Virus record (IMG/VR): IMGVR_UViG_3300030333_003967 | Location: 1-41,294 of that record | Direction: 5' to 3' (one strand) | Length of the DNA: 41,294 nt | DNA from: a virus | In this document: piece by piece, positions 1 through 41,294 of the stretch | How positions within the stretch are numbered: position 1 is the first letter of the stretch | Layout of the letters: each line of letters starts with the position of its first letter | The notes under the pieces: generated by a model | What the model was told of the DNA's origin: nothing | Database searches by the model: none | Seen by the model: the letters and a program-made list of their open reading frames with translations, nothing else | Made by a program: the position numbers and the translations under genes

Positions 1-114
1 TCTGACCCCTGTTGAAATGATTGCGGCTTGCTGTTCATCATCGGGGAGAATGGCATCTTTTATCTTCCCTAGCGGGCCTTTCTTTTTAGGCTTTACTTCC
101 GGGTTCTCATCCAT
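1..114 (-). CDS. membrane protein, 5' part of a gene split by the contig ends
   Basis: This is the start of the gene whose remainder lies at 40848-41294. The ATG is at 114-112 and the first residues read MDENPEVKPKKKGPLGKIKD. Joined across the circular junction the protein is 153 aa. It has a charged N-terminus, a hydrophobic segment around VRITVLAWSGAILTL and a second one around FIASVFTGVLSSFGIV. Two membrane segments after a basic start suggest a small inner-membrane protein; a holin-like role is possible but unproven. I recall similar proteins in marine cyanophage-like genomes. The piece runs off the left edge of the window. Confidence 0.85.
   Translation of the reverse strand, partial: MDENPEVKPKKKGPLGKIKDAILPDDEQQAAIISTGVR
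2..99. repeat. terminal direct repeat, left copy (98 bp)
   Basis: These 98 bases are identical to the last 98 bases of the window. A gene on the minus strand continues in frame across the join, so the repeat most simply marks the overlap of a circular or circularly permuted genome. Base 1 differs from its counterpart (t here, c at 41196), a synonymous Arg change. Confidence 0.95.
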
Positions 115-160
115 AAAATAAAAAAGCAAGTCATACTAAGAATACTTGCAATTGGTAAAA

Positions 161-346
161 ATGCCTGAGATGTGGGCCGCTCTTGTTGGCGCAATGGTTT
201 CTGCCCTTTTAATGGTATTAGCCAATCGATCAAATAGAAATCAAGGGAACTTTAGAGAACTATTTCATCGCATGAATGCCGTCGAGCAATCGATAGCTAG
301 ACTTGAGGGAAATAAAAGGAGTAACACATCATGGAGGAATCGATAA
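161..346 (+). CDS. small membrane-anchored protein with coiled-coil tail
   Basis: A 61-aa protein with one N-terminal hydrophobic segment (about residues 3-21, MWAALVGAMVSALLMVLA) and a hydrophilic C-terminal half with heptad-like spacing (HRMNAVEQSIARLEG). I chose the ATG at 161 over an upstream in-frame TTG because it directly precedes the membrane segment. It is the first gene of a plus-strand cluster of tightly overlapping small genes and diverges from the gene crossing the contig junction. The topology fits a small holin- or spanin-like membrane protein, but no family was recognised. Confidence 0.6.
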   Translation: MPEMWAALVGAMVSALLMVLANRSNRNQGNFRELFHRMNAVEQSIARLEGNKRSNTSWRNR

Positions 347-411
347 TTAGAGCAAAACAACGCATAAAAGAATTAGAGTTATTAATTAAAGCTTGGGAGA
401 AAAACAAATGA
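331..411 (+). CDS. 26-residue micropeptide
   Basis: A short ORF, MEESIIRAKQRIKELELLIK followed by AWEKNK, overlaps the end of the upstream gene by 16 nt and the start of the next one by four (ATGA). A good Shine-Dalgarno sequence AAGGAG (316-321) sits nine bases before its ATG. The predicted peptide is a single amphipathic, charged helix. The ribosome binding site and the ATGA coupling to the next gene are the main reasons to regard it as real; function is unknown. Confidence 0.55.
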   Translation: MEESIIRAKQRIKELELLIKAWEKNK

Positions 412-593
412 AGAAATTATTCAAGCCACTTCTTCCCGTTCTTTATGCCTACCTAAAAAGTGAGGCGGGTAAAAAGTTAATTATTAGCCTGCTTAAAGCA
501 GCGGCAAGACAAACCAATAATAAGCTTGACGATCAAGCCGTTGCTTATGTAGAAGCTAGATTATGGCCTGACTCAACAATTCAAAGCAGCTAA
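408..593 (+). CDS. small basic helical protein, unknown function
   Basis: A 61-aa protein starting MKKLFKPLLPVLYAYLKS. The ATG overlaps the previous stop as ATGA and has GGAG nine bases upstream, which favours this start over an upstream TTG. The N-terminal half is lysine-rich and amphipathic with hydrophobic stretches (LLPVLYAYL, LIISLLKAAA), so membrane association is possible. It ends in TAATG shared with the next gene. No family recognised. Confidence 0.65.
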   Translation: MKKLFKPLLPVLYAYLKSEAGKKLIISLLKAAARQTNNKLDDQAVAYVEARLWPDSTIQSS

Positions 594-802
594 TGACATA
601 CAAACCAGAATGGATCGCTGAAGACAAGCAAAGGGTTATCGACATGGACCGCTGGTACAAGCTCGATAAACGAGACCTCAAGAGCCACAAGATGCACGGG
701 CTTTTTACTGGGTTAGGTGCAATTGGCCATAGGCTTGATAAGAAAAATGAGCTAGAAACAAGGATGAGTAACGCCTATGACAAACTAAAAAAATGGAAGT
801 AA
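593..802 (+). CDS. conserved-looking small protein, unknown function
   Basis: A 69-aa, strongly charged protein, soluble by composition (MTYKPEWIAEDKQRVIDMD at the start, YDKLKKWK at the end). Translation is coupled to the upstream gene by a TAATG overlap, and its end overlaps the next start by 10 nt. A glycine-rich stretch HGLFTGLGAIGHRL sits in the middle. No catalytic motif was found and no function is proposed. Confidence 0.65.
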   Translation: MTYKPEWIAEDKQRVIDMDRWYKLDKRDLKSHKMHGLFTGLGAIGHRLDKKNELETRMSNAYDKLKKWK

Positions 803-1071
803 ATATCGATATTACCCATTTAGTAGAACCGCCCACGATTGAAGAAGAGTTAACAATGGAGAAACGTATTATTGAGATTAATGAATGCGATGATATTGAA
901 GAGATAAGACGGTGTTGCGCCGCTGCTTACAGACAAAACCACCATCAAGCGCATTTTATTTCACGTTGTCTCACGGAGATAGCAGGGTTGCAAGCTCGGA
1001 TTATCTGCATGGAGAACCCAGTCAAACAAACCGAGCGCAATTGGATTCAGAATTTATTCTACGGAAAGTAG
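793..1071 (+). CDS. small protein, unknown function
   Basis: A 92-aa protein, last of the plus-strand cluster. It overlaps the preceding gene by 10 nt and runs 18 nt into the convergent minus-strand gene ending at 1054. The central segment (DDIEEIRRCCAAAYRQNHHQ, then ISRCLTEIAGLQAR) reads as two helices and resembles a short repeat I associate with small proteins of marine cyanophage-like genomes; that is recollection, not a search result. No enzymatic motif is visible. Confidence 0.65.
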   Translation: MEVNIDITHLVEPPTIEEELTMEKRIIEINECDDIEEIRRCCAAAYRQNHHQAHFISRCLTEIAGLQARIICMENPVKQTERNWIQNLFYGK

Positions 1072-1275
1072 AACTTGTTGAGCATGAAGAGCAGGACTTT
1101 TTAAGTCATCCCATTGGATCTTGTAGTAATAAGAAGGGTGACCGCGACGATCTTTTCTTGTCTCAACCCCTAGGATCACACCGACCCTAGGAGGTAGATC
1201 AAGAGATTTGCTAATCGTTTTTTTTGCTACGCGCTGGCCTTCTTTATACCTTTGGCCGATACGTCTATTTGGCAT
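1054..1275 (-). CDS. small SH3/KOW-like protein
   Basis: Last gene of the leftward operon, 73 aa from the ATG at 1275. An in-frame ATG lies at 1290, but the start at 1275 has GGAG nine bases upstream and a smaller overlap (11 nt) with the preceding gene. The core GVILGVETRKDRRGHPSYYY followed by KIQWDD reads as a small beta-barrel of the kind found in KOW/SH3-like nucleic-acid or protein binders. The N-terminus is very basic. Function unknown; the fold suggestion is inference from the beta-strand pattern. Confidence 0.6.
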   Translation of the reverse strand: MPNRRIGQRYKEGQRVAKKTISKSLDLPPRVGVILGVETRKDRRGHPSYYYKIQWDDLKSPALHAQQVLLSVE

Positions 1276-1603
1276 TGGTTTTGGCTCCATATTTTTCTTT
1301 TAGTGCCTTCTCTACATCTGCGGGCAAAGTCGAGAAAGTTTGTTTTTTAGAAGATTTCAAAAGATGTTCATATTCAAAATCCTGTAATTGAAATCCTTCG
1401 AGACCTTTGCCTTCTCGTTGCCATCTTACAAACATCATTCCTTTCATCCCGCCAAGCATTTCACTCGGCATTTCTAATACTTGGACGTCTGTTAGAGGAG
1501 GTTCCTTTATACCAAGGAACCATTTAAACCTCTTAAAGGAAAAGTAAAAGCCTCGCCTTACTCTATAAGTAAGGTCAAACCATAGGTCGTTTAGAGTTTC
1601 CAT
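1265..1603 (-). CDS. protein of unknown function
   Basis: A 112-aa protein in the leftward operon, starting in a TAATG overlap with the upstream stop. The N-terminal third is aromatic and basic (YRVRRGFYFSFKRFKWFLG), which could be a peripheral membrane or nucleic-acid contacting segment. The C-terminus is lysine-rich. No family recognised. Its place beside recombination genes suggests an early accessory role, but nothing in the sequence shows one. Confidence 0.6.
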   Translation of the reverse strand: METLNDLWFDLTYRVRRGFYFSFKRFKWFLGIKEPPLTDVQVLEMPSEMLGGMKGMMFVRWQREGKGLEGFQLQDFEYEHLLKSSKKQTFSTLPADVEKALKEKYGAKTNAK

Positions 1604-1881
1604 TAGTCTTTTCTTGGCGCAATTGATCCGCTTTCACCGTTCTCCCAGTAAGAGCCAAACACAGTAAAGCCAGGAACTTCTTCAAACTCAGTGCGGCTTG
1701 TATATTTTCTAATTGTTGAGCCGCCTAGCTCTGCCTCGGTTGCTTTTTCGATTAACCAAGTCGCTGCCTTTTTGGCTTCCTCTGGCGAAAAATCAATAAT
1801 CAAATACTTATCAGGATCTTGCTCTTTGGACTTCTTTTGGTTGGACTTGAAACGAAAGCGGGCATTGAATACGTTTTCCAT
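1603..1881 (-). CDS. protein of unknown function
   Basis: A 92-aa protein from ATG 1881 (MENVFNARFRFKSNQKKSKE). A longer version from an upstream non-ATG codon at 1929 would overlap the preceding gene and add residues that look non-coding, so the inner ATG is preferred. A CCAACCCC leader motif lies 19 nt upstream, inside the end of the previous gene. The segment KYLIIDFSPEEAKKAATWLI looks like a beta-strand followed by a helix, and acidic and basic blocks alternate. I recall similar small proteins next to ssDNA-annealing genes, but assign no function. Confidence 0.6.
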   Translation of the reverse strand: MENVFNARFRFKSNQKKSKEQDPDKYLIIDFSPEEAKKAATWLIEKATEAELGGSTIRKYTSRTEFEEVPGFTVFGSYWENGESGSIAPRKD

Positions 1882-1895
1882 TTGGATTAATGAGA

Positions 1896-2114
1896 TTAGT
1901 GGGGTTGGATGTTGTTGGCAGCTTCCCAACTTAAAACGTCGGTTAGCTTATACCTGATTCGAGGAGCGTAAGGTTTTAACGGTGTTAAACCTATGTCCTC
2001 AAAAGGAGGCCCAGTGGCCTCGCCTTTTCGGGTTTTCTTTCTCCATTGCTGTAACGTCCAGAGCGAAATGCCATAACGTTTAGCAAGATCTTTTGGTGTT
2101 AGGTATTCAGTCAT
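1896..2114 (-). CDS. excisionase/MerR-like helix-turn-helix DNA-binding protein
   Basis: A 72-aa protein beginning MTEYLTPKDLAKRYGISLWT. The pattern LTPKDLAKRYGISLWTLQQW is a winged HTH of the excisionase/MerR (HTH_17-like) type, and the C-terminal APRIRYKLTDVLSWEA corresponds to the strand and wing that end such domains. Its ATG overlaps the annealing-protein stop (ATGA), so it is translated with the recombination genes. There is no integrase in the genome, so a regulator or DNA-architecture role is more likely than excision. Confidence 0.75.
   Translation of the reverse strand: MTEYLTPKDLAKRYGISLWTLQQWRKKTRKGEATGPPFEDIGLTPLKPYAPRIRYKLTDVLSWEAANNIQPH
1901..1908 (-). promoter_or_regulatory. 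CCAACCCC leader motif, copy 1
   Basis: On the minus strand this reads CCAACCCC followed by A. It sits 19 nt before the ATG at 1881, within the last codons of the preceding gene. This is the longest spacing of the five copies, so it is the weakest member. Confidence 0.4.
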
Positions 2115-2803
2115 GCGGCTAACTTGATCTCGGTTAGATCATCCTTCGATAATTTCCCTTCTTTATGCCGTTCCTCTGCCATTGCAACAATCTTTTGATT
2201 GTCTGTTTTCGGGTCTTTTAACTTGGTTAGGAACATCGCTTTTAGATCAGACTTAACAGGCTGAGTTTTGGGCGTTTCCTTAATGACGGGTTTGACGGGT
2301 TGATTTGATAATTCTTGTTTTGGAGTCAAAGAGTCCGCATCATCATCATCACCCGCTAAACCATAAATCGCTAAAAGTGCATAACGTCTCGCGTAGGTAA
2401 TAGCAGAGCCGTGGGCTTGCATAATGTTTCCTCTGTTAGGGGCAAGCTCTGGGAAAGGGAAATGGCTTTCTACTTGTTCGCCTGACTCATGCCTCAAAGT
2501 CGTAACAAGAACAGGCATAACTTTCCATTGGTCCGTAGTTGTAGCACTTGTAGCTTGAGGCAGGATTTGATAGTTGAAAGTCTGAGTATGAGACAGGCCA
2601 AATTGAGTTGCAGGCTGGGAAGCCGCTAAACCGCCAGCAAGTGTTGTATAAGCTCCATAATTTGCAGTGCCGTCTTTCCCTGCGGCATGGTGTTTCTGTT
2701 GAAACTTCGCAAGAGCTTTATTCAATTCAGGTGTTTGAGGATTAAGAGAGACCTCTAATCCATCGCCTGAGTAAGCTTCAGTTTTTGGGTTTTCAGTTGT
2801 CAT
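2111..2803 (-). CDS. ERF-family single-strand annealing protein
   Basis: A 230-aa protein that should coat resected single strands and anneal homologous DNA during recombination-dependent replication. ERF-family features are visible: YGAYTTLAGGLA (about residues 49-60), FGLSHTQTFN, TTLRHESGE (101-109), GSAITYARRYAL (132-143) and an acidic run GDDDDAD (151-157). The start at 2803 is chosen because its ATG overlaps the exonuclease stop as ATGA and has the CCAACCCC motif nine bases upstream; an in-frame start at 2830 lies inside the exonuclease gene. Exonuclease plus annealase is the classic RecE/RecT-type arrangement. Confidence 0.88.
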   Translation of the reverse strand: MTTENPKTEAYSGDGLEVSLNPQTPELNKALAKFQQKHHAAGKDGTANYGAYTTLAGGLAASQPATQFGLSHTQTFNYQILPQATSATTTDQWKVMPVLVTTLRHESGEQVESHFPFPELAPNRGNIMQAHGSAITYARRYALLAIYGLAGDDDDADSLTPKQELSNQPVKPVIKETPKTQPVKSDLKAMFLTKLKDPKTDNQKIVAMAEERHKEGKLSKDDLTEIKLAA

Positions 2804-3600
2804 TTGTTTGTTGGGGTTGGGAATGCCCACCGAGGTAGGCTTAGTTTTTGAACGCCGCGATCAGCCCATCCAGGCCACTCGCCAGCAAGTTCACATTCTG
2901 CAATTTTATCTAGTCCTTTACGGCATAACCTTCGGCCTTCTTGCATCGCATCGTTGTCTAATTCATAAATCCCTATATCAAAAGGCCACTCGCTTTGAAC
3001 CACTAAAAAGATAAAGCGGTCGTACCCAGTGACGTTTAAATAATGCGCCGCTTGTAGATGGTATTTCAAATTAGCAACGGTCTTTGCAAAATCAGTTGGG
3101 CTTGCTCCGCTTCGGCTTGTTTTTAAATCAACCAAAGTTGATGCATTTTCCCAATCGCTTCGCGCTTTCATCACTAACCCTGTTGAGTCGTCATTACGCC
3201 AGAAAGATTTCTCCGCCGTTCCATGAGATAACAAAGATTTAGCTTCCTTATCTTTAAAAACCGCATCCCTCATTTTTAAGGCCAGTTCCATATCGCTTTT
3301 TGTCGTAGCGATTAATCCTGCCTTTTCGGCTTCAGCGGCTTCTTCTTTTCCTTTTTTGGTCGTGCGGCTGCTAACAACTTTGAACCGTTGATCTAATTCT
3401 TCAGGTTCTAAAACAGCGCAATGGGTCAACGTGCCAAGAAACATTGCGGCGGTTTCTTTTCGTTCTGGCTTTTCAGGATTTAGAAAAGTATTCCAATATG
3501 CTCTAGGGCCATGCGAGATCATCACCTTCAGCATTGAAGTGCTGACGGCAGGGTCGCTGTGGTAATGAGCGTTTGTAATTCGTGCGCTTCCTTGGGTCAT
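2800..3600 (-). CDS. PD-(D/E)XK exonuclease, exodeoxyribonuclease VIII-like
   Basis: A 266-aa nuclease of the type that resects double-strand ends to give single strands for the annealing protein encoded next. Visible motifs are a helix with GTLTH (H60), an aspartate in KARSDW (D149), the core LVDLKTS (D158, K160) and a QxxxY-type motif Q183-AAH-Y187, as in PDDEXK_1/Exo VIII-like proteins. A strong Shine-Dalgarno AAGGAGGG precedes the ATG, which overlaps the upstream stop. Both ends are translationally coupled to neighbours. Confident family call; exact polarity and partner are inferred. Confidence 0.87.
   Translation of the reverse strand: MTQGSARITNAHYHSDPAVSTSMLKVMISHGPRAYWNTFLNPEKPERKETAAMFLGTLTHCAVLEPEELDQRFKVVSSRTTKKGKEEAAEAEKAGLIATTKSDMELALKMRDAVFKDKEAKSLLSHGTAEKSFWRNDDSTGLVMKARSDWENASTLVDLKTSRSGASPTDFAKTVANLKYHLQAAHYLNVTGYDRFIFLVVQSEWPFDIGIYELDNDAMQEGRRLCRKGLDKIAECELAGEWPGWADRGVQKLSLPRWAFPTPTNK
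2813..2820 (-). promoter_or_regulatory. CCAACCCC leader motif, copy 2
   Basis: On the minus strand CCAACCCC lies nine bases before the annealing-protein ATG, inside the last codons of the exonuclease gene. There is no Shine-Dalgarno sequence in the same interval. Confidence 0.5.
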
Positions 3601-3890
3601 AATCCCTCCTTATAAAGTGCGGAGCTAGGGCCATATTTCTGTAAGAAAAAAGGCCATGTTCTTAACATCAATGCTTTGTTATCAGCGTCGGCAAGGATGC
3701 CAGCCTTACCTAATGCACTCTCAAAACCTGAGCCGTGATTTAAAGCGGTCTTAAAAGTGTTGAGAACTTCTGTTTGATTCATGCGAGAAACCGATAAATT
3801 AAGGTTGTCGCCTCCCGTAGGTCGGGGCGACTGGGAGTTGTAGGCGGTCGGGGTTGGCCGCCTGCCTCCTATATCTGAAATGCCGTTCAT
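3597..3890 (-). CDS. protein of unknown function
   Basis: A 97-aa protein with a proline/glycine-rich, probably disordered N-terminal third (IGGRRPTPTAYNSQSPRPTG) and a more ordered helical C-terminal part rich in leucine and alanine. Both ends overlap neighbouring genes by four bases (ATGA), so it belongs to the exonuclease/annealase operon. The CCAACCCC octamer at 3850-3857 falls inside the coding region here and is probably coincidental. No family recognised. Confidence 0.6.
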   Translation of the reverse strand: MNGISDIGGRRPTPTAYNSQSPRPTGGDNLNLSVSRMNQTEVLNTFKTALNHGSGFESALGKAGILADADNKALMLRTWPFFLQKYGPSSALYKEGL

Positions 3891-4078
3891 TTCTTCAGGT
3901 CTTTACACGCCGCTTCAATTTTGTTGACCTCGCAATCGTGACGGGTCATATCTTCAAGGGATGTTGTTAATCCCCAAAACAGGACCCCTCCGAATAGGGC
4001 TGTGAGAGCAAAACAACCAAGAGATTCAAGGAATTTATTTTTCTTTGGTGGCTCGCTGTAGACTCTGATGTGTTTCAT
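3887..4078 (-). CDS. small single-pass membrane protein
   Basis: A 63-aa protein with a basic N-terminus (MKHIRVYSEPPKKNKFLE), one membrane segment (about residues 20-40, LGCFALTALFGGVLFWGL) and a charged C-terminal tail with two cysteines. The positive-inside rule suggests N-in/C-out. The ATG overlaps the upstream stop and AGGCAG serves as a weak ribosome binding site. An early-operon membrane protein may modify the host envelope or exclude other phages, but no family supports this. Confidence 0.6.
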   Translation of the reverse strand: MKHIRVYSEPPKKNKFLESLGCFALTALFGGVLFWGLTTSLEDMTRHDCEVNKIEAACKDLKK

Positions 4079-4338
4079 TTTGCTGCCTCTTTTGCAGGCG
4101 TTACAGCTCTGCTAAAACAAAAACTTTTTCTTATTTCCCATCCATCGCGAAGGTAATACTTCAACTCAAGGCGAGCATCTTCGAGGGAAAGGCTTTTATT
4201 CGGAGAAAAGCCGACTTTGCCTTCTCCTTGTAATTTCAAAATTTCTTCTTGATGCTCTTGGAAAGATATCCATTTATGACCGTTCTCAATTATCAACGGC
4301 AAATCTTCAAAAGAGAAAGGGGTTGTTGGAAAGCTCAT
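4075..4338 (-). CDS. first gene of the leftward operon, unknown function
   Basis: An 87-aa protein starting MSFPTTPFSFEDLPLIIENG. It is the promoter-proximal gene of the leftward operon: a near-consensus promoter lies at 4365-4392, giving a leader of about 20 nt that contains CCAACCCC four bases before the ATG and no Shine-Dalgarno sequence. The composition is mixed alpha/beta, with WISFQEHQEEILKLQGEGK in the centre. No family recognised. Confidence 0.62.
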   Translation of the reverse strand: MSFPTTPFSFEDLPLIIENGHKWISFQEHQEEILKLQGEGKVGFSPNKSLSLEDARLELKYYLRDGWEIRKSFCFSRAVTPAKEAAK

Positions 4339-4342
4339 TTGT

Positions 4343-4350
4343 GGGGTTGG
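4343..4350 (-). promoter_or_regulatory. CCAACCCC leader motif, copy 3
   Basis: On the minus strand CCAACCCC lies four bases before the first ATG of the leftward operon, in a leader of about 20 nt downstream of a clear -10 box. It occupies the place of a ribosome binding site but is not complementary to the normal anti-Shine-Dalgarno. Confidence 0.55.
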
Positions 4351-4364
4351 TTGCTTATGCCTTA

Positions 4365-4392
4365 ATTATACAGCTCAATACACCCCTGTCAA
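4365..4392 (-). promoter_or_regulatory. near-consensus sigma-70 promoter for the leftward operon
   Basis: On the minus strand TTGACA (4392-4387) and TATAAT (4370-4365) are perfect -35 and -10 boxes separated by 16 bases. The spacer starts GGGGTGTAT, the motif repeated at other promoters here. The operon's first ATG is at 4338, so the leader is about 20 nt. Host RNA polymerase should use it early. Confidence 0.85.
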
Positions 4393-4407
4393 TACCCTAT
4401 ACACCTC
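4378..4407 (-). repeat. AGGGGTGTAT motif, two copies 21 bp apart
   Basis: On the minus strand AGGGGTGTAT (4387-4378) lies between the -35 and -10 boxes of the leftward promoter, and a degenerate GAGGTGTAT (4407-4399) lies 21 bp upstream, about two helical turns. The phased copies suggest a protein binding on one DNA face. Confidence 0.5.
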
Positions 4408-4410
4408 GCA

Positions 4411-4436
4411 TAAAAAAAGAGGGTGGCTAACCCTCT
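4411..4436 (-). terminator. intrinsic terminator after the 48-aa gene
   Basis: On the minus strand a 7-bp stem AGAGGGT/ACCCTCT with a 5-nt loop is followed by seven T (4418-4412). The stop codon of the small gene ending at 4427 lies in the loop. It ends transcription coming from 4573 or 5501 just before the leftward operon promoter. Confidence 0.85.
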
Positions 4437-4573
4437 CTGTCTGATTCGGCATCTTCGATGAGATCAGAAAGATGCTCGATCATGTAGCCGTATTGGTTGA
4501 TCTCCTTAATGTCTCCGTGTTCGAGAGCCAAGTTGGCGAAGACCTTAGCGGCGGCCAGTGTGTCGTCGTGCAT
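4427..4573 (-). CDS. 48-residue acidic protein, unknown function
   Basis: A 48-aa protein starting MHDDTLAAAKVFANLALEHG and ending EDAESDREG, strongly acidic and helical in prediction. It fills what would otherwise be an intergenic gap. It has its own promoter at 4597-4624, inside the end of the methyltransferase gene, and its stop codon lies in the loop of a clean intrinsic terminator. No obvious Shine-Dalgarno precedes the ATG. Small acidic early phage proteins often bind host proteins, but that is speculation here. Confidence 0.7.
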   Translation of the reverse strand: MHDDTLAAAKVFANLALEHGDIKEINQYGYMIEHLSDLIEDAESDREG

Positions 4574-4596
4574 AAAACAAATGCGTGAACGTATTC

Positions 4597-4624
4597 ATTA
4601 TACACCCCTATACACCCCTGTCCA
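4597..4624 (-). promoter_or_regulatory. promoter for the 48-aa gene, inside the methyltransferase 3' end
   Basis: On the minus strand TGGACA (4624-4619) and TATAAT (4602-4597) flank a 16-base spacer. The spacer holds GGGGTGTAT twice in tandem, and the layout copies the leftward promoter at 4365-4392. The methyltransferase stop codon (4610-4608) lies within it. Confidence 0.75.
4600..4619 (-). repeat. tandem AGGGGTGTAT repeat (two 10-bp units)
   Basis: Two perfect head-to-tail copies of AGGGGTGTAT on the minus strand, one helical turn apart. They fill the spacer of the promoter at 4597-4624, and the second ends in the -10 box. The first copy also encodes the last residues of the methyltransferase. 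Confidence 0.7.
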
Positions 4625-5501
4625 TGTCTAAGACTCTTTGTAAGGGAATTGCCGCAACTTGAGGACAGACTGCATTACCTAATGCTTTAAGTCTGTGTGT
4701 CCAATTGGATAGCCCATCATCTCCTCTACGAAGGACGGGTTCAGACTCATAGGATTGCCAGTTGGGGCTAAGAGTCGATCCTTTCTTGCTAAAGCTGCTA
4801 GGCAAGTTCCAGATTGACGATCCCAGTCTCGCAGACTGTACTTGTGTTCGTGTGCTGAAGGTGTTGGAAGACGACGTAGTTTGTTGAATAGTTTTACTGT
4901 CTCTGGATTGACTGCTTCCCTCAAGTTTGCCAGTTTCGTTCTGCCTTTTCTCGGCCCTTCCATTTGTTTCTTCAATGCCTCTGGACTTCTCTGAGGGAGA
5001 TGATCCATAGTCGTTGGGGTAGGCAACGAGCCACCATCTGTCACGGATATGACAGGCTCCCAATGCACTCGCAGGTATGCACGCATATTCACAATCGAAG
5101 CCTGCCTTGGCCAGCTCTCCGAGTACGATTCCCAATCCGTTATTAAGGATCGCTGCCACGTTTTCCAAGACGATGTATTTGGGTCGAACCAAGCGAATGA
5201 CTCGGATGAGTTCGTAAAAGAGACCTGACCTAGTTTCCTCGGTGATACCTTTACCTTGTCCTGCAACTGAGATGTCTTGGCAAGGGAATCCACCGCAAAC
5301 AACGTCGGCTGAATATGGTTCTGGGTTGTAGCTTTTGATGTCGTCATAGATAGGTATATTAGGCCAATGTTTTTTTAATACCTTTTGGCAGTAGGGTTCA
5401 CACTCGACAAATGCAACCGTTTTAAATCCTCCAACAAGTTTTTCAGCGGCGTAACTAAAACCGCCGATTCCTGAAAAAGTGTCGATTATTTTTAAAGACA
5501 T
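4608..5501 (-). CDS. DNA (cytosine-5)-methyltransferase
   Basis: A 297-aa C5 methyltransferase that transfers methyl groups from S-adenosylmethionine to cytosine. Visible motifs: I DTFSGIGGF (7-15), IV GGFPCQDIS with catalytic C74, VI ENV (113-115), VIII HIRDRWW (R153, R155) and X LKALGNAV (271-278). The target-recognition region (about 165-265) is serine-rich. It probably protects the phage from host restriction. The ATG at 5501 directly follows the T-tract of an intrinsic terminator and has no Shine-Dalgarno. A second long open frame overlies residues 52-274, and a promoter lies in its 3' end. Confidence 0.92.
   Translation of the reverse strand: MSLKIIDTFSGIGGFSYAAEKLVGGFKTVAFVECEPYCQKVLKKHWPNIPIYDDIKSYNPEPYSADVVCGGFPCQDISVAGQGKGITEETRSGLFYELIRVIRLVRPKYIVLENVAAILNNGLGIVLGELAKAGFDCEYACIPASALGACHIRDRWWLVAYPNDYGSSPSEKSRGIEETNGRAEKRQNETGKLEGSSQSRDSKTIQQTTSSSNTFSTRTQVQSARLGSSIWNLPSSFSKKGSTLSPNWQSYESEPVLRRGDDGLSNWTHRLKALGNAVCPQVAAIPLQRVLDMDRGV
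4679..5347 (-). CDS. possible overprinted ORF within the methyltransferase gene
   Basis: A 222-codon ATG-initiated frame lies wholly inside the C5 methyltransferase gene, offset by one base. Its protein reads like a real one: LFAVDSLAKTS lies opposite the catalytic GGFPCQDIS, then TSSWKTWQRSL, SESWPRQ, LPTPTTMDH, a second LPTP, and a C-terminus SLNPSFVEEMMGYPIGHTDL. I recall these motifs from standalone phage hypothetical proteins with a similar order, but cannot search. It may be a second protein made by overprinting or only a conserved shadow of the methyltransferase. It has no clear ribosome binding site. Confidence 0.35.
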   Translation of the reverse strand: MTTSKATTQNHIQPTLFAVDSLAKTSQLQDKVKVSPRKLGQVSFTNSSESFAWFDPNTSSWKTWQRSLITDWESYSESWPRQASIVNMRAYLRVHWEPVISVTDGGSLPTPTTMDHLPQRSPEALKKQMEGPRKGRTKLANLREAVNPETVKLFNKLRRLPTPSAHEHKYSLRDWDRQSGTCLAALARKDRLLAPTGNPMSLNPSFVEEMMGYPIGHTDLKH

Positions 5502-5525
5502 AAAAAAAAAGCCCCTTGCGGGGCT
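5502..5525 (-). terminator. intrinsic terminator immediately before the methyltransferase ATG
   Basis: On the minus strand AGCCCC-GCAA-GGGGCT forms a 6-bp stem with a GCAA tetraloop, followed by a run of T whose last base abuts the methyltransferase ATG at 5501. It follows the gene ending at 5532. Confidence 0.88.
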
Positions 5526-5531
5526 AGTGGT

Positions 5532-5696
5532 TCAGAACAGTAGGGCGATTGTGGTTGCCGCTGCCAGAAGGATAACAAGAGCCTGTTTTTCTTCCCTTAG
5601 AGTCTTGAGCTGTCTGTCGGTGACATCGATGTATTCCATCGCGCCGTCGATAATATCAGCCTTGTTTGACTTAGGGTTGATTACAGAAGAAGTCAT
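5532..5696 (-). CDS. 54-residue tail-anchored membrane protein
   Basis: A 54-aa protein starting MTSSVINPKSNKADIIDGAM with a charged helix (VTDRQLKTLREEKQ) and a C-terminal hydrophobic segment (ALVILLAAATTIALLF), so probably tail-anchored in the membrane. CCAACCCC lies eight bases before the ATG; an AAGGAG sequence is present but about 20 nt upstream of the ATG. A strong terminator follows the stop. A plus-strand frame over the same bases is its shadow. Function unknown. Confidence 0.65.
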   Translation of the reverse strand: MTSSVINPKSNKADIIDGAMEYIDVTDRQLKTLREEKQALVILLAAATTIALLF

Positions 5697-5704
5697 AACT
5701 AAAT

Positions 5705-5712
5705 GGGGTTGG
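5705..5712 (-). promoter_or_regulatory. CCAACCCC leader motif, copy 4
   Basis: On the minus strand CCAACCCC lies eight bases before the ATG at 5696, in a Shine-Dalgarno-like position. Confidence 0.5.
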
Positions 5713-5737
5713 ATGACTCCTTAAATATATATGCCCT

Positions 5738-5756
5738 ATACGCCCCCGTACACCTC
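5738..5756 (-). repeat. degenerate tandem AGGGGTGTAT-type repeat
   Basis: On the minus strand GAGGTGTAC is followed one turn later by GGGGGCGTAT. It lies between the divergent genes starting at 5696 (minus) and 5767 (plus). AT-rich TATATATTT lies next to it on the minus-strand side, but no clean -10/-35 pair could be assigned. Confidence 0.45.
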
Positions 5757-5766
5757 TCTTAATAAA

Positions 5767-5958
5767 ATGAAACAATTATTAGATATGCTAGGCAGCGCCT
5801 TCGTTTACAGGTCGCCTGATCCAAACCAAGGGTATAAGCGTTTTTACCGTGAATATTTAATGTCGCTTACTCACAAACAGTTAAGACCTCTCGCCGGAAC
5901 TAACTCCCATCTCCCTAAAAGCGTCCTTGTCGATAGAATATTTGCAGACATGAAATAA
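5767..5958 (+). CDS. small basic protein, unknown function
   Basis: A 63-aa protein from ATG 5767 (MKQLLDMLGSAFVYRSPDPN), preferred over an upstream ATG at 5731 that would lie in the repeat region. The C-terminal half (LTHKQLRPLAGTNSHLPKSV) looks like a small helical fold similar to SAP-type or helix-extended-loop-helix modules. It is transcribed alone, divergently from the 54-aa membrane protein, with its stop codon in a hairpin. A regulatory or DNA-binding role is possible; no family is certain. Confidence 0.6.
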   Translation: MKQLLDMLGSAFVYRSPDPNQGYKRFYREYLMSLTHKQLRPLAGTNSHLPKSVLVDRIFADMK

Positions 5959-5979
5959 GGGCAGACATTGCCGCCCTTA
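5956..5979 (+). terminator. hairpin at the stop codon of the 63-aa gene
   Basis: TAAGGGC and GCCCTTA form a 7-bp perfect stem with a 10-nt loop, beginning at the TAA stop. It is followed by a pyrimidine-rich CTTCTTCT instead of a pure T run, so termination may be imperfect. Confidence 0.6.
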
Positions 5980-5989
5980 CTTCTTCTAC

Positions 5990-6027
5990 TGACGAGTGGG
6001 TGATGGGGACACGTCATTTACTCGTCA
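5990..6027. terminator. second hairpin in the convergent intergenic region
   Basis: TGACGAGT and ACTCGTCA form an 8-bp perfect stem around a 22-nt loop that itself contains GAC-AC-GTC. It lies between converging genes (ends at 5958 and 6041), which suggests a bidirectional transcription barrier. No T tract follows on the plus strand. Confidence 0.4.
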
Positions 6028-6040
6028 ACACAAAATTAAC

Positions 6041-6355
6041 TTAATCTTCCGATTTGGCAACTTCTACTTCAAAGCCAAGTCTTTTTAGCTCATCAATTCG
6101 ATATTTCTGAATTTTACTTAAACGGCCTTTCTTAGCTTTCACCTCTACAAAACGAATCTCGCCGTTGGGTTTCAATAAAAGTAAATCAGGGTATCCCGCT
6201 TTTTGAACTTGGATCAGCTTCAGTACTAAATATCCTTCACTCTCGAATTGCTTGATGAGCGTCTTTTGATAACTGCTCTCTGATCGATCGAAAATGACTG
6301 ACTGTAAAATCTTTTTTTGTTCGCACCCTTTGGAGGACTCTAGGCTCGATTCCAT
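6041..6355 (-). CDS. VRR-NUC domain nuclease
   Basis: A 104-aa nuclease of the VRR-NUC (PD-(D/E)XK-like) group. The motif series is visible: SSYQKTLIKQFESEG (helix with conserved Q), AGYPDLLLL (catalytic D) and RFVEVKAKKGRLSKIQ (ExK and a following Q). The gene overlaps the helicase gene by about 119 nt; part of that overlap is needed because the conserved first helix lies within it. Adjacent VRR-NUC and SNF2/DEAD-type helicase genes recur in phage replication modules, where they probably process branched or stalled DNA. Confidence 0.82.
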   Translation of the reverse strand: MESSLESSKGCEQKKILQSVIFDRSESSYQKTLIKQFESEGYLVLKLIQVQKAGYPDLLLLKPNGEIRFVEVKAKKGRLSKIQKYRIDELKRLGFEVEVAKSED

Positions 6356-7511
6356 TCAAAGCAAATACATAATGGACGCGGGGCGCTGTCGTTCTGCCCA
6401 AGAAGCTCGCACGATCGCGGGCTTGCAAATAGCTGAGGCTCGCATAGTCGATTCCGTAAAAAATCAAATACTCCGCACTTGATAAATTAACGCCTTCTCG
6501 ACTTGCTCGCACCTGACCAATAAAAACAGCATCTGAATCGCTATTAAATTTCTCTGGGCTATCGGTTGCACGGTCGCCAAAAGTTTCACGCAGCATTTTT
6601 CCCTCCGCATCGAAGGTGTACATAATCGCAATTTTGGAACCCTTATAATTTCGCTCTATATATTCAGCCTTTGATCTATCAAAAATCAACTTGGCTCCTT
6701 CCTCAGTAATGACGCTCCCTGAATAAATCTGACGAAGCTTACTTAATTTCTTTGCACCCGTGTCGGCTAGAACTGTCCGAACATGACCTTTAACTGTTTC
6801 GGTCTGGCTAATTCCATCATCAATAATATGTTTCGCAATCTCATAAGTGATCGGTTGCATCTGGACATACTTCACACTTTCCTCAATCTGCGTTTCAAAG
6901 CCCGCTTGCTTCTGCGTGATCTTGACGGTGTAAGGCTCAATCTCTTTTAAAATTAATTCCTTATTGGCATTTTGATAATCGTTTATAACTTGGCCCGTGC
7001 CCACTCTTTTTTGAGTCACATCCACATAACCAGCTTTTGCCCATTCGTAAAAATTGCTATACCGATGCCACAGTCTTCGGGTCAATTTGAACTGATGGAA
7101 TAATTGACTGAATGATTCAGGTGATGGTGTTCCACTCAATAAGCAGATATTTCTATAGTTGATCGTGCATAAATTCTTGAACCTTAAACCTGGCTTTGGG
7201 TACGACCCAACCGAATGCGCCTCATCAAGGATCAATAAATCCCATTCGCTATAGCGGTATTTTTTTAGTTGCTCGTAGTTCGTTACTAATACATGAATCC
7301 CTAAATTCAACGCATCTTTTTGGATGCTCGGAATAGCCTTCAACTTCGTTACAAATAAAATCCTTTTGTATCCAAGCCGTTGGGCAGCCGCCAAAGCCGT
7401 CAAGGTTTTGCCCGTTCGCACCTCGCCAGCTAAATAAGCACAACCTTCATTCTTCAATAAAGCAGCTATCTTGCTCGCGGCTTGCTCTTGGTAAATTCGT
7501 AGCGCAATCAT
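6237..7511 (-). CDS. superfamily 2 (SNF2/DEAH-like) helicase
   Basis: A 424-aa ATP-dependent helicase or translocase. Walker A GEVRTGKT (29-36), Walker B DEAH (96-99), motif III SGTP (126-129) and the C-terminal RecA-like domain with QVRASREGVNLSSAEYLIFY and the arginine-finger region LQARDRA are all present. The length is short but both RecA lobes are there. It heads a minus-strand pair with the VRR-NUC gene. Its ATG at 7511 has CCAACCCC four bases upstream and no Shine-Dalgarno. It likely works with the nuclease in recombination or fork processing. Confidence 0.88.
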   Translation of the reverse strand: MIALRIYQEQAASKIAALLKNEGCAYLAGEVRTGKTLTALAAAQRLGYKRILFVTKLKAIPSIQKDALNLGIHVLVTNYEQLKKYRYSEWDLLILDEAHSVGSYPKPGLRFKNLCTINYRNICLLSGTPSPESFSQLFHQFKLTRRLWHRYSNFYEWAKAGYVDVTQKRVGTGQVINDYQNANKELILKEIEPYTVKITQKQAGFETQIEESVKYVQMQPITYEIAKHIIDDGISQTETVKGHVRTVLADTGAKKLSKLRQIYSGSVITEEGAKLIFDRSKAEYIERNYKGSKIAIMYTFDAEGKMLRETFGDRATDSPEKFNSDSDAVFIGQVRASREGVNLSSAEYLIFYGIDYASLSYLQARDRASFLGRTTAPRVHYVFALNGIEPRVLQRVRTKKDFTVSHFRSIREQLSKDAHQAIRE

Positions 7512-7515
7512 TGAC

Positions 7516-7523
7516 GGGGTTGG
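7516..7523 (-). promoter_or_regulatory. CCAACCCC leader motif, copy 5
   Basis: On the minus strand CCAACCCC lies four bases before the helicase ATG. It is again the only recognisable element in the ribosome-binding position. Confidence 0.55.
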
Positions 7524-7565
7524 AATTAGTGGTATCTTACCTATGAACGACCTAAAAGCAACCCA

Positions 7566-7748
7566 ATGGATCCCTATGAGATGAAGGTGATAAACCTATC
7601 ACTGCCGCATGAACAAATTAAATGGCTTGATGAAAATAAAGGGCCAGAGCTTTCTCGCGCTGGGTTTGTTCGTACTCTCATCCGTAAAGCGATGGAGACA
7701 AAACCCGACGCTTATGAATACCAACTAACAATGGGACGCAAAGATTAA
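7566..7748 (+). CDS. ribbon-helix-helix-like DNA-binding protein
   Basis: A 60-aa protein. The pattern KVINLSLPHEQIKWLDEN followed by SRAGFVRTLIRKAME matches a CopG/Arc-type ribbon-helix-helix fold: one short strand, then two helices. Such dimers bind operators and repress their own operon. A second ATG at 7581 (MKVINLSLP) would give the bare domain, so the start is uncertain by five codons. It is divergent from the helicase gene and precedes the primase-helicase gene by two bases, so it may control either. Confidence 0.72.
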   Translation: MDPYEMKVINLSLPHEQIKWLDENKGPELSRAGFVRTLIRKAMETKPDAYEYQLTMGRKD

Positions 7749-7750
7749 CA

Positions 7751-9793
7751 ATGGATATAAAAGAAGAACTTACGCGGCTTCCTAAGTCGTGGGGTTATGT
7801 TGCTGTCAATGGAAATAAACAGCCATACCAAAAAGACTGGCAAAACAAACCACTTTCTCGACTCGAACTATTTAAAGAAATAACCGCAGGTAGAGCAAAA
7901 GCAATTGGCGTTGTCTCTGGTCCAAAATCAGGAATTATGTTTCTGGATCACGACGGGAAATCAGCTTCAGAAATTCTTACCGAATGGAATCTTTCAGTCG
8001 GTTCCCTCCCTCCCTCTTGGATGGTTACATCCGGCAGAGTTGGCCGTTTTCAACTCATTTACAAAGTTCCTGAAAAATACTGGTCCAAAATAAAGACCCG
8101 CAAATTTAAAAGCGGTGTTATCGGTGACGATGGCGCAGTAGAACAAATCGAACTTAGATGGGAATCGTGTCAATCGGTCGTAGCTGGCAAGCATCCATCA
8201 ACTGACGGATACAGATGGATGGAAGGACGATCCCCTTCTGATCTTGAGCTTGCAGAAGTGCCAAAAGCCATCATTGAAAAAATGATGGAACCTAAAAAAC
8301 AAAAGCCCGCACCCGTCGAAGTCTTTAATTCAGACATTGACAAAGCCCGTTCACTTCTTCAATCAATTAATCCTTCACGTTTAGACGATTACGACACTTG
8401 GCTAAAAATTGGAATGGGTGCTCATTCCGCAGGTGATGCACTTCTCCCCGATTGGATCGCCCTTTCACAAAAAAACAGCAAATACGAAGAAGGTGAATGC
8501 GAAAAGAAATGGGACTCCTTTAAGCGTTCAGGTATTTCCCTTGGCACGCTCCAGAAATTTGCGAAGGAAGATGGTTGGGTTCAACCGCCTCGCGTTTTTC
8601 CTGAATCAATCATCCCAGAAGCAACACCCATACCCACAAAACTAGAACAGCTCACCTCGCAAGAATTAATTTCTTTCCTACGCAACCAAAAGCAAGAAAT
8701 TCGCTTTAATACCTTCACCCATTCGATCGAAATGGATGGCAAGGTCATCCGCAATATTGAACTTTTTTATCTAACGCTTGCAGAACTTGGCTACAAAGTT
8801 ACCAAAGAAATGGCCATCGACTGCCTCCTAAAAGTTGCGCATGAAAATGAATATGATCCCGTCCGTTTATATCTTGAGCATGTCAGTTCTATCGAACCTA
8901 CATATATCGATCAATTAGCAACAACCTATCTCAGACCAAAAGACGCAGCGATCGGAAAACCTACGATTTACGACGCGATGCTCAAAGCTACTTTGATCGC
9001 CGCCGTGCGCCGCGTTTTCGAGCCAGGTTCAAAGCACGATTCAGCTTGCGTTCTTCAAGGGCCACAAGGGGCGAGGAAATCAAGCTTCTGGGCCGCACTC
9101 GGCGGGCCGTTCTTTTCTGATTCTTTAGGCGATATCGCTGAGAAAGACTCGGTTCTGCAATTATCTCGTTCATGGATCTGTGAAATGGCTGAGTTAGATC
9201 ATCTCACTAGTCGAAAACATGCAGGCCAAATTAAATCTTTTCTATCAAGATCAACTGACTTAATGCGTGTCCCATACGGTCGCTCTGTCGAAGAATGGCC
9301 GCGTCGGGGCATCATCGTCGGCTCAACAAATAAATCCGACGGTTTCTTAGTTGATGAAACTGGCAACCGTCGCTTTCATGTCATCCCTGTTCAAAAGGAT
9401 ATGGAAAAACCAATAGACCTCGATTCCCTACAACTTGAGCGCGATGCGATATGGTCAGCCGCCGTTCACGCATACCGCAATGGCGAATCTTCTTTCCTCT
9501 CAACAGAACAAGAAAATCAAATCGCAAATGAAAACATGTCGTACCTTGTCGATTCGCCTTGGCAGCCAGTCATAGCTCAATGGCTTAATAACCCATCAAA
9601 TAAAATGAAGGACATCACAATTGAACTTTTGCTTACAGAAGCGATCGAAAAATCAACGGAACGACAAACGCGCTCCGACGTGATGGCTGTCTCAAACATT
9701 CTCAAATCGCTCAATTATGAGCGCAAAAAGAAAAGAGTGAACGGAACCCCCCGCTGGGTCTGGTTCCTTCCTCGTTCCCTCCCCGTTCCCTAG
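7751..9793 (+). CDS. prim-pol / VirE-type primase-helicase replication protein
   Basis: A 680-aa multidomain replication protein. Residues about 1-165 form a bifunctional primase-polymerase domain with LDHDG (D66, D68) and VVAGKHPSTDGYRW (H148). A PriCT_2-like region follows (about 195-265, DYDTWLKIGMGAHSAG). The C-terminal half is a VirE/VapE-like P-loop helicase: Walker A GPQGARKS (437-444), an AELDHL segment and SRSTDLMRVPYG, GSTNKSDGFLVDETGNRRF. It probably primes and unwinds at the origin. The 3' end carries the first GTTCCC repeats of the candidate origin, encoding RSLPVP. Confidence 0.9.
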   Translation: MDIKEELTRLPKSWGYVAVNGNKQPYQKDWQNKPLSRLELFKEITAGRAKAIGVVSGPKSGIMFLDHDGKSASEILTEWNLSVGSLPPSWMVTSGRVGRFQLIYKVPEKYWSKIKTRKFKSGVIGDDGAVEQIELRWESCQSVVAGKHPSTDGYRWMEGRSPSDLELAEVPKAIIEKMMEPKKQKPAPVEVFNSDIDKARSLLQSINPSRLDDYDTWLKIGMGAHSAGDALLPDWIALSQKNSKYEEGECEKKWDSFKRSGISLGTLQKFAKEDGWVQPPRVFPESIIPEATPIPTKLEQLTSQELISFLRNQKQEIRFNTFTHSIEMDGKVIRNIELFYLTLAELGYKVTKEMAIDCLLKVAHENEYDPVRLYLEHVSSIEPTYIDQLATTYLRPKDAAIGKPTIYDAMLKATLIAAVRRVFEPGSKHDSACVLQGPQGARKSSFWAALGGPFFSDSLGDIAEKDSVLQLSRSWICEMAELDHLTSRKHAGQIKSFLSRSTDLMRVPYGRSVEEWPRRGIIVGSTNKSDGFLVDETGNRRFHVIPVQKDMEKPIDLDSLQLERDAIWSAAVHAYRNGESSFLSTEQENQIANENMSYLVDSPWQPVIAQWLNNPSNKMKDITIELLLTEAIEKSTERQTRSDVMAVSNILKSLNYERKKKRVNGTPRWVWFLPRSLPVP

Positions 9794-9951
9794 GTGGGAA
9801 CGCCTCAAAATCCCGTTGTCCGCTGGTTTCTTATACTATGTTCCCTATGTTCCCTATGTTTTATATATAAATATAAATATAGGGTCTTTATAGGGATGTA
9901 TACCGTTTAGGTAAGTTTATAGGATGCATGGAACGGACGGGAACAGGGAAC
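9774..9951. other. GTTCCC repeat cluster with AT-rich core, candidate replication origin
   Basis: Seven copies of GTTCCC or its complement lie in 178 bp: 9774, 9785, 9796 (inverted), 9840, 9849, 9939 (inverted) and 9946 (inverted); the first three are spaced exactly 11 bp. Between them is an AT-only stretch TTTTATATATAAATATAAAT flanked by CCCTAT (9852-9857) and ATAGGG (9879-9884). Iterons plus an AT-rich element next to a primase-helicase gene are typical of a phage origin. An operator cluster is the alternative. Confidence 0.5.
9892..9901 (+). promoter_or_regulatory. AGGGGTGTAT-type motif, plus orientation (one mismatch)
   Basis: AGGGATGTAT, one mismatch from the promoter motif, reads toward the methylase and terminase genes. 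No good -35/-10 pair was found, so any promoter here is tentative. Confidence 0.3.
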
Positions 9952-9977
9952 ACCTTGATCAATCTCATTTCTGTCTC

Positions 9978-10205
9978 ATGTCTGTCTCATCTAAGAACAA
10001 GCCTGTAGTGGATCGACTCATCCTTATCCTTGCTCAGGCCAAATATACGGCCGCTGCTATCGCCGATAATGCTATCGACGATCAAGTCCCAATTGATGAC
10101 GAATCGATAATGATGTTGTCACGCGATTTAAACTCTATAAAAAATTACCTTCATACTGCTTACGAAATTAATGACCTCGATCAATCAGCTAAAGAGCGAT
10201 CATAA
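9978..10205 (+). CDS. small helical protein, unknown function
   Basis: A 75-aa protein from ATG 9978 (MSVSSKNKPVVDRLILILAQ). The frame is open upstream to an ATG at 9924, but those residues overlie the GTTCCC repeats and look non-coding, so the inner ATG is preferred; neither has a clear ribosome binding site. The sequence is helical (AKYTAAAIADNAID, LSRDLNSIKNYLHTAYEIN). It overlaps the following ParB/methylase gene by 35 nt. No family recognised. Confidence 0.5.
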   Translation: MSVSSKNKPVVDRLILILAQAKYTAAAIADNAIDDQVPIDDESIMMLSRDLNSIKNYLHTAYEINDLDQSAKERS

Positions 10206-11364
10206 AAATGCCCGCAAAAGGACAGATCGATCCTCTTCTCTAATCAAAGAATCCTTAGAAAAATTTGGGGCTGCTCGTTCCATAGTCATCGATGAAGAAA
10301 ACAGAATCCTTGCTGGTAATGGAACCATCGAAGGAGCAAAAGCCGCTGGAATAAAAAATCTTCGAGTCATAGAAACAGATGGTCAAGAAATTATTGCTGT
10401 AAAAAGAACAGGATTGTCAGAAGAGGAAAAAGTTGGGCTTGCTCTAGCCGATAACAGAACCTCCGACCTTTCAGAGTGGGATGCTGAAATGCTTAAACAG
10501 CTTTCAGAAGAACAAGATTTAAATCCTTGGTTTGATGAAAGTGATCTTGCTGAACTGATAGGAGAACCAGAAAAAATTGAAGGCTTGACAGATCCCGATG
10601 ATGCCCCTGACGTACCAGAAGATCCAATTACTAAGCCTGGTGATTTATGGATATTGGGTGAGCATCGTCTTCTTTGTGGAGATTCAACAAGTATTGAGCA
10701 ATTAGAAAGGTTGATGGATGGGAAGCAAGCTGATTTATGGCTTACTGATCCTCCTTATAACGTGAATTACGAAGGCAAGACGAAGGATAAATTAGTAATT
10801 GAAAACGACTCAATGAACGCTCAAGATTTCAGGCAGTTTCTTGTTGATGTATATACAGCGGCTGATGCTGTAATGAAATCTGGCGCTCCATTTTATATTT
10901 GGCATGCAGATTCTGAAGGGTTTAATTTTCGTGGGGCTGCAGATGAAATGGGTTGGAGGGTAAGGCAATGCTTGATTTGGGTAAAGCAAACAATGGTGAT
11001 GGGTCGCCAGGATTATCACTGGAAACATGAGCCTTGTTTATATGGCTGGAAAGAAGGTGCTGCTCACACTTGGAATACAGATCGAAAGCAAACAACAGTT
11101 CTTGAATTTGACAGACCAAGTAGGAATAAGGAACACCCAACAATGAAGCCTGTTGATTTATTCCAATATCAAATGTGTAATTCTTCTGTTCAAGGGGCAG
11201 TAATTTTGGATTCGTTTGGTGGTTCTGGAACGACAATTATTGCTGCGGAACGAGCAAGACGTAAAGCTTGCTTAATGGAACTAGATCCACGCTATTGCGA
11301 TGTAATCGTCAAAAGGTGGGAGGATTTTACTGGTAACAATGCAAAACGTGTAACATCTAGTTGA
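10171..11364 (+). CDS. ParB-like nuclease domain fused to DNA N6/N4 methyltransferase
   Basis: A 397-aa fusion. Residues about 1-130 are a ParB/sulfiredoxin-like domain (SIVIDEENRILAGNGTIEGA, then EEEKVGLALADNRTSDLSEWD). The rest is a beta-class amino-methyltransferase: DPPY (193-196) comes before FGGSGTT (349-355), with EHPTMKPVDLFQYQM between. It methylates adenine N6 or cytosine N4. This combination is common in phages just upstream of terminase and may mark DNA against restriction or before packaging. It overlaps both neighbours and is read in one operon with the terminase genes. Confidence 0.9.
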   Translation: MTSINQLKSDHKNARKRTDRSSSLIKESLEKFGAARSIVIDEENRILAGNGTIEGAKAAGIKNLRVIETDGQEIIAVKRTGLSEEEKVGLALADNRTSDLSEWDAEMLKQLSEEQDLNPWFDESDLAELIGEPEKIEGLTDPDDAPDVPEDPITKPGDLWILGEHRLLCGDSTSIEQLERLMDGKQADLWLTDPPYNVNYEGKTKDKLVIENDSMNAQDFRQFLVDVYTAADAVMKSGAPFYIWHADSEGFNFRGAADEMGWRVRQCLIWVKQTMVMGRQDYHWKHEPCLYGWKEGAAHTWNTDRKQTTVLEFDRPSRNKEHPTMKPVDLFQYQMCNSSVQGAVILDSFGGSGTTIIAAERARRKACLMELDPRYCDVIVKRWEDFTGNNAKRVTSS

Positions 11365-11684
11365 TGGCAAAAAAAGGTACTAAAGCTGAAACAATTGTTC
11401 GAGCGCAGAAATTCGCTCGGATTATTGCTAATGGCGGCAGAAGGTCAGACTGTGTTCGTTTTGCCGCCGAAAACTGGGGGGTGGGTGAAAGAACCGTTGA
11501 TTCTTACTTAAACCTTGCTAGAGCTGAATTACAAAGGGACTGGGACATAGAACGACCCCAGATGGTTGCCGACCTTCTCTCACAATGCAGCACCTTACAG
11601 ATGGAAGCTAGAAGGGCGGGGCAATATCACATCGCTCTCGGTGCAATCAATACGGCTGCTAAACTTGCTCAACTTTGTTCGTGA
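11364..11684 (+). CDS. terminase small subunit
   Basis: A 106-aa protein beginning MAKKGTKAETIVRAQKFARI. The ATG overlaps the methyltransferase stop (TGATG). An HTH-like segment (SDCVRFAAENWGVGERTVDS) followed by helices rich in Ala, Leu and Gln fits DNA-recognition small terminases, which bind the packaging site and regulate the large subunit. The gene ends in a GTGA overlap with the large terminase, the usual coupled order. The assignment rests on both HTH pattern and position. Confidence 0.78.
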   Translation: MAKKGTKAETIVRAQKFARIIANGGRRSDCVRFAAENWGVGERTVDSYLNLARAELQRDWDIERPQMVADLLSQCSTLQMEARRAGQYHIALGAINTAAKLAQLCS

Positions 11685-13018
11685 GTATTCTTGCAGCAGT
11701 AGAGAAGGGACATATACTCCATCAAGTTGGATCGTTTGGATTACCAACAGCGCAAGAGGCAATCGCAAAAATATATGAGGGTCTTTTGCCGCATCAAAAA
11801 CAATTTTGTGATGACACTGAACATAGAAAGCTCGCTTTAGTTTGTGGTTTTGGAGCGGGCAAAACTCACGGGTTATGCGCTAAAGCCTGCATATTGGCGG
11901 CCAAGAACGTGGGTCATGTCTCCGCAATTTTTGAACCTACTGCGCCCATGCTTCGCGATATTTTGCAGCGCACAATGAACGAGCTTTTAGAACAGTGGGA
12001 AATTCCTTATACCTTTAGAGCTTCGCCTTTACCTGAATACACTTTGCATTTTGAGGAAGGGAACCATCAGATATTACTCAGAACAATTTTGACGTATCAA
12101 CGCTTACGCGGTCAGAACTTATGTGCGGTCGGATTTGATGAGGCTGATACAGTTGGAGAATACGACGCTTGCCAAGCCATGAATATGGCACTTGCAAGAT
12201 TACGTTCAGGGAATGTTCAACAATTTTTCTGTAGCACAACGCCAGAAGGTTACGGCTTTGCATTTAAAACATTTGAGAAAGAGGCAAAAGAAGACACTTC
12301 TTTAATCAGGGCGCGAACGGCTGACAATCCTTTTTTGCCTGACGGCTTTATCGATAGTTTGATGGAGAACTATCCAAAGCAATTAATTGAGGCGTATTTA
12401 GAAGGAAGGTTTACAAATCTGACAACGGGCGCAGTTTATGATCGCTTCTCTAGGGAAAAGCACGTTTTCGATGGCCCTTATGACTCACAAGAGGAAATCA
12501 TCAGGGCGGGTATTGATTTTAATATTGGTAATATGAGTTGTGTCATTGGGGTGCGTGACGGGGAGAAATTAGTAATAATTGATGAAATTTCAAAAGCGCA
12601 TGATACCGATGCGCTTGCTCAAGAAATTAAACGCCGATACCCAGGCCAAAGAGTTCTTATTTATCCCGATTCATCTGGAGGCAATCGCTCAACCAATGCA
12701 ACAAAAACAGATATATCCATACTCGAAGGTTATGGATTCACAAATCAAAGCCCAAAATCGAACCCCCCAGTCCGTGATCGAGTCTCGTCTGTACAGGCTC
12801 TGCTTGAAAATTCAAAAGGATCCATCCGCTTGGCGATATCTTCCCGTTGCCAACGCTTGATTGAATGTTTAGAACTTCAAAGCTGGACGGAAAACGGCGA
12901 ACCTGACAAACAGAATGGCTACGATCACATGAATGACGCACTTGGTTATATGATTTGGCGTGAATTTAATCCGCTTTATATGCGGGCAGGTCGTGGCACT
13001 GGCGTTAGGATCTATTAA
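11681..13018 (+). CDS. terL: terminase large subunit
   Basis: A 445-aa packaging motor. The ATPase has Walker A GFGAGKT (56-62), Walker B CAVGFDEAD (D153-E154) and a coupling motif CSTTPEG. The RNase H-like nuclease has AGIDFN (D279), LIYPDSSG (D330) and DHMNDALGY (D415, D419). The GTG start at 11681 overlaps the small-subunit stop as GTGA and is preferred to an in-frame TTG two codons earlier. It docks on the portal encoded next, cuts the DNA and pumps it into the head. Length is normal for the family. Confidence 0.95.
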   Translation: MSILAAVEKGHILHQVGSFGLPTAQEAIAKIYEGLLPHQKQFCDDTEHRKLALVCGFGAGKTHGLCAKACILAAKNVGHVSAIFEPTAPMLRDILQRTMNELLEQWEIPYTFRASPLPEYTLHFEEGNHQILLRTILTYQRLRGQNLCAVGFDEADTVGEYDACQAMNMALARLRSGNVQQFFCSTTPEGYGFAFKTFEKEAKEDTSLIRARTADNPFLPDGFIDSLMENYPKQLIEAYLEGRFTNLTTGAVYDRFSREKHVFDGPYDSQEEIIRAGIDFNIGNMSCVIGVRDGEKLVIIDEISKAHDTDALAQEIKRRYPGQRVLIYPDSSGGNRSTNATKTDISILEGYGFTNQSPKSNPPVRDRVSSVQALLENSKGSIRLAISSRCQRLIECLELQSWTENGEPDKQNGYDHMNDALGYMIWREFNPLYMRAGRGTGVRIY

Positions 13019-13038
13019 AGTGTTAATTATTTAATGCT

Positions 13039-14472
13039 GTGAGTTATAGCGGTTACAGTTTCAATACTAGGCAGGCAAGTTCAAAGGTTGCCAGTCCTGA
13101 AGATCCTTGCGCGGCTTGGTTGGATCAGGAACCACATTGGGGATTGATCGAGGATTTAATTGCGGGCAGTTATGAAATAAGACGACGGCATCGAAGGTAT
13201 TTGCCTCAAGAACCACGCGAGACGGACGAAAGTTATGACAACAGATTGGCTCGTTCAGTTTGTCCGCCGTATTTTTTGAGACTTGAGAGAATGTTGGGCG
13301 GGATGTTAACAAGGAAGCCTGTCAGATTGACAGACGTTAATGATGCTGTGCGTGAACAATTATTCGATGTGGACCTCCAGGGGAATGATCTGAATATTTG
13401 GACTTATAACACTAGTCGCCTAGCAATTCGGTATGGCCATGTTGGTGTTTTAGTAGATGCACCTGCGGCGGGAACAGAAGGCCGCCCATATTGGTGCGCT
13501 TATACACCGCGAGACATTTTAGGTTGGCGGTCTGAAGTTATAGAGGGCAAGCCACAGTTAACACAGCTTCGATTATCAGAACGTGTTATTGAACCAGAGG
13601 GAATGTATGGCGAAGTTGAAGTTGAACAGATCAGGGTATTAACTCCTGGCGCGTTTGAAATTCATCGCAAGGGCGAAGACGGCGAGTTCAAATTGGTCGA
13701 TGAAGGAACAACTGCTTTAAGTGAGATTCCATTTTCTGTTGCGTATGCGAACAGGGTGGGAATTATGGAATCACGTCCACCGATGGAGGATATTGCCGAA
13801 TTGAATTTAAAGGCGTATCAAATCCAAAGCGATCTGGATAATATGTTGCATATTTCTGGAGTGCCGATGCTGGCATTCTTTGGTTTCCCTCAAACAGGCG
13901 AGGAAGTTAGTGCAGGCCCAGGTGAAGCGCTAGCTTTCCCCCCTGAAGGCAAGGCTGAATATATCGAGCCAGAGGGTAAAAGTTACGACGCGCAATTCAA
14001 GCGTTTAGATCAACTTGAAGGTCAGATTAATAATTTGGGTCTTGCGGCTGTGCTTGGAATGAAGATGGGAGCTGAAACGGCTGAGTCTAAAAGGATCGAT
14101 CGAAGCCAAGGCGATAGCACCATGCAGGTCATCGCTCAACAGATGCAAGATATGATCGACAACTGCTTAACTTTTCATGCCAAGTATTTAGGCATTAATG
14201 AGTTTGGTAGTAGTTTCGTTAATCGTGATTTCTTAGCTTCTCGGTTAGATTCGCAAGAGATTGGTAGTTTGCTGCAACTTTACACAGCAGGAACGATCAC
14301 TCAAGAAACTTTATTAAAGCAGCTTGAAGAAGGCGAAGTATTAGGCGATGAGTTTCAGGTGGAGGAAGAATTGGAGGCGACACAGTTGGCAGGTTTGGAG
14401 ATTCAAACGGAACCTCCCGAACCTGAAGAGGATGTTGATGAATTTGTGGAAGAAGTGGAAGAGGACGAGTAA
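13039..14472 (+). CDS. portal protein (DUF4055 type)
   Basis: A 477-aa portal that forms the dodecameric ring through which DNA enters and leaves. The N-terminal half with SVCPPYFLRLERMLGGMLTR, YGHVGVLVDAPA and the later helical region resembles the DUF4055 portal family. The C-terminus is very acidic. The start is a GTG at 13039; an ATG five bases earlier is out of frame and closes at once. Its position between large terminase and the head morphogenesis protein supports the call. Confidence 0.88.
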   Translation: MSYSGYSFNTRQASSKVASPEDPCAAWLDQEPHWGLIEDLIAGSYEIRRRHRRYLPQEPRETDESYDNRLARSVCPPYFLRLERMLGGMLTRKPVRLTDVNDAVREQLFDVDLQGNDLNIWTYNTSRLAIRYGHVGVLVDAPAAGTEGRPYWCAYTPRDILGWRSEVIEGKPQLTQLRLSERVIEPEGMYGEVEVEQIRVLTPGAFEIHRKGEDGEFKLVDEGTTALSEIPFSVAYANRVGIMESRPPMEDIAELNLKAYQIQSDLDNMLHISGVPMLAFFGFPQTGEEVSAGPGEALAFPPEGKAEYIEPEGKSYDAQFKRLDQLEGQINNLGLAAVLGMKMGAETAESKRIDRSQGDSTMQVIAQQMQDMIDNCLTFHAKYLGINEFGSSFVNRDFLASRLDSQEIGSLLQLYTAGTITQETLLKQLEEGEVLGDEFQVEEELEATQLAGLEIQTEPPEPEEDVDEFVEEVEEDE

Positions 14473-14476
14473 GTGA

Positions 14477-16963
14477 ATGGAGGATTTACCTGAAGGTCTA
14501 TTTAGAAACGCGATAGACCTAAACCGTTTCAGTAATGGAACTTCTAAAAAGCTAATTAATTCTTATAACCGCATCATTCTGAAAGCGATTAAGGAGTTGA
14601 AGCGAATCGAGGAAATGCCAAGTGCAAAACGTCCAAAGGTTCGAGCTGCAAGATTGCGGGCGTTATTGGCTCAAACAAAAGCAAGTCTCAACACTTGGTC
14701 AGTTAAGAGCGTCAATGAATTAGCGAAGGATTTAGAAGGGATTGCACAGATTCAGTCAGATTTTGCAACGCAACAAATATCAAAAGCTTTGTCGCCTAGC
14801 GCAAGACAACTTTTATCTGTTAATTCGGTAGAGGTCACGCCAAGTTTTGCAAAGGCGGTTGTCAATGCCGACCCGTTGGATATAAGCACAAACGTTTTAA
14901 GTCAAAGTCTGGATGATGCGGTTAGAGGCGCAACGGGCAATTTCAAACTAACGGCAACTCAAGGCTCTCAAATCAGGATGCCAGGAGGGGAGAGCATCAC
15001 CAAATTATTTAGAGGGTTAGCGGAAAAGAATGCAGAATTATTTGCAACGAATGTACAAGATGGTCTTTTAACAGGTGAAACAACACAACAAATAGCAAGG
15101 CGATTAGTTGGTAATTTGGAGTTTGGTCAAAAAGCGATGAGCGCAAGACAACTCGCAATGGCGGGTGGGGAATCGACGAAGATGGCAAATCATCAGATTA
15201 TGGCAATCACTCGGACAAGCATTAATCAAGTTGCGAACAAGGCAAGTCAGCAAGTTTATAGAGCAAATCCTGATCTAACTTCAAAATATAGATACGTTGC
15301 AACGCTTGACTCAAGGACTTCTCCAATTTGTAGAGAGCTAGATGGGAAGGAATTTATTTATGGAAAAGGTCCAGAACCAGCGCAGCATTTCAATTGCAGA
15401 TCAACAACGGTTGCTGTTATTGATTACGACAAGATTCAAAAGAAACATCCCAACGTAAAACCACCAAGCAAACCATTAGGGAAACGGGCAGCGGCGGGCG
15501 GATCAGTACCGAGCAATATGACTTATGGAAAATGGTTACAAAAACAACCTGCAAGCGTCAAAGCAAAAACACTAGGAAAAGAAAAGGCTAAATATTTTGA
15601 CAGGCTTTCAAAAAAATATGGCCCAGATGAAGCGATGAAAAGATTCGTCAGGGATGACGGTTCTGAAGTCTCGTTAAAAACTTTTAAGGCACGTTATGGG
15701 AAGCCAGAAGACATCAAGATAAAACCACCCGCCAAGCCAAAGCCAAAGCCAAAATTAAAACCAACAAAGAAAGAGGCTGCAATATTAGCGGCTGAGAAGA
15801 AGAAGAAGGCAGAGGTTCAGTCGTTGAAAAAACAGATTGATTCATTAGCTAAAGATTCACCATCGAAGGAAGTAACGGCACTTAAAAAAACAGTCGATCA
15901 AATTGCTGGTCCAGAGTTGGCAACAGCTTCGCAATTGAGCGCAAAGACACAAGACTATTTGATAAATTTCCAGCAATTAGACTTAAAGAATCCAAAGCAT
16001 GTTCAATGGTTCAAGACTCAAGTCGCTTTTAACTCTGACATCATTCCAAAGGATCAACTAAAAACGATCACGCCAGCACAATTATTCCGCAGGGTACAAG
16101 ACAAAGAAGTTGGATTATTACAGAAAAAATATGATAAGGCTTTCAAAAAGTCATTACTACCTAAAAAAGAAGCCGTTAAACGTGCACCTTTAAAGAAATG
16201 GGATGATAAAAGTTATCTTGACAAGAATCTTGCGGGGTCTTCTAACGTTAGTGCTGTAAGAAAACAGAGCGCAGCGGGTCGAAAGACGACAGGCGATTTA
16301 TTTGAGAAACCCAACGAAAAGAACTTAGGACTTACAAAAGCACAATTAAAAGACACAGAAAATATTATCGGCGAATGGTGTGGCGATAGTTATGTTGAGT
16401 TGCGAGGATCTCAACTTCAGCAAGCGCAAGCAGTTGGAGCGCAGTTAAACCCTCAACAGATTAAGCATTTAAAGAGATACAAGGACATCCGAGCGCGGAG
16501 CGCATCTGCCCAGAACGCATGGGCAAGGCAAGCAGACAAGATGGAAGACTTTATTTCAAAGTCACCAAAATGGAAGGGAGAACCAGAAGGGTTATTGAAA
16601 GGGCAAATAGAAAAGAACGGGACAATCTTTAGAGGTATGGCGTTGAATGATCCAAAGGTTGTCGAGTCGATTATTGAGTCTTATAAGAACGGCGATGCTG
16701 GATTAACGATGGAAAGCTGGACAATGAGCAGAACGAAGGCTGGTAATTTTGCTTTAGGAGAGATTGGACATGGTAATCATCAAGTAATTTTGAAGCAAGT
16801 TAATAAATACGGTACGTCTATCGAAAATTACAACGGTCAAGGGGAAAGGGAGATCCTTCAACCTAGAGGCGTGAGGTATAGGGTTCTAAAAAGCACTACA
16901 GATAAATGGACAGAAAAAGGCAAGGCTCATTCTATGACTGAGATATTCTTGGAAGCCTATTAA
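14477..16963 (+). CDS. head morphogenesis protein (SPP1 gp7/Mu F-like) fused to ADP-ribosyltransferase
   Basis: An 828-aa protein. The N-terminal part holds a Mu gpF/SPP1 gp7-like minor head domain (about 245-315: ITRTSINQVANKASQQVYRA, ATLDSRTSPICRELDG, HFNCRSTTV). A lysine/proline-rich linker with possible coiled coil (about 415-480) leads to a C-terminal domain (about 660-828) with R-S-E ADP-ribosyltransferase signatures: TIFRGM (R719), ESWTMS (S747-S751) and GEREIL (E790-x-E792). Such minor head proteins can be ejected with the DNA, so the enzyme may modify a host protein at infection. Head call firm; enzyme call good but from motifs only. Confidence 0.87.
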   Translation: MEDLPEGLFRNAIDLNRFSNGTSKKLINSYNRIILKAIKELKRIEEMPSAKRPKVRAARLRALLAQTKASLNTWSVKSVNELAKDLEGIAQIQSDFATQQISKALSPSARQLLSVNSVEVTPSFAKAVVNADPLDISTNVLSQSLDDAVRGATGNFKLTATQGSQIRMPGGESITKLFRGLAEKNAELFATNVQDGLLTGETTQQIARRLVGNLEFGQKAMSARQLAMAGGESTKMANHQIMAITRTSINQVANKASQQVYRANPDLTSKYRYVATLDSRTSPICRELDGKEFIYGKGPEPAQHFNCRSTTVAVIDYDKIQKKHPNVKPPSKPLGKRAAAGGSVPSNMTYGKWLQKQPASVKAKTLGKEKAKYFDRLSKKYGPDEAMKRFVRDDGSEVSLKTFKARYGKPEDIKIKPPAKPKPKPKLKPTKKEAAILAAEKKKKAEVQSLKKQIDSLAKDSPSKEVTALKKTVDQIAGPELATASQLSAKTQDYLINFQQLDLKNPKHVQWFKTQVAFNSDIIPKDQLKTITPAQLFRRVQDKEVGLLQKKYDKAFKKSLLPKKEAVKRAPLKKWDDKSYLDKNLAGSSNVSAVRKQSAAGRKTTGDLFEKPNEKNLGLTKAQLKDTENIIGEWCGDSYVELRGSQLQQAQAVGAQLNPQQIKHLKRYKDIRARSASAQNAWARQADKMEDFISKSPKWKGEPEGLLKGQIEKNGTIFRGMALNDPKVVESIIESYKNGDAGLTMESWTMSRTKAGNFALGEIGHGNHQVILKQVNKYGTSIENYNGQGEREILQPRGVRYRVLKSTTDKWTEKGKAHSMTEIFLEAY

Positions 16964-17124
16964 AAAGCGTTAGGTGGTTTTTTTGAGTGGGTTTTGATTG
17001 TAGTTCCTGCTTTTTCCATGTCTTTAAAAACTTCTTCTTCTGTTCTTTGGTCTTCAGTATCGACTGAATAACCAATTTCAAGATCTGTAAAGCGGGCTGT
17101 ATCGCCTTGGGGTTGTTTTGCCAT
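16960..17124 (-). CDS. possible 54-aa minus-strand gene in the structural region
   Basis: A 54-aa acidic ORF (MAKQPQGDTARFTDLEIGYS at the start, KTHSKKPPNAF at the end) fills the gap after the head morphogenesis gene on the opposite strand, overlapping that gene's stop by a few bases. The residue mix looks coding (TEDQRTEEEVFKDMEKAG). CAACCCC falls just after its ATG. It lacks a clear ribosome binding site and would be the only minus-strand gene in the late block, so it remains uncertain. Confidence 0.4.
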   Translation of the reverse strand: MAKQPQGDTARFTDLEIGYSVDTEDQRTEEEVFKDMEKAGTTIKTHSKKPPNAF

Positions 17125-17145
17125 ACTTATATCATGCCATAAAAG

Positions 17146-17155
17146 AGGGGTGTAT
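17146..17155 (+). promoter_or_regulatory. AGGGGTGTAT motif, plus orientation
   Basis: A perfect copy of the motif seen in the minus-strand promoters, followed by CCATG and TATAAA (17161-17166), which could be a -10 box for scaffold and capsid transcription; no good -35 was found. The same AGAGGGG also makes an acceptable Shine-Dalgarno for the ATG at 17158, so its role is ambiguous. Confidence 0.4.
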
Positions 17156-17157
17156 CC

Positions 17158-17202
17158 ATGTATAAAAAGGGCAAAAAGAAGAAAAAGGGTAAAAAGAAGT
17201 AA
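17158..17202 (+). CDS. 14-residue polylysine micropeptide
   Basis: ATG to TAA encodes MYKKGKKKKKGKKK, ten lysines in 14 residues. AGAGGGG (17144-17150) lies seven bases upstream as a usable ribosome binding site. I recall similar Lys/Gly-rich short ORFs before scaffold genes in marine phage genomes. A DNA- or RNA-binding peptide in the head would be plausible, but a leader peptide controlling downstream translation, or chance, cannot be excluded. Confidence 0.4.
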   Translation: MYKKGKKKKKGKKK

Positions 17203-17228
17203 TATGAGGACACAATCCGTTTCGATTT

Positions 17229-17354
17229 ATGGCTGAAACATTTTTCCAGAAGCTTGCCAAGTACAAAGGCAAGACCCCAGAGTGTGATATTGCGCCACCT
17301 GAAGTTGTAAAGGTTCCAAAGAAAAAGCCAAAAGCCAAAAAACCTGTAGAATAA
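17229..17354 (+). CDS. 41-aa lysine-rich protein, unknown function
   Basis: A 41-aa ORF, MAETFFQKLAKYKGKTPECD continuing to a lysine/proline-rich C-terminus (VPKKKPKAKKPVE). It lies between the polylysine ORF and the scaffold gene. There is no good Shine-Dalgarno within ten bases. The basic tail resembles that of the 55-aa protein before the connector gene at 19682, so basic small proteins recur in this head module. Role unknown. Confidence 0.5.
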   Translation: MAETFFQKLAKYKGKTPECDIAPPEVVKVPKKKPKAKKPVE

Positions 17355-17366
17355 TCATTAACCTTT

Positions 17367-17381
17367 TAACCCTGCGGGTTA
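17367..17381 (+). promoter_or_regulatory. hairpin directly before the scaffold start
   Basis: TAACCC-TGC-GGGTTA is a perfect 6-bp stem with a 3-nt loop ending four bases before the scaffold ATG at 17385. It replaces a Shine-Dalgarno sequence and could modulate initiation. Confidence 0.45.
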
Positions 17382-17384
17382 TTT

Positions 17385-18071
17385 ATGTCAGACGAACAAG
17401 TTCAAGAGGCTGCGCCTGTTGAAGCTCAAAGCGACGAAACAGACGCTCTTAAAACTAGTGTTGCAAACCTAGAACGAAAAAACAGCGAGTTAATCGCTGA
17501 ATTGCGGGCTGCAAGAAATAGCAAGCCCAAGGCTCCAAGTGATTATGAGGAGCTAGTTGAGTTTAAGCGAAAAGCAGAACAATCAAAGCTTGAATCCGAG
17601 GGCAAATATAACGAGGCTTTACAATCGCGGGAGCAACAATTTAGAGATGCCGTCAAGGAAAAAGATGAGAAGATTAAGGAGCTAGAGGCGCAGTTAAAAG
17701 AATTGCAATTAATTACACCTGCTGTTTCTGCCTTATCAGAATATGTAAGGGACACAGATTATGCGTTAAGTAAATTAGGCAAGGACAAAATCAAGATGGA
17801 TGCAACTGGAAAAGTTGTCGTCTTATCAGAAGATGGATTTACAGAAACGCCCTTAAAAGAGGCGGCGACTTCAATGCTGCCAGATTGGATTTTAAAGAAG
17901 GAAGCACTTCAAGGCGGCGGCGCACCGATTGGTAAGAGTTCAGGTAAAGGTATCCCTCCAGGATCTAAGAATCCATTTTTGCCAGAAAGTTATAATTTGA
18001 CAGAACAGGGTCGGTTATATGAGCGAGATAGAGATTTATATGAAAAGTACAAAACGGCCGCGAGTGGTTAA
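17385..18071 (+). CDS. capsid scaffold protein
   Basis: A 228-aa scaffold that guides capsid assembly and is then lost. The N-terminal half is charged coiled coil (TSVANLERKNSELIAELRAA, then FRDAVKEKDEKIKELEAQLK), the middle is short and ordered, and the C-terminal part is flexible and basic (GGGAPIGKSSGKG). Its position immediately before the major capsid gene is standard. The start has a hairpin instead of a ribosome binding site. No protease gene was seen, so the scaffold may leave intact. Confidence 0.82.
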   Translation: MSDEQVQEAAPVEAQSDETDALKTSVANLERKNSELIAELRAARNSKPKAPSDYEELVEFKRKAEQSKLESEGKYNEALQSREQQFRDAVKEKDEKIKELEAQLKELQLITPAVSALSEYVRDTDYALSKLGKDKIKMDATGKVVVLSEDGFTETPLKEAATSMLPDWILKKEALQGGGAPIGKSSGKGIPPGSKNPFLPESYNLTEQGRLYERDRDLYEKYKTAASG

Positions 18072-18094
18072 GATATCATCAATGAGTTACAAAA

Positions 18095-18124
18095 GGCTGC
18101 GCCGATGTGACTAGGGCTGCGCCC
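18095..18124 (+). promoter_or_regulatory. two small TGC-loop hairpins before the capsid gene
   Basis: GGC-TGC-GCC (18095-18103) and GGGC-TGC-GCCC (18114-18124) lie in the 87-bp gap between scaffold and capsid genes. They share loop sequence TGC with the hairpin before the scaffold. Stems are only 3-4 bp, so significance is uncertain. Confidence 0.3.
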
Positions 18125-18158
18125 AAACTGTAAAAACTTTTTCTTGGAGACTTAATTC

Positions 18159-19184
18159 GTGGCGACATTACGCTCCGATGTTGTCATCCCAGAGGTCTTT
18201 ACGCCTTATGTAATAGAGGCCAGTACACAACTAGACGCGTTTTTGCAGTCTGGTGTTGTTCAGCCTATGGCGGAATTAAATGCTTCTGAAGATGGCGGCG
18301 ATTTCATAAAAGTCCCATTTTGGTCTGCGAACCTTAGTGGCGATTTTGAAGTTCTATCTGATAGTTCTTCCTTAACTCCTGGCAAGATCACAACTGGTCA
18401 ACAAATAGGAGTTGTATTGCACAGAGGACGTGCATGGGAGTCAAGAGATTTAGCTGCTCTTGCTGCTGGCGCTGATCCAATGGCTGCAATCGGTCAAAAA
18501 GTAGCGGCTTACGTTGCAAACCAAAGACAGAAAGATCTTCTTTCTGCTCTGTCTGGATGCTTTGGAAGTATTAACGCTAACGATTCAAACAGTGCTTTCT
18601 TCCCTCTTTGCGTTGATTCAGAGAGTAGCGACACACCAACAGCTCTAAGTCCAAGGCATATTGCAAAAGCAAGAGCCATACTTGGAGATGCTGGCGAGAA
18701 GCTTTCTGTGATTTGTATGCACTCAAAAGTGTATTACGACTTAGTAGAAAGAAAAGCTATCGATCGCATTTACGACAACACTGGTACAGCTGACGGATCT
18801 GCAACATCAGGTTCGACCGCAGGTGCTTTTGGCGGCGTAGGTGTTCCAACATTCATGGGCCTTCGCGTCATCGTTTCTGACGATGTTGCAACCACAGGTT
18901 CAGGTTCCTCTACTGAATACAGTACATACGTATTTACTCCAGGCGCAGTTGGAACAGGCGAACAGGCAGCAATGAAGACTGAGACTGACAGGGATATCCT
19001 TGCCAAGTCCAGCGCTTTAGCTATTGATTTGCATTATTGCTATCACCCTGTTGGTGCTAAGTGGGCAACTACTGATACAAACCCAACAAGGGCTGAATTG
19101 GAAACCGTAGCCAAGTGGTCGAAGGTCTACGAAACAAAGAACTGCGGCATCGTGAGAATCACGAATGTCAGCAACCAGGATTGA
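18159..19184 (+). CDS. major capsid protein
   Basis: A 341-aa coat protein. It begins MATLRSDVVIPEVFTPYVIE, typical of capsid proteins of this gp5-like group, continues with FIKVPFWSANLSGD and VVLHRGRAWESRDLAALAAG (the usual long helix and strand region), and has VICMHSKVYYDL and GLRVIVSDD (the P-domain strands and helix seen in HK97-fold capsids). The GTG start has GGAG (in CTTGGAGAC) nine to ten bases upstream. It follows the scaffold gene and should be the most expressed structural gene. Confidence 0.9.
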   Translation: MATLRSDVVIPEVFTPYVIEASTQLDAFLQSGVVQPMAELNASEDGGDFIKVPFWSANLSGDFEVLSDSSSLTPGKITTGQQIGVVLHRGRAWESRDLAALAAGADPMAAIGQKVAAYVANQRQKDLLSALSGCFGSINANDSNSAFFPLCVDSESSDTPTALSPRHIAKARAILGDAGEKLSVICMHSKVYYDLVERKAIDRIYDNTGTADGSATSGSTAGAFGGVGVPTFMGLRVIVSDDVATTGSGSSTEYSTYVFTPGAVGTGEQAAMKTETDRDILAKSSALAIDLHYCYHPVGAKWATTDTNPTRAELETVAKWSKVYETKNCGIVRITNVSNQD

Positions 19185-19195
19185 GGTAATTAATT

Positions 19196-19561
19196 ATGCC
19201 TTCTGTATTTGAAGCAACTGCGGGCGCTGCGCTCGGAGTAGGTTCAGACCAAACTGGTTCTGTAACTCAAGCAACAAGTAAAGCAACTGGAGTTACCTTA
19301 AACAAGGTAGCTGGCGTCATCACTATGGATGATGCTCAGTTAAATGCTGGCGTTGAAGTTTCTTTCACTGTTACTAACAGCGAGGTAACTGCAAGCGATG
19401 TTGTCCTTGTAAACCACGCCTCCGGCGGAACTGCTGGGTCTTATTTAGCTCAAGCAAATAGTATAGCTGCTGGATCTTTTGCGATCACAGTGACTAATGC
19501 TTCTGCTGGCAATTTAAGCGAAGCGATCGTTCTTAATTATCAAGTCTTAAAGGCTGGCTAA
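19196..19561 (+). CDS. likely capsid decoration or head fibre protein
   Basis: A 121-aa beta-rich protein. The C-terminal half VEVSFTVTNSEVTASDVVLV, then SFAITVTNASAGNLSEAIVL, is a compact beta-sandwich pattern that I recall from small proteins encoded right after the capsid gene in marine phages. The N-terminal GAALGVGSDQTGSVTQA is low-complexity. It probably decorates the capsid surface. Function is inferred from position and fold pattern only. Confidence 0.65.
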   Translation: MPSVFEATAGAALGVGSDQTGSVTQATSKATGVTLNKVAGVITMDDAQLNAGVEVSFTVTNSEVTASDVVLVNHASGGTAGSYLAQANSIAAGSFAITVTNASAGNLSEAIVLNYQVLKAG

Positions 19562-19728
19562 TGGGAATGGCCGCATTTAGGCGGATGCGGGAACGAAATG
19601 AGGCCGCTGCGAAAGCGGCGGCTTCTGTTCCACCATCAAAGCCAAAAAAGAAACGTAAACCAAAAGCCAAAGCATTAACAAATGGCGATCACGATAGTCG
19701 CGACGGCGGGGTCAGCGACGGCGAATAG
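19561..19728 (+). CDS. 55-aa basic protein overlapping the connector gene
   Basis: ATG 19561 overlaps the decoration-protein stop (TAATG). The protein starts MGMAAFRRMRERNEAAAKAA, has a PKKKRKPKAKA tract and ends in an acidic DGGVSDGE. The last 47 nt overlap the connector gene in another frame. The helix-plus-basic-tail layout recurs upstream of head-tail connector genes in many phages. Function unknown; DNA or connector binding is possible. Confidence 0.6.
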   Translation: MGMAAFRRMRERNEAAAKAAASVPPSKPKKKRKPKAKALTNGDHDSRDGGVSDGE

Positions 19729-20242
19729 TTACATCACATTGACCGATGCAGAAGACCTTATTGATGGTCTTGTGAAGGATGATGATGTTGTTGCTTGGGC
19801 CTCTGCCTCTACTGACGACAAAAACCGCGCTTTATATACAGCGACGCAGAGGATTGATCGTGAGAGATTTTTGGGTGCAAGAGCAACAGACACACAAGCT
19901 TTGCAATGGCCACGGACTGGAGTAAGAAAGCCTGACACGTATGTCAATACCTATGCGACGGGGTTTCCTTTTCGTATCACAACCGATTACTACACAGACA
20001 CAGAAATCCCAGACCAAATTCAAAAGGCTCAAATTGTTTTAGCAGTTTATTTAAGTAATAACAAAGCGGCTTTAAATTTGACAGGTCTTGAGGCTTATGG
20101 TCGTGTAGGGGTTGGAGGGATAGCAGTTTCACCATATCGATATGGCCCAGTTTGGGCGGATAATATCCCGCCTATGGTTGAGCGATATTTTACTGGCCTT
20201 AGAATAGGAGGACCAGGCAATGTTTCCATCAAACGGAGTTAA
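19682..20242 (+). CDS. head-tail connector, DnaT-like family
   Basis: A 186-aa protein of the DnaT-like/head-tail connector group: an N-terminal AGSATANSYITLTDAEDLID, then ALYTATQRIDRERFLGARAT and QALQWPRTG, then helix IPDQIQKAQIVLAVYL. These features mark the adaptor ring that sits under the portal. It overlaps the upstream small gene by 47 nt. The database name refers to DNA binding, but position supports a neck role. Confidence 0.82.
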   Translation: MAITIVATAGSATANSYITLTDAEDLIDGLVKDDDVVAWASASTDDKNRALYTATQRIDRERFLGARATDTQALQWPRTGVRKPDTYVNTYATGFPFRITTDYYTDTEIPDQIQKAQIVLAVYLSNNKAALNLTGLEAYGRVGVGGIAVSPYRYGPVWADNIPPMVERYFTGLRIGGPGNVSIKRS

Positions 20243-20251
20243 TTTTTTCTC

Positions 20252-20479
20252 ATGACTTATCCCGCCGCAATTATTATCACTGACACTGCTGCTCACACTG
20301 GCAGATTTGGCAAGGTCCATTGTTTGGCCGCTGCTGAAGCAACCTTTGTTGCTGAAAATCTTACAGAGAACGGATCATCAACTATTAATGGAATCACGAT
20401 GGGTGTTGGTTCTGAAGTTGAGGGAGTTATTACAAGCATTACTTTGGCAAGCGGCCAAGTTATTGCTTATAGGCTCTAA
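20252..20479 (+). CDS. small beta-rich neck-region protein
   Basis: A 75-aa protein (MTYPAAIIITDTAAHTGRFG at the start, EGVITSITLASGQVIAYRL at the end) with the alternating pattern of a small beta-barrel. It starts 10 bases after the connector and ends in TAATG shared with the next gene. Similar proteins occur at this place in related phages as I recall. Possibly a minor structural or spike component; no precise function. Confidence 0.6.
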   Translation: MTYPAAIIITDTAAHTGRFGKVHCLAAAEATFVAENLTENGSSTINGITMGVGSEVEGVITSITLASGQVIAYRL

Positions 20480-20841
20480 TGAGTTTAGCTAAGGCATTAC
20501 AGAAAGCAGCGAGCACCGCGACCAGCATTCCTGGTATCGGCGTTGATGTTGTGGTTCGAGCTGTATCAACTGGCTCATATAACACAACAACAGGAGCGAT
20601 TGCAGAAACAACTTCTGACACGACTGTCAAAGGTGTTTTTTCTGACGTTAATGCGCGTGAGGTTAATGATTTAATCGAAGCAGATGATCGTAAATGCACC
20701 GTTCCCGCTGCTGATTTTACCAACGCTCCAACCACTGCAGATCGTGTCGTTTATGGCGGAGTTAATTATCAAATCATTAGAGTGCATACAGTCAGCCAGT
20801 CGGGTGTTGACTTGACTTACGAAATGTATTTAAGAGCATGA
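20479..20841 (+). CDS. head closure / head-tail joining protein
   Basis: A 120-aa protein with a helical N-terminus (SLAKALQKAASTATSIPGIG) and a beta-rich remainder (VKGVFSDVNAREVNDLIEAD, VPAADFTNAPTTADRVVYGG, then VNYQIIRVHTV). The pattern of a value-setting loop 'D.V.Y.G..Y.I' is characteristic of head-tail joining proteins. It is flanked by the adaptor and an HK97 gp10-like gene, the usual order. It overlaps the next gene by four bases. Confidence 0.75.
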   Translation: MSLAKALQKAASTATSIPGIGVDVVVRAVSTGSYNTTTGAIAETTSDTTVKGVFSDVNAREVNDLIEADDRKCTVPAADFTNAPTTADRVVYGGVNYQIIRVHTVSQSGVDLTYEMYLRA

Positions 20842-21287
20842 GGGACGTACCTTTTGACAAGATGCCTGAATACTGGTCAGAAAAAGGTGATGAGTTTATG
20901 CGCTTATTAATTCTTGAGGCGGATCAAGCTATCAAGTTAAACACTCCTGTCGATACGGGACGGATGCGGGCAAGCTGGCAGGTAGCGCAAGGTGGGGCAG
21001 TCTCAGGTGAAGCACCAAAGGGGAATCATGGAAAAAGAATTACTAAGCCTAATAAAAAGAATTACCAGAAAGAAAAGTTCGGCGAAACTTATAGCATTCA
21101 CAATAATTTGCCTTATGCGGAAGCAAATGCAGGACGCGGACCTTATCCACCATCATGGGGCGGGTCTTTTAAGTCTGGAAACAAAGCAAGAGGCGAGGGG
21201 CCTCAAGTATCAGAAGGTTGGTTTGATTTAATTGCAAAAAACCTCGAAGATAGAGGCAAAGAATTATGGGGGCAAATGGCTGATTAA
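20838..21287 (+). CDS. HK97 gp10-like neck / tail completion protein
   Basis: A 149-aa protein with the sequence KLNTPVDTGRMRASWQ, the hallmark 'TPVDTG.LR..W' of the HK97 gp10 family, followed by YSIHNNLPYAEANAGRG and WGGSFKSG. The ATG overlaps the preceding stop. These proteins complete the neck before the tail tube attaches. Confidence 0.85.
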   Translation: MRDVPFDKMPEYWSEKGDEFMRLLILEADQAIKLNTPVDTGRMRASWQVAQGGAVSGEAPKGNHGKRITKPNKKNYQKEKFGETYSIHNNLPYAEANAGRGPYPPSWGGSFKSGNKARGEGPQVSEGWFDLIAKNLEDRGKELWGQMAD

Positions 21288-21289
21288 TT

Positions 21290-21715
21290 ATGGCTGCAAT
21301 TGATCTCAACACAGTAAGAGCAACAATCGAAGGACGATTAGCAACTGAGCTTGCTAGTAGTCCTGCCATTCCTGTTGTGTTTCACAATATGCCGTACACG
21401 CCTACACCCGCTTCAAGTTGGGTGCAATGTTTAATGAATTTCGCCGAAAGCACTTACTTAACAATGGGTGATTCATCAACTTCAGAAAACAAAGTGAATG
21501 GAATTGTTCTAATTAATATCTTTTCAGCAGCAGGAGTTGGCCCAGGAGCTAACTTGACTATCGGCAAAAGAGTAAGAGACTTATACAATAGAATTATTGT
21601 ATCGGGCGTTCACTTTGATGCTCCGGTAGGCCCAGAAGTGTTGGCTGCGCCATCGCCAGAAGGGTATTTCCAAACACAGGTCAGAATGACCTTTGAAACC
21701 TTCGAGGATCTTTAA
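21290..21715 (+). CDS. tail terminator protein (DUF4128-like)
   Basis: A 141-aa protein (VRATIEGRLATELASSPA, YTPTPASSWVQCLMNFAE, VNGIVLINIFSAAGVGPG). The helix followed by strands and a conserved 'W..V....' core match DUF4128-type tail terminators, which cap the tail tube and join it to the neck. Its position directly before the tube genes supports the call. Confidence 0.8.
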   Translation: MAAIDLNTVRATIEGRLATELASSPAIPVVFHNMPYTPTPASSWVQCLMNFAESTYLTMGDSSTSENKVNGIVLINIFSAAGVGPGANLTIGKRVRDLYNRIIVSGVHFDAPVGPEVLAAPSPEGYFQTQVRMTFETFEDL

Positions 21716-21717
21716 TT

Positions 21718-22134
21718 ATGGCGTTTTATCGGGGCCAACAAGGCTCAGTAAAATTTGACGACGGAGGCAGTTCAGCGGCTGCTATTACGTCAACACGGTC
21801 ATGGTCTATGACTGTCGAAAAGGCAACTCTAGAGACAACTGCATTAGGCGCTACTTATGCTGCAAATGTTGGTGGCCTTATTAGTGGTTCTGGTTCTGTC
21901 GAACTTCTCTATACAGCAAGTTCATCTGATGAAACAAACGTTTTCATCGAAGCGGCAAACACTTCTGCGGATGCTGGCGGGGCATTATTTGAGCTTTATT
22001 TAGACACAACAGGAACCAAGAAGATTTCCTTTGATGGTGTTATTACTTCGGCTGATTATTCAGCTACAGTTGGTGAATTAGAGGTTATTACCTGCAACTT
22101 CGTCACTAACGGCGCAATCACTCTCGACATTTAA
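21718..22134 (+). CDS. major tail tube protein, paralogue 1
   Basis: A 138-aa tube protein starting MAFYRGQQGSVKFDDGGSSA. It is clearly paralogous to the next gene: both share FYRGQQG, RSWS, a GSGS- plus E-LLY/ALY strand, FELYLD/FVELYLD, and DYSATVGELEVI/DYAATVGELEVV, and both end in NGAITL-I. Two tube-like genes suggest either a mixed tube or one tube and one cap or decoration subunit. Confidence 0.82.
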   Translation: MAFYRGQQGSVKFDDGGSSAAAITSTRSWSMTVEKATLETTALGATYAANVGGLISGSGSVELLYTASSSDETNVFIEAANTSADAGGALFELYLDTTGTKKISFDGVITSADYSATVGELEVITCNFVTNGAITLDI

Positions 22135-22136
22135 TC

Positions 22137-22556
22137 ATGGCTTTTTATAGAGGACAACAAGGTACTGTCAAGTTTGACAAAGATGCCTCTGGCGGTACTT
22201 CAGAGCTTGCTGCTATTCGTTCATGGAGTGCTTCTTTAGAGAAAGAGTCGCTTGATTGCGGAGCGCATGGTGACACTGCTAACAAGTATGTTGGCGGCAG
22301 AATTGGCGGTTCTGGATCTATCGAAGCGTTATATGACGCACCTGGCTCTGGCGACAAACTTGATTTGCTCAAGGAAGTCATTACAACTGATGACCCTGCT
22401 AACGCTTTTGTAGAGTTGTACCTAGACGAATCAGGCGGTAAAAAAATCGAGGGATCAATCCTAGTGACGGGTGCTGATTATGCAGCTACTGTTGGAGAGC
22501 TAGAAGTTGTTACCATTAACTTCACGTTTAATGGTGCTATAACCCTTGCCATCTAA
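22137..22556 (+). CDS. major tail tube protein, paralogue 2
   Basis: A 139-aa protein starting MAFYRGQQGTVKFDKDASGG, a tandem duplicate of the upstream gene with two bases between them. Conserved strands align along the full length (RSWSASLEKESLDCG, GRIGGSGSIEALYD, VELYLDESGGKKIEG, DYAATVGELEVVTINF). The stop overlaps the chaperone ATG. Divergence between copies is large, so the duplication is old and probably functional. Confidence 0.82.
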   Translation: MAFYRGQQGTVKFDKDASGGTSELAAIRSWSASLEKESLDCGAHGDTANKYVGGRIGGSGSIEALYDAPGSGDKLDLLKEVITTDDPANAFVELYLDESGGKKIEGSILVTGADYAATVGELEVVTINFTFNGAITLAI

Positions 22557-22939
22557 TGACAACCCAACCAACCCCACCCGCCTCTAAAAAGGAGCGCACT
22601 GTTGATCGTATCTGCGGTGCTTTTGATTTAAGTCAACGTCGCAAATTTGAACTAACAGATTTAGACGGAAATTTGTTAGTTGAATTATTTTTTAAACCTA
22701 TAACACGTTCTGACCGTTTAAGAGTTCAGTCCATCGCTCAGAGTGATGACGCTTTAAAGCAATCGACGGTTATGCTGTGTCAGCTTGCAGAGCTTGAGGA
22801 TGGATCGAAGGCTTTTGCTTTGGCTGATGTTGCAAAGTTACAGCGTGAATTACCTGAAAAAGTTTTAAACGAGGTCGAGTTGTTCTTATTTAATGTAAAT
22901 GAGGACGGTGAAAGTTTGGACGAGGTAAAAAACGACTAA
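22556..22939 (+). CDS. tail assembly chaperone, short form (G-like)
   Basis: A 127-aa protein, the product when the ribosome does not shift frame. Its sequence (RKFELTDLDGNLLVELFFKP, then FALADVAKLQRELPEKVLNE) fits the gpG-type chaperones that coat the tape measure protein during tail assembly. It contains CAACCCAACCAACCCCACCC just after the ATG. The stop follows the slippery heptamer at 22927-22933 by only three codons. Confidence 0.78.
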   Translation: MTTQPTPPASKKERTVDRICGAFDLSQRRKFELTDLDGNLLVELFFKPITRSDRLRVQSIAQSDDALKQSTVMLCQLAELEDGSKAFALADVAKLQRELPEKVLNEVELFLFNVNEDGESLDEVKND

Positions 22940-23112
22940 AGGGGGATAACTGGCTTTATTTTGAGTTCTTCCTAGCAACAGAATTAGGGATGACAGTGAG
23001 TAGGCTCCGCACTGAATTGTCAGAGGAGGAGTTCCTGCATTTTGCGGCTTATTATGATTTAAAGAGTGAAAGAGAACGGCAAGAAATGGAAAAGGCGAAG
23101 CGTTCTAGGTAG
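22556..23112 (+). CDS. tail assembly chaperone, frameshifted long form (G-T)
   Basis: A -1 shift at A AAA AAC (22927-22933) replaces the last residue by a 59-residue T part reading RLKGDNWLYFEFFLATELGM, then LRTELSEEEFLHFAAYYDLK, and ending KRSR at 23112 (185 aa in total). The T frame is open throughout, is coding-like and has no start of its own. In lambda-type tails the minor GT form bridges chaperone and tape measure. The T part ends 27 nt before the tape measure gene. Confidence 0.82.
22927..22933 (+). promoter_or_regulatory. -1 ribosomal frameshift slippery heptamer
   Basis: A AAA AAC is a canonical X XXY YYZ slippery heptamer, read in frame by GTA AAA AAC. The downstream T frame is exactly the -1 frame. 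A GGGGG tract follows nine bases later; no strong downstream pseudoknot was traced. Confidence 0.85.
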
Positions 23113-23139
23113 AATAAAAATTATGTAACGCGATACAAC

Positions 23140-25251
23140 GTGGCAGCAAGGATTCCCTTAGAGCTGGTATTAGTTGATAAGGTCAGCGCACCTTTAAAGA
23201 AGGCCAACGCGTCAGCGGATAAATTTGCAAATACAATCAAAAAGACGAATGGCAAGCTGAAGGATGGGAGTAGGAGTTTAAAGAGTGCAAGTTTAGGTTG
23301 GCTAGGCGTAGGAAAATCAGCAAAAGCAGCAAGCGTTGGAATTGCGGGAGCAGGGTTAGCGCTTCAAACAGCATTAGCTCCACTTGCTATTTTTACAACG
23401 GCAGCGGCGGCTTTAGGTGCAGCATTTAAAACACTTTCGGATCAAGATTTCGCAGAAGCAAAATTCGAGACATTAGGAGGTAATAGCGAGAGATTAAGAG
23501 GGGAGTTGGCTTTGCTCTCTCAAGAATTACAAGGACAAGCAAGTGTGACGCAGTTATCGGCTGCCGCTTATGACGTTGCATCTGCGGGTTTCACTGATGC
23601 GGCTGACGCGGCAAAGATTTTAAAGGCGGCGAGTTTGGGAGCCACAGGTGGATTCACTGATATCAATACAGCAGGTGGCGCAGCGGTTAAAGTCTTAAAC
23701 GCTTATGGGAAGACTGCCGATGATGCTGCGCTCTTGATGGATCAATTCGCACAGACTCAGGCGGACGGTATTATCACGATCGGGGCTTACTCTCAAAACA
23801 TAGGTAAGGTCGCAACAACAGCGGCAGGTTTAAAAGTCCCATTAGCTGAAGTTAATGCGATCATTGCTCAATCAACGGCGGCGGGTGTTCAGACTGAGAC
23901 TGCTTTCACGGGATTAAATGCGGCGTTAGCGAAAATATCTAGTGGACAAGCGGGTAAGAAGTTAGGGATAGAAATGAATGAGGCCACGTTAGCGGCGGAT
24001 GGATTAGGAGGGACGTTAGAAAAATTACAGCAATTCTCAACGGGTGAATTACAACAAGCCTTTGGCATTGAAGCATTTAAGGGAATTCAGGTCGCGATCC
24101 AAGACACAGAAAAGTTCAACAAGCTTTTAGAAAATCAAAAGAATGCACAAGGCGCAGCGGCGCGGGCTGCTTTCACTGCCTCGGATACTTTGCAAGGTTC
24201 TGTGAACCGAGTTGGTACAGCGATCACAAATATGTTTGCAGCAGGAACAGAAGCGGGTGAGATTTTAAAATTATTAATTAAGGCTGTTGCAGTTACGATT
24301 GAGACGCTTGGGGTTGCTGTAAAAATTGTTGTTACTCCATTCCGTGCTTTGTGGAAAGTGGCAGAAGGTTTCTTTGAAGCTTTAGGAGTAGGCGGCGGGG
24401 AAATGCAAGCCTTAACAGAAAGCTGGTTTGCATTCTTAAAAGGAATTGATGTTGGATTTCAAAAGACTTATATAGCTGCTGAGAGATTAGGGCAGGGCAT
24501 TGGCAACTTAGCCGCAATGATGAAGAAGCCCTTCAAAGATGCCTTCCAGTGGATTGTGGCGAGGATTAATGAATTTTGGAACATGTTACCTGGATGGATG
24601 CGTTGGAGTATTAAACAAATAACGGGGACAGCTTCAGAAGTTGCGGGGGCTGTTGGTTCGAGTGTCTCAGGATTCTTTACACAATCAGAGGATGAAAAGA
24701 CAGCGGCGAAGCTTAAAGAAGTAGCAAAACAAAAAGAGATCCAGCAAAACAAGGTTCTGATAGAACAGGTTAAAACGCTAGATCAGTTATGGAAGGATAT
24801 TGGAACGACAATCGGTGACGGAGTAAAAAACGCAATAAAAGGAGTTGTCCAAGGAACTCAAACTCTTGGGCAGGCTGCAATGAATGTATTGAATAGCATC
24901 TCTAACAAGCTTTTAGATGCTGGAATTAATGCCCTTTTAGGTGGCGTTTTTGGTGGTTCTAGTATTGGTAAATTCCTTGGCTTTGCTAATGGGGGCCGTC
25001 CCCCCGTTGGGGAGCCTTCAATCGTAGGAGAAAGAGGCCCAGAGTTATTCGTCCCTGGAAGTGCGGGAACAATTATTCCTAATAATAAATTAGGCGGTGG
25101 TACTACAAATAACATCGTGGTTAATGTCGATGCGTCTGGTAGTTCTGTTGAAGGCGAGGGGCAAAGTGCAGGAGAACTTGGCAGAATGTTGGCAAGTGCT
25201 ATACAGCAAGAGTTGGTTCGCCAGCAACGACCAGGAGGATTATTAGCTTAA
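23140..25251 (+). CDS. tail tape measure protein
   Basis: A 703-aa tape measure, which sets tail length and probably helps DNA cross the envelope. It has a basic N-terminus, hydrophobic segments (TTAAAALGAAFKTL; AVAVTIETLGVAVKIVVTPF), a repeated Ala/Gly-rich helical body, and the family's C-terminal pattern with FANGGRPPVGEPSIVGERGP followed by ELFVPGSAGTIIPNN. The start is a GTG. A 703-residue tape predicts, by the rule of about 1.5 angstroms per residue, a tail near 105 nm, though the true length also depends on the unmeasured termini. Confidence 0.9.
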   Translation: MAARIPLELVLVDKVSAPLKKANASADKFANTIKKTNGKLKDGSRSLKSASLGWLGVGKSAKAASVGIAGAGLALQTALAPLAIFTTAAAALGAAFKTLSDQDFAEAKFETLGGNSERLRGELALLSQELQGQASVTQLSAAAYDVASAGFTDAADAAKILKAASLGATGGFTDINTAGGAAVKVLNAYGKTADDAALLMDQFAQTQADGIITIGAYSQNIGKVATTAAGLKVPLAEVNAIIAQSTAAGVQTETAFTGLNAALAKISSGQAGKKLGIEMNEATLAADGLGGTLEKLQQFSTGELQQAFGIEAFKGIQVAIQDTEKFNKLLENQKNAQGAAARAAFTASDTLQGSVNRVGTAITNMFAAGTEAGEILKLLIKAVAVTIETLGVAVKIVVTPFRALWKVAEGFFEALGVGGGEMQALTESWFAFLKGIDVGFQKTYIAAERLGQGIGNLAAMMKKPFKDAFQWIVARINEFWNMLPGWMRWSIKQITGTASEVAGAVGSSVSGFFTQSEDEKTAAKLKEVAKQKEIQQNKVLIEQVKTLDQLWKDIGTTIGDGVKNAIKGVVQGTQTLGQAAMNVLNSISNKLLDAGINALLGGVFGGSSIGKFLGFANGGRPPVGEPSIVGERGPELFVPGSAGTIIPNNKLGGGTTNNIVVNVDASGSSVEGEGQSAGELGRMLASAIQQELVRQQRPGGLLA

Positions 25252-25599
25252 ATGGCAACATTTCCAACAAGTCCCTCACCTACTTATGGAGCATCAAAAA
25301 GTAGCGCTCCAAGCACAAGGGTCGTGCAATTCGGTGACGGTTATGAGCAAAGAATCGTCAGCGGTTCGATTAATAACGATCCAAAACAATGGTCGTTAAA
25401 TTGGAACAATATTTCTGAAGCTGATGCTGATACTTTAGAAGCATTCTTAGAAGCAAGAAAAGGAATTGAAAATTTTAATTGGACTCCACCCGATACATCG
25501 ACTTCTTATAAATGGGTTTGTGGTAAGTGGACTAAATCAATCCCATATAACGGTCGAGCAAATCTTTCCGCCACCTTCAGACAAGTATTTGAACCCTAA
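25252..25599 (+). CDS. minor tail protein M-like
   Basis: A 115-aa protein matching the lambda gpM/PF05939 pattern: TRVVQFGDGYEQRI, WSLNWNNISEADADTLEAFL, FNWTPPDTS, YKWVCGKWT and LSATFRQVFEP. It starts one base after the tape measure stop. It is the first subunit of the tip complex, contacting the tape measure protein. The gene begins the M-L-K-I-J order. Confidence 0.9.
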   Translation: MATFPTSPSPTYGASKSSAPSTRVVQFGDGYEQRIVSGSINNDPKQWSLNWNNISEADADTLEAFLEARKGIENFNWTPPDTSTSYKWVCGKWTKSIPYNGRANLSATFRQVFEP

Positions 25600-26492
25600 T
25601 GGCATTTACAGCATGGGCCGCTGGGGCATCCATTAGCCTTGGTGACGTAAGAAGAGCAACAACCGCACAGCCAAGCGGCCTTGTTTTTAAATGTACTACG
25701 GCAGGAACTACGGCGGGTTCTGAACCAACTTGGCCGACTGATATCGGTTCAACAATTACAGATAACAGCGTTGTTTGGACGGCGGTTAGTGCTGTCTATG
25801 AAGAGTTGGCAGTCTTAGAGCCTAATACGATTATTGAGTTATTTGAGTTACATTTAGATGCAACATTGCATGGGTCTTCTGATATTTACCGTTGGCATTC
25901 GGGGTCTAATGCTGATGTAACAGGAAACATTGTTTTTAATTCTGAGACTTACTACAGGCAGCCAATCATTGCGTCGGGGTTTGAATATGCAAATACAGGG
26001 ACTTTGCCGCGACCAACTTTAACTGTCTCTAACCTTGATTCGACAATTACAACTGTTCTTTTATTGGTTAATGCTGTTACCCCAGGAAACGACTTAGGGG
26101 GTGCTTTAGTGAAGCGCATACGCACACTTTTAAAATTTCTTGATGGACAATCTGCGGCTGATCCTTACGCCACTTTTCCTGAAGAGCAATGGTATATCGA
26201 TCGCAAGTCAAAGGAAGATAGAAACGAGGTAGCGTTTGAATTAGCTTCTAAATTTGATGTTCCTGGCCAAATGCTTCCAAAGCGTCAGCTCATCGCCAAT
26301 ATTTGCCAATGGGAATATAGGTCAAGCGAATGTAGTTACTCAGGATCTAACTATTTCGATGTAAATGACAACTCTGTGGGTTCATTATCACAAGATAAAT
26401 GTGGAAAAAGGTTAAGCAGTTGCAAGAAAAGATTCGGAGAAACGGGTGAATTACCTTTCGGATCTTTCCCTAGCGTAGGTATGACGAAATGA
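25599..26492 (+). CDS. minor tail protein L-like, iron-sulfur binding
   Basis: A 297-aa tip protein. Residues about 1-85 form an extra N-terminal module with the W..G....G pattern of small carbohydrate-binding domains (MAFTAWAAGASISLGDV, GSEPTWPTD), absent from lambda L. The C-terminal part is L-like with four cysteines at C236, C245, C268 and C275 (spacing 9, 23, 7). I recall lambda L uses cysteines at the same spacing for a [4Fe-4S] cluster. It starts in a TAATG overlap and ends in ATGA with K. Confidence 0.87.
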   Translation: MAFTAWAAGASISLGDVRRATTAQPSGLVFKCTTAGTTAGSEPTWPTDIGSTITDNSVVWTAVSAVYEELAVLEPNTIIELFELHLDATLHGSSDIYRWHSGSNADVTGNIVFNSETYYRQPIIASGFEYANTGTLPRPTLTVSNLDSTITTVLLLVNAVTPGNDLGGALVKRIRTLLKFLDGQSAADPYATFPEEQWYIDRKSKEDRNEVAFELASKFDVPGQMLPKRQLIANICQWEYRSSECSYSGSNYFDVNDNSVGSLSQDKCGKRLSSCKKRFGETGELPFGSFPSVGMTK

Positions 26493-27208
26493 TTCTCAGA
26501 GAAGACATTAAAACAGAGGCTCTTGCACATGCAAAGGAAGAGTTCCCAAAGGAATGCGTCGGCCTTGTTGCCATTATTAAAGGTAAGCAGCGTTATTTTA
26601 AATGCACCAACATTGCAGAAACACCCGACGAGCATTTTGTGTTAGACGGAGAAGAATATGCAGCGGTTGAAGAGAAAGGCGAGATTGTTGCTTGTATTCA
26701 TTCTCATCCAAAAACAAACCATTCTCCTAGTGCAGCCGATCGGGTTGCTTGTGAGAAATCGGGCTTATATTGGTTTGTTGTAAATCCTCAAACAGAATTA
26801 TGGGGAGAGTGCAAGCCTTCAGGTTTTGAATTGGCTTTTGTTGGTCGTGAATTTGTGCATGGAATAGTTGACTGCTATACGTTGATTAGAGACTTTTATA
26901 AAAAAGAGTTTGGCATCCTTTTAAATGATTACAACCGCCGCGATGAATGGTGGCATAAAGGAGAAAATATGTATTTAGATAATTTCAGTAAAGAAGGATT
27001 CAAAGAAATTGATGATAGTGACCTTCAATACGGGGATTTATTTATAATGCAATTAGAGTCACCTGTCCCTAATCACGGTGGAATTTACATAGGCGACAAT
27101 CTCGTTTTGCATCATGTCCAAGGCCGCCTCTCAAGTCGTGATGTTTATAAATTTGGCGGCTATTATCACAAAATGACGGCGAGGTTTTTAAGGCATGAAA
27201 GTCGTTAA
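26489..27208 (+). CDS. tail tip K-like: JAMM plus NlpC/P60 hydrolase
   Basis: A 239-aa two-domain protein in the lambda K arrangement. The N-terminal MPN/JAMM domain has E22 in KECVG and HSHP...SAAD (H71, H73, S81, D84), a complete zinc site. The C-terminal NlpC/P60 domain has DCYT (C129), NHGGIYIG (H196) and HHV (H208/H209), a complete Cys-His peptidase set. It may cleave peptidoglycan during entry, or process a tail protein. Starts ATGA, ends overlapping I by 14 nt. Confidence 0.92.
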   Translation: MILREDIKTEALAHAKEEFPKECVGLVAIIKGKQRYFKCTNIAETPDEHFVLDGEEYAAVEEKGEIVACIHSHPKTNHSPSAADRVACEKSGLYWFVVNPQTELWGECKPSGFELAFVGREFVHGIVDCYTLIRDFYKKEFGILLNDYNRRDEWWHKGENMYLDNFSKEGFKEIDDSDLQYGDLFIMQLESPVPNHGGIYIGDNLVLHHVQGRLSSRDVYKFGGYYHKMTARFLRHESR

Positions 27209-27869
27209 GGTTTATGGAGCTTTAAAAAAGCGATTAGGCGGCCAAGGGCGTTTTGAGTTTGTAGCGAATACGCCAGCGGAAGCAATGCGGGCTTTATGTG
27301 CAAATTTCCCTGGTCTTGATAAATGGCTAATCGATAGTGAACAAAATGGGATTTATTACAAGGTGGCAGTAGGTAAGGAGAAAATCACAGAGGATAAACT
27401 AGAAGACTTACAACTGCCTTGGAGCGAAAAAGCAGAATTTAGAATTACGCCTGTCTTAACAGGTGCGGGGCGCGGTGGTTTTTGGGGGGTTGTAACAGGT
27501 GCGGCCTTAATTGGAGCATCGTTCTTATTCCCTGGTGCAGGAGCTTTTGGAACAACCAGCTTCTTTGGTTCTAGTGCCGTTGTGGCGGGTACAGCGGGAG
27601 CGACAGCAATGGGCGTAATGGGAACAGCAATAGGAACAGGTCTTTCTTTAATGGGCGCATCGATGGTGCTTGGTGGAGTTTCTCAAATGATTTCGCCAAG
27701 GCAACCGTCAGGGCTGGGGCGTAGCAAAGAAGCGGCGAAATTACAGAACTATTCTTTTTCAGGTATCACCAACACGGCACAACAAGGGATGGCAGTACCC
27801 ATTGTTTATGGGCGTTGTTTCGTTGGTAGTGCTGTAATAAGTTCAGGACTAGATGTGGATCAACTCTAA
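27195..27869 (+). CDS. tail assembly protein I-like
   Basis: A 224-aa protein: an N-terminal ubiquitin-like beta-grasp part (VKVYGALKKRLGGQGRFEFV, then AMRALCANFPGLDKWL), a long glycine/alanine-rich hydrophobic centre (two or three possible membrane segments in about 95-165) and a C-terminal region TAQQGMAVPIVYGRCFVGSA typical of the I family. It lies between K and J in lambda order. The hydrophobic region suggests it is a chaperone or an ejected membrane component. Confidence 0.88.
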   Translation: MKVVKVYGALKKRLGGQGRFEFVANTPAEAMRALCANFPGLDKWLIDSEQNGIYYKVAVGKEKITEDKLEDLQLPWSEKAEFRITPVLTGAGRGGFWGVVTGAALIGASFLFPGAGAFGTTSFFGSSAVVAGTAGATAMGVMGTAIGTGLSLMGASMVLGGVSQMISPRQPSGLGRSKEAAKLQNYSFSGITNTAQQGMAVPIVYGRCFVGSAVISSGLDVDQL

Positions 27870-30800
27870 ATGAGACAAATACAAGGAGCTGGCGGCGGTG
27901 GTTGTTTTGCAGGGCATACCCTTGTAAAAACTGGCGATGTAGAAAAAAGAATTGATGAAATAAAAGAAGGTGATTACGTTTGGAGTTTTGACGACCAAGG
28001 GCGAATCCATGAAAGCAAGGTTTTAAAAGTCCATAAACACGAAGACGAGAAAATAGTTGAATATAAGTTATGGGGAGGGATAAAGCTTTGCGCGACCCCA
28101 AATCATTGGGTATTAAATCAATACAATGCCTTCGTTGAGATTGGCAGCCTTGGTTTTGATGATTGCTTAGTTAATACAGACGATCATTTGCTGCCAATAG
28201 TCGGAAAGAAAGAATTAGAGAATGGAACGGTTTATAACTTAACGGTCGAAGATCATCACACCTTTTTTGCTGGTGGTATTCGTGTCCATAATGCGGGCTT
28301 AGGAATTGCCGGATCAGGTGGCGGCGGTGGCGGTAAAGGCGGAGGAGGAGGGAGCCAACACGTTCCCACAGAGGCAGATGACTCGCTCCAATCTCGCCAA
28401 ATGGCAACAGTATTGGATCTGTTGGCTGAAGGAGAAATCCAAGGATTAGACGATGGTAACAAGAGTGTTTATCTCGGCGGAACTCCTGTGCAAAGCCCAG
28501 GAGGTACTAACAATTTTGAAGGGTTCACGATCATAACAAGAAATGGAACCCAAGGACAAAGTTACATCTCATCCCTAGCAGGCGCAGAAAGTGAGAAGCA
28601 AGTCAACGTTACGGTGATTCAGTCAACCCCTGTTATTCGTCAAATTACAGACACAGACGTTGATCGGGTTCGCGTCACTATAAAGATCCCTGCTCTGCAG
28701 GTCGTTGAAGATGACGGCGATATTGTTGGCCATAGCGTTCAATATGAGCTTCAAGCTCAATACAACGGCGGCGGTTATAGCACGTTTGCCGTTGACACTG
28801 TTACAGGTAAGTCTTCGGCTAGTTATCAGCGTGATTATATGGTTAATTTAGCGGGGGCCTTCCCTGTTGATATAAAAGTCATAAGACTAAGCCCAGACGA
28901 TGCGAGCGCAAGGAAGCAAAGTAAAACAATTTGGTCTAGCTATACAGAGATCATTGATGAAAAATTACGCTATCCAAATAGTGCTTTAATTTATCTCCGC
29001 TTTGATGCTCGCAATTTTGGGAGCATCCCCGCCAGAAAATACCTAGTACGCGGGCTAAAAATCCAGCATCCGCATAACGCTTCTATTGATACGTCCACTT
29101 ATTTGGGACGGGTTACGTATTCGGGAACTTTCAACGGAACACTAGGCGCAGCTCAATGGTCTTCTGATCCTGCTTGGTGCTTATGGGATTTACTTACTAA
29201 CACCCGCTATGGAGCCTCTATTCCTGCCGCATCTCTTGATCGATACGATTTCTATACCATTAGTCAATATTGCAACGAATTAGTATCAGACGGAAAAGGA
29301 GGGCAAGAGCCAAGGTTTGCTTTAAATCTATTAATCAATTCACGCGATGAAGTTTATAACGTCATTCAAGAATTAACTTCACTATTTAGAGGAATTAGTT
29401 ATTACGCTTCAGGGTCGCTTGTATTACAGCAAGATAAACCTTCAGACTCTCAATATTTAATAGGACCGAGCAATGTGGTCGGCGGTGAATTTATTTATAG
29501 CGGCACATCGCAAAAGGCAAGGCATACAACTTGTACTGTTGCCTACCAGCGTTATGACTCACTAGGCGAAGTCCAATATGAATATGTAGAGGATGCGGAC
29601 GCAGTTGCAAAATTCGGCGTTATCAATGCAGACTTCCGAGCCGTTGGGTGCTATTCGCAAGGGCAAGCGCATCGCGCAGGTAAATGGCTTTTGCTTTCCG
29701 AAAATAATCTCACTCAGACAGTAAGTTTTGGAATTTCAATAGAAAGCGGGATCACATTACGCCCTGGAATGGTGATAGATATTTCAGACCCAGTAAGAGC
29801 AGGGACACGCCGATCGGGCAGATGCTCCACGGGTTCAACTACAACTCAAGTTGTGATCGATAGTGCGACAGATTTATCTGTAGACATGGGGAATAGCCCA
29901 ACAATTTCTGTAATCCTTCCTACAGGCTTAATTGAGACAAAAACAATTACTGGAATTAGTGGCACGACTGTCTCTATAAGCGATAGCTTTTCAGTTGCGC
30001 CAGCTCAAGCAGCGGTTTGGTTGATCCAAACGACAGACGTTCAATCACAGCAATATCGCGTTCTAAATGTTGTTGAGTCTGGAGATGGTGGTTATGCCGT
30101 TACAGCTCTTGAATACAACAGTTCAATCTATGAAGCGATTGAATCAGACATAAATCTGACTCAACGAGATATTACTGATCTATCAGCCGAGCCTGATCCT
30201 GTTAGTTCTATCTCCTCAACAGAATTTTTATACCAAGAGGGTCAAACAGTTCACTCAGCCGTTGATGTTAGTTGGATCAGCCCAACCACAAACGTCAGCG
30301 AATTTCGAGTCCAATACAAGATTGATAATGATAACTGGCAGGTATTAACAACAACATCGCCATCCGTAACAATTAGACAAACAAGGCCAGGGCTTTTACA
30401 GTTACAAGTTCAGGCTTATAACCATTTAGGAAAAGGGAGTCAAATATCAACATCCTCAATTGAATTAATAGGTAAAACAGCCCGTCCGGGTGATCCTACT
30501 AACCTAACTTTTGAAGCAATCAGCGCAAACTCTGGCCGTTTAAGATGGGATAAATCAACCGATTTAGATGTTCTTGTCGGTGGCTCAGTATCGATTAAGC
30601 ATTCAAGTAAAACCGATGGATCTGGAACGTGGGCGAATAGCGTTTCCCTGATTCCTGCAAAGTCAGGTATACAAACAGAGGCGATTGTCCCATTAGTTGA
30701 AGGTGAAGTATTAGTTAAATTCGTTGATGATGGAGGGAGACAAAGTACAAATGCTGCAAGTGTCATTGTTGATCTTCCCGACACAATGAACCAGCTGGGG

Positions 30801-31604
30801 GTCTTTACACAAAGAGAAGATGAAGACAGCCCACCATTTCAAGGAACAGCCACAAATTGCCATTACAGCGAAACAGAGGATGCGTTAGTTCTGGATGGTC
30901 AAAATCTCGATGAGATGCCAGATTTCGATGCGATCGTCAACTTTGATGTTTTAGGTGATATTGATGCGACGGGTACTTATACATTCAACGAAAAGATAGA
31001 TTTAGGTGCGACTTATTCTGTTGATTTAAAACGTCATTTTGCAACGGTTGGTTATTTGCCTGCGGATCTTTTAGATTCACGCGCTTCAACAGTTGACACG
31101 TTTGCCGATTGGGATGGGGAAGTCCAAAATGTAGACGCGAAATTGTACATGAGAAGCACATCAGGAGACCCCGCAAGTGGTGGTTCTAGTTGGTCATCGT
31201 GGCAAGAATTTGTAAATGGAACATTCCGCAATCGGGGTTTTGAGTTTAAAACTACTCTTACAAGTTCTGACACTGATGAATCAATCAAGGTTACAGAGTT
31301 AGGAGTTAGCGCAACACTGCAAAGAAGGTCAGAGCAGAGCGACGGAGCAATCGCAAGTGGTACGGCAAGCGGAGGTAAAACAGTCTCATTTTCTAAATCT
31401 TTCTTCACGGGAACTGCTGCTTTAGGCGGTGCTAATTCAAAACTCCCTTCAATTGGAATTGTTGCTCAAAATATGCAGGCGAATGACATTGTGAACGTGA
31501 CTGCTGTAACCGCAACAAACTTCACCGTTAAATTCCAAAATGGTGGAGCTGTTGTTGATCGCAATTTCACATGGTCAGCCGTTGGATATGGCCTTGGAAG
31601 CTGA
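27870..31604 (+). CDS. tail tip attachment protein J-like with N-terminal Hint domain
   Basis: A 1244-aa host-specificity protein. After 11 residues a Hint (intein-type) domain covers residues 12-141; a glycine-rich stretch follows, then the usual J start (DDSLQSRQMATVLDLLAEGE, IQGLDDGNKSVYLGGTPVQ). The middle is the tip hub fold, followed by FN3-like domains (EFRVQYKIDNDNW) and a C-terminal region likely to contact the receptor. The ATG directly abuts the I stop. Without the Hint the J length is normal. Excision would leave a normal-looking J. Confidence 0.9.
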   Translation: MRQIQGAGGGGCFAGHTLVKTGDVEKRIDEIKEGDYVWSFDDQGRIHESKVLKVHKHEDEKIVEYKLWGGIKLCATPNHWVLNQYNAFVEIGSLGFDDCLVNTDDHLLPIVGKKELENGTVYNLTVEDHHTFFAGGIRVHNAGLGIAGSGGGGGGKGGGGGSQHVPTEADDSLQSRQMATVLDLLAEGEIQGLDDGNKSVYLGGTPVQSPGGTNNFEGFTIITRNGTQGQSYISSLAGAESEKQVNVTVIQSTPVIRQITDTDVDRVRVTIKIPALQVVEDDGDIVGHSVQYELQAQYNGGGYSTFAVDTVTGKSSASYQRDYMVNLAGAFPVDIKVIRLSPDDASARKQSKTIWSSYTEIIDEKLRYPNSALIYLRFDARNFGSIPARKYLVRGLKIQHPHNASIDTSTYLGRVTYSGTFNGTLGAAQWSSDPAWCLWDLLTNTRYGASIPAASLDRYDFYTISQYCNELVSDGKGGQEPRFALNLLINSRDEVYNVIQELTSLFRGISYYASGSLVLQQDKPSDSQYLIGPSNVVGGEFIYSGTSQKARHTTCTVAYQRYDSLGEVQYEYVEDADAVAKFGVINADFRAVGCYSQGQAHRAGKWLLLSENNLTQTVSFGISIESGITLRPGMVIDISDPVRAGTRRSGRCSTGSTTTQVVIDSATDLSVDMGNSPTISVILPTGLIETKTITGISGTTVSISDSFSVAPAQAAVWLIQTTDVQSQQYRVLNVVESGDGGYAVTALEYNSSIYEAIESDINLTQRDITDLSAEPDPVSSISSTEFLYQEGQTVHSAVDVSWISPTTNVSEFRVQYKIDNDNWQVLTTTSPSVTIRQTRPGLLQLQVQAYNHLGKGSQISTSSIELIGKTARPGDPTNLTFEAISANSGRLRWDKSTDLDVLVGGSVSIKHSSKTDGSGTWANSVSLIPAKSGIQTEAIVPLVEGEVLVKFVDDGGRQSTNAASVIVDLPDTMNQLGVFTQREDEDSPPFQGTATNCHYSETEDALVLDGQNLDEMPDFDAIVNFDVLGDIDATGTYTFNEKIDLGATYSVDLKRHFATVGYLPADLLDSRASTVDTFADWDGEVQNVDAKLYMRSTSGDPASGGSSWSSWQEFVNGTFRNRGFEFKTTLTSSDTDESIKVTELGVSATLQRRSEQSDGAIASGTASGGKTVSFSKSFFTGTAALGGANSKLPSIGIVAQNMQANDIVNVTAVTATNFTVKFQNGGAVVDRNFTWSAVGYGLGS
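27903..28292 (+). other. Hint / bacterial-intein-like domain inserted in tail protein J
   Basis: A 130-residue module from C12 to N141 of J. Block A: CFAGHTLVKTGDVEKRIDEI, then GDYVWS. Block B: CATPNHWVL (T..H). Block F/G: VYNLTVEDHHTFFAGG, then IRVHN. The N-terminal Cys, the T-x-x-H, and the terminal His-Asn of inteins are all present, with no homing endonuclease. The residue after Asn is Ala, not Cys/Ser/Thr, so ordinary splicing is unlikely and BIL-type cleavage or atypical splicing is expected. Confidence 0.87.
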
Positions 31605-31622
31605 AACCATATAAGATAATAT
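31594..31622 (+). promoter_or_regulatory. possible promoter for the fibre operon
   Basis: TTGGAA (31594-31599) and TAATAT (31617-31622) are separated by 17 bases, overlapping the end of J. The boxes are imperfect and the resulting leader would be short. Tentative. Confidence 0.3.
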
Positions 31623-31643
31623 GAACTAAAGGAGGACAGAAAA

Positions 31644-32255
31644 ATCGCCGAACACGACTACATAATCTCAAACGGAACTGGCGCGGCCGTGAGGGCAGAC
31701 ATAAATAATGCGCTTGCTGCGATTGCTTCTAATAACAGTAAATCCAGTGATCCATCGACTACCTACGCATATCAATGGTATGTAGACACTGGAGACAACA
31801 CCCTTTACATTCGCAACTCTGCAAATAACGCTTGGGTTGCCGTCTCTGCTGTCGGTGGAATCGGGTCAGCAAATCTTGGACTCGCTCCGGCAGCTTCTCC
31901 AACAATCACGGGAACAGCCGACTTCGATAGCAATACAGCAATTAAGTGCCCAGACGGGACCACCGCCCAGCGTCCAGGATCTGCAGCGGTTGGGATGCTC
32001 CGCTACAATACAACTACAAATTCCTTCGAAGGCTACTCAGGGGCATCGCCAGCCTGGGGCGAGATAGGAGGAGGCGGAGGCGGAGCCACGGGTGGAGATT
32101 CAGGTGCTAATGCTGTCTTCTGGGAGAATCAAAAAACTGTGACTCATGATTACACGATAACGGCGGCAAGAGGGGCAGGTAGCTTTGGAGAAATTACTAT
32201 CAATGCAGGCAAAACAGTCACGATCCCTGCTGACAGTACTTGGACAATCGTCTAA
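31644..32255 (+). CDS. tail fibre or collar protein with non-canonical start
   Basis: A 203-aa protein if it starts at ATC 31644, giving (M)AEHDYIISNGTGAAV-like sequence: the N-terminus reads IAEHDYIISNGTGAAVRADI, which matches starts I recall in marine phage fibre proteins. A Shine-Dalgarno GGAGG lies eight bases before the ATC. The only nearby standard start is a GTG at 31689 with no ribosome site, which would delete this conserved-looking segment. The C-terminal half is glycine-rich followed by a beta-strand repeat (FGEITINAGKTVTIPADSTW). Confidence 0.7.
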   Translation: MAEHDYIISNGTGAAVRADINNALAAIASNNSKSSDPSTTYAYQWYVDTGDNTLYIRNSANNAWVAVSAVGGIGSANLGLAPAASPTITGTADFDSNTAIKCPDGTTAQRPGSAAVGMLRYNTTTNSFEGYSGASPAWGEIGGGGGGATGGDSGANAVFWENQKTVTHDYTITAARGAGSFGEITINAGKTVTIPADSTWTIV

Positions 32256-32264
32256 ACTCTCATT

Positions 32265-32864
32265 ATGGCTATCACGTTAAACGGCACAACTGGGATTGCT
32301 TCTGTTGACGCTAGTGTTGCAGCTCCTTCCGTAAGAGGAACTGACGGCAATACTGGCATTAGTTACGGAGCTGACTCCATTAAATTCTCAACGGGTGGCG
32401 TTGAGAGAATGGCTATATCTAATACTGGAGTTACTGGAGGGGGAAAGATCCTTAAGGTAGAAGGCACTTTAATTCAAACTAGTTTTTCGACTTCAACTAC
32501 AGGTTCATGGGTTGCGACTGGTATTAAAGACTCAATTACACCATCAGCCGCATCAAGTAAAATAATAGTTCTGTTTAATAGCCATGATCTATGGAAAGAC
32601 AGCACAACCCACGCTGTTATCACAGTAGGATTCAAAGTGGCAGGTGGAAGCGCGTCATATTTAGGTAACGCTACTAATGGATTAGGTTATATAACTGGCG
32701 GCCAATCAGGTGCAACTTCAGTTAGTGTTTTACATACTCCTAGCTATAGCTTAGGTCAAGACATTGAATATGAAATGTACGGGAAAGCCGCAGGTGGGGG
32801 AACGTTATACATGGGGAATGGTAATGCAAACGTTGGGGTAGTCCTTATGGAGGTAGCGGCATGA
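32265..32864 (+). CDS. tail fibre protein
   Basis: A 199-aa beta-rich protein (MAITLNGTTGIASVDASVAA; SYGADSIKFSTGGVERMAIS). This start is typical of phage fibre proteins, followed by a C-terminal globular region rich in Gly, Ser and Thr. It overlaps the next gene by four bases. It probably forms part of a trimeric side fibre or an adhesin. Receptor unknown. Confidence 0.72.
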   Translation: MAITLNGTTGIASVDASVAAPSVRGTDGNTGISYGADSIKFSTGGVERMAISNTGVTGGGKILKVEGTLIQTSFSTSTTGSWVATGIKDSITPSAASSKIIVLFNSHDLWKDSTTHAVITVGFKVAGGSASYLGNATNGLGYITGGQSGATSVSVLHTPSYSLGQDIEYEMYGKAAGGGTLYMGNGNANVGVVLMEVAA

Positions 32865-33145
32865 ATAGTTCTTATATTCAAAGAGGCCAAGCTATTAATT
32901 CATTAAAGCCAGGAGCTAGTTGGAGCGATAGAAATGGCGTTTTAGAATGGGACGCAAGTAATTCTCAAAGTAAACCTACTGAGGATGAAATAACCGCTGA
33001 GATTAAGAGGCTTGAGTATTCACACAAAAGGGCGGCTGAGTATCCTAGCTTGGAAGAGCAGTTAGATTATATTTACCATAATGGGCTGACAAAGTGGAAG
33101 ACTGAAATCATCCAGCCCGTCAAGGAGAAGTATCCAAAATCATGA
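32861..33145 (+). CDS. fibre-associated XkdW-like protein
   Basis: A 94-aa protein whose C-terminus YPSLEEQLDYIYHNGLTKWK is characteristic of XkdW-like proteins located between fibre genes. The N-terminal GVLEWDASNSQSKPTEDEI matches the small-fibre-protein pattern. ATGA links both ends to the fibre genes. It may help fibre folding or attachment, but the role is not established. Confidence 0.72.
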   Translation: MNSSYIQRGQAINSLKPGASWSDRNGVLEWDASNSQSKPTEDEITAEIKRLEYSHKRAAEYPSLEEQLDYIYHNGLTKWKTEIIQPVKEKYPKS

Positions 33146-34311
33146 GCAGTATTAAACTCAAGCACAGTGGTGGCAATGGTGTTTCAATCGCTTCACCGGA
33201 CACAAATCCCGCAAGTGATAAAACAGTAAAACTTCCTGTAGCGAATGGAACGTTATTAACGACTGAAAGTTCACCTTCGTTTAGAAATTTCCTGTATAAC
33301 GGCGAAATGATGATAAATCAGCGCGGAACAACAACAACTGTTAATGGTTATGGTGGGCCAGATAGATGGAAGACATCAGTAGGTCAAGCTGCTTTCACTG
33401 CATCTAAAGATAGTGAATCACCTCCTGGGTTTAATTCCAGTCTTAAATTAGATTGCACTACGGCTGCCACTTTAAGTGCTAATAATAGTATTCAAATAGC
33501 ACAGCATTTAGAAGGTTTTGATTTGCAAAGTTTAGCAGCAGGGACATCAAGTGCTAAATCTTTAACCTTAAGTTTCTGGGTAAGATCTAACAAAACAGGT
33601 ATATTTAATACACATATCTATCAAAAAGATGGTGGTAAATTAGTCTCACAAAATACTACAATCAGCTCTGCAAATACTTGGGAAAAGAAAACATTTACTG
33701 TCTCAGGGAATACAGCGGATACTATTGCTAATGATAATACCAAGAGCTTAACAATTGAGTTCTGGTTAGATAGTGGACCAGATAACAAGGGGGGCACTAT
33801 TACGGATAGTTGGGCAGCTTCAGCAAGTAATAAATATGGACAAGGTATTACTTTAAATATAGGCGATCATCTTGATAATGAATTTTATTTGTCAGGCGTT
33901 CAACTAGAAATAGGTGAAGCAGCTACCGACTATGAGCATAGATCTTATGGTGATGAGCTGGCTCGCTGCCGTCGTTATTACTGTACTTATGTCGGTGAAG
34001 ATGGAAATGGAAATAATGAACCTTTCATTGCAGGATTCCACAGAAGTGCAACCGTACTAGCAGCTCAAATCATCTATCCCGTAGGCATGAGGACTCCTCC
34101 TTCTATAGATGCTACTGAAGCGTCAGGGTATTGGTATATCGGTGGCACTAATACAGGTAACATCAACGGTGGTTTTTCTATTACAACTAATAGCAATAGC
34201 CATACAATGTGTTGGGTATATGCCACTGAGAGTGGAGCAACTGTTGGGCAAGGTGCCACTCTGATGGGTAACAACTCAGCATCATATTTCGCCCTTTCTG
34301 CGGAGCTTTAA
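33142..34311 (+). CDS. tail fibre with carbohydrate-binding module
   Basis: A 389-aa fibre. An N-terminal motif SSIKLKHSGGNGVSIASPDT and the phrase SPSFRNFLYNGEMMINQRGT mark it as a common phage fibre type. The middle is a beta-sandwich carbohydrate-binding-like domain (LTLSFWVRSNKTGIF; EKKTFTVSGNTADTI; FYLSGVQLEIGEAATDYEHR), ending with a receptor region. It likely binds host surface polysaccharide. Confidence 0.82.
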   Translation: MSSIKLKHSGGNGVSIASPDTNPASDKTVKLPVANGTLLTTESSPSFRNFLYNGEMMINQRGTTTTVNGYGGPDRWKTSVGQAAFTASKDSESPPGFNSSLKLDCTTAATLSANNSIQIAQHLEGFDLQSLAAGTSSAKSLTLSFWVRSNKTGIFNTHIYQKDGGKLVSQNTTISSANTWEKKTFTVSGNTADTIANDNTKSLTIEFWLDSGPDNKGGTITDSWAASASNKYGQGITLNIGDHLDNEFYLSGVQLEIGEAATDYEHRSYGDELARCRRYYCTYVGEDGNGNNEPFIAGFHRSATVLAAQIIYPVGMRTPPSIDATEASGYWYIGGTNTGNINGGFSITTNSNSHTMCWVYATESGATVGQGATLMGNNSASYFALSAEL

Positions 34312-34313
34312 TT

Positions 34314-34487
34314 ATGGCACTTTATAAGTTATTAGTTAACCCAACAGACGGGAAAACAGTTGATCTAGTCAAAAAAGATTGCGGAAATAACCGTTACTTA
34401 ACGATCCCATTCGTGGCAGAAAACACAGATTACCAAGAGTACTTAGAATGGGTGGCAGCAGGTAACACAGCGGAGGCAGCAGATTAA
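34314..34487 (+). CDS. 57-aa fibre-region protein
   Basis: A 57-aa ORF, MALYKLLVNPTDGKTVDLVK through YQEYLEWVAAGNTAEAAD. The start ATG has no strong ribosome site but the ORF is tightly fitted between two fibre genes, and its TAA overlaps the next ATG as TAATG. The IPFVAENTDYQEYLEWVAAG segment is typical of small fibre-attachment or assembly proteins in marine phages. Function inferred from place. Confidence 0.7.
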   Translation: MALYKLLVNPTDGKTVDLVKKDCGNNRYLTIPFVAENTDYQEYLEWVAAGNTAEAAD

Positions 34488-34918
34488 TGTCAACACTTAA
34501 CGCCCAAAACGTAAAGCACGAGACTAGCGGAATTAATACGCTGGTCTTTGATAATGGTGGAACGTCAGGAGGTAATGGTCGAGTAACGACGAAAGGAACT
34601 ATTGGAGAAATTTCTGCTCTTGGGGATAAAACAGGTGACGTAACGATTGATATGAAGACGGCTAATAATTTCAGCATGACATTAACAGGCAATATTGTTT
34701 TAAAGAATCCAACAACAGTTGCAGCGGGTCAGAGTGGCGTGATCTATATCACTCAAGATGGTACTGGGTCGAGAACTTGGAGCGCAGAATCATATTGGGA
34801 TTTTCCTGGTGGCACTTTACCGACTTTAAGTACAGGAGCAGCAGCGGTTGATGCTGTTGTTTGGCACGCACGAACAGCTTCTAAAATTACAGCTCAGGTT
34901 GTCCTAGATTTACAATAA
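34487..34918 (+). CDS. small tail fibre/structural protein
   Basis: A 143-aa protein starting MSTLNAQNVKHETSGINTLV. The pattern of N-terminal 'LNAQNVKH..S....N.v.d..G' and the C-terminal VIYITQDGTGSRTWSAESYW, then FPGGTLPTLSTGAAAVDAVV, is one I recognise from marine phage fibre or baseplate-associated proteins. It is TAATG-linked on both sides. The beta-rich content fits a fibre tip module. Confidence 0.75.
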   Translation: MSTLNAQNVKHETSGINTLVFDNGGTSGGNGRVTTKGTIGEISALGDKTGDVTIDMKTANNFSMTLTGNIVLKNPTTVAAGQSGVIYITQDGTGSRTWSAESYWDFPGGTLPTLSTGAAAVDAVVWHARTASKITAQVVLDLQ

Positions 34919-37260
34919 TGTCTTCTCTTGGTTCGCCTAATCCTCTGTTATTTGGTGCAGCTAAGGATTATGAAATAGAACGTTCTCTAAGGTTTAATCC
35001 GTCAGATGATACCTACCTAAGCAGAACTTTCGGCACTAATAGTAGTAACACAACGAAAACTTTTTCTTGCTGGATAAAAAGAAGCTCAAGATTAGATGAA
35101 TATACGACTATATGTGCAACAACACAGAGCGGGAATATAGAGAGTCGGTTGCAATTTGCAAGTAGTGGGGCTTTAAAATTTACAGATAGAGACTCAGGGG
35201 ATGGGAGTACGGATGCGAATTTCTATACTGATGCTCTATATAGAGACTGTTCAGCTTGGTATCACGTCGTTTTAATCATTGATACAACAAACGGCACAGC
35301 AGGAGACAGGATACGTATTTATGTGAATGGATCGAGAGTTACAGCTTTATCAAGTGTAACTAATCCATCATCGAGCTATGCAGTGTCATTTATGCGCTCT
35401 AGTGCTGTTAATTTTATAGGTGTTGGAGCAGCTACAGGTAGTGATGATTTCAGTGGTTATCTTTCTGAGATCCATTTCTTAGATGGCACTATTAAAGAGC
35501 CTAGTAATTTTGGTGAAACAGATTCAGATACAGGGGCTTGGGTTCCCATAAAATACACAGGAGGGGGATATGGTAATAATGGGTTTTATTTAAGCCTCTC
35601 AGACAATTCAGGCACTACAGCAACAACATTAGGAAAGGATTCTTCTGGCAACGGTAATAACTGGACTCCTAATAATTTTTCAGTTTCAGGAGCAGCAACC
35701 GATTCATTTGAAGATACACCTACAAATAATTTTTGTACGATGAATCCCCTTGCTGGCAGGAAGACTGTAGAAGTAACACCTGGCAATGGCAATTTATACA
35801 CAGCTTTAAGCGATGCTGGTACTTATCAAGTCGTTTCTGCAACTCAAGCAATTACTTCAGGAAAATGGTATTGGGAAGTGACAGTTACTGCTGTAGGAAG
35901 CCAATGTAATCTAGGTGTTACTAGTGCAACATGGGATCAAAACGACGTCCCTGATGCGGCTTGGAAAAATTACCAGAATAATGGCAATAAAAATACCGCA
36001 ACTGGTGGTACAAATACAGCCACATCAAGCTGGGGAGCAACATATACGACTGGTGATGTTATAGGGGTTGCCGTTGATATGTCAGCAGGATCAATAACCT
36101 TTTATAAGAACGGATCAAGTCAAGGTGCTGCCTATACAGATCTAGCTTCTGCAATGCCTGATGATGGGTGGATACCTTTTGCTTTTGGGTATAACGGTTG
36201 TAACTTGACATGGAATTTTGGACAAAGAGCTTTTGCACATACGGCTCCGACTGGGCATTTGAAATTATGTACAGCAAACTTACCTGAACCAACAATTAAA
36301 AAAGGAACTGATTATTTCAATACTGTTCTTTATACAGGTGATGATGCTGCCACTCATGCAATAACAGGTGTAGGGTTTCAACCTGATCTACTTTGGCTCA
36401 AAAGGAGAAGTCACACCCAAAACCATTTTCTAGTAGATAGTGTTAGGGGTGCAACTACATATATGCAGGCAAATACTACTGACGAAGATTCTACAAATGC
36501 CACTACTGTCGTAAAAAGTTTAGACAGTGATGGATTTACTTTAGGTAGTTATGATGGTACGAATGGAGACGGAAAAACTTTTGCATCGTGGAACTGGAAA
36601 GAATCAGCAACAGCAGGTTTTGATATTGTTAGTTATACAGGAAATGCCTCTGGCCCAAGAACTATTTCCCATAATTTAGGTGTAAAACCTGACCTTATTA
36701 TTTGTAAGAATAGAGATCAGGTTACCAATTGGATGACGTATCATAAGGACATTGGTGCTGAGAAATTTTTATATATAAATACAGGTGCAGCTCAAATGGA
36801 CGATGCGGCTGCTTGGAATGATACAGAACCAACTTCTAGTGTCTTTACTGTTAATGCAGATCAGCAAAACAATGGAGATGGTGACGATATAATTGCTTAT
36901 GTGTTTGCAAGTGTTGAAGGCTTTTCAAAAATAGGCACTTGGAAAGGAACAGCCAGTACTAACGGACCTTTTGTATATTGCGGTTTCAGGCCCGCCTTCC
37001 TTATCCAGAAAAGAGCTTCAGACACGGGGCCGTGGAATATGTTTGATGATAAAAGAAATACCTATAACCCTACTAACAAAACTGTTTACGCAGATAGTGA
37101 TGCGGCTGAATACACAAATACAGGCTCTGACCCTCAAATTGATTTCTTATCGAATGGGTTTAAGGTTAGATCTTCTTATTCATCTTTTAACGGGACTAAC
37201 GACGATCTCGTCTACATCGCTTTTGCTAAAACACCTTTCAAATACGCCAACGCCCACTAA
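34918..37260 (+). CDS. large fibre: LamG plus SPRY plus DUF7483-like repeats
   Basis: A 780-aa adhesin. Residues about 20-200 are a LamG/concanavalin-like domain (SCWIKRSSRLDEYTTI, AWYHVVLIIDTTNG, RIRIYVNGSRVT). About 305-435 is a SPRY-like domain (GKWYWEVTVTAVGSQCNLGV, VIGVAVDMSAGSITFYKNGS). The C-terminal 320 residues hold two copies of a module with FQPDLLWLKRRS and GVKPDLIICKNRD, then FRPAFLIQKRAS, characteristic of DUF7483. This composite binds glycans or proteins on the host surface. Confidence 0.85.
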   Translation: MSSLGSPNPLLFGAAKDYEIERSLRFNPSDDTYLSRTFGTNSSNTTKTFSCWIKRSSRLDEYTTICATTQSGNIESRLQFASSGALKFTDRDSGDGSTDANFYTDALYRDCSAWYHVVLIIDTTNGTAGDRIRIYVNGSRVTALSSVTNPSSSYAVSFMRSSAVNFIGVGAATGSDDFSGYLSEIHFLDGTIKEPSNFGETDSDTGAWVPIKYTGGGYGNNGFYLSLSDNSGTTATTLGKDSSGNGNNWTPNNFSVSGAATDSFEDTPTNNFCTMNPLAGRKTVEVTPGNGNLYTALSDAGTYQVVSATQAITSGKWYWEVTVTAVGSQCNLGVTSATWDQNDVPDAAWKNYQNNGNKNTATGGTNTATSSWGATYTTGDVIGVAVDMSAGSITFYKNGSSQGAAYTDLASAMPDDGWIPFAFGYNGCNLTWNFGQRAFAHTAPTGHLKLCTANLPEPTIKKGTDYFNTVLYTGDDAATHAITGVGFQPDLLWLKRRSHTQNHFLVDSVRGATTYMQANTTDEDSTNATTVVKSLDSDGFTLGSYDGTNGDGKTFASWNWKESATAGFDIVSYTGNASGPRTISHNLGVKPDLIICKNRDQVTNWMTYHKDIGAEKFLYINTGAAQMDDAAAWNDTEPTSSVFTVNADQQNNGDGDDIIAYVFASVEGFSKIGTWKGTASTNGPFVYCGFRPAFLIQKRASDTGPWNMFDDKRNTYNPTNKTVYADSDAAEYTNTGSDPQIDFLSNGFKVRSSYSSFNGTNDDLVYIAFAKTPFKYANAH

Positions 37261-37269
37261 ACTAAATTC

Positions 37270-37824
37270 ATGGCTTATCAACTCGAATCAAAACCTTTAG
37301 GTGTAGACGTTGCTTTTAAAACGTCCGATGGTACGCAATACCCTGCCAACTGGTTACGTCTTGCAACCGCTGATGAAAAGAAGGCAATTGGTATCACCGA
37401 AGTTGCTGATGACGCAACCTATGACCAACGTTTTTATTGGTCAGCAAGTAAAGCAAAAGATTTAGCAGATTCAAACGCAAAAGACGCTGATGGTAATTTA
37501 GTAAAAGATGCTGACGGAAATCAGGTTATTAATAAGGGTTTAAAAACCCGCTGGGTTGAAATGCAAAAAGAAACAGCAGGAAGTCTTTTGGCAAAATATG
37601 ATTGGTATGTCACCCGCAAAGCAGAAAAAGGAACTGCGATCCCTGCCGCAATCGTTACGTATAGAGATGGAATAAGAACAACTTGTAAGACAAGGGAAGA
37701 TGAAATTAATGCTTGCTCAGATGTAGCAGCGTTAAAGAAATTAATAGATGGAACTTATGATAAAGATGGCAAAAGGACAGCAGGAATTACTTTATGGCCG
37801 ACTGATCCGAACGCAATAATATAA
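37270..37824 (+). CDS. fibre-associated protein, tail fibre assembly-like
   Basis: A 184-aa, mainly helical protein: MAYQLESKPLGVDVAFKTSD, a repeat DADGNLVKDADGNQVINK, then helices LAKYDWYVTRKAEKG and RTTCKTREDEINACSDVAAL. The position right after the last fibre and the 'W...R....G...P..v..YR..iR' helical part resemble tail fibre assembly proteins (DUF4376-like). It probably chaperones fibre folding. Confidence 0.68.
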   Translation: MAYQLESKPLGVDVAFKTSDGTQYPANWLRLATADEKKAIGITEVADDATYDQRFYWSASKAKDLADSNAKDADGNLVKDADGNQVINKGLKTRWVEMQKETAGSLLAKYDWYVTRKAEKGTAIPAAIVTYRDGIRTTCKTREDEINACSDVAALKKLIDGTYDKDGKRTAGITLWPTDPNAII

Positions 37825-37883
37825 TATCCCCGACCATATAAAGCGGTAACAAAGCGGCTAATGCTGCAAAGGTAATTACAATT

Positions 37884-38150
37884 ATGGGTGTAAGGGCTTT
37901 TAAAAAAGCTTCTCTCCAAATACCTTCCATGCAAAAAATTATTAATGTTATTAGTGTAATCTCCTTTTTGCTTGTTGTTGCGATCTCAGGCGGCGGGGTG
38001 TTTGGTTACCTTTGGATCACAAACGAAGAGAATCAAGAAAAGCTCAAGAAAGACTTAGTTGAAAAATTAACTGGATCGCTCCCTATCCCGAAAGCTTTAA
38101 CTGGTCCTGCTATTCCTACGAAAGCTGTCCCTCGTCTCCCCGGACTCTAA
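37884..38150 (+). CDS. single-pass membrane protein of marine cyanophage type
   Basis: An 88-aa protein (MGVRAFKKASLQIPSMQKII) with one membrane segment (about 21-45, VISVISFLLVVAISGGGVFG, YLWI) and a proline-rich tail ending PTKAVPRLPGL. I recall homologous small proteins near the end of the late block in marine cyanophage-like genomes. It could be a holin, spanin-like or envelope protein; nothing in the sequence decides. Stop overlaps the next ATG (TAATG). Confidence 0.72.
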   Translation: MGVRAFKKASLQIPSMQKIINVISVISFLLVVAISGGGVFGYLWITNEENQEKLKKDLVEKLTGSLPIPKALTGPAIPTKAVPRLPGL

Positions 38151-38305
38151 TGTCAAAACCAAAAGGCCCTCAAGAGGGGGACACTTATATCCATCCTGAC
38201 AATCAATTAATGTTTTATTACACCAATGGGAAATGGGTGGATATTACAAAAAAAGATCCTTACGAACCGTTTCCAAAACCAATAGAACGTGAGCGAAATA
38301 CCTGA
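38150..38305 (+). CDS. 51-aa small protein
   Basis: A 51-aa ORF, MSKPKGPQEGDTYIHPDNQL, then MFYYTNGKWVDITKKD and a C-terminus ERERNT. The pattern 'P..P..GD.Y..p.n...y.y.nGkW' resembles short modules at the ends of phage structural proteins, which occur as separate genes in marine phages. Its ATG overlaps the preceding stop and its end overlaps the next gene by 17 nt, supporting real translation. Confidence 0.65.
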   Translation: MSKPKGPQEGDTYIHPDNQLMFYYTNGKWVDITKKDPYEPFPKPIERERNT

Positions 38306-39041
38306 TATTCAAATTAAAGGGATCAGTATCCCAGATATTCAATCGGGTATTTATATTCATCCATCTTTAAATGCTCCAAATATTCCGGTTGCAGTGCCCA
38401 TAGGGTTTCCGATTATTGAGATGCCTTGCGTAGAAGTTAGAAAGGCTAATTATGAGAATGAGGCTCTTATATCAAATGATCCTGAACAAAATGTGGCGTA
38501 CTGCGATGGAGGGGCGCAGATCCCTTCATATACCCCAATCAATTACGTACCTGAAGAGATCGTCCCAATTGAGGAATCAAAACCTCAGAGACACACAGAA
38601 CCAGAAACACCGCCAACAGACGAGCCACCACCAGCCCCCAAGAAAAGCGAGGATTGCCCGCCTCCTGACGCTCCAGAAATCGGAACCAAAATTCCTGACG
38701 GGAAGGGGTCGAAGGAGATAACAGGATATGAATTAATCGGGAATAGATGCGTCACTCAATATTCAGAAGTCTCATTTACTGAACAGATTGTTGATGCTAT
38801 TCCAAGTGTTCCTCAAGTTGTACAGGTTGGAGGTATTGCAATAATCGCAACTAGCGCAGCGGCTTCAACCCCTCTCCTATTACGGGCTGTACGTCCAATC
38901 GTCAAGCAAGTAATGACCAGAGTTCAAAAACTATTAGGAAAGAACCCAACAAGACCAACCTTGTCAGAAATCAGAGCTAACGCCTATCGGAAGAAGAAGG
39001 ATTTACCACCGTTGAAGAAGAGGAAGAATAAGGTAAAATAA
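38289..39041 (+). CDS. proline-rich membrane protein of marine cyanophage type
   Basis: A 250-aa protein from a GTG. It starts MSEIPDIQIKGISIPDIQSG and continues with NIPVAVPIGFPIIEMPCVEV, a start I recall from marine phage genomes. A proline/glutamate-rich linker (TPPTDEPPPAPKKSED) precedes a hydrophobic segment (VVQVGGIAIIATSAAASTPL) and a very basic C-terminus (KKDLPPLKKRKNKVK). A single membrane anchor with a positively charged tail suggests a structural or envelope role; function unknown. Confidence 0.75.
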   Translation: MSEIPDIQIKGISIPDIQSGIYIHPSLNAPNIPVAVPIGFPIIEMPCVEVRKANYENEALISNDPEQNVAYCDGGAQIPSYTPINYVPEEIVPIEESKPQRHTEPETPPTDEPPPAPKKSEDCPPPDAPEIGTKIPDGKGSKEITGYELIGNRCVTQYSEVSFTEQIVDAIPSVPQVVQVGGIAIIATSAAASTPLLLRAVRPIVKQVMTRVQKLLGKNPTRPTLSEIRANAYRKKKDLPPLKKRKNKVK

Positions 39042-39049
39042 ATTCACCA

Positions 39050-39099
39050 CTTTGCGCAAAGCGGTAACAGAGAACGGTGACGGCTGAGCCACTGTTCTC
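39050..39099. terminator. paired hairpins between convergent modules
   Basis: CTTTGCGCAAAG (39050-39061) is a perfect 12-bp palindrome. Just after it, GAGAACGGTG (39070-39079) pairs with CACTGTTCTC (39090-39099), a 10-bp stem with one G-T wobble. They lie between the plus-strand late block and the minus-strand module. No T tract is present, so factor-dependent or bidirectional termination is the guess. Confidence 0.45.
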
Positions 39100-39102
39100 G
39101 AC

Positions 39103-39711
39103 CTATTTAGAAGAAGTAACTGGAATATTGTGTCGGTGCGGTAGGACTTGACCTAACTTAGGTTTTACAACAACGTCTTTACAAAGGTCTGCATAGGGTG
39201 AATCTGGAGCGAACTCTATGCCCTGTAACTTGAGTTCACCACAGTTTTTGAGACGGGCGATATGCCAATTGAGCTGACTATCTTTCAGCATTTGTTCTGT
39301 TCTAGCAATTTGATTATCAGCAGCTTGCTTACATCTTCTTTGAAGTGACTGATCTAGTGGAATGGAGAAGGTCATAGAAAAACCGAGATTTACAGCATGA
39401 GAATCTTTCTGTCCAGTTCTATTCCTTGTGTGGTGAGTTATTTCCCCATCGTCGCCGTACTGGGGCTGCTCATACCAATATTCTCTAGGCAAGGAATACT
39501 GATGGCTATCTGTAACAAATGGGCTGAAAGTTAACATCGGACCCTGACATAAAATATTACCTCCGTACTGATTTTGTATTAAATTTCCTTGCAAGGATTG
39601 TATTGCCATATTGGTCACCGAACCACTGGAATTAGCGACGGGAGCTGCGGTTTGGGAGGTATTTGCTAATACTTTTACAGGGCTAAATAGTAATAAAATT
39701 ATTGCGAAAAT
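39103..39711 (-). CDS. exported protein with signal peptide
   Basis: A 202-aa protein if translation starts at the ATT codon at 39711, giving (M)FAIILLLFSPVKVLANTSQ: a signal peptide with a typical -AxA-like cleavage site near VLA. The frame is open for another 53 codons upstream, but this extension lies deep inside the preceding gene and is arginine-rich, so it is unlikely. The mature part holds four or more cysteines and a GFSMTFSIPLDQSLQRRCKQ region. The stop side ends 62 bp before the opposing gene. Probably periplasmic or outer-membrane. Confidence 0.7.
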   Translation of the reverse strand: MFAIILLLFSPVKVLANTSQTAAPVANSSGSVTNMAIQSLQGNLIQNQYGGNILCQGPMLTFSPFVTDSHQYSLPREYWYEQPQYGDDGEITHHTRNRTGQKDSHAVNLGFSMTFSIPLDQSLQRRCKQAADNQIARTEQMLKDSQLNWHIARLKNCGELKLQGIEFAPDSPYADLCKDVVVKPKLGQVLPHRHNIPVTSSK

Positions 39712-40124
39712 ACGCTGGTTGTTTCTGTGACGCTTTCGACGGTTTGGGTGCGAATTATGTTGGTCACGTTCGATAGACCGGGCCCTGTATAACTCTCTAC
39801 GAATTGAAATGGGTTTCCATTTGTTGTGAGAGTGACTGATGGTTTGTTGTTTAAATTGGCTCCCGTCCATGTGTAATTAGTGCCGTTGATTGTTTGAGTT
39901 GTAGTTGTCGGGGCGGGTGAAATGTTGCCATCAATTGATAAACCTGTACCGTTCAAAGTATAAGTATGGCCTGTATTATAGTCATGTGATGTTATATTTT
40001 CAGTGACGATACTTGTGGTACGTGTAACAGCCGACATAGTGCCGCTAGAAAAATTCGGGACCACGGGGACAGCTAGAACCTTAGCTGGTATTAATAACAT
40101 AAATAGCGGTAAATAACGCTTCAA
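39699..40124 (-). CDS. exported beta-rich protein
   Basis: A 141-aa protein starting with TTG, (M)KRYLPLFMLLIPAKVLAVPV, a clear signal peptide with a cleavage site near VLA/VP. The mature part is Thr/Ser/Asn-rich and beta (SAVTRTTSIVTENITSHDYN, YTLNGTGLSIDGN). I recall similar secreted proteins in marine cyanophage-like genomes. Its end overlaps the next gene's likely start by 13 nt. Possibly a cell-surface or virion-associated decoration; function unknown. Confidence 0.75.
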   Translation of the reverse strand: MKRYLPLFMLLIPAKVLAVPVVPNFSSGTMSAVTRTTSIVTENITSHDYNTGHTYTLNGTGLSIDGNISPAPTTTTQTINGTNYTWTGANLNNKPSVTLTTNGNPFQFVESYTGPGLSNVTNIIRTQTVESVTETTSVFSQ

Positions 40125-40126
40125 AA

Positions 40127-40645
40127 CTAATCAACCAAAGTTTCAATTATGCTCGTTGCAGTACAACTAGAGCCAGCACCCATTGTTCCAGAACAGGTAT
40201 GCACGCCTGAAGTCAAACTCGTTATGGTTCCTCCGTTCACTCCGCCTGAACCTGTAACAGTAGAACCAAGAGAAGGAAGCGAACCAACTACGCCAGAGCT
40301 AACCGTCGTGGCTGATTGAATAGCATCACCTTGAGTCAGTGACTCGACTGCGGAAAATGCGGATCCAGCTGTTGTTACCGCAAAGTCAGTATCTATAAAT
40401 GCGGGTACACCTGCGGTCACTGAACCAACGTTTAGACCTCCAATTGCTCCGCTTGTTGTTGTCCCTGAAATAGTTGTGCTTGGCGTGACATTAGACCCCG
40501 AAACCGAATAGGTACTACCTATGCGTGTAACCGAGGAGTAAGCCGGATCTAGGGTGATGGTTGCGCTTGACTTAATAGAGTGCCTCACATCCGCCGAGAC
40601 TGGAGCAGCCAGCAGAAGGAAAACAATTGGGATTAGTTTTCTCAT
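40127..40645 (-). CDS. exported glycine/serine-rich protein
   Basis: A 172-aa protein with a signal peptide (MRKLIPIVFLLLAAPVSADV, cut near SADV) and a Gly/Ser/Thr-rich beta body (SVTRIGSTYSVSGSNVTPST). Two cysteines near the C-terminus (HTCSGTMGAGSSC) may form a disulfide. It overlaps the XhlA-like gene by four bases, so the three exported proteins and two membrane proteins form one operon. Role unknown; surface exclusion or adsorption-related function is conceivable. Confidence 0.75.
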   Translation of the reverse strand: MRKLIPIVFLLLAAPVSADVRHSIKSSATITLDPAYSSVTRIGSTYSVSGSNVTPSTTISGTTTSGAIGGLNVGSVTAGVPAFIDTDFAVTTAGSAFSAVESLTQGDAIQSATTVSSGVVGSLPSLGSTVTGSGGVNGGTITSLTSGVHTCSGTMGAGSSCTATSIIETLVD

Positions 40646-40851
40646 AAGTAAGCCTTGCTAATTTGTGCTAATAATCCTAATAATGCCAGACCTGCGCTGA
40701 CAACCGCAGCGGCTTGAAAAACTCTTTTCTCTAATTGTCTAACCCGATCCTCAAGGTCAGAGATTTTTTCCTCTGCCCTTTTCACCTTCATGTCTAAACA
40801 GACAATCCGAGTTTCTTGGGTTGCGTCTAAAGAGAGTGCATTGTCAGTCAT
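40642..40851 (-). CDS. XhlA-like coiled-coil membrane protein
   Basis: A 69-aa protein with a heptad coiled coil (LDMKVKRAEEKISDLEDRVR, then QLEKRV) and a C-terminal membrane helix (QAAAVVSAGLALLGLLAQI), the layout of the haemolysin XhlA family. XhlA-type proteins occur in phage lysis cassettes with a holin and endolysin. No endolysin gene is recognised nearby, so the lysis role is inferred from topology only. Confidence 0.72.
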   Translation of the reverse strand: MTDNALSLDATQETRIVCLDMKVKRAEEKISDLEDRVRQLEKRVFQAAAVVSAGLALLGLLAQISKAYL

Positions 40852-41294
40852 GAGAGCTTTCCATCAGGTCCGATTTCTCTACCAGTTATAGGGTCAGTCT
40901 TTACAACTTCCGCTCCTCTAATTTCAAGAGGAGTAATAACCCTTATGGTCTGATAGTTCTGCCCGCCATTTGTTGTTGCTAATACCTGCTCAATATCTTT
41001 TTTAGTCATAGGTTTTTCACCATCATTTTTATATGTTCCATCACCTTTCTTGGAAGCTGTAACAATCCCAAATGAACTTAAAACCCCAGTAAAGACACTG
41101 GCAATAAAGGTCGGATCTATCTTCTGTTGTGGTATACCTGGAATAGCAACGTAGTTCAAAGTTAATATTGCGCCTGACCATGCAAGAACGGTAATCCTGA
41201 CCCCTGTTGAAATGATTGCGGCTTGCTGTTCATCATCGGGGAGAATGGCATCTTTTATCTTCCCTAGCGGGCCTTTCTTTTTAGGCTTTACTTC
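40848..41294 (-). CDS. membrane protein, 3' part of the gene split by the contig ends
   Basis: This is the distal 148 codons plus stop of the 153-aa protein whose ATG is at position 114. The frame is open through the whole 98-bp repeat, so no internal start is needed; a TTG at 41159 is not the true start. Two membrane segments (VRITVLAWSGAILTL and FIASVFTGVLSSFGIV) are followed by a hydrophilic tail ending GREIGPDGKLS. It overlaps the XhlA-like gene by four bases (ATGA). A holin-like pairing with that protein is plausible. Confidence 0.85.
   Translation of the reverse strand, partial: EVKPKKKGPLGKIKDAILPDDEQQAAIISTGVRITVLAWSGAILTLNYVAIPGIPQQKIDPTFIASVFTGVLSSFGIVTASKKGDGTYKNDGEKPMTKKDIEQVLATTNGGQNYQTIRVITPLEIRGAEVVKTDPITGREIGPDGKLS
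41197..41294. repeat. terminal direct repeat, right copy (98 bp)
   Basis: Identical to bases 2-99. Together with the gene reading across the join it supports a closed circle of about 41,196 bp. True terminal repeats of a linear genome cannot be excluded from sequence alone. Confidence 0.95.

Follow-up and report, generated by a model that had tools for sequence, protein, structure and literature searches.

A nested +1 reading frame probably encodes the recognition subunit of a viral C5-cytosine DNA methyltransferase

One stretch of viral DNA appears to carry two overlapping reading frames, one for each subunit of a C5-cytosine DNA methyltransferase; the two chains would pair, with the nested one, beta, setting the target. 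We put the probability of this reading at roughly 0.87. The window analysed was one virus record of 41,294 bases (IMGVR_UViG_3300030333_003967), in which terminase, portal, major head, helicase and primase genes of phage type are present. Beta is an ATG-started frame of 222 codons that lies wholly within the outer gene, alpha, in the +1 register relative to it (Table 1). An earlier note on this DNA had drawn attention to a 222-codon ATG frame embedded in the methyltransferase gene, and the frame was found as described, on the minus strand, together with the SESWPR, LPTPT and LNPSFVEEMMGYPIGHTDL motifs that the note had listed. The next longest shadow frame had been put at about 118 codons, which agrees with the longest clear antisense one (118 codons, 31052-31408). 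In the proposed mechanism, alpha, read in frame 0, would bind AdoMet and hold the catalytic motifs I-VIII and motif X, and beta, read in +1 from its own internal ATG, would supply the target-recognition modules and motif IX, preceded by a conserved N-domain. The alpha and beta chains would pair into one active enzyme, beta would decide which sequences are methylated, and the enzyme would probably shield the phage DNA from host restriction. Beta is most likely the missing half of alpha's own enzyme, its DNA-recognition part.

Table 1. Features of the two nested frames, in window coordinates (rows from annotated records were left out of the alpha and beta motif alignments behind the conservation statements).
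Feature	Position	Strand	Remarks
Alpha	4608..5501	-	C5-cytosine DNA methyltransferase, catalytic subunit, 297 aa (297 codons)
Alpha motif I (IIDTFSGIGGFSYAA)	5445..5489	-	nearly invariant in the alignment
Alpha motif IV, catalytic Cys (GFPCQDIS)	5268..5291	-	G71, F72, P73, C74 and S78 invariant
Alpha motif VI (ENV)	5157..5165	-	E113, N114 and V115 nearly invariant
Alpha motif VIII (HIRDRWW)	5031..5051	-	H151, R153 and R155 invariant
Alpha residues 166-264, recognition region in its passenger frame	4710..5006	-	all with pLDDT<50
Alpha motif X (RLKALGNAVCPQVAAIPLQRV)	4632..4694	-	R270, G275, N276, A283 and P286 conserved
Beta	4679..5347	-	222-aa product of the nested +1 frame; proposed to be the specificity subunit, with recognition domain and motif IX
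Beta start codon ATG	5345..5347	-	formed by alpha Tyr52-Asp53 (TAT GAC)
Beta residues 41-107, conserved N-domain (ESFAWFDPNTSSWKTWQRSL...WPRQ...)	5027..5227	-	dual-coded with the alpha catalytic domain
Beta putative recognition module 1 (LPTPTTMDHLPQRS...LFNKLRR)	4871..5026	-	in 45 of 78 betas, at array positions 1, 2 and 4
Beta putative recognition module 2 (LPTPSAHEHKYSLRD...RKDRLLA)	4766..4870	-	in 8 of 78 betas
Beta motif-IX-like end (LNPSFVEEMMGYPIGHTDL)	4688..4744	-	by pattern and by position just before motif X

The features of a C5-cytosine methyltransferase present in alpha are motifs I, IV, VI, VIII and X and a Rossmann-like fold. Alpha matched PF00145 (1e-39) over positions 1-232 of the 324 in the profile only, and its TIGR00675 match (1e-34) reached position 210 of 329, so that both end before motif IX. 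The fold was of the HhaI/HaeIII type in Foldseek, with the folded part matching M.HhaI and M.HaeIII (HhaI match with E 1e-13 over about 170 columns). In the AlphaFold model, residues 1-165 averaged a pLDDT of about 90, whereas residues 166-264 stayed below 50 and showed hardly any secondary structure. Motif X, at whose beginning the beta stop falls, was folded again (pLDDT 70-94 near the C-terminus). Motif IX and a recognition domain in the same chain were not found in alpha, as the profile matches end early and residues 166-264 are unstructured and unconstrained. The earlier note had read the frame, if real, as overprinting of a conserved enzyme with intact motifs. The idea of a foreign protein laid over a complete enzyme was not supported, since alpha is incomplete: its own frame has no motif IX, and the part that links motif VIII to the place of motif IX is free of constraint and disordered by prediction. 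A hairpin resembling an intrinsic terminator (GCCCCGCAAGGGGC, followed by nine T) occupies 5502-5526, immediately before the alpha ATG, and no Shine-Dalgarno sequence was found between the two. The window also carries a second methyltransferase gene (10171-11364) with a ParB-like N-terminus and a DNA methyltransferase domain (phrog_498, 2e-141).

The embedded frame is a real, conserved second gene, and the DNA that carries it is dual-coded. The longest open run in the +1 frame of alpha is 231 codons; the +2 frame contains 24 stops and no run above 31 codons. When alpha's own synonymous codons were permuted, a +1 run of at least 231 codons appeared at a frequency of 2e-5 in 50,000 trials, and when codons were resampled by the codon usage of the phage, none of 50,000 trials reached that length (longest 182). 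As such trials almost never give this run, the embedded frame is beyond chance even without its homologues. An open +1 run alone was not significant for some GC-rich single genes, and for this reason the case rests on the homologue sets. A scan of viral contigs with beta alone returned 211 relatives, 80 of which were kept, and a scan with alpha added 12. Beta homologues were present at approximately 95 loci, in the same +1 register inside a C5 methyltransferase gene; every locus with both matches had beta at +1 of alpha, and both frames were open at all close-set loci except one.

Stops were counted at 75 loci (18,121 codons), with the expectation taken from codon permutation. The beta frame contained 2 stops vs. 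469 expected, while the third frame, used as a control, contained 1255 vs. 1276 expected. In the reverse test, in which the beta codons of the recognition region were permuted, there were no alpha-frame stops vs. 344 expected, and 545 third-frame stops vs. 484 expected. The loci are kin to each other and the counts are not independent, the effect being far larger than relatedness could give. Stops fall far below expectation in the beta and the alpha frames, which means that selection keeps each of them open. A non-coding shadow, kept open by base composition or by the amino acid sequence of alpha, would recall that long shadows are common in GC-rich genes and that one copy has two beta-frame stops; set against these counts, with the control frame at expectation, and against third bases that diverge many-fold less inside beta's recognition part than next to it, such a shadow has a negligible probability. 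The earlier note had also considered that the standalone phage proteins it mentioned might be a set of misannotated methyltransferase shadows. That alternative is rejected, as the homologues lack routine stops in the embedded frame and the synonymous sites of alpha are strongly suppressed across beta. Both beta-frame stops occur in a single homologue (L086, beta frame from 3149), the only one of the close set to have any; the rest of its beta is recognisable and its alpha is intact, so that decay or a miscall may account for the stops.

In the +1 arrangement, the third base of an alpha codon is the second base of a beta codon, and nearly every change that is silent in alpha therefore alters beta. 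We computed frame-resolved divergence at the 4-fold sites of alpha over 1,393 homologue pairs. Divergence was 0.45-0.59 upstream of beta and 0.36-0.64 over beta residues 1-40. It was 0.16-0.37 (third base) over residues 41-110, 0.05-0.11 over the target-recognition region (residues 111-170), 0.38-0.50 in the variable stretch (171-200) and 0.07 at the motif-IX-like end (201-220), and rebounded to 0.61-0.67 right past the beta stop; the synonymous-site profile of alpha thus switches at the boundaries of beta. Over beta residues 111-170, the amino acid divergence of alpha was 0.54-0.73, and beta's own 4-fold sites differed at 0.46-0.59, which is the level of unconstrained sites. Amino acid divergence was 0.54-0.82 over alpha residues 162-241, and the beta protein sequence is conserved among homologues. 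The order of constraint along the gene is alpha alone, both, beta alone, and alpha alone again. The recognition region, between motifs VIII and IX, is constrained in beta, and alpha is there a passenger that merely stays open.

This pattern bears on a division of labour like that published for M.EcoHK31I, in which the large chain holds motifs I-VIII and X together with the predicted recognition domain and the small chain holds motif IX (PMC3404938). Transferred to the window, that description would leave the recognition domain in alpha, with beta giving motif IX only. We regard this as very improbable, because the recognition region of alpha diverges per residue as given above while its synonymous sites barely change, the reverse is seen in beta, and the same region of alpha is predicted to be disordered.

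The beta start ATG derives from the [HY]DD motif of alpha, at one of two adjacent places. An ATG stood at one of these in 64 of 64 sequences, where about 5 sequences with neither would be expected (an estimate based on codon usage in these genes). No Shine-Dalgarno sequence was present upstream of the beta ATG in any of 73 homologues, and our best guess is that beta is made by internal initiation without one. Beta is probably translated from this ATG and would bind alpha. A programmed +1 frameshift out of alpha after motif VIII would instead give one chain with motifs I-IX; it would suit the constant +1 register and the missing Shine-Dalgarno sequences, and the Gordonia phage protein Gudmit gp58 is indeed a longer chain, with its motif IX-X end in frame 0. 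Nevertheless, a shift past motif VIII is disfavoured because beta residues 41-107 are already constrained, that is, constraint at residues 41-110 lies upstream of any switch that retains motif VIII. The ATG is, moreover, kept throughout, split homologues are annotated with starts of their own, and the alpha frame is kept open through to motif X. We consider the frameshift unlikely and keep to a separately initiated beta. In a group of loci from Acinetobacter, Salmonella, E. coli and Leptospira (L094, L104, L111, L117 and L130), the beta frame is open almost from the alpha start (MSWLFSQAL...), and dual coding could there cover nearly the whole gene.

Within beta, the N-domain (residues 41-107) was also found in split homologues. 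It is followed by blocks that open with an LPTPT-like sequence, of which we counted 195 in 78 betas (1-5 in each, median length 37 aa; none was detected in one beta). The same block occurs at differing positions in different phages. The beta of the window has two such modules, and with the longest arrays alpha is open over 479-542 codons and the beta frames over 413-475 codons. Tandem exchangeable blocks between motifs VIII and IX are a hallmark of multispecific C5 methyltransferases, and recognition modules are therefore the natural reading of the LPTPT blocks. By analogy, each module may be a recognition unit with a target of its own.

At the end of beta, E208 and M211 are invariant, and P204, F206, V207, M210, G212 and T218 are conserved in at least 90%. 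The consensus, [NS]P.FVEEMMG[YF]P.GWT, fits the motif IX pattern described for C5 methyltransferases. Beta matched PHROG 1008, annotated 'DNA methyltransferase' (3e-19, model positions 28-281), the family to which the standalone phage proteins mentioned in the earlier note correspond, and the alpha C-terminus with motif X gave a weak match (0.009) to positions 295-320 of this model. As beta and the motif X of alpha match consecutive parts of the model, PHROG 1008 seems to hold beta and motif X in one chain. Beta is thus a member of this family by sequence, with the difference that the model also takes in motif X, a part that the window encodes in the alpha frame. Profile comparison of beta with canonical monomers (three, plus Gudmit) gave nothing significant, there was no significant Pfam match, sequence searches of solved structures gave chance matches only, and beta alone modelled poorly (mean pLDDT 50). 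In view of the Pfam and monomer-profile results, the assignment rests on pattern, position and the PHROG bridge, which together suggest that motif IX sits in beta. A conserved overprinted protein with another role, for example a regulator of alpha that is no subunit of it, would be compatible with a beta that has neither a significant Pfam match nor a confident fold, but it would leave alpha's own frame without motif IX and without a structured recognition region. The beta end is also at the place of motif IX, and in split homologues a single frame runs from it into motif X. Such a role seems quite improbable, and a recognition subunit remains the preferred reading of beta.

The arrangement combines features of several known systems. 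In M.AquI, the split falls between motifs VIII and IX, and the small chain holds the distal recognition region with motifs IX and X (PMC3404938). The window resembles M.AquI (CYCGRG) in placing the recognition region, which is there in part, and the putative motif IX in the small chain; it differs in that the M.AquI beta also has motif X, which is here in alpha, with beta ending inside alpha. It resembles M.EcoHK31I (YGGCCR), by description, in an alpha with motifs I-VIII and X and in a small chain with a motif-IX-like end. The M.EcoHK31I small chain is also said to be nested in the large gene in another frame, reportedly described by Lee et al. in 1995, as beta is nested in alpha. In M.EcoHK31I the predicted recognition domain is attributed to the large chain, whereas constraint and folding locate it here in beta, and betas of the window type often carry tandem modules that are probably recognition modules. 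Multispecific phage C5 methyltransferases of the SPbeta kind are single chains in which exchangeable recognition modules, each about 40 residues long, follow one another in tandem between motifs VIII and IX. The LPTPT modules, as putative recognition units, resemble these in kind and position, whereas the array is here in a separate nested frame and there in one chain and one frame. What seems new here is an M.EcoHK31I-like layout together with a recognition domain in beta (as partly in M.AquI) and a modular array. A literature search that left most subscription papers and REBASE uncovered found no published account of such phage nesting.

The same two-frame layout was seen in phages of Synechococcus, Microcystis, Mycobacterium (SG4), Vibrio, Sulfitobacter, Bacteroides, Porphyromonas, Acinetobacter, Paenibacillus, Lactobacillus and Salmonella, on Leptospira, Acinetobacter and Bacteroides plasmids and on a megaplasmid of Methylorubrum, in archaeal, planctomycete and Bacteroidota contigs, and at an E. 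coli prophage-like locus, where beta extends slightly beyond alpha. The gene tables of most related records list alpha only. We consider it likely, if less firmly than the reading of the window itself, that phages, plasmids, bacteria and archaea share a large class of C5 methyltransferases, for the most part unannotated, in which the recognition subunit is encoded in the +1 frame of the catalytic gene. Its combinatorial array of modules would be shuffled in the form of cassettes that code in two frames and must not close either (with a beta frame of up to 475 codons in a 542-codon alpha). Nested same-strand genes of this length with so clean an evolutionary signature are rare, and the two frames would here encode the two halves of one enzyme, sharing constraint in turn. 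If this is true, most examined homologous records of a 'DNA cytosine methyltransferase' describe half of their enzyme, alpha-type records expressed alone could yield no methylation or the wrong one, specificity must be read from a gene absent in databases, and the shuffled modules would provide a ready series linking sequence to target site.

True monomers (SPbeta, phiKp_17 and Javan599) have motif IX in frame and +1 stops near expectation, and the beta profile found no match in them. Lactobacillus phage Lc-Nu, Paenibacillus phage Mock2 and Salmonella phage S9-5 were discarded as monomer controls, being themselves nested pairs. Split homologues were found in Firecracker (gp6/gp5) and RemusLoopin (gp34/gp35), where alpha stops past motif VIII and beta starts inside alpha and carries on in a single frame over LPTPT, the motif-IX-like stretch and motif X, a small chain with motifs IX and X like that of M.AquI. 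Their C-termini match phrog_116, which also covers alpha at full length. Llama gp74/gp75 was set aside as a split homologue because its break differs, lying inside the catalytic domain.

Three further records depart from the usual annotation or layout. In the Pseudomonas phage VB_PaD_phPA-G (L107, 776-1504), the annotation lists the beta frame as the CDS and leaves out the catalytic alpha frame. In Gudmit gp58 (L114, 757-2142), frame 0 encodes motifs I-VIII and later the motif IX-X end, and the +1 frame encodes the beta N-domain and LPTPT modules; it is possibly an intermediate between the nested and the single-chain forms. In E. coli PCP07014 (L116, 1000-1761), an alpha-type gene with an internal stop is annotated as a pseudogene, and the beta profile matches its +1 frame.

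Follow-up and report, generated by a model that had tools for sequence, protein, structure and literature searches.

The tail-tip protein J of an uncultured lambda-like phage opens with a Hint domain that resembles the bacterial intein-like (BIL) domains of type A, and the same domain, real and intact, is widespread in the J proteins of uncultured lambda-like phages. It is likely that this Hint is active and cuts itself out of the J N-terminus, by cleavage or by splicing without a nucleophile, and that the unit to which it belongs is exchanged between phages without an endonuclease of its own. The window, i.e., the whole stretch of DNA that was analyzed (41,294 nucleotides), is an IMG/VR virus contig (IMGVR_UViG_3300030333_003967).

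An intact Hint domain in a lambda-type J protein

The open reading frame of J (27870–31604, plus strand; 1244 amino acids) encodes the Hint and the J body in a single open frame. In a profile search, residues 154–1224 match the family phrog_31 ("central tail fiber J") at 4.9e-228, and a Pfam scan identifies PF24801 at 8.4e-38; the lambda_TipJ model spans residues 157–864 with a score under the strict cut-off of that model. Solved J structures also match, among them that of phage lambda (8IYK) at 1e-99, and profile matches recover the lambda gene order L-K-I-J upstream. Both the J body and the gene order identify the product as a lambda-type tail-tip protein J. Residue 2 of lambda gpJ aligns with residue ~157 of the window J, which means that lambda gpJ has neither the Hint nor the leader. 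The features of the region are as follows.

25599..26492, plus strand: minor tail protein L (PF05100, 5.7e-49)
26489..27208, plus strand: tail assembly protein K, with JAB and NlpC/P60 domains (Pfam and PHROG matches)
27195..27869, plus strand: tail assembly protein I (phrog_32, 6.9e-53); its stop codon adjoins the start of J
27870..31604, plus strand: gene of the tail-tip (central fibre) protein J (phrog_31, PF24801, PF13550, solved J structures)
27870..27902, plus strand: 11-residue leader MRQIQGAGGGG with the conserved J N-terminal motif, which also opens Hint-less J proteins
27903..28292, plus strand: Hint domain resembling BIL type A, 130 residues in exactly 130 codons (profiles, homologues, predicted fold)
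27903..27905, plus strand: Cys1 (J C12), the predicted nucleophile of the thioester step, unchanged in all 86 distinct Hints
28095..28106, plus strand: block B, TPNH (J T76–H79), invariant
28164..28166, plus strand: second invariant cysteine (Hint position 88, J C99), in 86 of 86 Hints
28287..28292, plus strand: terminal His-Asn (J H140–N141), predicted site of Asn cyclization, invariant
28293..28304, plus strand: AGLG at positions +1 to +4, with Ala at +1 in 150 of 151 distinct sequences and a dN/dS of ~0.04
28305..28352, plus strand: second copy of the motif and poly-Gly linker (IAGSGGGGGGKGGGGG), from a comparison of the flanks

Residues 12–141 of J run from CFAGH through TPNH and VEDHH to RVHN and are followed by Ala 142. 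An earlier note, made from the sequence of the window, had placed a 130-residue Hint at 27903–28292, behind a leader of 11 residues and ending with His-Asn before Ala; these coordinates are exact to the base, and the profile matches bear out the assignment. Pfam models exceed their curated cut-offs for Intein_splicing (PF14890, 1.2e-11), PT-HINT (PF07591, 5.6e-10), and Hint (PF01079, 1.3e-7), as do the NCBIfam models of the N-terminal (TIGR01445) and C-terminal (TIGR01443) intein splicing regions in a piece of 157 amino acids. An AlphaFold2 model based on 25 homologues has block-mean pLDDT values of 91–97 over the Hint, whereas the Gly-rich stretches on either side are modeled with low confidence. 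Its best Foldseek matches are BIL2 of Tetrahymena (6e-12) and the gp41-1 intein, and VIA-align gives Z scores of 20–22 with the DnaB and RecA mini-inteins and of 20.7 with a BIL of C. thermocellum. By its profile matches and predicted fold, the insert is a member of the Hint superfamily with an intein/BIL fold.

The complete catalytic set (Cys1, TxxH, His-Asn) and the lack of a nucleophile at +1 agree with the BIL type A kind that the earlier note had suggested, and a sequence ranking places BIL2 and the C. thermocellum BIL 2LWY (7e-7 and 2e-6) ahead of true inteins (3e-4). Besides its fold, the J Hint shares Cys1, TxxH, the terminal His-Asn, a non-nucleophilic +1 residue, the lack of an endonuclease, and a low-complexity insertion site with the type A BILs, to which 2LWY belongs (Amitai 2003 and Dassa 2004, as cited in PMC4031507). 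It differs from them in that its host is a phage tail-tip protein with one conserved insertion site, in the near-invariant Ala-Gly at +1/+2, in the host motif on both flanks, and in the evidence for its exchange between phages. The class 1 mini-inteins (Ssp DnaB, Mtu RecA, gp41-1) have the same fold, but the J Hint lacks the Cys, Ser, or Thr at +1, which rules out a class 1 intein; the Asp of their F block is replaced by Asn, and presence and absence of the J Hint include extra flanking residues (AGLG and the motif). A PT-HINT pretoxin is ruled out because the Hint is followed by the J body rather than by a toxin domain.

Constraint on the Hint and its flanks

The Hint is under purifying selection. 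All 86 distinct homologues have a length of 130 residues, and Cys1, T65, H68, H119, H129, and N130 (Hint numbering) are invariant; a common length together with the fixation of all catalytic positions in 86 Hints is far beyond chance. Pairwise counts reveal no amino-acid change in the six catalytic codons despite near-saturated synonymous change (pS 0.77), and a dN/dS of ~0.10 for the Hint and of ~0.04 for AGLG, values that are descriptive because the pairs are not independent. A decayed Hint is ruled out by the catalytic sites, which lack any amino-acid change. Changes at single positions could yet silence the domain. An inactive Hint that is simply retained as a structural domain at the N-terminus of J in the virion would not need its catalytic positions fixed across deep divergence; even if the persistence of Hint-bearing J genes indicates that J tolerates large N-terminal additions, this explanation is highly improbable.

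The flanks are similarly uniform. The residue at −1 is Gly in 151 of 152 distinct loci, and among the 151 readable C-flanks, 150 have Ala and one has Gly at +1, whereas +2 is always Gly. The consensus of the C-flank is AG[LI]G, and its synonymous codons vary freely. Unlike a homing intein, the Hint contains no homing endonuclease domain, and all 130 of its residues are accounted for by the Hint fold; Pfam detects no homing-endonuclease family in 22 other proteins of the window (a subset of its open reading frames). The second cysteine (Hint Cys 88; window 28164–28166), which is invariant in the 86 distinct Hints, is perhaps involved in redox control.

Exchange of the Hint between phages

J proteins with ~99% identity occur both with and without the Hint. 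In a tree of 98 J sequences, well-supported branches force at least five changes of state between presence and absence, and the whole tree holds nine. In a close pair of loci, L118 with and L111 without the Hint, DNA identity is 99.1% over the 300 nt upstream and 96.5% over the 600 nt downstream. The existence of such close relatives indicates that the Hint is dispensable for the function of J.

In pairwise identity, K, I, and J correlate closely with one another (0.88–0.90), as do the two halves of J (0.905), whereas the identity of the Hint correlates with that of K, I, or J at just 0.38–0.47. A J clade of 14 members, chosen from the J tree for its mixed Hints, does not hold together in the Hint data (rejected by an AU test, p 3e-9); a second J clade is not rejected in the Hint tree (p 0.44). 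Between the window and locus L002, DNA identity is 92–96% in the Hint bins from 27957 to 28256, 75–87% in the bins at the Hint edges, and mostly 58–80% in K, I, and J, with one bin at 43%. The weak correlation, the rejected clade, and the pattern of L002 argue for a history of the Hint that is separate from that of its neighbors, and these sequence comparisons indicate that its transfer between phages was not coupled to K, I, or J. The route of exchange is probably recombination through the flanking Gly codons.

Presence and absence among near-identical J proteins, exchange between phages, and the independence of J from the Hint would also be expected of a tolerated passenger, a former mini-intein of J whose +1 nucleophile was lost and that brings no benefit to the phage and is under selection merely not to block J. 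Such a passenger would employ the same chemistry as the self-removing Hint favored here and differ from it in purpose; because cleavage at the extreme N-terminus of J is cheap, it could persist and spread. By contrast, the retention of AGLG and the motif with the Hint through deep divergence, and a spread without an endonuclease domain as its driver, speak against a mere passenger, and its probability falls somewhat short of an even chance.

The J N-terminal motif and a probable mobile unit

Comparison with J proteins that lack the insert, which do exist, shows that they open with the same N-terminal motif, M..-hydrophobic-x-G-[AS]-GGGG. The motif opens also the J proteins of Halomonas, Acinetobacter, and single-cell marine phages, which are ~42–43% identical. 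Hint-bearing J proteins contain one copy ahead of Cys1 and another behind AGLG (143 of 152 in each case). A fusion of an unrelated gene is ruled out by the single open frame and the presence of the J motif at both sides of the Hint. The spacing between the motif and Cys1 ranges from 2 to 9 Gly, which means that the motif is more than a catalytic need of the Hint. In one locus (L071:4566–5390), two complete Hints with intact catalytic residues open a single J in tandem, and IHGA is found at each of the three flanks. Together with the doubled motif, this tandem points to a mobile unit that appears to consist of the Hint, AGLG, and the motif. At the second motif residue, leader and right flank covary too weakly to serve as evidence (19 of 46; shuffles average 13.8, and 35 of 2000 reach this value, with relatedness left in the data).

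Proposed processing of J

Type A BILs form an N-terminal thioester, cut their C-side by Asn cyclization, and sometimes ligate via the freed amine (PMC4031507; PMC7664689). The J Hint possesses all residues required for this chemistry. We infer the chemistry and its product as follows. Cys1 would take the carbonyl of Gly(−1), forming a thioester to the leader, and the terminal Asn would cyclize and cut before Ala(+1), leaving a J body with the N-terminus Ala-Gly-Leu-Gly. The freed amine might then take the leader off the thioester, which would amount to splicing with no nucleophilic side chain involved. Alternatively, water might do so, in which case the leader would be lost; for the J Hint, cleavage and splicing seem about equally likely. 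The product of C-cleavage would start with AGLG..IxG[AS]GGGG, much like natural J proteins that lack the Hint, and the splicing product would hold two motifs; because either product would retain the J N-terminal motif, J would resemble its natural Hint-less form. The position of the Hint is suited to part J from a short leader, as the earlier note had proposed.

If the leader were always discarded, its conserved motif at a variable distance from Cys1 would need another reason. One candidate is that the thioester donates the leader to an amine of a second tail protein, resulting in an isopeptide-linked leader, by analogy with Tetrahymena BIL2, the nearest solved structure, which makes an isopeptide bond (PMC8616854). 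BIL2 of the BUBL protein (6Y75, 6TMM) is the best match of the J Hint in sequence and in Foldseek and also has a Gly before Cys1, but the J Hint lacks the ubiquitin-like neighbor domains, and of the BIL2 zinc ligands H48 and H125 (PMC8616854), only the counterpart of H48 is His, the other being Asn. Since Hint-less relatives do without any such step, a transfer of this kind is very improbable.

In phage lambda, the N-terminal region of gpJ completes the hub with the C-terminus of gpL, and gpI lies against gpJ (PMC10721106), which makes a removal of the Hint ahead of assembly plausible; by this analogy, it is possible that removal times the assembly of the tail tip. The Hint might then act as a switch that, perhaps triggered by redox conditions (via the second invariant cysteine) or by K or I, lets J dock with L and I. 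The lambda contacts, the second cysteine, and the fixed site in J are compatible with such a switch; however, relatives whose J is nearly identical but lacks the Hint need none, L118 and L111 share nearly the same 300 nt upstream, and the Hint does not follow the history of K or I, which makes such a switch unlikely.

A more specific version of the self-removing Hint can be put forward only tentatively. It would be an endonuclease-free, self-excising module that is specialized for the poly-Gly N-terminus of tail-tip proteins, brings its own spare J motif, so that J works after cleavage alone, and spreads by recombination; it may also link the leader to a tail-tip partner or time the docking of that partner.

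BIL domains have been described chiefly from bacterial proteins, and their purpose is, to our knowledge, not settled. The J Hints represent a large, well-defined family in a single host protein whose structure and role are known, and natural pairs of J with and without the Hint, in which little else differs, make it directly testable whether an autoprocessing Hint is of use to its host protein or a passenger. They also represent a Hint lineage that passes between phages although it encodes no endonuclease, and they point to a protein-processing step at the tail tip that is missed by standard annotation. For a BIL of type A, the host protein, the layout, and the mobility are unusual.

Distribution of the J Hint

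Scans of IMG/VR yielded 94 relatives with the Hint alone as query and 547 with an alignment, of which the best 80 each were used. Among the fetched loci, some of which overlap, the J body is present in 204 of 209 Hint-bearing open reading frames, which rules out chance or a misread frame; of the other five, four are short and have the same leader or flanks, and one is a different protein from a Flavobacterium MAG (L167). In the latter (L167:4321–6432), a related Hint (44% identity) is located at the end of a 704-residue open reading frame in a context unlike that of J; Gly-Gly and a short basic tail come after it. A contig of an Oxalobacter genome (L168) shows the same layout as the window J, with 47% identity and Gly at +1; of 399 genomes of its order, one has the domain. 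A pattern-limited scan of GTDB detected only three prophage loci.

Searches of 50,697 deposited phage records detected no J Hint belonging to this family. In INPHARED, all matches of the Hint queries were distant Hints, located in proteins other than J or in unnamed open reading frames, and a DNA search gave no match. The earlier note knew of no Hint in phage J proteins, and a search of the open-licence literature likewise found no paper that describes a Hint or an intein in J; within these papers, a Hint in the N-terminus of J is apparently undescribed so far.

Other genes of the window

In L, an N-terminal extension, the first ~60 residues of which (25599–25790) match a head decoration PHROG (7e-6), precedes the PF05100 match, which starts at residue 93. 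The head morphogenesis protein (14477–16963; 828 residues) is far longer than its Mu F-like domain, which is restricted to residues 190–311, and its C-terminal half is without a Pfam match. Downstream of J, a 780-residue protein (34918–37260) combines a SPRY domain with DUF7483 (4e-100) and is possibly an accessory tail or host-recognition protein.
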